This document shows, piece after piece, positions 1 through 64,000 of a DNA stretch of 64,000 nt. The stretch is from assembly GCA_026929865.2 (NCBI GenBank), contig CM049397.1:1116001-1180000 (forward strand), read 5' to 3'. Position 1 is the first letter of the stretch, and the number at the start of each line of letters is the position of its first letter. Position numbers and translations under genes: made by a program. The notes below the pieces were generated by a model. It made no database searches. It was not told the origin of the DNA and saw only the letters and a program-made list of their open reading frames with translations. The stretch comes from Hyperoplus lanceolatus (Eukaryota > Chordata > Actinopteri > Uranoscopiformes > Ammodytidae).

Positions 1-540
1 AGCTTTAACCTGCCCCCTGACTTTTGATGACTGAAGTTGACACAAATGTTGTTCTTTGCAGCAAGTTACGCAGAGGATACATAAAAGTATAAATAAATAA
101 GGAAAAGTATAGATAAATATTTAGTTATATAATTATACACTTATTTATTAATTTATACATTTATTTGTGTATTTATTTACACTTATTTATTTAGTTGAGG
201 CCCTTAAAACTCTCCATACCTCTGTGCATTAGTCAAAATATTGCATCTCAAAATGTTACATAAATCATTTAAAAAAAGGATGTATAAAACAGAAATGTCA
301 ATCTTCTGAAAAGAATGTTCAATTATACATTGATTTTGGACTTGATAAAACAGTGGACCAAGACATTGATGACATGTACATTTCATTTGTAAATCAAGGT
401 CCCAGAGTCTGGGGAGGACTGGAAAGGCACACAACACAAGATGCTTGAAGTCCAGTGTCAAGTTTTAACAGTCAGTGATGATTTGCCTGTGTTGGCACAA
501 TCTGTTTTATCAAGTCTAAAGTCAACACAGCCGTCTAAAA
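1..540. other. AT-rich non-coding stretch
   Basis: AT-rich sequence with TTTATT-type low-complexity runs near 110-200. No ORF with recognisable similarity was found. The right part may be the 5' half of the Tc1/mariner-like remnant that follows, but no terminal repeat could be assigned. Confidence 0.4.
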
Positions 541-544
541 GGAG

Positions 545-830
545 ATTTTAGAGCACCTTATATTTCTGTCTGTTGGCGAGCTTCGTGTAGATGCCCATTT
601 CCTTTTCAAGCATGACACCTGCCCACAATGCCAAAACCACTAGTAACTGGTTGGCTGACAGTGGTATTATTTGCTGGATTGGCCAGACAACTCTCCTGAC
701 CTGAACTCCATAGAGAATCTATTTTCAAGAGGAAGATGAGACACACTAGACCCAACAATACAGACTCGCTTTAGGCCACTATTAGAGCAGCCTGGGCTTC
801 CATAACACCTTAAATCGTTTACATACCATG
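545..830 (+). pseudogene. Tc1/mariner-like transposase remnant
   Basis: A broken reading frame holds pieces typical of the DDE catalytic core of Tc1/mariner transposases: an FKHDTCPQCQNH-like stretch near 620 (the second Asp region) and LDWPDNSPDLNSIENL near 670-720 (the region before the third acidic residue). Stop codons interrupt it several times, so it cannot make protein. The 3' non-coding tail may run to about 1018, where the sequence ends in a GAGATGCACCTGTATA motif resembling Tc1-like termini. No intact TIR pair or TA duplication was identified. Confidence 0.6.
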
Positions 831-1205
831 ACGCAGTAATGCAATAATTAATGCAAAATAAGATCCTAGACCAATTATTGATCGTAAAAATAAAGACAAC
901 TTTCAGAAGGCTGACATTTCTGTAATAAAAATCCTTTTTTTGATTGGTTTTATGTAATCAATTAAGGAAAATAATTAACTTTTCATGATATTTTTATAAA
1001 ATGAGATGCACCTGTATAGATTCTTCTCGATTCTAAATGTCATAAAAAAAATTAGCCCTAAGGGCTTTTACAATGATGATGGCTCAGGTTTTTGAGATTG
1101 TGCATGATACATAAACTTAATTTAAAAACAACAAAATACCTCCACAGAAGACATTTAGTGCAATCTATTTCTGAATGTGAATTTGAAGTCATCTGCAGTA
1201 CAGGG

Positions 1206-1494
1206 ATGGGTCCGGGATATAATACGGTAAGTTGCTTTAAAACGGACTGGGGAAGCTTTCTGTAGACACGATAAAAGCCATTTACACAATAACATGATAT
1301 ACTGTATAGTGATGATATGGTTTAAATATAATATTTGAATATATAACATTTGGTATGTTATTATGTCTCCATTTAAATCTGTCAGCTTCAGACTAGTTGG
1401 AAGTTTATGTTTTACTTTTCATGGAGCTAAGCTAAAAGTTTCTATCTGCATTAATTTGTATGCTAAGCTAGGCTAAATATATCCCGGACCCATC
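1206..1494. repeat. Small element with inverted GGGTCCGGGATATA ends
   Basis: GATGGGTCCGGGATATA near 1206 is matched in inverted orientation by TATATCCCGGACCCATC ending near 1494. The enclosed 250 bases have no coding potential. This is the layout of a MITE-like element, but no target duplication is evident. Confidence 0.4.
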
Positions 1495-2653
1495 AATGTA
1501 TTGGATGTTTAGATCTGAAATACATCATGTGTTCTTCTTGTATGAGCGTGGACTTAATAGCAAAAAAATAAAAAGTGCATTTCTTAGGTGTCAGCGATGC
1601 TCAAATGTGCAACCAGTCTTACTTGACAGTTTATTTTTAGTGCTCTCAATTAGAAAACAAATTATTTATTTGAAACACTCACCTGTCAAATGAAAAAGGC
1701 TCACATTCCAGATGTTGAATATACTTCTGTCTTGGTAGAAGACACTGATTCATGTCATGGAGTATATTCAACAAGCCTTTTCACCATACCTTGCTCTTAA
1801 TTTCATATTGCCTCAGTTGTGTGAATTTGATTGTCCTGTTTCATGAAGTCTTTCTGTTTGAACCCTGTATTTGCTAGTGAACATGTCACTAGTATATCAC
1901 AGACATTCCATCCCTTCCGCTCTAAAGTTGTGTTGCACTTGTCTAATTATTCTGTTTTAACACAACTTCTGCTAATCCACCTGATGGGTCTTTGTTACAT
2001 ATAGCCTCATTTTGATAAGTGTACTGTATGTAGCAAAGGGCTGGAGTGATCATGGGAGAAGGGGTCATCAGAAAATCACCTCAAATGATGGATTATAAAT
2101 GAGAAATTATATATATGTTATCTAAATAAAGGGACCTCTAGTCTGTGTACTTTCTTTGATCCCGGAAAATAAACCAAGGGCTTGGAAGTGCCTTTTCATG
2201 CAACTTGATTTTTTTTAAATAATTTGGAAGTCAAAGACTCAGTCAATGTGCATTATGTATGGTTGAAGTGTTCCATCGGCCACTGGTTCACCAGGTGTAA
2301 ACAGGTTAACTATGGAATATCATTTTACAAAGCTTTACTGGGAATAATGTTACACTGCAAATAGTCCCTCCTACCCTGTTATAATGTGATGTTTCCTGCC
2401 ACTGAACATGATCCAGTGAATGCATACTGTATGAGCCCATGCCCATGTTACCCTGACTAGTACAATTAAGTTTGTTATTAAGGTGTGACAATTAGTTTTA
2501 ATGATGTTCTATAAATAATTAGAACAAAGCAGAAACAATTTCCAAACCATTCTGACACGTTTCAATAAGTGCAGTAAGGCCTTCGTTTTAACAATGGGGA
2601 ATCTACACTATATAAAGCATCTTTTCACCACAGAAGCCAAAACTATGAAAGAT
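1495..2653. other. Non-coding, no recognised feature
   Basis: No credible gene or terminal-repeat pair. A short perfect stem, GTTGAATATAC near 1712 and its complement near 1760, is the only visible local structure. Confidence 0.3.
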
Positions 2654-3137
2654 ATCACAACCAGAGGCTGGCCGTCAGGGCCAGCAAAGCCTTCTCTGCT
2701 GGCCTAGACAGAAAAATACATTATTTTCACATGTATAAAATGTATAATTTATACTTTTTGATATATATATTTTTTCATTCATTCTACCTAAATAAGTTTT
2801 TTTTTCACTTCATAATATATTAGAGCCCTTATCCAATCAGATTATTTCCCTGTGCTGTCTCCGGGTAAAACAAATCTAGCCGAGGCCTTCAAAATCCGGA
2901 GAGAATCCCATTGCTGTTGATAATATAAATATAATATGTCGTTGATTGGCATGTTCTTCAACCAATCAGATTTTGAGTATGCCGAGTTGGGCGTATTCTT
3001 TTACACATCTAGGCCTTCTAGCTGGCCTTGTTGTTTGGCGCCATCAGGAGGTAAACAAACGTAACGACTAGCTAGCAGCAAAATTATATTGATCATTAGG
3101 TTAGATCTTTTTTTAGATTAGATTAATTTTATTTTCA

Positions 3138-4301
3138 ATGGATGACAGAGGAGAAGGAGTGGATATTGTGGCCGACTTGTTGAAAAAGTCTTTTTCGAGA
3201 AGGATTTTCTCAGAAAAGCTGGAAATTGTGAAACAGGGAAGACCAACACCGCAGCTAGCTGCTCTGACCCAGCCGGGCAAAGGATTTGTACGGCACTTTC
3301 AATCCAGCAACTACGAGAGGTACAGTTGGCTGACAGCGTCAAGTGGTACTTGTAAACTGTATTGCTGGGAATGCTTGCTATTTGCAATGGATCGATGTGG
3401 CGTTTGGAGCCACGGCGGTTTTTCCAACCTGAGTTGTCTTACCAAGGCGGCATTGAGACACCAAGTACGGCGGGCCACTTGCATGCAACAGTCTCGTTGA
3501 AGACGTTCGGAGACACCCGAGTTGATTTACAACTCAGTGAGCAAGTAAGAAGGGAAACCGTTAGGAAAAAATCGGGAAATATTCAAGAAACTAATCGATT
3601 GTGTCATGTTTTTGGGGAAACAAGAGCTGTCATTCAGGGGACACGATGAGAGCAAGGACTCCGCAAATAAGGGTAATTACGTGGAGCTTATTTCCTTTCT
3701 GGCCGAATACGACAAAGACTTGCATTACCACCTATCAACAAACAAGGTGTTCACCGGCACTTCAGGAAAAATACAAAACGATAAGTGCCATTGCCGACGT
3801 GATGGGAGAGGAGATACAACGGGAAATAAATAAAGCGCCCTTTGTCGCGGTCATGGTGGACGAAACGACTGATGTGAGTGTAACAGCCCAGCTGTCATTC
3901 GTGCTCCGTTATGTGACAGACGCCAGCGTCAAGGAGAGGTTTGTCAGCTTTACTGATGTGTCAGGCTGTTGACATTGCGGCTCTTATAATCCAACTCTCT
4001 TCGACCTGCCCCGACTTAAAACCGAACTGAAAGTGATGTATGCCGTGACCGACTTTGAAGGGAAAAGCCCACTTTACGCACTGGCATGTTTGGCGGTGAC
4101 CATCCCGGTGTCTACTGCATCTGTGGAGCGGACATTTTCAGCCCTAAAACGCATAAAAACCTATGCCAGGAACACGACTGGGCAGGCTTGACCATGGCAA
4201 TTGAAAAAGGTTCTTGTTTCGGAACTGAAACGCACGGATGTACTTTATACATCGAAGTATTCACAAAGAGAGACAGGAGGATGGACTTTGTCTTCAAATA
4301 A
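3138..4301 (+). pseudogene. hAT transposase (zinc-finger MYM/TTF-like type), internally deleted
   Basis: The first frame begins with MDDRGEGVDIV at 3138 and carries a TTF-type zinc-finger-like segment (CKLYCWECLLF, then WSHGGFSNLSCL). After frameshifts, 3601-3972 encodes a DUF4371-like core including the segment AVMVDETTDVSVTAQ. A stop at 3970-3972 is followed closely by the C-terminal dimerisation region characteristic of hAT transposases (SVERTFSALKRIKTYAR near 4118) and a terminus ending DRRMDFVFK at 4301. The several hundred residues normally lying between core and dimerisation domain are absent, indicating an internal deletion in addition to at least two frameshifts and stops. It is probably non-functional. 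Confidence 0.8.
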
Positions 4302-4424
4302 TCAGCTGGTAGGATTCATGTTTCATGTTGTTTTACTTTACTCGGTCCGGCACTATGAGTGGCCTTAAAGAGGCTTTGTTTTATATAATATTTGTAGTTT
4401 TAGTGTAAAATGCACTTTGGTTGA

Positions 4425-4600
4425 TTTTTTTTTTTTTTTCAAGATTTTTTTTGGCATTTTTATGCTTTATTGATAGTGCAGAGACAGAGTTGAAATGGGG
4501 CAGAGAGGGAGTGACATGCAGAGAACGACCGCGGGCTGGAATCGAACCCGGGTCCGCTGCTGGCCGAGGCCCATGGAGCCCCGCCTTTAGCTCAGTTGGT
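4425..4600 (-). repeat. tRNA-derived SINE fragment
   Basis: Read on the minus strand, there is a pol III B-box-like GGGTTCGATTCCAGC (about 4535-4550), then the CTCTGCATGTCACTCCC-type body seen in fish SINEs, then an ATAAAGC tail ending in an A/T homopolymer near 4425. A partial tRNA-like A-box (TAGCTCAGTTGGTAAGGCG) sits at 4588-4606 on the opposite strand, suggesting a rearranged head. It lies inside the hAT element. Confidence 0.55.
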
Positions 4601-5446
4601 AAGGCGTTGATTTTTAAAGCCTATATTCTTCTGGTTTAAAAAAAAACTGTTTGTTAAAGTGACATGCGATTGTTTTGAATTGCTTCTTGTTTATTTGTAG
4701 CATTGACTTAGAGTAGGCCTATATGATGTATTTTAGTGATGCAGCATCTTGTCATAATATAGGCCTATTTGATTCAACATGTGAAAATGACTCATGATTG
4801 TATTACAAGGTTGTATTATATTATTATATTTTATATGTTTTATGAATTGTTTTACGTTTGTGATGTGTGGGCCTATTAGTATAGTCAGTGGTCAGAGTTT
4901 AACCTGTTGGGGTGCTGTTACTTTATTTGCCTGCTGAATCAACTGCAACAAATAAGCAGTAGTATAAGCTGACAGTAAACAGAAGTCACCAAAACAGTTG
5001 TCTCCGTATATTTTCTAAGGTACTCATAATTGCATAGCTCCACAATGATGTCACATTTGCATTTTATGGGCATGAATTCATTGCAAAAGTCCTCTAAATC
5101 AGGCACAAGTTCTAGGAAAGAAGCACGGACTTCACTGCGTTTTTACTAAATGACGGAGGATTTTTGGCTGCATTCACGTACAGTCGGAAATTGTAGAATC
5201 TGACGAATATTAAGGTCTTTTCAGCTTCTGACAAGGGTAGGCTACGTGCGTTTTGTTGTGGTTGTTTTGGCTGAAAGGAAAACATAATTCTTAAAGCCCT
5301 TTCAGTTGTCAGGGTTATATTGGGTGGTAACATCAACATGGCAATACCCCTGACGTCATTATTAAGTCATTTGATAAGGGGTTTAATTCAGGAAGATTGC
5401 ATTGAAGGCCTCAGGGTAAAAGTCACAGCCCGCCACTGATCACAAC

Positions 5447-6439
5447 ACCTGCAAAAAACAAACAAGCTATTTGTGTGTGGACAGATCCAGACAGAGGGAA
5501 GGAAGAACATGTAGTTTGATTCATTTGTGAACCTCAATCAACCCAACACAGGCAGCAAACAGATAAAGCCCATCTGATGTCTGTATAGGGCTTACACAGC
5601 TTTACCTTAACCCAACTTCATTTACCAGAACCACAATAGTTACCTTAACCAAACTGGAGTTGTCATGCATAAATGTTTTCTTGAGATAAGTATAAGGACA
5701 CACTCACTTGAAATAAGTGATTATTTATGCTATCAAATATATGTCTATTTTAAATATGAAAGTGATGTGAAGATATTTATTTTCTATTTGAAACATGTTC
5801 TCTTTTTTCATGTGTGTTAATCAGTGTCAAAAAACGTTATTACATCTACTGTTATTCACTGTTGAAAAGGTAAGAATGAAGTAGTCCAAGAGGGGGGAAT
5901 ATGAAATGTATAATACACATTACATATATATACATAGTGAACATTTCTAATGTGCACTCAATTTAACACAGGTTCATATATGGTACATTTATCAAAATCA
6001 AAGCCCCTGTATAAACCAATAGCAATGCTCTTCTTCAGCTGTCTCCATACATCTAATCCCTGATTTGTCTACAGAGTTGGGCTGAAGGAAGGCAGTGCAT
6101 ATTTAACATAAGCATTTACAGTACATCTGTATTTAATACAACTTATTTAAAAAAAAATATATCCATTTTCAAATATCAGTTTCAATGTTTACGGATTCCA
6201 AACAAGGTCATTTCAAATAAAAGATCTTACAAGGTAAGTCAACCATTATAAAAATAAATATATGTATAGTTAAATTTATGGTTATCTAATGTGAGTTGAT
6301 ATAATTATTTAAGGCAAATTACTACTGGTTTCATTATCCCTTATATTTCTGTAATGTTTGTATTTCAAAATATGAGAAGTTGTTTGAGCATTACTTTGGT
6401 GACACTCCACCTCCATCTGTTGACAAACCTTCAAGTGAC
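5447..6439. other. Non-coding flank and 3' region downstream of the deltex-like gene
   Basis: AT-rich sequence with no recognisable domain. The part nearest 6439 lies just downstream of the stop codon on the minus strand and must contain the 3' UTR. AATAAA-like A/T motifs are present but none can be singled out as the polyadenylation signal. Confidence 0.35.
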
Positions 6440-16510
<10,071 letters not shown>

Positions 16511-16578
16511 ACTGCAACGTCTCTCTCCAGGCAGCAGCACGCGGTTGTTAGTCTGCATCATAGACGTCTGTCTGCTTC

Positions 16579-16590
16579 GGTTTCACTTTC
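16579..16590 (-). promoter_or_regulatory. ISRE-like interferon response element of the deltex-like gene
   Basis: The minus strand reads GAAAGTGAAACC within GGTGAAAGTGAAACCGAAGC, matching the GAAANNGAAA core bound by IRF/ISGF3. It lies 69 bases upstream of the preferred ATG in gene orientation. DTX3L is interferon-induced in vertebrates. No TATA box was seen. Function here is inferred. Confidence 0.65.
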
Positions 16591-16599
16591 ACCTTTAGT

Positions 16600-18469
16600 T
16601 TGTCATCCGAGTTTGTCACGTGTCTATCCTACGGAAGACGGTTAGGGCCAGAAAAATAACGAGAGGGCAAAGTTATTTATTTTTTTAAGTTGAAATATTG
16701 AGAATACAGTTAAACAAACTTTTTTGTGAATTAATTCTAAATGTTGAGAATAAAGTCGACATTTCCAGATGGAAGTCGCTTCAAGAAAATGCCTTATGTA
16801 GATGAACTGAATAATTGGTAAAAAATAAATAAAAATTAACTTCAGAATTGGCTTTAGTAGCCTTACAAATAAGCTAAATGACAATGTAGGCTAGTTAGTT
16901 GTCAGTAGGCCTACACCATACTTTAAAGAAGCATGCCAACCGATTGCCCTAAAAATACAAAGTTAATTAAAGACTGTTTAATAAATGTACTATTCAACCG
17001 TTTTTAGTTTTAATGAATTGAGTCTTTAATAAAGGAATATATATTTCTAAACAATAGCCTAAACCTGTTTGTGTGGTGAATATTTTCTTGCCTCTGACAC
17101 TGGAACAAAATGGGTCAACAAAATATCTGGCAGCAGCACGTTATCAATATCAATTTATAACAATCAAATAAAGTTTATTGCTAAATGTAATAATAATTAT
17201 ATATCACTACATTATAGGCTACTTGGAATGAATTATTTCAATTGTTTACACTGTTAACAGTGTCTGCTTGTAAAGCAAAATATAGAAATAGCCTAGTTGT
17301 TGTTTCATCTATCCCCTGATATGGTTACTGTAGGCATTGAATATGTTTAGATCTGAGTATGCTACAGACAACAAGAATCAAACACAATGGTGTTTTTAAC
17401 CTTAAACGTAGTGAGGGTGTCACTGCAATCTAATGACACTCTTAAATCTGCCTTGATGAAATCTGCATTTAAAACAGAATGTAGGCTACTGTACTGTAAA
17501 CATGACAACAAGACTCCAGTATAAAGACCATGGAACAATCATGGATCATGGTTTGTCCGTTACTATACAGTTTGTGAGCAGCACTTGACGGCAGCAGCCC
17601 TGTCTGTGCTGCAATGTGAAGGTTTGTCCACCAGAGGTCATCAGAGCTCCACACACTGACTCTCCATGACACCATTCTCACACACACTTTACTGGATGTT
17701 CTGTTTCCTAACCCCTGCATGGCCACACAGCAGCGTTACATTAATCTAAATCTCATCTGGCAGAATATTCAGGGAGCGGCTGCCGTCGACTTTTCTTCAG
17801 TGATTTATTATTGAGGTTAGTCCGAACGATACAGACTGAGTATGTAAAGACGGGGACCAAAATCACATAGAAGAATCGTGTGTGTATAGAATTGAAGCCT
17901 CAGAATGGTTTGTTACTTGCCTTCTCTGATCTACTTCTATGCTAGTGTACATGCTCTGTTTACATTTTTGAACAAATTGGAAAAAATTGTAGGCCTACTG
18001 TTTTTGAGTGAGTCCACAGTGCTTTGATTGATGCATGAAGTGAAATCCCCTTATAGCACAGTCAGTAAACAAACGGAAGATTCATAAATAAAATGGAATA
18101 TCTTTGTGTAACCATTTTTGTTTTATCTTGTTATTTTATCAAGGCTTTATTTTTCAAAATAATCCTAAATCTTAGATTATCTTTGTGCAATTAAAAGTGT
18201 CTGTGCTGGTCAAATGAAGGGAATTTAATGCAGTTAGTAAAAGGCACATGAACATTTATACAATGTCCACTAATAACATATGAGGGATCAGCTGAAGGAA
18301 ATGCCAGTAAGTCTTTGTTTGTGATTTGCTTAAATAATACCAAATGTTAAGCTCTGTGACTCAAAACTACACTTCACATTATCCACTTATTTACAAAAGC
18401 AGTTCATACGCCTGATGTGCAAAATGTTTTTCTTCCCGTAAAAGAACATTGCCCCAGCTTTACTAAATA
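16600..18469. other. Intergenic, no recognised gene
   Basis: The sequence upstream of the deltex-like promoter was checked for a divergent partner such as a PARP9-like gene. No macrodomain, PARP or other recognisable exon was seen on either strand. Confidence 0.4.
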
Positions 18470-18735
18470 GGGCAATGGACTGGACTTGGAGATGCATCAA
18501 TGATGAACAAGATACAAGAGACCAGTCTGGATTTTTATTCAATCTTCATCTTTACATTACTTCATGGAAATGCTCTTAATGACAATATTTTTATTGTGAA
18601 TTTGGTAGAAATATTGTCAGTAGTTATAGTATAAAATAAAACCAAATGTCCATTCTACTCAAACATTTATGTAAAACAAGAGACATTTGGAGTGGTCTCT
18701 TAATTTTTTTCACGGCTGTATATACAATATGTATA
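18470..18735 (+). repeat. 3' tail of a Tc1/mariner-like element
   Basis: Contains the AGACCAGTCTGGATTTTTATTC, CTCTTAATGACAATATTTTTATTG and GTGGTCTCTTAATTTTTTTC segments that resemble the 3' non-coding part of a common fish Tc1-like element. No transposase is left. It ends in a short AT repeat near 18735-18752. Confidence 0.45.
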
Positions 18736-18972
18736 TATATATATATATATATATACTATATATACTATATATTTTCCTTATTCCTATACAAAGCATATAC
18801 TATTGAACAGTGTCTGAACACTTTTTGCTTAAAGGACCAATTTGTGTGTGTTTACCATTTACAGACTACATACCAAATTCTAAACAATTCTACAAGATAT
18901 TCAGGTTATTTACTGATATGACTGATTATATTAACTGACCATTCTGGCTTCTTTTCAGTTTTACACAACTTA

Positions 18973-19501
18973 AGGTGCCAACACACTGCACTCCGCGGCG
19001 CAGCGGTGGGCTGCGCGAATCGCAGGTTCCGCGCCGCGTGATCATATTGGGTCATATTGTGTCCGCCGCCCGCCGCCCGACCAGAGTAGCCTTCTCCTAC
19101 TCTGAGGACATGCTGGCGCTGGTGCTAACCGGTGCTGAGAGCACCAGTCTGCTGTGCTGATGGTGCTTTACCCAAGCTAACCGGTGCTAACTTGGTTCAT
19201 AAAGCAAAACTGATAGCTGTACACAGCAGGCAACAGACACAGAGGCTATTCACAGAATTAATGGGAGTAAACTGTGACTATTATGTTTTCATCCATCTTA
19301 ATTTCCTCTGTCCGTCGTCCCGAAGTGAGTGACGTCGGGAGGAGCTCAACGCTGATTGGCTATCGCGGCCGGCGGCAAAAAGTTCAATATTTTCAACTCC
19401 TGCGGCGGCCGCGCCGTGTGAACCGTTCGCCGGCGGCGCGCAAAATACATTGTCTTTCTATGTAAACTCGCCGCGCGGCGGTGTGCAGTGTGTTGGCACC
19501 T
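18973..19501. mobile_element. GC-rich MITE, PIF/Harbinger-like (TTA duplication)
   Basis: The ends are near-perfect inverted repeats: AGGTGCCAACACACTGCAC at the left, and GTGCAGTGTGTTGGCACCT at the right. The 3-bp duplication TTA flanks both sides (18970-18972, 19502-19504), as in PIF/Harbinger. The interior is strikingly rich in CGCCGCGG-type motifs compared with the AT-rich surroundings. No ORF of note. Confidence 0.8.
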
Positions 19502-19504
19502 TTA

Positions 19505-20255
19505 TACTACTACTGCTGATACTTTACAAAACCTTTCAAGTATCAGCTGTTCTCTAGTAAACAACGTGTGTATTTAAAGGCCTGTCCATCAATTTGAGAG
19601 TTGCAGTCTTAAGTTTTGCACTGTCCCTTTGATGGTCTTTTGTGTGTCTTATTAAACAGTACCCACATTGTCAAGGTTTTCTTTATAGGTGTTACATTAA
19701 AAACGGTGTGTCCATAATTTACAGTTATCCTTACATGTCCTACTCATGTTTCACTCTGACATACTCACCTATCTTAATTATAAATTATTAGACAACACTA
19801 GATGTATGAATATTCCTTTATGTCATGCCACTTTCATATTAGCCATTATATAACAACCTTGTTTTTTGTATTTGTCAATAACAATAGAGACAGGGTGACT
19901 AACAGGCTCCATCATTGTGAAGTGTGGCTGTGCTCTTTCATTCAGTGCTGCTCACTTACTCATATTAATAGAGATGTAATGGTTGTTGTATGGATATGTG
20001 TTTGCTCTGAGGGCAACATGAGGGTTTGGACATGTTTTGAAGAACTCGGTGTCCTCCTTCCAAAGCACATGGTAGAGTTAGAATCACAGATCAGAAAAGG
20101 CTGATTCTAGATCTGTTGTGACATGGAGCTGGAGGTGAAAGACACAACCAATGGAGCATCAGTCCATGTTCCTCCTCTAAAATGTATGTTTAGTATCATA
20201 TTTGTATTAACAATGCTTTATTAATATACACATTGTGTACATTTAATACTAATAA
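19505..20255. other. Intergenic, nothing recognised
   Basis: The ORF at 19802-20104 has no recognisable domain and no splice context. No repeat termini were found. Confidence 0.3.
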
Positions 20256-20264
20256 TACTAATAC

Positions 20265-20349
<85 letters not shown>
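20256..20349. repeat. (AAT)n/(ATT)n palindromic microsatellite
   Basis: A run of AAT units switches directly into a run of ATT units near 20300, so the whole tract can fold into one long hairpin. ORFs through it are poly-Ile artefacts. Confidence 0.95.
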
Positions 20350-20350
<1 letters not shown>

Positions 20351-20842
20351 ACTTTGCCCTTATTAAAATTATTTGTGGTGTGTAAAATAATATAGTGGTT
20401 TTCCACCATCATTCACAATTTGAAACTTAGACTTGAAGACCTATTGACTTCAGGTTCCGAATATTATGACGGTTGGTTGATGTAGTTAACTGAAATATCT
20501 TTTAGATTTATTTCAAATCAAGAAGAGTGCAATGATCCTGAGGTACTCCAAAATATAGATATGAAATGCTCCAACAACAATGTGATCTACTGGAAGTTAA
20601 CAACGTCTAAGTGCTTATTCAGTGAAATATGTTTTATTGGAAGGATAACACTGATCCACATTGAGGAAATATGCAAAATGCACTGCACTGGTATGCTTAG
20701 GTCATAAGAGCTAGCTCTAACTCACAGTGCTTTGGTAATATCTTAATCCTGTTTTACACAAAGTGCTTTTAACAATTGACTTGTGGACTGGGGTCCGAGT
20801 CCACAGGAAGGGTTTCTCTAAAAAGCTCACTGTGCGTTGTGG

Positions 20843-20846
<4 letters not shown>

Positions 20847-20886
<40 letters not shown>

Positions 20887-20960
20887 TGTGTGTGTGTGTG
20901 TGTGTGCGCGCGCTGTGGTCTGTCTGTGTGAGTGTGTGTGACTGTGTGTGTGCTGTGGTC
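20847..20960. repeat. Interrupted (TG)n microsatellite
   Basis: TG repeats with interspersed GCGC and CTGTGGTCTG interruptions. Long His/Thr-rich frames on the opposite strand are artefacts. Confidence 0.93.
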
Positions 20961-22636
20961 TGTGTGTGTTGGAAGCGACATGGACATGTTTTCCACAGCG
21001 CTCTGTCCTGTACAAAGGCCCGCAGTGGACACTGAGCCGTTTGGCGCTTTTTCAATGAAATGAGCAGAAGTGTATGGATGATGTCATCTCCATGACTGTG
21101 AAGGTACAAACTCAAAAATGGAGGTACGACACCAGGCCCCCAGGACTGTGCCTTCTCCGAGCAGCCAGCATGGACATGTGGCCAAGCCATTGGTACTGCA
21201 TGCTATGAATGGGGCTGTGGGAGGAGCTTATTTTCATGCGGCCCGTAGGCAGATTTCCCCGTCCACACAATACAAGCGGCGAACAAGATTGTGTCTCCAC
21301 AAAAAAATTCTGAATATCAATCAAAGGCTCATACTAATCTTTAGACCATATACTAATAAAATGGAAGTTTTCTCATTTCAAAACGCCACCTCAAGCATTT
21401 TATTAGCCCAACGGCTTTTAACGGCTGTCAGTTTGAGCCATTTGTTTTTGCGGGAGAAGGAGGGGTGTGCAGCTGAACAGAGTCGTAATGAAACAAAGGT
21501 TTCGGTTTCGGCCCGGCCTCACGGCAGGAAAATAAAACAAATTCTTACTCATTCTGATAAGGCAATTGCGTTCACAGCAACAACATTGGTCTTATAGGAA
21601 AACTTTAAAAAGCTAACTTAAGCATTTGAACATTTGTTTGGTTGATTTCAATAGTTAACTTAAGCACCATGGACCTATAAAGATGTAACACGCTGTCAAA
21701 ACAGCGCTAGCCCACTAGTTTGGTGCAGATGGCTGGAGGAATCTTCGTTTAGAACTTGTTAACCACTGTATTACTTTACAAAAACGGAGTGTTTAAAGAT
21801 CACATACAGCGATCACATATAGCAAATCATCGGGGGGTTAGTGACTTATACTCCTATGGTCGGTAAACAATGCTACTGTGCTCGCTAAGACCTTTAGCTT
21901 ACAATGCTACAGAACAAGAATAATTCTACATCCGCTACCAGTCCGCTACGCTTGCCGCCCTCTTTCTTGATGGGACCATAATGCCGCTACGTCCATGCTA
22001 CGTCATGCTTCCGGGCGGCATGAATTTCCGCATTAATGCTTCCTTGTTGCGTCTCTGCGCCAATGAGCAGCTTTCATAGGAATGAATGGGCGCCGTGTTT
22101 CAATCCGGTGTCCATTTCTTTATATGTCTATGTACGACACAAGTACACTGTTTGAGAATGTTCCCTTAATGTGTGCCCTTCATTTTTACTGCACGTTCAT
22201 TACCCTAAGGACAAAAACATATCCTCCCTCATAAACTGCCATAAAAACATTTTACAGTAGTCATTTTTCTACAGTTTTTTTTTCTCACAAACGTTTTATC
22301 CCACTCCTAACTAATTTTCAATTGCTATTTACCTTTTATATGCCAGTCTTTGTGACGAGGTGAGCCATTTTTATTTAAAGAAATTTAATTATTTAAAAAA
22401 TGTCCCATATAATAGATGCAAAGTGGATTTTTTTGAGTGGGATAATTAGAGTCTATGATATGCTAACTGATTTTGATAAATTTTTAGTATTTGTGCGTTC
22501 ATTAACCTAAGGACAAAAATTTACCCTCCCTGTAAGAGCCATTTTCATGTTTGTATGTACGACGCAATTTGTCAACTAGGTGGAACACTTGCATTGCAAG
22601 TAAAATCTATTTAGGTAGGAACCTTTCGCCAGGTAT
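20961..22636. other. Intergenic, no recognised gene
   Basis: A 159-codon ORF at 21118-21597 has no recognisable motif. The segment 21930-22140 has alternating CCGCTAC/CTACGTC motifs resembling a degraded repeat. The stretch 22200-22300 (CTCATAAACTGCCAT) resembles 26660-26750. Confidence 0.35.
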
Positions 22637-23125
22637 CAGAGGCTTGTTTCAGGTAGCAGGTTTTACATACTCTGAGTTTAATCCTGCGCTCTGAGTTGAC
22701 CAATTCAGAGCGCAGGGTTGATAAGCAACTCTGGGTTTTCTGTTTCAGAACAGTGGATCAGCGTTGGGTAAATCAACTCTGAGCGTGTTCACTCTGGGTT
22801 GATCGTGTGTGTAAAAGCCATCCTCAATGGATCGCTGATAACATGATTCACCATGGAAACAGAAGAAACAAATGCTTGATCCTCCCACTTCTCCACTTCT
22901 CAAAAAAGAAAAGAAAAAAAACTTCTCCGCTCCTCCCACTAGAGTTAGAAATATTAACGAATGAGTTTATGGTATGGAGAAGAATTAACGGGGATATTGT
23001 CTCATAACTCTGATCTAATCTTTTCGGCAATTCAGAAAAAAACAGAGCAAACTTTTTTTGTCAAAATAATTATTTCGCTTCCGTATGAGAAGCCATAGTC
23101 TATTTTAAAAAGTTACGCATATCAG

Positions 23126-23539
23126 GATCAGCAGTAATGACCGAAAGAACGAGATCGCGGGTACAAGCGGACGAAATGGGCTTTCTCAGGAGGGTGGCTG
23201 GCGTCTCCCTTAGAGATAGGGTGAGAAGCTCAGTCATGTGAGGAATTCGGGGCAGAGCCGCTACTCCTTTGCATTGAAAGGAGCCAGTTGAGGTGGTTCG
23301 GGCATCTGGTAAAGATGCCCCCAGGGCGCCTCCCTAGGGAGGTGTTCCAGGAGCGTCCAGCTGGAAGGAGGACTCTGGGAAGACCCAGGACTAGGTGTAG
23401 AGATTATGTCTCCACGCTGGCCTGGGAACGCCTCGGGATCCCCCAGTCAGAGCTGGTTGATGTGGCCCGGGAAAGAGAAGTTTGGGGCTCCCTGCTCAAG
23501 CTGCTGCCCCCGCGACCCGATTTTGAATAAGCGGTTGAA

Positions 23540-23603
<64 letters not shown>
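23126..23603 (+). mobile_element. Truncated LINE (RTE/Rex-like) 3' end
   Basis: The frame 23288-23530 reads LRWFGHLVKMPPGRLPREV, GRRTLGRPRTRCRDYVS and ends LLKLLPPRPDFE. This is the C-terminal signature of a very common fish non-LTR element, most likely RTE/Rex-like (clade by recollection only). It is followed by (ATG)n. An 11-bp duplication ACGCATATCAG flanks it (23115-23125, 23604-23614). The truncated 5' end and tandem tail fit target-primed insertion. Confidence 0.75.
23537..23603. repeat. (ATG)n tail of the LINE
   Basis: About 22 trinucleotide units directly after the LINE stop codon. Confidence 0.95.
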
Positions 23604-23604
<1 letters not shown>

Positions 23605-23705
23605 CGCATATCAGCAGTAAAGCATTAAGCTGGCGCGGCACAGCATTGCTGACAGTGTTTTATATTCGCTGTATAATATGTTGGCAAATACTGTGCAGTA
23701 AACAG

Positions 23706-24961
23706 CAGACATGGGGGACTCGAGTCACATGACAAATTTGAGGACTTGAGACTTGCTTGACTAACACCGATAAAAGACTCGACTTGACTTTGACTTGGTC
23801 TTCATGACTTGAGACTTGACTTAGACTTGAGACAGATGACTCGAAATGACTTGAATTTTTAAAAGTTAGATTACGTTAGAAATTATGTTTTATTTTGAAA
23901 CATGATCGGTGATCTTACAGTGCAATGCACGCAGTGCGCTGCACGGACAAACAGCGTCAGCAGGTCAACACAGGAGCAGCAGCCATGGAGGCGGCTAGAC
24001 CTTTCTTTATATGTCCATGGCCATGGGCTAGACCAAGAATAATTCACGTGAGCCTCCCACACGCTTATAACCCAATCACAGTAAATATGTAGCGCACGCT
24101 TCCTTATCGAGCGCCCTACCTCCACGGACTATAGGCTTTATATAAGCATCTCTGTGAGACAAAACAGCGGTTATGAATATGATGCAGTTTGACCTTCCAC
24201 GTTCACCGGCTCCTTCCGACAGCTCACAGCCGCCGCCCCCGCACCGACAGCACAGCAAACTGCCCGTTATGACAGTTCGCCCGCCCCAGTATGAGAAATA
24301 AATGAATCGGGATAAATCCAAATGTGATCCTGCCATAAAATAAAAGGTGATATATGATATTTTTGCCATAGCGCAGATCCTTGCCCTGTTTTATTTTAAA
24401 TGCATTATGGGCATTAAGTGTCTGTTTGGTGTAAGTATAGGCCTATCTGTTACTATTTGCCTTTCTTGTTTTCCATGTTAAAAGTAAGCTACTTGAAAAT
24501 TGAAAGTAGCCTAAATGTGGTTGAAAGAAAAGGAAATGTGCGGTGTTGATCATATGTGATAGATAAGGGGTCGCTATTGGATGCAGACATTATGAGATTC
24601 GGACCTTTGCTGTAAGAAAATGTTGTCAACTGGACCCATTTCAATTTTAGTTGAAGACCCCTCGGTCAGACCAAGAATAATTCAATTGTAGTTCAAGGAT
24701 GATGTTGTCAATGACGTTATGAAGAAGAGAACTGTGGAATGCAGGTCTTTTAAATGTAGAAACTGGGTTAGATCATATGATTTTTGTATGACTTGACTTG
24801 TGACTTGCTTGACCTGAGCAATGACTTGACTTGTGACTTGCTTGATTCTCACCACAGTGCCTTGGACTTGCTTGAGACTTGAAGATCATGACTTGAGACT
24901 TGAAGGTCATGACTTGAGGCTTGCTTGTGACTTGCACATTAGTGACTTACCCCCACCTCTG
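23706..24961. mobile_element. Non-autonomous hAT with GACTTGAGACTTG subrepeats
   Basis: The left end is CAGACATGGGGGACTCGAGTC and the right end (complement) CAGAGGTGGGGGTAAGTCAC. An 8-bp duplication with one mismatch, GTAAACAG (23698-23705) and ATAAACAG (24962-24969), flanks it. Degenerate arrays of GACTTGAGACTTG-type units occupy both ends (23745-23850 and 24785-24950). The middle is unique and carries no transposase. Confidence 0.8.
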
Positions 24962-25689
24962 ATAAACAGACACATTAGGTGACAGTTTCCATTGAAGAGC
25001 CTGATTGATTGATTACCAGATCCATTTTCCTCAAGTGATCACAGTTTAAATTATTTTATCATTTTTATATTCATATTAGGCTATTTAACGAGGCTCGTCT
25101 GTGACTTTAGGATCGCACAAGTGAACAGTAACGATCGCGTGTAGCCGCAGCGTTACATGAATCCACCTGACATAAATCTGTTCAGTGGCACAGACGTTAA
25201 TAAGCATACAATACAAATAGGTTTATTAATCTGAATGTAGAGCATGTCACGATGTGTAAGGTGGCCGCCTATATGAATGGACTATGGCTGAGAACTACGC
25301 TACTGATCAGATAAATGATCGGTCAAACGTAAAATGGTCAGGAAATGATAAAAACATCCCGATGGAGATTTCTATGGAGTTATTTTGCTTCAAACTGTAC
25401 AGGGACGCGTGTGACAGTGACACTCTTTCTTCAGTTGGAGCTGCAGCGTAAAGTGAAAACAAACTCAGGTCTAACCACCACGGGGAGGAGCAAGATGGCG
25501 CCAGTGTGTTTGTCGGCCTGCCGTCAGCTCTTACCTGTTCAGCTCCCACCTGTTAGATCGCTTTTATCTCTGTGTGTGTTTTCTCTGCTGTTTCTGTGGC
25601 ATTGTTCCGACGCCATACGGACATATGATCGCCATATGCTCCTGCATATCCGAGAGTCACTGGAGATCCAAAACAGCGGATGCCTTCGC

Positions 25690-26020
25690 TCCTTCATTAC
25701 TCCCCAACCGAACATCCCACAGTCAAAAACTTTACATCCACAGATTCACTGGAGTCAGCTGCATCTTTTGGCATAGGCCACGCCCATTTGCTGAATTGTA
25801 GACATATGTTGATGCTACCCTTATTAGCGTTCATAAAAAAAATTGGAAAATGTCGCCATAAGGGGGCACCAAAAACACAAAGAGTATACATATCCTCATC
25901 CACTATAGCCTATTTCTATGCTATTTCTTTGCTTTTTGGTCTATAACTCCCAAACCGAACATCCCGCATTCAAAAACTTTACATCCCCGGATTCGGTGAT
26001 GTGAGCGGCCGGCGGCACGG
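25690..26020. repeat. Direct repeat pair inside copy A
   Basis: ACCGAACATCCCACAGTC followed by AAAAACTTTACATCC near 25700, and ACCGAACATCCCGCATTC followed by AAAAACTTTACATCC near 25953, are direct copies about 250 bp apart, followed by diverged GATTC...GTGA/GTCAG sequence. Origin unknown. Confidence 0.5.
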
Positions 26021-26370
26021 TCTGCGACGCCCGGGTCCCGAGTTGCGTCGGAAGGTTTGGCCCCCGAATAACTGCTTGCAGTTCTAGTTATCTTTATTTT
26101 TTCTATTGTTATTGTTATTTTGCCTTCATGTTGGCCTACTGAATGCACTATGTACAGCACTTTGGTCAGTGCAAACTGTTATAAGTGTGCTTTTATAAAT
26201 AAATGTTACTTACCTCCCGAGCAGGTTAGACCACGGCGTATGTTGCCGCAGTAACTGACTCTCGGTTGCGCTGAACTTGCTAGCTGAAACGGAAAACCCA
26301 GAGTTTCCACTAACTCAGAGCGAACAAACTCTGGGTTGCCTCAAAACCAGCTACCTGAAACAGGCCTCAG

Positions 26371-27294
26371 GTTATACAGTTTTTAGACAGCTGGCTCTAA
26401 CACTTTGCTTGTTCAGCTTTGTTTCGCTCCACTACCTGTTACATTTGTTTCTTACGTTAATTATGGAAATTGATGAACCTGATGTTTGAACCGCGTTTGT
26501 AATAAATACACCAAAAGAAAAAGGCGAAGTTGGGCATTGTAATTGGCACAACAGCCAGCATACAGCGAGCGCCTCAGCTAAGTCATTAGCCACGGGACTG
26601 TCTTTATAGCCTGTGTAGCAGCTACTCACTGGGTTTAAGTTTTAAGCTTGGCCACTTACACTCCCTATAAACTGCCATGAAAATATTATACAGAAATATT
26701 TCTTCTACTTTTTTTTTTACAAACCTTGTATCCCACTTGAGCTCTGTACATACAAATCTATAATATTCATATGTATTTACAACTTTTTTTAAGAAATAAT
26801 TATTTGTGTTGCACTTAAACCTAATAACTTTTTTTATTAACGGGAGTTTTCTCACATCTTTGACGCTGAGCAGATTTTCTGTCAGGCTGAAATGTATTGC
26901 TGCTACTTCACTTGTGATGTTCCCAAAGTCAAAGTCAAGCCTCATGAAATAGTGTAATATGAATATAGAAATTATTTAATAATTTAAACTGTGATCACTT
27001 GCTGAGGAACATGGATTTGGTTAGAAATCAATCAGGTTCTTCGTCGATGAAAACTGCCTAATTTGTCTGAAGTTAAAGTATTTCACTGCCCATTTAAAAG
27101 GAGGGACAGTCTGTTTACTGCACAGGATTTAAGAACCGCTTGCCATTTTATATACAGCGAATATAATACACTGTCAGCCTGTCAGTAATTGTGTGCCGTG
27201 CCAACTCCTACTTTTGCTGCTGCTGATATGCATAACTTTTGTCCTAAATATTGCTTCTCATAGCGAAGTGTAATTGTTCTCTTGAGAAAAATGT
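26371..27294 (-). mobile_element. Harbinger-like family copy B, left portion (inverted)
   Basis: 26945-27290 matches, in complement, copy A positions 25095 back to about 23050: the GTGATCACAGTTTAAATTATT block and the CTGACAGTGT..ATATTCGCTGTATA block. It lacks the LINE and hAT found in copy A. The alignment stops abruptly at 27294 and resumes at 38163, so the 10.9-kb element between interrupts it. The far left edge is uncertain. Confidence 0.55.
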
Positions 27295-28310
27295 GAGAGA
27301 CGCCGAGATCGTTTAACGGCATGTGGCAGTACCACGGCGACCACTGACATACCATGGCTTGTGCTGGTCTGTAACGGTAGTGCCAGTCCAAACAAGGTAT
27401 TCTGCGACCGGCACGCCCCGCCTCCCCCCTATAATTTCACGACAGGTATTAACACAAATGTAAAGCTAAATATAGTTGGTCTTTATTGACACTATATCAC
27501 AACATAAAACCGTAAATAAATGGATTTATTCATGTCTCTGGTCCTTTCCGTTGTAAGGATATGTGCAATCTGTTTGTTGTTGCTTTTGAAATGACAGATG
27601 CTTTATAAAACAGTCGGACTTGCTCCGGTGACGGTAGTTAGCTTAGCCACCTGAGCAGGTTTGACTAATCGATAACAGAGATTTAGCACTATACTGCCTT
27701 GACTAGAGGCAGGTCCCTATATCTACCAGAGGGTGGCACTGTAGCCTAGGGCTAGAAATAGTGTAGCCTAGGGCTTAACTTTCAGCTTTTCCCTTAGCTC
27801 AGTGGGAAGAGAGTCCGGAAACCCTTCAGCAGACCTGTGTTCGTGTCCCACCCAGGTTGGGTCTTTGCATCTTTTGACTAGACATTCATCTATTTTTTTT
27901 ACTAATGTTTTATCAAGGTAGGCCTACAGGTTCCTATCGTTTAACACTGATTCAGTGTCATAAACCTTTTTGTACTATTTGGGTGCCATTTCCTACTGTC
28001 ACCTGCATATTTTCTACTGCGACATACCGCTTCTCCACTGACAGGCCACTTTGGTATAATGGTAGTACCTTTTCCGAAAGGCACATACCGTTCCTCCACT
28101 GACATGCCACTCATATCCTGTGGTATGTGCCGGTTCATACTGGCATAGCACTCATGATCCAGCTGCAGAATCATTTTGATAACAACAAATATACGATTGG
28201 CAATACATGATGGAAACATAAATGAACAATGTCAAAAGTGTGAAAAAAAAATTCAAGTAAAATAAGTCAGAAAAATTTGAATAAAGAAGTGTCTGAACAG
28301 ATTTGTGTGC
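27295..28310 (-). repeat. Left inverted arm of the Mutator-like element
   Basis: The complement of this segment matches 37665-38162 through GGGGGGAGGCGGGGCGTGC, GACACTATATCACAACATAA and CAAAATGATT.TGCAGCTGGATCATGAGTG. The left arm has about 510 extra bases (27640-28150), including a tRNA-like stretch, that the right arm lacks. The copy at 44159-45057 retains part of the extra segment, so the shorter right arm is probably deleted. Confidence 0.75.
27785..27865 (+). repeat. tRNA-like (pol III A/B-box) sequence
   Basis: TTAGCTCAGTGGGAAGAG resembles a tRNA A-box region and, about 50 bases on, GTGTTCGTGTCCCACCC resembles a B-box. The segment does not close a proper acceptor stem, so it is best read as a tRNA-derived or SINE-head fragment inside the transposon arm. 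Confidence 0.45.
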
Positions 28311-29450
28311 AGGTTAGAATGAGGGTTGTAGGATAGAATATGTGATGGATCCAAATGTGTGGCAACAATCACTCCAGAGTGTCCGATCAGAACACTAATG
28401 ATGTTCAGGTGAGAGAAATAAAGGATGGAGCCCAAGTTTCCGTTTAAACTCTTTAGTGAGAGCATGTGTGTGGTTTTGTATCATGGACGCACACTCCATC
28501 AGTCCGGCGGAGGAGAGAATGGAAACAAAAATGAGTTTTCCGACACATTTCACTGGCACGTTTGGGGTGCGTTCAAGGTACACTAACAGTGTAGGAAAAT
28601 CAGTACTAACATGAAAATCACTTAAACAACAAAACTACTGTAATGGGGGAAAACAGAAACCGTTTTAACACTTATCAAACAAAGTACAAAGTGCTTTACA
28701 GTAATACAATTAAGTAAAAACCACAGAGAAATTAGATACATGTTGAACTCTGGTGCTCATGTTTATTAATGTGCACTGTCACTTATACAAAAATAAATAT
28801 CAAAAAAATCTTTATAGAAGTAGGCCTATAGAATGGACAATAAAATAACCACAAACCTGATTAAAAAATTATCCACATTTAATTTTTAATTAACTTAGTT
28901 GCAATCGAAGCAGTGCAACTTAGGCATTCACTGGATCCATGTGCGCTCACGCAGACGGGGACACAGTATTTATCGGGTGTAATTACATTGACACAACAAC
29001 ACCGGCATTGGCCTACCTATTACAAGTAAGAGTATATTTGTTTTCACTTCTCGACTAAAGTAGAGGAAACTTTATGCACACAGAGAAGGTAAGAAAGAGA
29101 GAGAGAGAGAGAGCTCTGCTTCAAGCAAGGAGTAACCCTGTTTGTCCCTTGGTCAGTTGATGGGCCATTAGCACCTATGATTAGCACATGGAAATTGGCC
29201 CTGCCATAACTTCCAGCTGCTGCGACACCCGAAGTGAAGGTTTGACGACATGGCTGGTAAGTCTTTATTGTTTTACATGATTTTAAAGTATGCTATTCTT
29301 CAAAATAATAAAAGGACAAGGTTAGTACATAAATGTTTTACTTTGAAAGCCATCCCCATAATGAGCATACTATAAATCACTTTCTGAATTGCTTACTTAC
29401 TTCATGAATATATATTTTGTGTGGAATAATTAATATACTGTCATCTGTAG

Positions 29451-30061
29451 GTGTCTTTGAAAACAATTTACACCGGATCTCAGGATGAATCCCAAATTGT
29501 CAACAAAATTGGGAAAAAGTTCCCAATTACTATAAGAGACTTACAAAGTCCTCTTGATGTAATGGAGGAGACCTCGCGTATGACGCCATGGTTGACAGAC
29601 GATGTATGACAGTACTGTTTATATTAAAACAATCAATTTCTGAGCGGCACAGTTTATATAAAGTAGTTCTATGTGTATGATGAAACACATTTAATATATT
29701 TAATGTTAAAAAGTGTATACTATAACATGTTTGCTAATGATAAAAGACAGTCAGCCTTTTAATCTTTTTCCCCACTGCAAAGTCTGTGAGTTTGGGGCAC
29801 TTTGACTACATAATCTGGAGCCGGGACTGGACAAAATATGGCTATGTCCAGGACGAATCTCTGAGAAACTTGGAGGTGGGTTTTACCTTTTTTGTAAGAT
29901 ACATTATATTTACAAATTATATTTACAATTTTATGTTTTTCCATTGGCATTTAATGCTGAAATAACAATTGTCTCCACCACACTAGATTGCTGACAGAAT
30001 ATTTCTGCCAAGGATTGTGGGTCACAGGACCGCAGAAACTGGCAACCACTTCATCCTTTGG
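29451..30061 (+). CDS. Ulp1/SENP-like (C48) cysteine protease, exons with substrate-side region and catalytic His
   Basis: Three exons with GT/AG borders, all phase 0. 29451-29603 (51 codons) ends in TPWLTDD, like the conserved Trp-Leu-x-Asp entry motif of Ulp1. 29783-29875 (31 codons) includes HFDYIIWSRDWTKYG. 29987-30061 (25 codons) reads IADRIFLPRIVG and ends GNHFILW, where His is the expected catalytic residue. The family removes SUMO or related modifiers. Further 5' exons are likely; a splice-donor-ended frame at 28938-29021 and a GACATGGCTG/GTAAGT site at 29256 are candidates but unproved. The remaining catalytic exons lie beyond the DIRS insertion at 36853-37162. In plants, Ulp1 genes are known passengers of Mutator-like elements; here the host element likewise has long TIRs and a 9-bp TSD. 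Confidence 0.78.
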
Positions 30062-30665
30062 GTAGGCACAAATTAGAAAACATCAACCATCATGCAAAAT
30101 GTTGTCAAAGACATGTGGTTGAAGAGATTAATGTCATTCTTAGATAATTATGTATAAACAAGATGTGCTACTTAGGAATGTTCATGTACAATCTAAGTTT
30201 ATGGTACTTTGTAGCAACCAAATCAGAATTACACCACCACCTAGTTCATTCATTTTCCCTTGACTTACATCACAACCTCTTTGTCAGAGTTCATTCATGT
30301 TTCCCTCAGTTACGTCTCCAATCACATAAGAGTAGTATTGGAAAATGGAATAGTGATCATTTTGCCACCTGAACACATATTCAGAAGGAACAATGGAAGA
30401 CACAAACATGCCACATGTAAAATAATTTGCATGAAGTGTTATTTGACAAGAAAAAAACATATAATTTATCACTAATAACAATTATAATAACTGTATAACG
30501 TCAGACAATTTTAAGTGTAATAGATGTAAAAATGTAAATTCATCTTGCACAGGAATATGGTTCTCACTGGATTGACATGTTGCAACACAAATAATTAATA
30601 AAACATTATGTTAAGTGTGATATGATGTGTGTATATACTGTATATATACACACATTTAGCTTTAA

Positions 30666-30905
30666 AGAGGACCTATTATACTACTTTTCTGGTCTTAATT
30701 TCTTGTTTTACACTGCTATAGAGCAACCTGACACAAATCACATCACAAAAAACTATGTAGATTTTCGGGAAGCTCTTTCTCTTATTTTGGCGATCCAGCA
30801 CGTCCTGTCAACACTTGAGTGTGTGTGCTTCGGGCATCTCCGCTCCCTCAGCCTGTGCTTCGGCAATCTCCGGTCATAAAAGTCAAAAAGCATCATAGGT
30901 CCGCT
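30666..30905. mobile_element. TTAA-type MITE
   Basis: AGAGGACCTATTATAC at the left pairs with the complement of GCATCATAGGTCCGCT at the right. TTAA flanks both ends (30662-30665, 30906-30909). The TTAA target is typical of piggyBac and Kolobok elements. Non-coding, within the intron of the Ulp1-like gene. Confidence 0.7.
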
Positions 30906-31054
30906 TTAAGTGTAAGTTAAACATTCCTGCACAATATTTAAGCTTATAAGGAGACTTTGGCTGACACAGTTATCATTGTGGATACATTTGTATCCATACT
31001 CTATGTTACACAATAAAAAAACAAAATGGGTTACATGTGTTTCTTTATGCTTTG

Positions 31055-31265
31055 AACGATAGTTACGTATGTAACTACGGTTCTATGAGTTCCGGATGAC
31101 CGCCAGAGGCAGTGCTTACAGCACTGGATGTTCCATCGCGCGCATGCGCAGGTCGAGATCTTTATACCAACAAAGTCACCTGTGACACCTGGGTGACCCC
31201 GGGAATATCTATATATTCCGGAAGTCACTCGAGGGTCTGTTCCAACTGGATCTTCTCGCGGTATC
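31055..31265. repeat. DIRS terminal inverted repeat (gene-distal, 3' end)
   Basis: From AACGATAGTTACG inward it shares GACCGCCAGAGGCAGTGC and the TTATACCAACAAAGTCACCT block with the complement of 36670-36847. The outermost 30 bases, absent from the other end, correspond to the ITR extension typical of one DIRS end. Confidence 0.88.
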
Positions 31266-31288
31266 TGAGAAGTCTGATTGACAGAGAA

Positions 31289-31400
31289 CTCTGGCGGTCA
31301 TCCGGAACTCATAGAACCGTAGGTACATACGTAACTATCGTTCTATTTCGTTCCTACTGACCGCCAGAGGCGGTGCTTACAGCACTGGATGACTTATACC
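31289..31400. repeat. DIRS internal complementary region
   Basis: 31289-31342 is the complement of the left terminus (CATAGAACCGTAGGTACATACG) and 31340-31400 matches the complement of the right terminus (GTTCTATTTCGTTCCTACTG). The two meet at GTT (31340-31342), giving the circle-junction template and fixing the element edges as AAC...AAC. Confidence 0.85.
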
Positions 31401-31427
31401 AAAAAGGTCACGAAGAGTACTCACCAC

Positions 31428-33058
31428 TTAAGGGCTTGCACCCATCAACAAGACAGCCGTCGCCACCGGATGAGGAGCAGCGACATTCACTCTGTAGAAC
31501 CGCGCAAACGTACATGATGAGGACCATGTAGCTGCGGAGCAGATGTCCTGAAGAGGAACCCCCTTCAAGGCCGCCCACGATGTAGCCATACTCCTGGTAG
31601 AGTGGCACTTAACGGCCAAGGGCACAGGGAGCCCATGTGCTCTATATGCATTCAACACTAGATCCACAATCCAGTGAGAGAGTCTCTGCTTGAACAGGGC
31701 AGCCCCTTTCCTGCAGCCCCCGTAACAGACAAAGAGGTTATCTGTCTTACGTAAGCTGGTTGTCGCTTCAACATACTCCCTAAGCGCCCGCACCGGGCAC
31801 AGCGGGTCTGACACTCTTTCTGCACCCCCCAGAGAGCCTGGGGGATTGAAAGCAGCCACAAACGTTTGGGCAGGAAGGATGGATTCGGCCAGAGCACCAC
31901 TCCTGACCCATCTGCGTGCCAGCGCATACACGCCTGGCTCACTGACAAGGCATGGAGTTCACCGACCCGTTTCGCAGCCGCAATGGCGAGGAGGAAAGCC
32001 GTTTTCATAGACAGCCGCGTCAGATCTGCCTGACTTAGCGGCTCAAATGGGGGTAGACATAAGGACCTCAGAACCACCTGCAAGTCCCATGATGGTGTCC
32101 TCAGGGGTCGTGGTGGTCGAAGCCTCTGGGCCCCCTTTAGAAACTGCCTGACTAGGTACTGGGACCCTACTGTCTGGCTATCAACCCTTGCATGTGCAGC
32201 CGAGATTGCAGCCACATAAACGCGCAGGGTCGAAGCAGCCCTGTTGTTGTCCAACACAGACTGCAGAAAGTTCAGTATCACCACCACCGAGCAAGTCTCC
32301 GGGACTTTGCCCTGTGCCACGCACCACTGTGAAAACAACTTCCACCTGTTTGCATAGAGCAACCTAGTGGAGGGTGCTCTAGCACTAAAAATGGTACGGA
32401 CCACCGACTGGTCGCAAGACGTTAGCAGTGGGTCCTGGCTCTCAGGGGCCACACGCACAGCCGCAGGCGTCCCGGATTTGTGTGCCATATACGTCCGCCA
32501 ACCTGAGACAGAAGATCCTGTCTCTCTGGAAGGCGCCAAGCCTCTCCGTTGAGGAGTTTCAGCAATGCTGGGAACCACAGCCTCCCTGGCCAATGTGGGG
32601 CCACCAGAAGTAGGCTGTGACCACCACGCTGGACTCTGTCCAGTGTTGCCAGTATAAGGGGAATTGGAGGAAATGCATAGAGCAGGCTGTCTGGCCAAGC
32701 ATGAGCCAGAGCGTCCTGTCCTAAGGGGCTGGTCCTCTCCATCAAGGAGAAACAGAGGGGACCGTGGGTCGTCTCCTCGGAAGCAAAGAGATCTACCACT
32801 GCCCTGCCATACCTGTCCCAAATCATGCCTACTACCTCCGGATGGAGCATCCACTCCCCGGAGGGTGGCCCTTGGCGAGAGAGAAGGTCTGCCGCTATAT
32901 TCCGGACACCGGGAACATGGACAGCCCTCAGGCTTAGGAAATGGGGGAACGCCCATGTAAGGAGCCCCTGCGCGACCCGCAGGTTCCGCCTCATCTGGTG
33001 CCCCCCTGATGGTTGACGTGGTAGACTGTGGAAATGTTGTCTGTCCGGACGAGAACAT
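31428..33058 (-). pseudogene. DIRS tyrosine recombinase, split by a frameshift
   Basis: The frame 31658-33058 carries the N-terminal SAM-like core-binding region (TRLLYANRWKLFSQWC, STLRVYVAAISAAH) and the first catalytic Arg in AAKRVGELHALS. Near 31860 the reading moves to the frame 31428-31931, which holds the rest: LSHWIVDLVLNAY, then HSTRSMATSWA (catalytic His and second Arg) and FARFYRV (nucleophile Tyr). All four recombinase residues are still present across the break, but not in one open frame. The N-terminal part overlaps the end of the RNase H region in another frame, as usual for DIRS. Confidence 0.88.
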
Positions 33059-34256
33059 GCCGGTTTCTCAGAACTGTAAGGAAGTGCTTTAGAGCCAAGA
33101 ACACCGCAAGGAGTTCTAACACATTTATATGCTCCAGCCTCTGCTGGGAATCCCACTGGCCTCTGACAGTCCTGTGGCGCCATACTGCGCCCCAGCCAGT
33201 AAGGGAGGCGTCTGTCTCTACGACCTCCCGCCAGGAAGCCAACCTCCCTAAGGGCGCCCCCGCAATCAGGTATGCCCTCTCTCTCCAGGGTCAGAGGGCC
33301 AAAAGGCACTGCCCAGACACCCTGACCATCTTGTGTCCCTGCCACTTGGGGTCCAAGTGGAGACCATTGGCCCAGATCTGCAGAGGCCGCAACCTGAGAA
33401 GGCCTAGCGGGACCACGCTGGATGCCGCGGCCAGCATACCTATCAGTCGCAGAAAGAGGCTGTATTCCAGCAACCTCCCCCGCCTGAAGCGCTGTAGTAG
33501 CTGCAGAATGGTAGCGACGCGCTTTGGAGAGAGGCAGGCTCGCATGTCCACCGAGTCGAGCACCAGCCCCAGATAACTCACCACCCGACATGGTGTAAGG
33601 TTGCTCTTGGAAAAGTTGACCGTGAGGCCAAGCCGATCCACATGGCTGAGGAGCCTGGCTTGTCCCTGACTGCCTGCTCCCGAGTTGGGGAAATGATTAG
33701 CCAATCGTCTAGGTACGGCAATATCGTCATACCGCCGGTCTGTAATGGGGACAGGGCTGCTGCCACACACCTTGTAAATATACGTGGGGCCAGAGACAGC
33801 CCGAACGGAAGGACCTTGAATTGGTACACCTTGCCCAGAAAGGCAAAGCGGAGGAACCGCCTGTGAGGCTGTGTAATAGGGACATGAAAGTAGGCGTCTT
33901 TCAGATCTATCGACACGAACCAGTCCTCCGGAGCGATAGCCCGGAGGACATCTGCAACACGCAGCATGCGGAAGGAAAAAACCTTGAGGTACCGATTCAG
34001 CCGTCTCAAGTCCAGAATGGAGCGAAACCCGCCATCCTTCTTCGGTACCAGAAAGTAGGTTGAGTAGAACCCCTTGAGCTGTTCCTGTGGCTCTACTACC
34101 TCGATGGCACCCTTCCCCAGGAGGGTGGCCACTTCCTGGGTCAGGACCAGGGATCTGCCAGGATCTTTGACCACAGTAAGTCTGATCCCGCTGAAAGTTG
34201 GGGGCCGGCGTCGGAATTGTAGTGTGTACCTGTTGGACAGCGCGAACACCATCCAC
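32991..34256 (-). pseudogene. DIRS RT thumb and RNase H continuation frame
   Basis: In this frame, RT homology resumes after 33670 (HVDRLGLTVNFSKSNL, VVSYLGLVLDS). An in-frame stop at 33291-33293 interrupts it, after which RNase H follows: ETDASLTGWGAVW, INVLELLAVFLALKHF and VRTDNISTVYHVNHQGG, with acidic residues typical of the RNase H active site. RNase H then shifts near 33000 into the frame containing HVPGVRNIAADLLSRQG (32422-33591). Three defects therefore split a once continuous RT-RNase H. Confidence 0.85.
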
Positions 34257-35827
34257 GGGTCTGTGGTCTGTTCTTTCCAGTAGTCCAGGTGCTGCTGAGA
34301 AAAACGTCCGACGGCCGGCCCTTGAGCTTCAGTACCTACCCCCCTGCCCCTAGGGGCCTTGGGGGGGCGGCGGCTGGGCGCCGGACATCTTGGTGCCTGA
34401 AATGCCTCCCGTGGCGGCGGCGCAGTGGTACGGCGCCTGCCAACCTGCTCGGAGAAACGCTGGCCCCTCGATCGTCCAGCTGGACGTGGTTGAGGGCTAT
34501 TGGCATGGGGTACCACAGAGGCCCTTGACCTGTAATAAGGTGGCGGTGTACGCCGTAAACTCGCAAAATGCTGGCTGGCCTGGCCAGCCTGTACACTACG
34601 CTCCAGGGCCTGAAGCGCAGCTGGCCCAAACGTCTGGCCTGTCACAACCGGGAGAGACCGGAGGGTCCGCCGACACACCTCCGACAAGGGGGACTGCGCC
34701 AGCCAAACCTGGCGACGCGCCAACGTAATTGTTGACATTAATCTGCCTAGCTCCCTTGTCATAAAAGCAAACGTCTGAAGAGAAGTCTCACTTAAGGTCT
34801 GAGCTGAGGGATCAACCTCTGACCCCTGAATGGTCTGGGACAAAGCCAGAATGATATGCAAAAGCGAATTCCCGAGACGGCCCACACGGGCAGCAATGCT
34901 ATAGCTTTTGGTAAGCAGGTCGTCCATAATTCGGCACTGGGGCCGAGGGCAGCACGCATCGGCCCTCAGCGCCTCATCTGGGGAGACAACCAAGGACGCT
35001 ATCGCTGGCTCAATTGGCGCTAACCGGTCCAAGCCGTAAGCCCCAGCGTCTCTCATAGTTGCTAGGGCTCTGCTATCACTAGCGTGATGGGACAGAACCC
35101 TGGCATCCGGCCAGCACCTATGCAGCTCCGCAATGTACGGCTCAGAGGGGGGCAACGTGAAAACAGAGGGTTGAACGGCCTGCGGAAAAAATGCACTTAC
35201 CGGTGCAGATGAAACCGGAGCCTCGTCTAACCCCAGCTTTGCCAGCGCCATACGCAAGGCTGGCCTAACTGTGTCGCGGCTGGACACTGGCCCTCTAGCC
35301 GAGCTGGCCGCCGACCCCTGGGAGAAAGCCTGAGAAGCCAGGGACGCTGCTTCGTCGATCTGTTCTCCCTCCTCTGTAAAGAGACTACAGGATGCGGCCG
35401 TAGACAGCATATCATCCTCTGGATAGGAAAGTTGCGCAGCCGCGGGAACACATGCAGCGGCTGGTAAACCCTGTGGCCGTTGGAGGTTCTTCAAGAGGGC
35501 TTTGATTTGAGCCACGTCCCCAGATAGCGTGCTCACTTGGGTTGTCAAATCGTCGACCTTATGGGACTTCCCGGGGGGTCCCCCAGCTGCCGAGGAGCGC
35601 CGCTTGGCGCCACTAGGACCCACACCCGACGGGGGCAACCCTAGTCCCTCCACCTCAGCCAGCCTAGCCAGCCTTAGTGCATGAGGCATGCAACTACAAT
35701 TCATGCATGGATCATCCGACAGTGCTTCCCTCAGGTGCTCAACCCCCAGACATGCAGAGCACTGGTCATGGCCATCCTCCATGAGCAGGGAGGCCGAGCA
35801 GATGACACAATTATGGGCGCTTGACAT
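33578..35827 (-). pseudogene. DIRS gag and reverse transcriptase N-terminal part, 749 codons
   Basis: It starts MSSAHNCVICSAS at 35827, with a Cys-rich N-terminus (CxxC pairs at residues about 8-45). A Pro/Arg-rich basic region follows at about residues 430-500. Residues about 510-749 are the RT fingers and palm: LVPKKDGGFRSILDLRRLN, SIDLKDAYFHVPI, LPFGLSLAPRIFT and the catalytic YLDDWL. Gag and RT share one uninterrupted frame. The correct frame is lost after the YLDDWL motif near 33670, where homology jumps to another frame. Without the rest of RT and RNase H the product would be inactive. Confidence 0.85.
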
Positions 35828-35889
35828 AATGGCAAACTTAATTACCCTATCTCAGTAACTAATTAGCAATTAGCAAATTAATTAGTAGG

Positions 35890-36420
35890 CTATGCAGCCG
35901 GGCTCTCGGCGAGAGCACCCAACACCGGTGTGACACCCCAAAATGAACCCCTTGAAGGCGACTCTGAACCACAAGCCGCCTACTGGAGGCAAATTAACGC
36001 AGGCTTAGGCAATCGAGCTCTAGGCGAGAGCACCCGAGCATGACGCGACACCCCTACAAAAACGATAAATCAAGTACGCAACTGGCCTAGGCGACACAGC
36101 ACCCAAGCAGCAGTGCAGCAAAGCTAGCAAATACCGTGGCGGCGGCTATGCCCAAACCGCTCACTGACAATTAAATAAAAGTAAGCAACCGGCCCCGGCG
36201 AACTCAGCACCCGAGCACAGCGCAACAGCTAGCGAAAATAAATTAGAAATCACCATGGGGGCGCTAAGCCCAGCCGCTCACTGGCAACTAATCAAGTAGC
36301 AACTGGCCTAGGCGAACTCAACACCCGAGCACCGTGCACAATGTTAGAAAACAATAGTCGAGCATACAATCAGCACCGGGCTTAGCGAAAGCACACAAGC
36401 AACGGCGCGACCAAAATAAT
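35890..36420 (-). repeat. Six degenerate repeats in the DIRS leader
   Basis: The motif CTAGGCGA..(A)GCACCCGAGCA recurs about six times (near 35898, 36015, 36090, 36196, 36307 and 36378), with an interleaved CCGCTCACTGRCAA motif. The spacing alternates between about 72 and about 110 bases. They lie between the terminal repeat and the gag start codon. Function unknown. Confidence 0.6.
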
Positions 36421-36669
36421 AACACGGCGACTGTGAAAACTAGCCGCCGACTGACGAGCTCAATAATACAAGGTGGAAGGTGATAGCTACCGCGGTAGCT
36501 GGCGGCCACGCGTAGCCTTCACACTTACTCACCCCTGACCGGCCGCAGCCGAAGTAGAAACAATTGCCAGTCGCAGCCTTTGGTGGTCGACGTCAGACCG
36601 AAGCACCAACCCGTAGGTACAAGCTATTTGGTATATTCTCTCACACACGCTATGTGTGTGTCCTGCTAA

Positions 36670-36847
36670 TCCGCGAGAAGATAGAAGGAACAGATCCTCG
36701 AGTGACTTCCGGAATATATAGACATTCCCGGGGTCACCCAGGTGTCACAGGTGACTTTGTTGGTATAAAGATCTCGACCTGCGCATGCGATGGAACATCC
36801 AGTGCTGTAAGCACTGCCTCTGGCGGTCAGTAGGAACGAAATAGAAC
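36670..36847. repeat. DIRS terminal inverted repeat (gag-proximal, 5' end)
   Basis: Complement of the left repeat with few mismatches over the shared part, for example GGTGACTTTGTTGGTATAAAG and GCACTGCCTCTGGCGGTC. It ends CGAAATAGAAC. Confidence 0.88.
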
Positions 36848-36852
36848 CATAG

Positions 36853-37162
36853 GTACTTGACTTCCCAAAAAAGGAAATCAGAGTTTATGACTCTCTACAG
36901 ATGTACACCACAATACAAGATGACGACATGGCTCTTTTGAGGTTTAATATTATTACACTCAATTCAGACAATGTGTTTTAAAAAATTTACAATGTTGAGT
37001 TAAAGGAAAATATTCAATTATTGTCATAGAAAAATGACTCCTTATGGCTTCTTTTAAAGAAATGTTTTCAGGAACCAGGGAGGACTCCAGGGATGGAAAG
37101 TCAGGTTCCCAAAACAGTGGAGGCAGACGGACTTTGATAACTGTGGCATTTTTGTGTGCTCA
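36853..37162 (+). CDS. Ulp1/SENP-like (C48) cysteine protease, exons with catalytic Asp, Gln and Cys
   Basis: The exon 36853-36941 (phase 0 in, phase 2 out) reads VLDFPKKEIRVYDSLQMY, matching the strand that carries the catalytic Asp (VYDSL). The exon 37072-37162 (acceptor TTTTCAG, donor GTAAGT) reads GWKVRFPK, then QTDFDNCGIFVCS, giving the oxyanion Gln and nucleophile Cys in the D-x-CG context. With the upstream exons (29451-30061) the frame is continuous for about 167 residues and contains the whole His-Asp-Gln-Cys set. Possible later exons: 37270-37470 (AENEMVKREVSS) and 37481-37565, followed by AATAAA near 37562. The acceptor of the first exon lies 5 bp from the DIRS edge. Whether the gene was already inactive before that insertion is unknown. 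Confidence 0.78.
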
Positions 37163-37664
37163 GTAAGTAAACTTGTAAAACTGTAGTATAAACTTTCACT
37201 ACTTATAACACACACAATAAGAAAAATAAATAACTGCTTCTTATGTGACTATTAAGTTATTACCCCCCAAAAAGGCAGCAGAGAATGAGATGGTAAAACG
37301 GGAGGTCAGCAGTGAACCTTCAACCCTCGATAATTGTGGGATTCTGAGGAGGCACCATTCATCTATGATGAGTAAAGGCGTGAATATTCAGTTCAATGGG
37401 CAGCCTTATCAAACTTTTTGCTTAGATCATTTTGAATCAGTAAATTTAGACATAGTAATTGTGTTTCTCATCACCATAGAATTTCCGGCTCACAAAAGAA
37501 GAGCCAGCAGTCTGCCCGCCACATTCACCATTACCCCTGTACTCCCAACCATCCTCCAAAAATAAAGTGTCCTAAACTCCAGCCATCTCCTGTGTCCGTG
37601 TTCTGCATTTGGGTTCACTGTGAACTTTGCGGCATTAAGTTAAACTTAACCTTTCTCTATTTGA

Positions 37665-38162
37665 TTGCAATTTTACACAAATCTGTTCACACACTTCTTT
37701 TTCAATTGTTTCTGACTTATTTTACTTAAAATCTATTTTTCACACTTTTGACATTGTTAATTTATGGTTCCATCATATATTGCCAATCATTTATTTTTTG
37801 TTATCAAAATGATTATGCAGCTGGATCATGAGTGGCAAGTCCGACTGTTTTATAAAGCATCTGTCATTTCAAAAGCAACAACAAACAGCTCGCACATATC
37901 CTTACAACGGAAAGGACCAGAGACACGAATAAATCCATTTATTTACGGCGTTATGTTGTGATATAGTGTCAATAAAGACCAAATATATTTAGCTTTACAT
38001 TTATGGCAATACCTGTCGTGAAATTATAGGGGGGAGGCGGGGCGTGCTGGTGGCGTATACCATTGTTTGGACTGGCACTACCATTACAGACCGGCACAAG
38101 CCATGGTATGTCAGTGGTCGGTGTGACACTGCCACATGCCGTTAAACGATCTCGGGGCACCT
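37665..38162 (+). repeat. Right inverted arm of the Mutator-like element
   Basis: Complement of 27295-28310, missing about 510 bases between ATCATGAGTGG and CAAGTCCGACTG (near 37836). It ends at CACCT before the 9-bp duplication. Confidence 0.75.
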
Positions 38163-38530
38163 GAAAAATGTTTGTCCTGTTTTTTTCAGAATTGCTGAGG
38201 TGATTATATCAGAGTTCCGATATCATATCCCTGTTAATTCTTCTCTGTACCATACAGGCGTATTGTTCAATCAATTAATATTTATATGTTTCACTCCAGT
38301 GGGAGAAGTGGAGAAGTGGGCAGATCAAGCATTTGTTTCTCCTGTTTCCATGGTGAATCATGTTATCAGCGATCCATTGACGATGGCTTTAATGCACATG
38401 CTCAACCCAGAGTGAACACGCTCAGAGTTGATTGACCAAACGCTGATCCACTGTTCTAAAACCCAGAGTTGCTCCTCTGGGTTGAACTCAGAGTTTGTCA
38501 ACCCTTCTTGCTGAAATACGCCCCTGAAAG
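38163..38530 (-). mobile_element. Harbinger-like family copy B, terminal portion
   Basis: The complement of copy A 22640-23040: CAGAGTTCCGATATCATATCCC, CATGGTGAATCATGTTATCAGC, then the AACTCTGAGC/AACCCAGAG-rich terminus. It continues copy B after the Mutator-like insertion. Confidence 0.65.
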
Positions 38531-40435
38531 CCTGGAAATTACACCTTATAACTGCATATATATGCAAGCACACAAAGACACACACATATAAAAGCACACT
38601 AATTTCTCAACACACAGACACAACCCTTAGGTATCCACTTGGATCTAAACTTTACATTTATTTATCGTATTTTTAGGCCTGCAACTCTAAAATATGTTAA
38701 AAAAAGTTTGTTTTAGAGAGCATATTTGACCCTCAGTAAAAACAGGAAGAAATAAATGATTCAGCATGATTCACATTGTGCTGTGGGGGGCAACAATATG
38801 GCAGGACAGGCAACCAGGAAAATTACCTGTAATATAACCTTATGCCCAGGGCTAAGCTTTTGGGTGCCCTAAGCTTAAATTTCAATGATGGTTTATGTGG
38901 TTGCCAGTTTTTTTGGTGAGTAACACTGAATTTACAATTCTTATTATGTTACAACCGTACACTGTAGCCTATAGAACAAATTAAAAGGTGTTGGTTTCGC
39001 GAGTGTTACAGTGACAGTGTTAGCTCTGTTATGCCAGCTAAATAAATAGCCACTACCATGACTTGAGCACCGGGAGGGTTCGGGCGGTATTTGTCCGGGT
39101 ACTGTGTTGAATACGTGTTGAATATCGGTTTAAATCATATCATAAATCATGTTGGCTGCATGCTTGTGGAGCCGGTGTGACTCTGCCTGGGCCCGAGGTT
39201 TGTTCAAGGCTCCATGCCGCTAACGACAGTCTATTGGCAGGTTAGATTCTTTTGTCTAAATTACAATCAGTGCACCCCTATTCATTCTTCTACAATTATT
39301 ACTGCACACACTAGGATATAATATTAATTGAGAATCTCAAATGAGACCAAGATGACAGGCTCAAAGGTAATTACAGTGAAATGCAAGGGTTAAGGTTATG
39401 CAAGTTTTCGATCCTACTTTGTGTGCTACCAAATTTATTTTTGTGCTACTGAATTTTTTTGCTTGCTAGCACCAATGCTACCACCTAAAAAAATAAGCGT
39501 ACAGCCCTGCCTATGGCGTAGGAACACTTTTATGACAAAATATATGCTCCCAAGTTTGCGCTCATTAATGTTTATAGATGAAGGGGCTATGTGCATTCGT
39601 AAAACCGGCTCCGTCCCGCGGACAAAACGATGGTTATCTTTTTTTTTCTTTTTTTTTATAACAGTCGTATAACCTCAAATTAAATACAATTGTGGCTGTG
39701 TTTCAGCAGCTGTGTTATCCGTGGATATTATGACGGTTATAATATACTGTGTGAGTTAATGCAGATGTAAATATATATGTATATTTACATCTGCATTAAC
39801 TAAAAAATAAATATAACATTTTTGCTGTTTCTTCCTTTATTCCAAACGCTATTTTTCTGAAAAAAATTATTGATTGCCTAGTGCATTACTTTTATCTGAC
39901 TCTTTCTGTATTGTTTGACTCAGTGGTTGTCTCTTTGTCCTCTTCCAGGTTAACATGGAGGAATGAATGTGTGCCTCTGGTCTCCCTGATCTCTACGTGA
40001 AAGAGCAACGGTGTGGCTCTTTATCAGGCAGCAAGCTGAAGTCAACCTACATTCAGATTATCCTCATCTTATCTGCTTGTGATAATTGTCATGGATTGTG
40101 ATCTTTTGTGATATATCTTGTTCTGCACTGTCTGTCCTTGGAGAAGTATTGAATTTCCTGCTCTGTAGCTCTTCACCTTTCAAGTTTTTTTTGTGGGATT
40201 TTTTCCTAACTTAAGTAAAGTGCTTTACAACATTACATAGTCCTAATTATATATCATTGATAACTTAACAGACCCAAATGTATTATCTTTTGACTATTTT
40301 AGTGTCATTTTTAATGAAAATATGCCGAAATTGTTTCATACGTACAGCTTCTCCTGTTCAATGCAAAACGTTTACAGAGTAATTTAACAGTTTGGTATTT
40401 GTACTTTTACTGAAGTAAAGGATGTGAATATTTCC
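38531..40435. other. Intergenic with one partial hAT copy
   Basis: 39235-39510 repeats the hAT family of 61795-62868 (TTGCTTGCTAGCACCAATGC, then GCGTACAGCCCTG). A near-palindrome lies at 39760-39800 (ATGCAGATGTAAATATATAT and its complement). No gene was recognised in the rest. Confidence 0.45.
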
Positions 40436-40443
40436 TTCTACAC

Positions 40444-41449
40444 CAGGGGTGTCAAACATACGGCCCGAGATGATTTGATCAGGCCCGCGACCTGTAGAGC
40501 ATACATTTCTGAGTATGTCAAAAAAAAAGTAAGTCTCTAGCCCATTCCTGTGAGGAGTTATTTTTTTTTAGAATTTTTAAAGAAATAACCGAAATGCTCA
40601 CTCCTGCCGCTAGGGGGCAGCCTAAATTAAAAAAAGCACATTTTAGCAACGTGGGAAATGGTAAGTGGCAATCCTGCTTCACCGCTATCAATGTTTCCTC
40701 CGGTGCTTTATGGCAAAGTAAAAACCAAAAAAAAAAACATTTTTATTTTTAGTCCATTTTATTTTAGTACTTTTTAATAAAAATAAAACTATTTTTATTT
40801 TTAGTGCTGAACAATTAATGTACTAGCAAGCGCGGTGTGTCTGCGGCTCTGTGTGCGCAAAACGAGCAGGAGCATGCTAGTGTAGGCCTACAAGATTTAT
40901 TTCCTAATTTTCAATGCTGCTTTATTTTTATGTTTTAAATTGGGAAAAACGAATTCCAAAACTACCAATAACCTCTGTATTTAAAAATAAATCAAAACAG
41001 TAGAAGTTGCACTTTTATTTAATTGTATTTTGTACAGTCTGCATGTTTGCACAAAATGTGTCCCTGTACATATAGTAAACAAAATTGGACAACTGTAAGG
41101 TCAGTGCCTGTTGTATTTGTGTATTCAAATAAACAGTTGTTTATTTCATTAGTGCACATTGGCATCTTTGAGCAAAATACCCCCAAAATCATTGCTGCGG
41201 CGCTGCGCGCCGCACTTCCTATTCCCTTGGCCAGCAGCAACCTTTACGAAGACATTTCCTGGGGGGTACAGAGATCCCTTGTGATCCCTGATAATGTAGG
41301 TTACAAATGTAGGCTGAGTGATAAAGCATATTACTGAAAAACAAAGTTAGGGATTTGGAGTTATTTTGCCATTATTTTACTGGTCCGGCCCACCTGAGAT
41401 CAGAGAGGCTGTATGTGGCCCTCCAACCAAAATGAGTTTGACATCCCTG
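40444..41449. mobile_element. Non-autonomous hAT with GGGGTGTCAAAC ends
   Basis: The left end is CAGGGGTGTCAAACATACGG and the right end (complement) CAGGGATGTCAAACTCATTTT. A perfect 8-bp duplication TTCTACAC flanks it (40436-40443, 41450-41457). The internal GGCCCG/GGCCCACCTGAGAT motifs match those of vertebrate Charlie-like hATs. The frame 41023-41337 has no transposase motif. Confidence 0.87.
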
Positions 41450-41457
41450 TTCTACAC

Positions 41458-42534
41458 TGTTTAATCTTTACCTGGGTCATCTTTGAGTCTTCTTTATACC
41501 AGCAAAATAATTTTCATACATAAGTACTTTTAATATAACATAATGTTCTACTTTTACTCAAGGGAATTTTAATATAGAAGATTAGATGTGTGATATGGAA
41601 TCTCTACCCTTACTCATGTATGGTTTTCAGCTACTCTTTGGTCCACCGATGGGCTCTAAAGCCCACTGTAGCAAATGGTTATTTGTGATATTGGACTATA
41701 TACAAAAACTGATATTTTTTTTGTATTTGAGCAAAGTTACAACAGCTGGGCAAAGGGTGTAAAAATGGTACTATCATGAGCTACTGTGGTCCCCTCTTCC
41801 ACCCAAAACATTACTGGAGCCACAAAGTGTATTTAATCATTTAATTTAACTGTTGCACCTTAACATATAGACTTGCTCTAAATATTTTATATAATATATG
41901 TATTTATATTCAAAATTATAGGCTATTAAATTAGTGTTCTCATCTGTCCTCCCTTGTCATGTATTACTGTTAATAACATTTTCAGTCTGTAGACCAAAAT
42001 AACATTTACATTATTACAAATACATTGAGGTCAGCTTGTTCAGCCCATAGTCAACACTATTTCATTCATTTTCCTTTATTTAACCTCGAAAGATCAATTG
42101 AGGGGTGACCCTCTTTTACAATGACGTTGAGAAGAGACATTTGTTTCAGCTATGAGCTTTTTAATGCCCTCTCTCAGGTGCTGGGAGGTGATATTAAGAA
42201 TATGTTCAGCTCTGTTGGGGTTGTTGGACCAAACTGGAGGCAGGGAAATACGTGACTGAGCCTGAGCTCATCTACCGGTAGGCTAACTAGTAAGCCTAGC
42301 CTAGCTCCTGGCGGTCGTGCTAAATGTTGCTAACTCGGTGTAAGTCACGGTACTTTGGCTAGATGGGACTATCTCCCTCCCCCCAACGTCACTACATGCC
42401 CTTTTTTGGTACGAGGAAGTGAGGCGGAGTCAAACTCTGGCAAGATGGCGGCGCGCATACGCCAAGAAAAAAGGGATGCTCCTCGGTGAACTGAGATCGG
42501 CCATGACGCTTATCCATTTACTTTACTATCTATT
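41458..42534. other. Intergenic, nothing recognised
   Basis: No coding or repeat terminus supported. CAAGATGGCGGC near 42440 resembles a promoter-type motif, but no gene follows. Confidence 0.3.
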
Positions 42535-42536
42535 AG

Positions 42537-43010
42537 GGGTGTAACGGTACACTAAAGTCACGGTTCGGTACGTACCTCGGTTTTGAAGTCACGGTACGGT
42601 ACAGTACGGTACGGTTCATAGTTAAGGGAGAATGAACAGTTTTAGCTGTCAGTAACTAGCTGACAGTGTGTAACATACAAATAAAATGCATAACAAATCT
42701 AAAAAGAATACTGCTGCAATTATCCAATAAATAAAATACTTATTAAATACTAGTGAATGTGCAGCATAAACTAAAATTGCACTGAAAAATAGCCAGTGTT
42801 AATGTTCAGCAGGCTCTGTAAGCTGGTATGTAAAAAAAAGGGTATGTCATCTTTAAGGGTATTGTTGACTTTAAAAATATATATATTACTGCAGCTCTCT
42901 GAAGCTCTGAAGTGCTCTTATAAATATAACAATTATCAAATAAAAGTGCAACTGCAGCATCAATTAAATGACAGCTTATGTATTTTCAGTATAAAAAAGC
43001 AAATACTGTC
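42537..43010. repeat. hAT-like repeat copy, matching 6560-7575 in inverse orientation
   Basis: The left end AGGGGTGTAACGGTACAC is followed by CACGGTTCGGTACGTACCTC and GTACGGTACAGTACGGTACGG. The interior repeats the CAGCAGGCTCTGTAAGCTGG segment of the copy near 7060. No right terminus was found. Confidence 0.6.
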
Positions 43011-43465
43011 TGGGTTTGCACAGCTCGATTTTCTTCACAGTAACGGTGCCCTGGATGGTGCCTTTTCAAATGCGTATGCATGTTCGATGTGTTGGCTCCC
43101 TTTATATGTCCATACATACATAGGCGATCGCGGTGAAACAATGACCTGTGTGCCGACATTGTTCCACACGTTTATCACTGTTTTCATAAATCTACTGGAA
43201 TCCGAAGTTATCCCTCAAACGGGATTTGAATGACAGGGGGGCGCCTGCGAGCTCCGGTTTCCTGTTGACTTTCGCCATGCAGTTCGCTCTCTGTTTGATA
43301 GCACTGTATAACATTTTTATTTGCACTACTCATAGACTGTAAAAGAAAGGAGGGGAAGCATACTACAACTGCTAGTAGGGATGCAAACGGGCCTCGTTTG
43401 AGATGTCGCCGTCTTGCTAAGACCTGCGCAATTATGACGCTCGTCTTGCTGAGCGCACAGCATTT

Positions 43466-44135
43466 ATGCAGCATTTTTATTGTACAGGCAACAGCAAAAT
43501 GAACTCAGAAGTTTACACAAACATTTTGTCTGCCAATTTAAAGAAATATGCAACCAAACTGATTGGAAGATCCTTCATGATGCAGCAAGATAATGACCCA
43601 AAGCACACTGCAAAAACCACAAAGGAGTTAATCAGGGGCGAGAAATGGATGGTTTTAGACTGGCCAAGTCAATCTCCAGACTCATATCCTATAAGAGCAG
43701 GCATTTTATCTGCTAAAGAGGAGTAACCCCCCAAAACAAACAGCAACTGAAAGAGGCTTCGGTGAAAGCCTGGAAAGCATCACAAAAGAAGAATGCAAAC
43801 GTTTGGTGATGTCAATGGGTCACAGGCTTGATGCAGTTATTGCAAGAGAAGAATTTGCAAAAAAATATTAAGTTTTATTCACTTTAATTTATTTTATGTC
43901 TGTCTTTTCCAATACTTTTGCTCACCTAAAAATGTGGAGTTCCTTTAAAAACAATGCTATCTTATATGTTGTGTATCAGATTCAGATGTAAATACCTCAA
44001 ATTGAAAGCTGAAATGTTGATCTCTTGTCTCATATTCATCTTTTGGTGTCAAACCCAAATGTTTGCAGTCTACAGCAAAAATAAAGAAATTGGCCTCACT
44101 GTTCCAATACTTTTATAAGGGAATGTATGTTTGGA
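43466..44135 (+). pseudogene. 3' half of a Tc1-like transposon
   Basis: The frame at 43466 encodes NSEVYTNILSANLKKYATKL, MMQQDNDPKHTAKTTKE (second catalytic Asp) and VLDWPSQSPD. A frameshift near 43690 and further changes follow, then AVKAWKSITKEE-like C-terminal coding and a stop near 43871. The 3' tail ends with TGTTCCAATACTTTTATAAGG near 44135. The N-terminal DNA-binding half and the 5' TIR are missing, so it is dead. Confidence 0.82.
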
Positions 44136-44158
44136 AAATTAATTAATATTATTATTAC

Positions 44159-45057
44159 TCTACAGAGGCAGGTCCCTATATCTACCACGGGGGCGGGGGT
44201 GGCACTGTATGCCTATGGCTAGACATTCAGCACATTTTTCACTAATGTTTTATCAAGGTGTCCTATTAGCCTAGGCCAGTGGAAAGCCAGTGGGAAAACG
44301 GTATGCCATGGGTCATGTCGGTATAAAAAGGCCTATTTTATTTTTTTGTATAAAAACCATGAAGAATAAATGCAAAATGTACTTGTAGCACAGCAAAGGG
44401 TGTTATTCTATGGAATAACTGTAATGATGATCTTTATCCAATCTAAAAAAAAACTCAGAAATATAGTGGCCAATTGAATGGATATTCAGCTGAAGCAGTC
44501 ATTTTTTGTTTTGTTACTTTGTGGGCTGTTTGACTGTTTTGGTTAATCTTTTCTCATTATTTTGTTCTTGTTTGTTCTTGCTGAAAGTCTATCCATAGGC
44601 TACAGTGCCACCCCCTGGTAGATATAGGGATCTGCCTCTGTAGCCATAGACTGTATAGCGCTAAATCTCTGTTATTGATTAGTCAGACCTGCTTAGATGG
44701 CTATGCTAACTACCGTCACCAGAGCAAGTCCAGCTATTTTTTTAAAGCATCATATCCTAACAACAGAACGGGCCAGAGAAACATATACATCCCTCTATGT
44801 ACAGCGTTATGTTGTAACATAGTGTCATTAAAGACCAAATATATACCTATATATAGCTTTACATTTATGGCACTACCTGTCATGAAATTATAGGGGGGAG
44901 ACGGGGCGTGCCGGTGTCACGTAGGGCGCAGTATACCATTGTGGGACCTGCATTTACCGTTACTGAGTGGCAGATGCCATGGTATGTCAGTGGTCGCTGT
45001 GGCACATGCCACATGCCGATAGATGATCTCAGCGTCTCTCCAATAGGGGACAAAAAC
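44159..45057 (+). repeat. Short related copy of the Mutator-like element
   Basis: 44640-45057 matches the outer arm at 27295-27690 in complement (CTGTTATTGATTAGTCAGACC, TTATGTTGTAACATAGTGTC, GGGGGGAGACGGGGCGTGCC, CATGCCATGGTATGTCAGTGG) and ends GATCTCAGCGTCTCTCC. An inverted internal pair, CAGAGGCAGGTCCCTATATC near 44162 and its complement near 44615, shows that inner parts of both arms are present. The outer left arm is missing next to the Tc1 fragment. No coding. Confidence 0.6.
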
Positions 45058-45178
45058 TTCCTTAGGGTGATGTGAGGCCAGTAAAAGTGTCCTACCTTTG
45101 TTATTGTTATTTTTAAAGAGGACTAACTAAAAGCAGAATAGGTAATATATTAGGGTCATTTATTTAAGGGTGGATTAA

Positions 45179-45281
45179 AGGTGGAGTCTGTGATTTTGGA
45201 GAAAGTTTGTTGTCAATACATTTTTGTCAAATTCAGTGTATCACCTCAAATCTCCCTCCCCTGAAACTGCATAGTGCACCT
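45179..45281. mobile_element. Short TTAA-type MITE
   Basis: AGGTGGAGTCTGTGAT and, in complement, AGGTGCACTATGCAG form the ends. TTAA flanks both (45175-45178, 45282-45285). 103 bp, non-coding. Confidence 0.55.
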
Positions 45282-45319
45282 TTAACATAAGAAGCTGACA
45301 TGTCAACTTGCATGATACA

Positions 45320-45709
45320 TGTAGGGGCCAACATTGTTTATTTTGAAAAGTTACAAATACTTCCGTTTTGATTGACACATGTGGGTGTGGGTGTGGTTTA
45401 TATACCGGGGCACTTGTGGCGGGCGGGGGTTAGGATACAAAGGGGGTTAGTGGCGCACCTGTTTTATTTTCTGTTTACCGTCAACTTATCGTCAACAACG
45501 TCAAATAACCATCAATTACAGCAGTTTATATTTTATTTGTTTATTTTCAACACCATCTACATGTTCTCATTCATCCGTTGTAATTCTGCCTTTCATTCAT
45601 TAAACTCTTAAACTATACCCATCACCGGAGTTGGAGATTTGTTTGGACGCGTAACTGCCTGGAGCCCATTAAGCCTCTTAGCGGCCTTTATTGGAGAGCA
45701 GTCGCTACA
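45320..45709 (+). repeat. BEL/Pao 5' LTR
   Basis: TGTAG...CTACA with a TATA-like GGTTTATATACC near 45396. It differs from the 3' LTR at four sites: 45358, 45432, 45441 and 45446 (approximate). Confidence 0.95.
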
Positions 45710-45856
45710 ATTAGTAAACAGAAAACTCAATCCAAAAATACCACGGCATGGACGGGATTCAACGTTGCTCTTACCGCTTGGATCTCGATGTTTTGGACTG
45801 AACAAACTATGCAACATTGGACTCTTTTCCACGGACGCCTTGGATCAGAGACACAC

Positions 45857-47481
45857 GGTAACACTTTACAATAAGGTACACAAAATTGTAGTAGCTACTA
45901 CATACCTACTACATAGTTTTTTTTTTTTTGCGCTACCTATGTGTTAGGTAGCACAAAAAAAAACCCTATGTGTTACCTACTACATAGTTTTTTTTTTTTT
46001 GCGCTACCTATGTGTTAGGTAGCACAAAAAAAAAAAACCCTATGTGTTACCTACTACATAGTTTTTTTTTTTTGCGCTACCTATGTGTTAGGTAGCACAA
46101 AAAAAAAAAAACCCTATGTGTTAGGTAGCACATAGGGTTTTTTTTTTTGTGCTACCTATGTGTTAGGTAGCACAAAAAAAAAACCCTATGTGTTACCTAC
46201 TACATAGTTTTTTTTTTTGCGCTACCTATGTGTTAGGTAGCACAAAAAAAAAAACCCTATGTGTTACCTACTACATAGTTTTTTTTTTTTTGCGCTACCT
46301 ATGTGTTAGGTAGCACAAAAAAAAACCCCTATGTGTTACCTACTACAGGTTTTTTTTTTTTTGCGCTACCTATGTGTTAGGTAGCACACCTACTATTTTT
46401 TTGCGCTACCTATGTGTTAGGTAGCACAAAAAAAAACCCCTATGTGGTACCTACTACATAGTTTTTTTTTGCGCTACCTATGTGTTAGGTAGCGCAAAAA
46501 AAAAAAACCCTATGTGTTACCTACTACATAGTTTTTTTTTTGCTACCTATGTGTTAGGTAGAAAAAAAAAAGTGTTACCTACACATAGTTTTTTTTTTTG
46601 CGCTACCTATGTGTTAGGTAGCGCAAAAAAAAAAAACCCTATGTGTTACCTACTACATAGTTTTTTTTTTTGCGCTACCTAATGTGTGGTAGCACAAAAA
46701 AACATAGTGTTACCTACTATATAGGTTTTTTTTTTGTGCTACCTAACACATAGGTAGCGCAAAAAAAAAAAACTATGTAGTAGGTAACACATAGGGTTTT
46801 TTTTTTGTGCTACCTAACACATAGGTAGCGCAAAAAAAAAAAAAATATATAGTAGGTAACACATAGGGTTTTTTTTTTGCTACCCTAACACATAGGTAGC
46901 ACAAAAAAAAAACCCCTATGTGCTACCTAACACATAGGGTTTTTTTTTTGTGCTACCTAACACATAGGTAGCGCAAAAAAAAAACAACTATGTAGTAGGT
47001 AACACATAGGTTTTTTTTTTTGTGCTACCTAACACATAGGTAGCGCAAAAAAAAAAAACTATGTAGTAGGTAACACATAGGGTTTTTTTTTTTTGTGCTA
47101 ACTAACACATAGGTAGCGCAAAAAAAAAAAACTATGTAGTAGGTAACACATAGGGGTTTTTTTTTGTGCTACCTAACACATAGGTAGCACAAAAAAAAAC
47201 CCTATGTGCTACCTAACACATAGGGTTTTTTTTTTTTTGTGCTACCTAACACATAGGTAGCGCAAAAAAAAAAAAGTATGTAGTAGGTAACACATAGGGT
47301 TTTTTTTTTTGTGCTACCTAACCCATAGGTAGCACAAAAAAAAAACCCCTATGTGCTACCTAACACATAGGGGTTTTTTTTTTGTGCTACCTAACACATA
47401 GGTAGCGCAAAAAAAAAAAAACTATGTAGTAGGTATGTAGTAGCTACTACAATTTTGTGTACCTTATTGTAAAGTGTTACC
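45857..47481. mobile_element. Foldback element made of about 22 hairpin units, inserted in the BEL/Pao leader
   Basis: The outer ends are perfect inverted repeats for over 60 bases (GGTAACACTTTACAATAAGG and onward, complement at 47420-47481). An 8-bp duplication with one mismatch flanks it: AGACACAC (45849-45856) and AGACACGC (47482-47489). The interior is an array of units of about 72 bp, each a stem GCTACCTATGTGTTAGGTAGC bounded by T(9-13) on one side and A(9-13) on the other, joined by CCCTATGTGTTACCTACTACATAG. Units point one way until about 46700 and the opposite way afterwards, so the whole 1.6 kb is a palindrome of palindromes. No coding potential. It is unlike BEL/Pao leaders, and the duplication supports a later insertion, with hAT-like TSD length. 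Confidence 0.85.
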
Positions 47482-47839
47482 AGACACGCAATTGACAGCA
47501 AGCAGCGGTGTTACGCGCGAGTGACAGCAGTGCATCACAGCCATCAGAAACGGTATGTTTGTTGATCCTTCTGTGTATTTGTTTGAAGTTGAACACAGTT
47601 TGGAAGGCTGCCGTTTTGTCCATTGGGGACTGTTTGTTTTGGCTTGTGTTGCGCGTGCTTGGTTCTCGCGATCGGCAATTGTTTGGGCTGATTTGACCGC
47701 GTGGTGGGCTGAGGCCGCCGCTGTGCTGTGCTGTGCTGTTGTGTTGAAATCGCATTGTGGCTGAATCAATGTCATTGCGGATTGCATTGTGTCTGTTGCT
47801 CTGTGCTTTGATGAATTGTGAAAATTTAAAGTTTGCATA

Positions 47840-50800
47840 ATGAGTGACGCAAATGAAATGGAAAATATGGAGAAGAGAACGGTCAAGCTTACAGCCAAAG
47901 CGCTGGCTTGCAAAATGGAAACTCTTCAAAAGAAACGTCAATCTAATGTGACAAAAATGAAAGAGCTCTCACTTGAAATGAAAGGGCTCATGAAATGTGA
48001 TGAAAATGCAAAGAAAGTGCAATTCAAACTGGATGAACTCATACAACTGCATGAAAATGCAAATGCAACACATGAGTCAGTGATTGTTTTACTTCCCAAA
48101 GAGGAAAAGGTAACGCAAAATGAATGGTTTGGACGCATAATAAAACACAACACAGACTTCACTGATGATGTCCAAACATGGCTCTCTGAGATTGAAGGAC
48201 CCTGTCAGCAAGCAAGAAATGTGACTACAGATGTGTTAACTGCACAATCAGTCATCTTTCCCATTCCAACTGTAGAGGAGGCACCTGTTGAATTAAAGGG
48301 AAATATACCACACTCTGATGTTCAACCTGCCATTCCTTCCCAACAGAATAAAGCAATATCTGACATGCAGGATGAAATAAATCCAAGTGACAGTGTGTCA
48401 AATATTACAAACAGGAGTCACAAATCACATTCTTCATGCTCAAGATTGTCCACCACCTCATCTGCATGCATCAAGGCTGAGGCTGAAATGGCTGCTCTTA
48501 TTGTGCAACAACAAATGCTTAAAGATAAACATGCCATAGAAGCACAGGAAGAGCAGCTAAGGAGGAAAAAAGAGCAACTGGAACTGGATGGAAACCTTGC
48601 TGCTACAATGGCAAAAATGAAAATTCTCAGAGCCTCAAGTAGATCTGGTGTGCGTAGCCACAGATCAAGAGCGTCAGTTGGTATGAACTCATATATGGTG
48701 AAGAAACAACATGAAAATAGAACACAAATGATTGCCACTGCTGACGGAGACATTACTCAAACCCAATCTCTCCCCACAGTGCCAGTGACAGTACAGTCAA
48801 ATACATTGACTATGGATGCACATGTTACAGTACCAACAACATTGTCTGCTCCAAACAATGGTGAACAGAGCAATATGATTCATATCATGGAAAAGCAAAA
48901 TGACATCACTGCATTAATGGTCCAACAACAGTCTCTCTCTTTAATGCCCAAGAAAGAGATTCGTCGTTTTGATGGTGACCCACTTCAATTTCAAACATTC
49001 ATAAAATCCTTTGAACACAACATTGAAAGCAAGAACCCAAACCCCAGAGATTGTCTTTATTATCTCGAACAGTATACAGAAGCACAACCTAGAGAAATGG
49101 TGAGGAGCTGCCTTCATATGACAGCAGAAAGAGGATTCAGGAAGGCAAAGTCCTTACTGCAGGAGCACTTTGGCAACGAGCATAAAATCGCTACAGCCTA
49201 CATGGAGAAGGCTCTTTCATGGTCGTCAATAAAACCAGATGACACAAAAACATTACAAGCATACACTCTGTTTCTAAGAGGATGTTGCAATGCCATGGAA
49301 GATGTCAACAACATGCAGGAGCTCAACATGTCTGCTAATCTGCTAATTATCATAAAGAAGCTGCCATATCGACTGAGGGATAAATGGAGATCTGTGGCAT
49401 GTGATTTTCAGGAAAGGTACAAACAAAGAGCTACCTTCAGGGATCTGGTTAATTACCTGGAAAAACAAGTGAGGATTGCAACTGATCCAGTGTTTGGAGA
49501 CATCAGAGACACTCCAACACCAAGCAAGGATGGAAGGAGTTTTATGTCAAAACCACAGCATCCAAGAATCAAAGGAAGTACATTTGCTACCACTGTGACA
49601 GTTGCACATGAGAAACATGGAAATGGACCTAGGAAAATGGAGAGTTGGCCGGCTGTAAAAAGGTGTATGTTCTGTGGAGGTGGACATGCTTTGGAGGTGT
49701 GTTTCCTATTGGAAAAGAAAGCACATCATGAGAAAATCACTTTCTTAAAAGAAAATGGAGCCTGCTTTGGTTGTCTGCAGAAGGGACACATGAGTAAGGA
49801 CTGCAGGAAGCGACTCAGCTGCAACATATGCAATTTGAAGCATCCTCGGATGCTGCATATCCACCAAAGAAGGAACGAAATGGACAAACATCAATCTCCA
49901 ACAAAAGAAGAAGCCGACATCGGAGCCATAGCCTCGGTACAGACAAGTGGTCTTACTGGGGCCGGTGAAGACAACTGCAAACTCTCAATAGTGCCTGTGA
50001 AAGTAAAGGCAAAGAAGGGGAACACAACAGTGCATACATATGCATTTCTTGACCCGGGAAGCACTGCGTCATTTTGCACATTGGGGCTAATGACTAAACT
50101 CAATCTCCAGGGAAGAAAATCAAATATTCTTCTGAGAACAATGGGTCAAAGGAAGGTCGTGGAAACCAGTATTGTTTCAGGCCTAGAGGTAACAGGACTG
50201 AATGGCACTGAGTTCTGTGATCTCCCATGTGTGTACACACAGAAGACAATGCCTGTGCACAAAGGAAACATCCCACATCAAAATGACATCAAACAGTGGT
50301 CTCATTTGAAGAATATTCACTTACCTGAACTGGACTGTGAGATTGAGTTGCTGATTGGCTCTGATGTACCAAAGGCTCTTGAACCACTTCAAGTCATTAG
50401 AAGTGTGGGAGATGGACCGTATGCCGTTAAGACATTGCTCAGCTGGACAGTTAATGGACCTCTGGGAGGAAAAGATGATTATGCTCAGGAGCAGTCAGAC
50501 ATCAGTGTTAACAGGATATCAGTTGTTACACTTGATGAGCAGTGGGAGCAGCAGCACAAGATTGACTTTCCTGAGTGTGTCAAAGATGACCAAGAACCTT
50601 CAAAAGAAGATCAGCAGTTCTTGGAGTTGGTTTCAGCATCTGCAAAGCTGGTAAATGGACATTACTGCTTTGGCTTACCATTGAAGGACAGGAAAATCTG
50701 CTTGCCTGACAATAACAACTGCGCTGAACAGAGGACACTAAACTTAAAAAGGCATTTCCAGAGAGATCCATGCTATCACTTGGAGTACAGCAACTTCATG

Positions 50801-53800
50801 TCTGACATGATATCCAAGGGTTATGCAGAGAAAGTACCAGAAGGGATCTTGGAACTTAGTGATGGCAGAAAATGGTATCTACCACACCATGGAGTTTTGC
50901 ATCCACAAAAGAAAAAACTTCGAGTAGTCTTCGACTGTGGAGCTATATATCGGGGAGTTTCACTGAACTCTCAGCTCTTACAGGGGCCAGACCTCAACAG
51001 CACCTTGATTGGAGTCATAGCTAGATTCCGTAAAGAACCTGTTGTCATTGCTGCGGATATCGAAGCGATGTTCCTCCAAGTGCAAGTACCAAAGGAAGAT
51101 CGGGACCTGCTACGGTTTGTCTGGTGGCCTGATGGAGATTACAGTCAGAACATGGTGGAATACAGAATGACGGTGCATTTATTTGGAGCAACATCATCTC
51201 CAAGTTGTGCAAATTTTGCCCTGAGGAAATGTGCTGAAGACAACACTGGCCAGTTCAGCCCACAAACTATCAACACCATCTTGAACAACTTTTATGTGGA
51301 TGACTGCCTCGCTTCAGCAGCTTCAGAAGAGGACGCAATAGCTCTTTATCACGAGTTAAGAGCCATTTGCTCCAAGGGAGGCTTTGTACTCACCAAGTGG
51401 ATAAGCAATAGTCGTCATGTATTGGCTGCCATACCTGAAACGGAAAGAGCAAAAGAAATGAAGGATCTGGATTTGGACCATGACAAATTACCTGTGGAGA
51501 GGATGTTAGGTGTACAATGGTGTGTTCAGTCTGACGTCTTCAAGTTCAAAATCATCCTCAAAAACAGACCACTGACAAGACGAGGGATTTTGTCGACTGT
51601 CAGCTCTGTATATGATCCCCTTGGAATGTTGGCACCAGTAGTTCTGACTGCAAAAAGGATCCTACAGGAATTGTGTCGGGAAAAGACTGGTTGGGATGAT
51701 GTGATACCAGACTCTTTTGTGCAGGAATGGATGAGCTGGATTCAGGAACTCCATAACTTGGAAGACTTTAAAGTCAATAGATGCTTCAAACCTACAAACT
51801 TCGGAACGGTAACATCTGCCCAGCTACACCATTTTGCTGATGCATGTCAGGATGGTTATGGAACTGTGAGTTATTTGTTACTGCATGACAATCATGGCCA
51901 AACACATTGTGCATTTGTGATGGGAAAGGCCAGAGTGGCTCCTTTGAAGCCAGTCACTATCCCTCGCATGGAGTTGACTGCTGCTACCATGGCAGGCAGA
52001 ATGGACACAATATTGAGGAAAGAGCTGCAGATGGAACTAGCAGACTCTACATTTTGGACTGATAGCACCTCTGTGCTCAAGTACATAAAGAACAGGACCA
52101 CACGATTTCGAACATTCGTGGCTAACAGAGTGACTGACATTGCCAAAGCCTCAGATGAACATCAGTGGAGGTATGTCAACACAAATGACAATCCCGCAGA
52201 CATGGCTTCCAGAGGTGTGAAAGTTAAAGCTTTCCTAAAGAAGGAAATGTGGGTGTACGGACCTCCGTTTCTTCTTGGTCCTCAGGAAGAGTGGCCTCAG
52301 AACCCTGATGGATTGGATGCAATTTCACCAAAGGACTCTGAAGTCAAGAGCATAACCGTAAATGCCGCTCAAATAACACTTGAAGTAGTGGATCCAACAA
52401 CCAACTTCATCCATTACTTCTCATCCTGGAATCAGTTGAAAAGGACAGTAGCATGGATGCTCAGAATTAAAGGACTGCTTCTGCACCGAATCAGGAAGAG
52501 GAAAACGGCAAGTGGGGTTCTCTCTTTGCAAGGAAATCTTGACACTCAGGAAATCCGTCTCACAATCAGTGAACTGGAGAATGCAGAGATTGAGGTTATC
52601 CGCTTCTGCCGAAAGAAGAGATTTGGAGATGAAATCTCGAATCTCAAGAAAGGAATGAATGTTAAAAAGACAAGCCACATTCATGAACTCAACCCCATTC
52701 TGGACAAAGATGTGTTAAGAGTTGGTGGTCGCCTAATCAGAGCAGCAATGCCAGAAGAAATTAAACATCCTGTAATTCTGGCCAAAGACTTTCACATTGC
52801 TGACCTCATTCTACGACATATTCATGGAGAGGTAGGACATGGTGGTCGCAACCATATGCTATCCAGACTGCGTCAGAAGTATTGGATTCCTGGTGCCACA
52901 GTATTAATCAGAAAAATCCTGTCTAAATGTGTTGTCTGTCGGCGTATAAATGCTACTCCTGGACAACAGCAGATGGCTGATCTACCCCTGGATAGAGTCT
53001 CTCCAGATGACCCACCATTCACAAACGTTGGAGTCGATTACTTTGGACCCTTTGGAGTGAAGCGTGCCAGAAGTGTTGTGAAGCGATACGGTGTTATTTT
53101 CATCTGTTGGGCTACAAGAGCAATTCACCTTGAAATGGCCTCATCGCTGGACACAGACTCTTTCATCCATGCCCTTCGGCGCTTCATAGCCAGACGAGGC
53201 CAAGTAAAAGAACTACAATCAGATAATGGAACCAATTTTGTGGGAGCACAGCGCGAGTTGAAGGAAGCTATTGAAGGATGGAATCAAGGTCAGATCCATA
53301 ACACACTGCTTCAAAAGGGAATAAACTGGATATTCAATCCCCCTGCTGGCTCACACCATGGAGGTGTGTGGGAAAGACTAATCAGATCAGTGCGGAAGGT
53401 TCTCAACTCAACACTAAATGTGCAAAGTCTGGATGAGGAGGGACTTCATACAGTCTTATGTGAAGCCGAAGCTATCCTCAACAGTCATCCAATCACGAAG
53501 GCTTCTACAGATCCCAACGACCTTGAAGCACTCACACCAAATCACCTTCTGCTTCTCAAAACTGTGCCATCACTGTCCCCAGGACAGTTTCAGAAGGAAG
53601 ACCTATATGCTCGCCGCAGGTGGAGGCAAGTTCAATATATGGCTGATTTATTTTGGAAAAGGTGGATTAAGGAATATCTTCCCCAACTACAAGAACAACA
53701 GAAATGGTCCAACATAAGACGCAACTTCACCCCAGGAGATATCGTCGTCATTGTGGATGATTCAGCACCTCGCAACTCCTGGTTGACTGGAAGGATTGTG

Positions 53801-53917
53801 GAGACCATGATGGACAAAAAGGGACTTGTACGTCAGCTTCGGATCAAGTCCAAGACCGGATTTCTGACCAGGCCCATCAACAAAGTCTGCCTACTACTGG
53901 AGGCAGAGGATCATTGA
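47840..53917 (+). CDS. BEL/Pao gag-pol polyprotein, 2025 codons
   Basis: A single uninterrupted frame. Residues about 185-245 are a charged, coiled-coil-like gag segment. About 371-530 is the DUF1759-type gag (RRFDGDPLQFQTFIKSFEHN). CCHC-like knuckles follow at 609-665 (CMFCGGGH, CFGCLQKGHMSKDC). The aspartic protease is near 733 (FLDPGSTASFC). RT spans about 1020-1250, with VFDCGA, AADIEAMFLQV and the catalytic YVDD near 1152. The Pao-type RNase H lies at about 1330-1480 (HHFADACQDG, RMELTAAT, FWTDSTSV). Integrase has an H2C2 zinc motif near 1660-1695 (HGEVGH, CVVC) and a DDE core near 1729-1845 (GVDYFGPF, QSDNGTNF, GGVWERLIRS). A DUF5641-like tail runs about 1905-2020. All main catalytic motifs are present, so the protein may be functional. 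The start is the first ATG of the frame. Confidence 0.95.
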   Translation: MSDANEMENMEKRTVKLTAKALACKMETLQKKRQSNVTKMKELSLEMKGLMKCDENAKKVQFKLDELIQLHENANATHESVIVLLPKEEKVTQNEWFGRIIKHNTDFTDDVQTWLSEIEGPCQQARNVTTDVLTAQSVIFPIPTVEEAPVELKGNIPHSDVQPAIPSQQNKAISDMQDEINPSDSVSNITNRSHKSHSSCSRLSTTSSACIKAEAEMAALIVQQQMLKDKHAIEAQEEQLRRKKEQLELDGNLAATMAKMKILRASSRSGVRSHRSRASVGMNSYMVKKQHENRTQMIATADGDITQTQSLPTVPVTVQSNTLTMDAHVTVPTTLSAPNNGEQSNMIHIMEKQNDITALMVQQQSLSLMPKKEIRRFDGDPLQFQTFIKSFEHNIESKNPNPRDCLYYLEQYTEAQPREMVRSCLHMTAERGFRKAKSLLQEHFGNEHKIATAYMEKALSWSSIKPDDTKTLQAYTLFLRGCCNAMEDVNNMQELNMSANLLIIIKKLPYRLRDKWRSVACDFQERYKQRATFRDLVNYLEKQVRIATDPVFGDIRDTPTPSKDGRSFMSKPQHPRIKGSTFATTVTVAHEKHGNGPRKMESWPAVKRCMFCGGGHALEVCFLLEKKAHHEKITFLKENGACFGCLQKGHMSKDCRKRLSCNICNLKHPRMLHIHQRRNEMDKHQSPTKEEADIGAIASVQTSGLTGAGEDNCKLSIVPVKVKAKKGNTTVHTYAFLDPGSTASFCTLGLMTKLNLQGRKSNILLRTMGQRKVVETSIVSGLEVTGLNGTEFCDLPCVYTQKTMPVHKGNIPHQNDIKQWSHLKNIHLPELDCEIELLIGSDVPKALEPLQVIRSVGDGPYAVKTLLSWTVNGPLGGKDDYAQEQSDISVNRISVVTLDEQWEQQHKIDFPECVKDDQEPSKEDQQFLELVSASAKLVNGHYCFGLPLKDRKICLPDNNNCAEQRTLNLKRHFQRDPCYHLEYSNFMSDMISKGYAEKVPEGILELSDGRKWYLPHHGVLHPQKKKLRVVFDCGAIYRGVSLNSQLLQGPDLNSTLIGVIARFRKEPVVIAADIEAMFLQVQVPKEDRDLLRFVWWPDGDYSQNMVEYRMTVHLFGATSSPSCANFALRKCAEDNTGQFSPQTINTILNNFYVDDCLASAASEEDAIALYHELRAICSKGGFVLTKWISNSRHVLAAIPETERAKEMKDLDLDHDKLPVERMLGVQWCVQSDVFKFKIILKNRPLTRRGILSTVSSVYDPLGMLAPVVLTAKRILQELCREKTGWDDVIPDSFVQEWMSWIQELHNLEDFKVNRCFKPTNFGTVTSAQLHHFADACQDGYGTVSYLLLHDNHGQTHCAFVMGKARVAPLKPVTIPRMELTAATMAGRMDTILRKELQMELADSTFWTDSTSVLKYIKNRTTRFRTFVANRVTDIAKASDEHQWRYVNTNDNPADMASRGVKVKAFLKKEMWVYGPPFLLGPQEEWPQNPDGLDAISPKDSEVKSITVNAAQITLEVVDPTTNFIHYFSSWNQLKRTVAWMLRIKGLLLHRIRKRKTASGVLSLQGNLDTQEIRLTISELENAEIEVIRFCRKKRFGDEISNLKKGMNVKKTSHIHELNPILDKDVLRVGGRLIRAAMPEEIKHPVILAKDFHIADLILRHIHGEVGHGGRNHMLSRLRQKYWIPGATVLIRKILSKCVVCRRINATPGQQQMADLPLDRVSPDDPPFTNVGVDYFGPFGVKRARSVVKRYGVIFICWATRAIHLEMASSLDTDSFIHALRRFIARRGQVKELQSDNGTNFVGAQRELKEAIEGWNQGQIHNTLLQKGINWIFNPPAGSHHGGVWERLIRSVRKVLNSTLNVQSLDEEGLHTVLCEAEAILNSHPITKASTDPNDLEALTPNHLLLLKTVPSLSPGQFQKEDLYARRRWRQVQYMADLFWKRWIKEYLPQLQEQQKWSNIRRNFTPGDIVVIVDDSAPRNSWLTGRIVETMMDKKGLVRQLRIKSKTGFLTRPINKVCLLLEAEDH

Positions 53918-54102
53918 CTGACCCAAACAAACTTTTGACCTCTTGACTTTGTTCCTGGAGACATGACTTTGACTAATCACTCTTTCTTTGGATTACAAAT
54001 AATGAAGAAAGAAGATCAGGAAAATATATTTACTGTGTTGATTGTCATGTCAAATGTGTAATTATTATTTGAATTTGAAACATAATAATTAGGGGCCGGA
54101 AT

Positions 54103-54492
54103 TGTAGGGGCCAACATTGTTTATTTTGAAAAGTTACAAACACTTCCGTTTTGATTGACACATGTGGGTGTGGGTGTGGTTTATATACCGGGGCACTTGT
54201 GGCGGGCGGGGGTTTGGATACAGAGGGGATTAGTGGCGCACCTGTTTTATTTTCTGTTTACCGTCAACTTATCGTCAACAACGTCAAATAACCATCAATT
54301 ACAGCAGTTTATATTTTATTTGTTTATTTTCAACACCATCTACATGTTCTCATTCATCCGTTGTAATTCTGCCTTTCATTCATTAAACTCTTAAACTATA
54401 CCCATCACCGGAGTTGGAGATTTGTTTGGACGCGTAACTGCCTGGAGCCCATTAAGCCTCTTAGCGGCCTTTATTGGAGAGCAGTCGCTACA
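54103..54492 (+). repeat. BEL/Pao 3' LTR
   Basis: Same length as the 5' LTR, aligned without gaps at an offset of 8783 bases. It is followed by the ATACA duplication. Confidence 0.95.
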
Positions 54493-54497
54493 ATACA

Positions 54498-54985
54498 TGT
54501 TTAACTATAAAGTAAGCACTACTGGAGGGAAAGAATAGTTTTTTAAAACCTTATTTATTTACTTGAAAATAATTGTTTTGTATTTTGTTTTGGATGCATT
54601 CCCTGTCTGAGATTGGTGCTTTGCTGAGAGTGGTGCCTGCAGCCAGACCATTATGGTAAAATCAGGTTAATTACTTCTTGAACAGCTTTTAAACCACTAA
54701 AGCTCTCATGAGGAGCCGCTTATGTGAAACAGTATCATCTTTTCACTGACGGTCATAAAAGACTTGTGACAGCAAACAAGAGCTGTACTACAAAGCAAAC
54801 TCAACATAACCTGGCTCTCTTTGCCTGAGCGGGCTCAACATAACACGAACATTTGTTAACCTGGGGTGTCTGCTTCAGGCTTTGTGCGCGTCTCCTTGTA
54901 ACGTTTGACGCGTCATTTGAGTGTGTTTCCACACAAAATGGACTGATCAAAACAGACTGAAAAAAACAAAACGTGTGCCGCTTAC
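54498..54985. other. Flank of the BEL/Pao element, nothing recognised
   Basis: No ORF or repeat terminus could be supported between the target duplication and the next MITE. Confidence 0.3.
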
Positions 54986-54989
54986 TTAA

Positions 54990-55283
54990 AGGAATACTTC
55001 ACCCATACGGAACCGGCGTTCTATCATTATAAAATAACTATTATAATATAATGATAATATAATCTTCCCTCAGTCTTCCCTTGGCCCAGCTGTCCTGTTA
55101 ATCCTAACCCTTACTGTGATGTCACAAGAAGGAAACTGTAGGGTTAGACAGTGAGACCATAAAACACTCTTTCTGCCTTTTCTCAGGCTAAGATGATCCG
55201 ATTTAATATTTTTTTGCACATTTATACTAAACAGGATCTCCGAGTTTAATACACCTTCATATTCCAACCGGTGAAGTAGGCCT
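54990..55283. mobile_element. TTAA-type MITE
   Basis: AGGAATACTTCACC at the left and, in complement, AGGCCTACTTCACC at the right form 14-bp inverted ends. TTAA flanks both (54986-54989, 55284-55287). Non-coding. Confidence 0.72.
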
Positions 55284-55687
55284 TTAAGGAAGAGTTTGTC
55301 AGTCTAAAGAATCACAGAACAGCAGAAAACAGAGAGCTGAGAGCAAAACTGTTCTAAATAAGGAGAGAGTGGAATACTGTCAGAAAATTACTAAATTGAT
55401 ACATTTTTTAAACAAATCGTTCTCTCAGTGTGTAACGTGACATTGTAAAACAATTGAACGTTAAACCTGACTCAGCAGATTTAAACACTACATCATTTAA
55501 TCAATTTAAATGCTAGGCTATATAATACTAGGCTACATAGTCTATACCCTCTTGTAGCTACTTTAACATCACATTACTATCATTAAACTAATTATTGTTC
55601 TTTATAATATAATATGTAGCTTACTATCCCATTGTCAATGCATTAATCACAACAGTTCAGGTACATTTTTGCCTCATGTTTCACATT

Positions 55688-57036
55688 GGCCCTCATTTAT
55701 CAATCTTGCGTAGACCAGAAAAATGGGTGTACGTACATTTCCACGCAAATCTCGGCATTTATCAATATGGACGTGAGCGTAGAGTACGCTCAAATCCCAC
55801 GCCAGCTCTCAGCTCGTGTACGCAAATTTGAAAACAGCATGGACTCGCAGTGCAGGCTGTGCCGGGTAGCCGATGACTTTGTTGGACAATTATAAGAAGA
55901 TAATGCAAATGCAGTGCAAATAAGACCGAAATAAAGATATGAATCACTTAAAAATGTGCAGCTTATGGTGTGAAACTGTGTAGGAGAGCTGATTCAATAG
56001 TGCGCACACCAGCCACTTAGGAGCGCTGCATGGGACTGCGTAAGGGCAGTTGTCTTGGAGCAGGGACACTGAGGCACGGGGGCTGCATTCATTCAAAATG
56101 TTAGCCTAAGTATTAAATATGTTGTAGGCCTACACTGCTCTTTATGATACAAAAAAATACACGGCACAACATTCAGCTTAACATTTTATTTATTTGACGC
56201 ACTTTGTAGATGTTAGTTCCTCTTTTAATATGTCATTGATGCTAAAGCGAGCGACTTGTTTCCACCGTTTACCGGCACGTTGTTCCGATCTGCTGGTGGA
56301 GCAGGACAGTGGGCGCTCTCACAGCTGATCGCTGCCGGGTCGGCTTGTGCAGCTGACGGCCGGGCTGACCACTCGTGCCAAGCGCATGCTGTCATACAGT
56401 AAAACGCAAAATGTGTTATTTTTAGTTTTTAAAACCATTTTGAGAAGCCTAGTGCTATCTAAAAGGGCCAATACATTCTAATCATTAAAATCTCTGCAGA
56501 CGTGTATTTATTTTATGGGGACCATTATCCGACAGTTGGTGCGTCTTTTTCTCCACTTATATTATGCCCGCAGTCCCGCACCCCCAGTTGGTTGCATTTC
56601 AGAACAGCAACACGCTTTTTTTAGTGGCGACACCAACGCTGTCAACACCAACGCTGTTGACCGCAGCAGTTATTTCCTTCCTAACTGCTGCCTTCTGTCG
56701 TTCTTTGATGCTGCTTGTAGGCTAATGCTCCGAAATGAAACTCTTTTTTTTCTACTTTCGCTGTTATTCTGTCAATTTCTACTTCAGAGAAGTTCCTCTT
56801 CTGTGCCGTATTGCGCATATCCATGTCGTAAAACCTCTGGGCGAGGCCTCTAAACTGAGAAAATATAGGGGCGTGATACGCTCGTTTTCATCCGCCGCAT
56901 TTATCAATAATGGCCTGGCGTACGCTGAGATTGGCGAGATAAGACTGTTTGATAAATCCCACGCGATACCTGGCGTAGGGAGGTATTTGCGCCAGAATCT
57001 GCACCAGTTTCCACGCAAGTTTGATAAATGAGGGCC
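55688..57036. mobile_element. Element with GGCCCTCATTTATCAA inverted ends
   Basis: GGCCCTCATTTATCAA at 55688 pairs exactly with TTGATAAATGAGGGCC ending at 57036. Subterminal GATAAATGCC/CATTTATCAAT motifs and CGTACGC/GCGTAC motifs recur near both ends (55757, 56920-56960). This resembles PIF/Harbinger or ISL2EU-type non-autonomous elements. No clear target duplication. Internal ORFs lack recognisable motifs. Confidence 0.65.
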
Positions 57037-57040
57037 AGTG

Positions 57041-57983
57041 TGCCTAAATGCAGGCTTAGAAATGATGATAATAAAATCTTATAATAAACCAAATTATAAT
57101 GTTTTATTGTTGTTATTTTGTATTATTATAATTGTTTTGTATTGCTATAAATAGTTTCATATAACTAATAATACTACAAATTAAAAATAGTCATTTTGAA
57201 AATGTTTCAATGTTGCACGTAGAATTGAAATGGTACAAATGTGTTCTTTCCTTCATGTTGTACCCTTAAATTAGAAGTAAGTGGTTGGATCATTTAAGCT
57301 AACTTCCGGTCAGTGACTGCAGTTAGCAGTCCCCTACCTCACCCCTAGTGGCTAGCTAGGGATGAATATATGTTAAAACATGAATATTTACTCTGAAACT
57401 GGACTGCAAAAGAAAGTCTTCCCTGCGTTCCAATCCCCATACTTAAATTTAGGATGTCCCAATTATTGTGGTGAGATCTAGTATGCTTAACAATACCTGG
57501 ATGTCTCTTACAACCGGCTGAGATTTTAAGTGTTGAAATCAGCATGCTATTTGGGCGATTCTGACACACAATCTAGTGTGCACGGGAAGTGATATCACAT
57601 CGACAGAGCCTCCGTATGAAAACAACCAGGGATGCGACCGATATAAAAGCAAGAGGCAAGAAAAAGGTACAATGTTATGATGAAATAAATAAGTAAAAGG
57701 ATGTCCCAATTGTATGCCTACTGCATCCTAACTAGATTATTGTTATGGTCAGCTGTAGTATTTAGAATAGAAAAAAGAAAGAGAGTGAGATTTGGAACGC
57801 AGGGCTTGTTTGTTTCCAGAGTGTAGCTCCCCAAAGTAGTATACACAGGGCCAGAGGTCAAGGTTAAAAAAAGAGGGTTCATTTCAAGGTTAGACATAAT
57901 GGGTGTGAGGAAACGGAAACAGTGTTAACAAAATTATTTAAATAGGAAAAAAGCGATTCTATCAGGCAGCAGCTTTGATCACT
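57041..57983. other. Intergenic, nothing recognised
   Basis: AT-rich sequence with no supported gene or repeat termini. Confidence 0.3.
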
Positions 57984-57985
57984 TA

Positions 57986-59590
57986 CAGTCATATGAAAAA
58001 GTTTGGGAACCCTTCTCAGCCGGCATTATAATTGACTCTGCTTTCACACAAAAAAGATAAAAGTAGTATGTCTTTCATTTACCAGGAACAGCTAAGTACT
58101 GGGATGTTTTCCAAACAAAGATTTTTTGAAAAGCAGTATTTAGTTTTATGAAATTAAATAAAATGTGAAAAACTGGCTGTGCAAGAATATAGGAACCCTT
58201 GTGGTTTTGCTGATTTTAATGCCTGTAACAGCATGTAAAACTGATGACTTTAAACACGAAATTGGTTGGATTATGTTGTTAAGCCTTGAACCTCATATAA
58301 AGGTCTGTTTAATCATGAGAAAAGGTATTTTAGGTGCCTAAATGCAAGTTGCACTTTGGGAGTTGCAGAATGGGATCATCAAAACAGCTCCCAAAATATC
58401 TGAAAAACAAAGATTATTCATTGTCATGGTTTAGGGGAAGGCTACAAGAAGCTTTCCCAAAGGTTTCAATGGTCAATTTCTACTGTAAGGGATGTTGTCA
58501 GGGAATGGAAGGACACAGGCACAGTTGCAGTTAAACCCAGGTCTAGCAGACCAAGAAAAGTACAAGAGCGGCATATGCGGCGGATTGTGAGAATGGTTGC
58601 ACACAACCCACAGATCACCTCCAAAGACCTGCAAGAACATCTGGCTGCAGATGGTGTATCTGTACATGGTTCAACAATTCAGTGCAATTTGCACCTAAAG
58701 ATCTGTATGGCCGGGTGATGAGAAGGAAGCCCTTTCTGCACCCACGCCACAGATACAGTTGCATGGAGTATGCAAAAGCTCATTTAGACAAGCCAGATTC
58801 ATATTGGAAGAAAATGCTTTGGACTGATGAGACAAAAAATAAGTTATTTGGTCATTATAAAAAGTGCTTTATGTGGCGAAAGGAGAAAACTGTATTCCAA
58901 GTAAAACACCTGCTACCTACTTTCAAATTTGGTGGAGGTTCAATCATGCTGTGGCCACTTCAGGGACTGGGGCCCTGGTTAAAGTGGATAGTCGGATGAA
59001 TTCAACCCAGTTTCAACAGATTATTCAGGATAATGTTCAAGCATCAGTCACAAAGTTGAAGTTGCGCAGGGGTTGGATATTCCAACAAGACAATGACGCT
59101 TAACACAGTTCAAATTCCTGCAGAGGGAAAAGTACAATCTTCTGATATGGCCGTCGCAGTCCAATGACTTGAATATCATCGACAATCTATGGGATGATTT
59201 GAAGCAGGCTTTCCATGCTCGCCAGCCATCACATTTAACTGAACTGGATCGCTTTAGTATGTAAGAATGTTAAAAATACCTACATCCAGGATCACTCATC
59301 ACAGGATACCGGAGGCGTCTAGAGTCTGTTATTTTTGCAAAAGGAGGCTCAACTAAGTACTGATGACATTTTTCTTTTGGGGTGCCCACATTTATGCACC
59401 AGTCAAATGTTGTTATGATGCTTACGCATATTTTCTATTATTCCAATAAACAAAATGTCACTGCTGAATTGCTTCTGTTTACCTAAGGTATGTCATATAT
59501 GAAAAGGAATTTGCTTCTTTGAAATCCCAGCTAATGATTAACAAAAATCCCCAAAATTAGAAGGGGGTCCCAAACTTTTTCATATGACTG
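57986..59590 (+). mobile_element. Full-length Tc1-like transposon, decayed
   Basis: The inverted ends are CAGTCATATGAAAAAGTTTGGG and CCCAAACTTTTTCATATGACTG, perfect over 22 bp. TA flanks both sides (57984-57985, 59591-59592), the Tc1/mariner target. At 1605 bp it is the size of a complete element, so the decay is by point changes and small indels rather than by truncation. Confidence 0.93.
58370..59270 (+). pseudogene. Tc1-like transposase pseudogene
   Basis: It starts MGSSKQLPKYLKNK near 58370. The N-terminal helix-turn-helix DNA-binding region (GEGYKKLSQRFQWSISTVRD, then RRIVRMVAHNPQITSKDL) leads to the catalytic core (SYWKKMLWTDETK, first Asp; GWIFQQDNDA, second Asp). It needs several frame changes to read through and has a stop at 59101-59103 directly after the second Asp. 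The third acidic region near 59160 (NDLNIIDNLWDDL) is degraded. Non-functional. Confidence 0.82.
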
Positions 59591-59592
59591 TA

Positions 59593-61786
59593 ACTCAGTG
59601 GTTCTCCTCACATCACTGTAGATACTGCCAGGGGCCGCTCCTCTGAGTTGGATTCACGGCAGCTGAAACCAAACAAGCAGGAGGTGTGAAACTAATCTAG
59701 CCATTTGACTTTAGAAATGACTTTACTCCTGATTTCATAGTCTCTGATGGTCTGGAGGTCTGGTGTTCTTAATTCAATTCAAATTAAAGCAACTGTTATA
59801 TTGATAGTTTATATTACTAAGACCATGAGTTTTATTTGCCTTATACTAACCATAGTTCAATAACTGCACCTATGTCTGACTTTATTTACCATGACCACAA
59901 TCTTTCCCAAACTTCAAATCTCATAAATCCCAAGTGAAAATATTGTAAAAAGTGATATTCTAAATAGATAAATAAAATTGCAATGAAAAGCATCTAGGAT
60001 GCAGAATGGTCTAACAAACATTATTTGAGTAAAAACTATCATTGTTGGGACATGCGCTATCATAGCCTCAGCCATTCATAGAAGCTACCTGTTGGTTTGT
60101 TAATGTCATCCCTATAGTTCTTACTTATCAGTTACATATATTCAACTTGTCATTTAAATTCCAGTTAGTTGGTCTTTTAATCATCAGATTAATTAGGATG
60201 TATGGCAGCAAAAAATAAAAAAAATCCGACTCAGATAACTGAATGAAGTGTCACATATATTAAGTAGAATCTAAGATTCACTTAGCTTTCAGAGTTCATC
60301 TATTTCTGACATTTAACATCATTTTAGGACATACATTACTTCAGCAGCACTTAGCCTCATCCTGAGAAAACTTCAAGACATTACTTGAAGGTGGCAAAAT
60401 GACAAAATGTTTAGAATACCGGCCTGTATGCTCTGACATGCAGTTTTTTGAACTGAGAATATACAGTTACTAATGGGACTCTGTCAGGCTACTGCTTTAG
60501 GGAAGATCAAGGAGATAGTTACCATAGATGCAGGCATAAACATAACCCCTTATGCACAGAGGAAATGTCCTTGTTCTACTTGTTTCCCCTCTAAAAGCTA
60601 GAACATGTATGAATTAATCTGTAGCTTTCTAACAGAGGAAGTAACTTTTCAAGCAACATTTGACGTTTTGGGCTCAGAGAGTGTTTTAAAGATGCCAAGA
60701 TTGACAAATTGAGAAAGAGCAAGGGCAGACCTTGAGGAGAAGGCCTCAAACACAGCACAGCACTCAGCAATCTTTCATCTTAACAAACACTGAGAGACCT
60801 CACCCATTGAAACTGCAGCAGATAAGATACATTTTGAGAACAGTGTAAATACCTCTTATTATTATGATTCCTAGTAAAAGGGCAAATAGTGTTTGTTTTG
60901 TGGAAGAGAACACACATTATTTAGATGAAAGCTGTCAGTGGCTGGTGTTAATCATTCCTCCGTAGGCAGCAGCGTCAACCTGTTTGTGTCAATGTGTTGA
61001 TGGCTGTTTTACAACGTCTCTCCTCTTCTACTTACATCTGATTAGTAAACAATGTGAAACTTTAAGGATGAATAAATAAAGTAGCCTACTGTATGCATGC
61101 AAGCATGTACTGTACATAACTTTCCATCCACCCATCCATTGTTATGGAAAATATTAATATAAGCATATGTATGTAATACTGTCATGTATTGTTAAACCAA
61201 ATACATGTAGTAGAGTCATTGTAAAAGAGTTGTTTGACCTGTGTATGTGTGTACCACAGATGGCAGACGGTTGAAGTAATAATGTAGATAAGATGGAATA
61301 GTTGAGATATGACAAAGCAAGGTTGTTCTGATGGAGATGTTGTGAGGTATTGAAGACTAAGACTACATAGAGCAAGGATTAACAATGATGATACTGAAAA
61401 CATCAAAAAGAGAGAGAATTGGAACGAATGGTATTTAATTGCCAACTCTCATCTGCAATAGACACAATTATATTTTGGTTTCCAGGACCCCATCCATCCA
61501 TCCATACAGGCAGACATACATAATAACTGAGGGTTAAAATGTAAATTAATTTTAAACAGTAACTGTATTGCGCGGTACAGTGATGCTGTTTTATGCTCAC
61601 AAGTAGATCATTTATCCTAAATATAATCTTTAAGCCCAACTGTAAATTGCAAACACACGGACAAAAGTCAGTGTTCTGGATGTACTGTAAGACTGGCCTG
61701 TTGACCACAGACCGTCTTGCATAAAAGAGCTTTTGCCATCAAAAGCAACACTAAATAATATCAATAAAAACTGTTTTTATACAACA
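59593..61786. other. Intergenic, nothing recognised
   Basis: 2.2 kb without a supported gene, repeat terminus or microsatellite. ORFs at 61154-61708 on the minus strand have no recognisable domain. This is the longest apparently transposon-free stretch of the window. Confidence 0.35.
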
Positions 61787-61794
61787 CATTCATG

Positions 61795-62868
61795 CAGGGC
61801 TGTACGCTTATTTTTTTAGGTGGTAGCACTGGTGCTAGCAAGCAAAAAAAATCAGTAGCACAAAAATAAATTCAGTAGCACACAAAGTATGATCGAAAAC
61901 TTGCATAACCTTAACCCATGCATTTTGCTCTAATTACCTTTTAGCCTGTCATCTTGGTCTCATTTGACATTCTCAATTAATATCATATCCTAGTGTGTGC
62001 AGTCATAATTGTAGAAAAATTAATAGGGTGCACTGATTGCAATTTTGACAAAAAAATCTAACCTGCCAATTGCAATTTTTTGCTGATTCAGAATTATTTC
62101 TCCCCATAAAATTAATATCTATATATTTGCTGTATATATACATTACATTATTATATTCATAATAATATATTTTTCTTTGTTAAATGTCCTTCTGTTAATT
62201 AAAACCAAACTTTAAAACATTAAACATAGCCTATTAAATAAATAAGTAGGCCTATACATATTGGTAAAATTTGGAATAAGTTAAATAGGTTGTTGTGAAT
62301 GTGTTGGGAGTAGTTCTTCAGTGGCTTATCAGTTATTTCAAACTTTGTTTAAAAAGACTACTGTTGACTGCTCTCTGCAGCTGAAGCAGTTGATTTTCAA
62401 GCTAGCGCACTGCAGGGCTGTGAAGCGCTAACTTCTTGTTCTTACCGGCTTCAAAATAAAAGTCAACTCACGTTTGGCTATTAACAGGCTTTTAATGTGA
62501 AGGCGCACAGGAAATGTTTTGTTTGCACACTTGCTAATTTAACTGTGTGCCGTCTCCTTCCGGTTATTACCGTTGGTGAAGTGTATTAATCGCCGCACAA
62601 GCACAGGTCCCGAGCACACATCTTTCACCAGCCAAAGTGGAGGGTGGACTCAATAACTTACTTGCCTAAGACTACATTTACCCGAATTTGGAGAGTGTTA
62701 ATGTAGAGCAATCTAAGCAGTGTTGTTCAGCACTCCGCTGTGTCTCAGACGGACAGCATCTGCTCATTAGCAAGCTGTCGCAATCGTGCGAGTGGAATTG
62801 TATTCATCATCGCACTTGATCAATTTCAGTAGCAAATGCGATCAAAACTGTCGCACTGTACAGCCCTG
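61795..62868. mobile_element. Non-autonomous hAT with GGGCTGTACG ends
   Basis: The left end is CAGGGCTGTACGCTTATTTT and the right end (complement) CAGGGCTGTACAGTGCGACAG. A perfect 8-bp duplication CATTCATG flanks it (61787-61794, 62869-62876). Partial copies are at 8690-9143 and 39235-39510. The segment 62340-62850 is absent from the partial copies. No transposase. Confidence 0.87.
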
Positions 62869-62876
62869 CATTCATG

Positions 62877-64000
62877 TTTTATAAGGTTTCTAAGTGGTGG
62901 GACACTTTTTGACAACACTGTCAGACAATCCATTAAAATGTAATAAAATCAGGCAAAATAAGGGGCAGTATACACAGTTACTATAAAGGACCTCTTGTCA
63001 CATTCCACCTCTGCAGAGTACATTAGAGTCACACAGGCTCTGATAACTGAAAAAACTTTGCGAGGCTACGCCCCTCACACCTTAAGTCCGATTCGCTTGA
63101 AATTTCTCACACAGGTACACGTGAAGGTGCTCTACAAAAAAGCCTCTGGGACCATATAAATCCGCATGGTAATATTTTTCGCTAATTAGCATAAACTGAA
63201 AAACAGGGTTTTAAAACCTCTTAAACTCTAGCATCCCCCAACTAAGGGATCACTCTTGTAGCAAAAGGCATACAACACTTCCATAATAATGTAGAAATAG
63301 TCATACTGCACATCAAATTAAACATGAGAAACTCCGCTACAAGCACATATAAGTCATTTTTACACACACCAAACACAACTCAAACACCAAGCATATTCAT
63401 TATCAAATATCAAAATCCGAATAGCGTCAGAAAGTCAACCCTCTCTCCACATTTCCATTGCTACCGCTCCGATACTTCATTGAATACACACAAATATAAT
63501 CTCAAATGAAAGCTAAGACCGCGACGAGCTCAACAGTACTACTTTCACGGCCATACTATAAAAACTCAGTGAACCAGCAGCCAAAGAATACAAAGGTATA
63601 CAACCACTTATTTACAGCGACCAACATAAATGATATCTTACCTTTGCGATATTTTGATGAAAAGTTGTACTTTAGAGCAAAAAAATCCTGATTTAGTAAA
63701 TCGTTTACAACCATTTCCAACGTGAATCTAACTTATTTTTACTTTAAAGGGGCCTTGTTTGTTTAGCATGCATCACAGTAGGTTTCGCGCTAGTGTCATT
63801 TAGCTTCCTTACTGTTCGCCAATCATGTGTCTGGCACACATTTCGATACCTCCCCTAACATCTATTGGCTCTTACGGTTAAAACAAGGTGTCAATCAACC
63901 AAATCGACCAATCCCCTGCCGAGTTATGAGCCTACTAACGTCCTAAGCTGAATCTGGCAGTAAACACTTTTACGCAGGAGCTCTTGTTACGCGCGAAGCT
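62877..64000. other. Terminal stretch with unclassified repeat-like sequence
   Basis: 63060-63250 (GAGGCTACGCCCCTCACACC, GAAATTTCTCACACAGGT, GTGCTCTACAAAAAAGC) resembles dispersed fish repeats, but no ends were found. Two short ORFs (63324-63691) lack recognisable motifs. The window ends here. Confidence 0.35.

Follow-up and report, generated by a model that had tools for sequence, protein, structure and literature searches.

A probable internally deleted Zisupton-type transposon copy that keeps Ulp1 protease exons in a fish genome

The window, the whole stretch of 64,000 nucleotides of Hyperoplus lanceolatus DNA that was analysed, holds a long-inverted-repeat DNA transposon with a Ulp1-type protease gene, as an earlier note on this DNA had proposed for a fish-like genome; arms, duplication and Ulp1 exons were all confirmed (Table 1). 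The arms pair in two blocks, 27303-27623 with 37835-38155 (321 nt, 93% complementary) and 28149-28253 with 37730-37834 (105 nt, 91%), which agrees with the lengths of about 0.5 and 1 kb first given for them, the short right arm pairing with left-hand sequence that is spread over about 1 kb. Because pairing starts at base 9, the left arm inverted repeat is subterminal, and (sub)terminal inverted repeats are a feature of the Zisupton superfamily. The tips are asymmetric (GAGAGACG…CACCTG), and their first 8 bases are not mutually inverted (GAGAGACG versus CAGGTGCC). At least 45 matches to the arms (84-100%, the window's own two included) were found in the fish's own genome, with 40 of 114 candidates scored. 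In a C17 copy, one arm is accompanied about 1.9 kb inside by the window segment 28641-28757 (94%), most of which is also on contig C360.

Table 1. Features of the element and its surroundings (window coordinates)
Feature	Position	Strand	Remark
Whole element	27295..38163	.	10,869 bp including ~5.8 kb nested retrotransposon; tips GAGAGACGCC ... CACCTG common to other copies
Left target-site duplication copy, AAAAATGT	27287..27294	.	8 bp; identical to 38164-38171
Left terminal arm	27295..27725	+	Inverted part begins at base 9 (27303)
Left subterminal repeat block	28014..28308	+	Recurs in other arm copies; diverged, upstream of exon 1 in transposase-bearing C9 copy
Parent-gene 5' region, first exon (ATGGCTG/GTAAGT, ATG at 29250), start of intron 1	28663..29312	+	C360 match
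Proposed deletion joint	29313..29320	+	Intron 1 joined to the final bases of an exon further downstream; C360 9282 and C360 1828 align with its two flanks
Ulp1 exon A (VSLKTIYTGSQ...PWLTDD)	29451..29603	+	95% DNA identity to C360 over 29313-29630; protein relatives
Ulp1 exon B (SVSLGHFDYIIW...)	29783..29875	+	Protein relatives
Ulp1 exon C, catalytic His (GNHFILW)	29987..30061	+	His aligned with SENP1 in profile search with fish relatives
Nested DIRS-like retrotransposon, in intron between exons C and D	31054..36850	-	Borders approximate; inverted repeats; RVT_1
Ulp1 exon D, catalytic Asp (VYDSL)	36853..36941	+	Also in C14 and C18 copies
Ulp1 exon E, Gln and Cys (RQTDFDNCG)	37060..37162	+	Acceptor 37060; also in C14 and C18 copies
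Last recognisable coding exon (AAENEMVKREV...)	37275..37391	+	Whole only in window and C14
Right side: segment common to short non-autonomous copies, then right terminal arm	37398..38163	-	
Right target-site duplication copy, AAAAATGT	38164..38171	.	8 bp

Exact target duplications of 8 bp were found in all 10 of the complete copies that could be paired (the window, L023, L025, L034, L039, L040, L043, L044, L045 and L047); in each, 8 bp is the longest exact duplication and the 3' tip of the element reads ...CACCTG. Outside this count are L041, L042, L022 and L028, which have one end damaged, the remaining arm loci, which have one end only within the stretch examined, and L046, which is evidently the L047 insertion duplicated because its 8 bp and flank are identical. 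The earlier note had reported a perfect 9-bp duplication, and GAAAAATGT is indeed present at 27286-27294 and 38163-38171. Because the ten copies give 8 bp and CACCTG forms the 3' tip, the true duplication in the window is AAAAATGT; of the ninth shared base, the right G (38163) is the last base of the element, whereas the left G (27286) belongs to the flank and matches by chance. A different duplication length in other copies, which the note had itself named as evidence against its reading, is what the genome copies hold in place of the further 9-bp duplications that it called for.

The window exons contain the full His-Asp-Gln-Cys set of Ulp1/SENP proteases (C48) recognised at the outset, in the motifs GNHFILW, VYDSL, RQTDFD and NCG, with GT-AG introns between them, and the set is aligned to SENP1 through relatives. 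Among the splice junctions suggested previously, 29603/29783, 29875/29987 and the donor at 36941 hold; the acceptor of the Gln/Cys exon was moved from 37072 to 37060, because homologous proteins read LLRNVFR..GGL. The window protein scores 17.8 bits with Pfam C48, below the cut-off of 20.7, a single-sequence search of solved structures with it returned one chance match only, and no match in the window was found for the PHD-finger end that full-length relatives have. A profile of the relatives matches SENP1 (E=6.7e-4) in an alignment that pairs H, D, Q and C, and their top Foldseek matches are Ulp1/SENP (E=1.8e-6); the whole-chain structure model is poor, with a mean pLDDT of 49, apart from a fair Ulp1 part at about residues 500-670. 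Exons D and E are at only three places in the genome (11 of 11 candidates scored). The GC-rich middle of the element (about 31054-36850), which went unmentioned in the first reading, is a nested retrotransposon with RVT_1 in the ORF 33581-35851 (E=4.6e-19), and in L039 the same site is uninterrupted by the DIRS-like insert. Splitting of an exon by this insert was considered and rejected, the insert lying within an intron and exon D keeping its AG acceptor.

Contig C360 holds a degenerate Zisupton-type gene, the two ends of which match the window's 5' end plus exon 1 (85%) and its first three Ulp1 exons (91-95% at the DNA level). Window 28663-28757 matches C360 10985-10891 at 93%, 28802-29320 matches 9790-9282 at 85%, 29313-29630 matches 1828-1505 at 95% and 29656-30487 matches 1380-571 at 91%, and window 28321-28472 has a weak match to C360 (70%). 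Between the C360 blocks 9790-9282 and 1828-1505 lie exons matching residues 1-331, 411-452, 458-518 and 622-788 of the fish protein P0007 (47-69%); relative to C360, the window element lacks about 7.45 kb of transposase exons. The early observation that no transposase is recognisable was borne out, as none is inside the window element and the relatives P0005, P0007 and P0010 match only its Ulp1 exons. Of 221 candidates for exon 1, 40 were scored, and long matches over it occur at three of the places scored. The C9 copy shares its 5' transposase exons with C360 (89%) and also has the exon-1 region and, just upstream, a diverged subterminal repeat; its downstream stretch showed no Ulp1 exons and no arms. 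Arms and transposase exons in one copy were not found in the stretches of C360 (1-17,500 of 26,354), C9 (15.5 kb), C14 and C18, and no recognisable arms were found in the C360 and C9 stretches. In the C18 stretch no transposase belonging to the element was found, only one terminus together with Ulp1 exons D and E, and the C18 KDZ match (C18:3802077) is on the opposite strand about 10.5 kb from the Ulp1 exons.

Full-length fish relatives were examined with Pfam. P0010 contains CxC4 (E=2.9e-15), Peptidase_C48 above cut-off and C2H2 below cut-off, and P0007 yields CxC4 alone (E=3.4e-16) of the zinc finger, CxC4 and Ulp1 set. The CxC4 cluster is described as 'associated with KDZ transposases', KDZ being the Kyakuja-Dileera-Zisupton group. 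P0005 and P0007 fall below the Peptidase_C48 threshold in Pfam and are linked to Ulp1 through their resemblance to the other relatives. Using tblastn with P0007 and P0010, the zinc finger, cysteine cluster and Ulp1 parts of C360 were recovered exon by exon; CxC4 was not reached in Pfam by the C360 ORF tested. The Pfam KDZ domain PF18758 was not matched in P0005-P0012; it is at 18 places in this genome and in 0 of 14 control genomes, and C360 and C9:3038823 are not among the 18. As in Zisupton, the full-length relatives have a multi-exon gene with a zinc finger, the KDZ-associated CxC4 cluster and a C-terminal Ulp1-type protease, of which the window copy retains the Ulp1 part only.

Taken together, the element is very probably a non-autonomous, internally deleted copy of a Zisupton-type DNA transposon of this fish, with the following history. 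The parent gene would have begun with exon 1 (29250), continued with zinc-finger, SWIM-like (by eye), CxC4-type and other exons and led to a C-terminal Ulp1-type protease, followed, as in relatives, by a weak PHD finger. A single deletion would have brought intron 1 up against the end of the exon that immediately precedes the Ulp1 part, leaving a short gene that would encode at most the protease domain, without transposase, and a DIRS-like retrotransposon would later have landed in the intron ahead of the Asp exon. Mobility would have been by cut-and-paste via the ends GAGAGACGCC...CACCTG, with 8-bp duplications and a transposase acting in trans; the short gene may be expressed, and its product may have a SUMO-related role.

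The earlier note took the element for a Mutator-like one (MULE); on that reading the Ulp1 gene would be captured or inherent. Target duplications of Mutator-like elements are mostly 9 bp, and Kaonashi are Ulp1-carrying members of this group; long inverted arms together with a Ulp1 gene are shared with Kaonashi and others, but neither 9-bp duplications nor a MULE transposase linked to the element was found here. The MULE transposase domain PF10551 does occur elsewhere in this genome, at 8 places, of which the nearest is about 2 Mb from any arm match listed (40 of 114 candidates scored), and no autonomous relative with a MULE transposase emerged. A passage in PMC2836005 reports Ulp1 domains in plant, hydra and lancelet Mutator elements. 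With 8-bp duplications in every paired copy, tips whose first 8 bases are not inverted and an interior collinear with the C360 gene, Mutator-like identity is nevertheless very unlikely. Ginger elements have an integrase-type transposase and shorter, 4-bp target duplications, neither of which was found here. Ginger1 identity was rejected because the Pfam matches of P0005-P0012 (E up to 0.1) include no integrase domain, and it has hardly any probability left, although a passage in PMC2836005 gives Ginger1 the same combination of C-terminal Ulp1 and PHD domains.

Alternatively, an unrelated short non-autonomous family, mobilised for example by hAT, could have acquired part of a Zisupton gene by capture, in Pack-MULE fashion. 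Consistent with capture, exons D and E are at three places versus at least 45 arm matches, no copy with both arms and transposase was found in the stretches of C360, C9, C14 and C18, and hAT target duplications are also about 8 bp according to a passage in PMC3706591. However, homology to transposase-bearing copies runs through the non-coding 5' region 28663-29320, continues weakly at 28321-28472 in C360 and, in the C9 copy, extends to the subterminal repeat. Two separate ends of one gene moreover retain their order and orientation, as expected after a deletion, which makes capture improbable.

Zisupton was reportedly described by Bohne et al. in 2012 from platyfish (Xiphophorus), with a C-terminal Ulp1 domain, and its name is said to refer to its zinc finger and its SUMO protease, so a vertebrate counterpart is not undescribed, as had been thought possible. 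Compared by description, the window element resembles platyfish Zisupton in its 8-bp duplications and in inverted repeats that begin inside the tips. Unlike platyfish Zisupton, with inverted repeats of 99 bp, it has longer arms (0.3-1 kb), is without transposase exons and PHD end, is non-autonomous and is interrupted by a retrotransposon. Target duplications of 8 bp are given for Zisupton in a passage of PMC12730594. No paper joining Zisupton with Ulp1, or Ulp1 with KDZ, was found in the literature examined. The Zisupton type is already described, and this copy is a shortened member with its transposase exons lost and its SUMO-protease-like exons kept.

Comparison of the window copy with C360 gave dN 0.013 and dS 0.097, with C14 0.043 and 0.054, and with C18 0.007 and 0.028; because the differences are few and their significance was not assessed, nothing is concluded from these values. 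It is unlikely that the copy is a protease-only Zisupton derivative, still transcribed and spliced, acting as a stand-alone SUMO/ubiquitin-like protease and moved by full-length relatives; if it were, the small number of coding changes would stem from selection acting on the protease separately from the transposase. As a Zisupton-type copy, the locus is reassigned from a possible vertebrate MULE to Zisupton, and for this genome it provides the ends, the length of the duplication and relatives that carry the gene at low copy number. Survival of the Ulp1 part in a transposon copy that has lost the transposase makes the purpose of the protease testable, by comparing how the two parts are expressed and selected.

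Eight full-length fish relatives were found among 6684 candidates. The Astyanax protein P0010 carries the CxC4 cluster 'associated with KDZ transposases' (E=2.9e-15; KDZ, Kyakuja-Dileera-Zisupton), with Ulp1 above the cut-off, a C2H2 finger below it and a weak PHD match, and the Archocentrus protein P0007 carries CxC4 at E=3.4e-16. CxC4 was not found in the other six, in which Ulp1 was at most sub-cut-off (P0008), and no fish relative matched PF18758 (KDZ) in the Pfam profile comparison. Against the H. lanceolatus genome, P0007 gave at least 40 matches with 37 of 112 candidates scored, the best being on contig C360, where a minus-strand gene with some stops is laid out exon by exon in the order of P0007 residues 1-331, 411-452, 458-518 and 622-788, followed by Ulp1 exons A-C. 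Window positions 29313-30487 match the Ulp1 end of this gene at 91-95% DNA identity, while 28802-29320, which holds the exon ATGGCTG/GTAAGT, matches its opposite end at 85%, and 28663-28757 is found in C360 at 93%. In C360 the two matching blocks are separated by 7.45 kb, and in the window they meet at 29313-29320; the window element is therefore read as an internal-deletion derivative that has lost the transposase exons. Elsewhere, the P0007 stretch of about residues 573-790 matches at least 18 further places besides C360 (37 of 112 candidates scored), and the KDZ transposase domain is matched at 18 places (L048-L065) that represent different and more distant lineages. The genome is predicted to contain several KDZ/P0007-like lineages.

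What is left of the coding region in the window is a residual protease gene, predicted from sequence, whose six exons have in-frame joins and GT-AG introns. Its protein is 49-88% identical to fish proteins P0001-P0004 (four of 150 candidates). The Pfam C48 profile scores 17.8 bits on it, under the curated cut-off of 20.7. Using a profile of 12 fish relatives, the best solved match was SENP1 (E=6.7e-4), in an alignment that pairs all four catalytic residues (H, D, Q and C), and a Foldseek search with a predicted model of relative P0005, of poor quality outside the Ulp1 domain, ranked yeast Ulp1 and human SENPs first (E=1.8e-6). Compared with C360, the first exon in the window is 6 bases shorter, and one small exon seen in C360 (AVNFRVAQVTQD region; weak match there, E=0.013) is missing, as it is from P0001; C360 exon B lacks 16 bases relative to the window.

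Features of the element in the window
Feature	Positions	Strand	Remark
Element body	27295-38163		flanking duplication AAAAATGT
Inverted arms, first pair	27303-27623 with 37835-38155		321 nt, 93%
Inverted arms, second pair	28149-28253 with 37730-37834		105 nt, 91%
Protease-gene exons A-F	29451-29603, 29783-29875, 29987-30061, 36853-36941, 37060-37162, 37275-37391
Nested insert	approx. 31054-36850 (about 5.8 kb)	minus	intron between Ulp1 exons C and D

The inverted arms claimed by the earlier note are present in the window, which is situated on contig C3 of the 806.7-Mb genome, and the left arm has at least 45 matches in that genome, the window's own two counted (40 of 114 candidates scored). The perfect 9-bp duplication of the earlier note proved to be 8 bp, the right G being the last base of the element and the left G a chance flanking base. 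An exact 8-bp duplication surrounds the element body in all ten complete copies with paired ends, the window among them, and in none does the exact flank match exceed 8 bp. L041, L042, L022 and L028, each with a damaged end, were omitted from this count, as were L046, a duplicate of the L047 insertion, and the remaining arm loci, whose fetched stretch covers a single end. The body starts with GAGAGACGCC (A as first base in one copy, G at base 4 in one) and ends with CACCTG. Since the two ends differ over their first 8 bases, the repeats are subterminal. L046 and L047, about 24 kb apart on C4, have identical flanks and an identical 8-bp duplication, and are read from these as a single insertion duplicated along with its surroundings. 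Window 22724-23058 matches 38164-38473, adjoining the right end of the element, at 77% in inverted orientation; the element appears to sit within an older, different repeat.

The earlier note had proposed a possibly undescribed vertebrate Mutator-like element (MULE). With all 27 candidates scored, the profile PF10551 (MULE) matches the genome at eight places; it also matches 3 of 14 control genomes, and the place nearest to a listed arm match is about 2 Mb off, on C18 (40 of 114 arm candidates scored). Because of this distance and the 8-bp duplication, support for MULE identity is removed and that identity was rejected. The PF10551 places include C5:18504434, and one of the eight lies within a 430-aa open frame. 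Another reading is that an unrelated element captured a piece of a Zisupton gene. It keeps some probability because arms and transposase exons occur together in none of the copies read: arms were found neither in the first 17.5 of 26.4 kb of C360 nor in the transposase-bearing copy on C9. The C9 copy has a diverged subterminal repeat directly upstream of exon 1 (E=7e-5), and a C17 copy has an arm together with the 5' segment 28641-28757 at 94%, mostly shared with C360. Against capture, the non-coding 5' region is collinear with the transposase-bearing gene, and we consider this reading very improbable.

Long matches to the exon-1 region were found in at least three places (window, C360 and C9; 40 of 221 candidates scored), and the transposase 5' exons in two (C360 and C9; both candidates scored). 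With all 11 candidates scored, Ulp1 exons D and E occur in the window, C14 and C18, and whole exon F in the window and C14; exons D-F were not found on C360, where the match ends 570 bases short of the contig end. The C14 copy (L039) has the same ends as the window but a different 8-bp duplication, and is thus a separate insertion, with an interior deletion of its own. The interiors of L039 and L068 (C18) are inverted relative to that of the window, which recombination between inverted arms could have produced. L040 (C9:22447600-22457500), a copy of 9 kb, keeps both ends intact and has an 8-bp duplication; in it, frames resembling Tc1/mariner by eye stand where the Ulp1 gene would be. The GC-rich nested insert, absent from the same site in L039, leaves the exon D acceptor AG intact. 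It codes for a reverse transcriptase (RVT_1, E=4.6e-19), its coding is spread across several frames and its inverted repeats are 94-98% alike; it is called DIRS-like from these repeats and the appearance of a tyrosine-recombinase-type frame; profile support for that recombinase was not found (PF02899, E=0.16).

A 2012 study of platyfish Zisupton reportedly described 99-bp subterminal repeats and, in a testis isoform, a Ulp1 domain at the C-terminus. Excerpts of PMC12730594 give 8-bp duplications for Zisupton, a KDZ member, and a 7-bp duplication for Kyakuja. Zisupton elements are multi-exon, were first characterised in fishes and also occur in fungi and algae; in nematode copies, a target duplication was not seen according to the excerpt (PMC9297572). 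Passages of other papers place Ulp1 in Ginger1 as well as in hydra, lancelet and plant Mutator (PMC2836005), list Zisupton with superfamilies at that time believed to be without a DDE transposase (PMC3706591), and mention either fish Zisupton or genes derived from it (PMC3424704, PMC7599744, PMC7915175, PMC4746887). The feature is genuine and adds a member to an already described type of transposon; it is not read as an undescribed vertebrate MULE. A Zisupton-type transposase, acting in trans, would recognise the element ends, and the observed duplications show that insertion is staggered by 8 bp.
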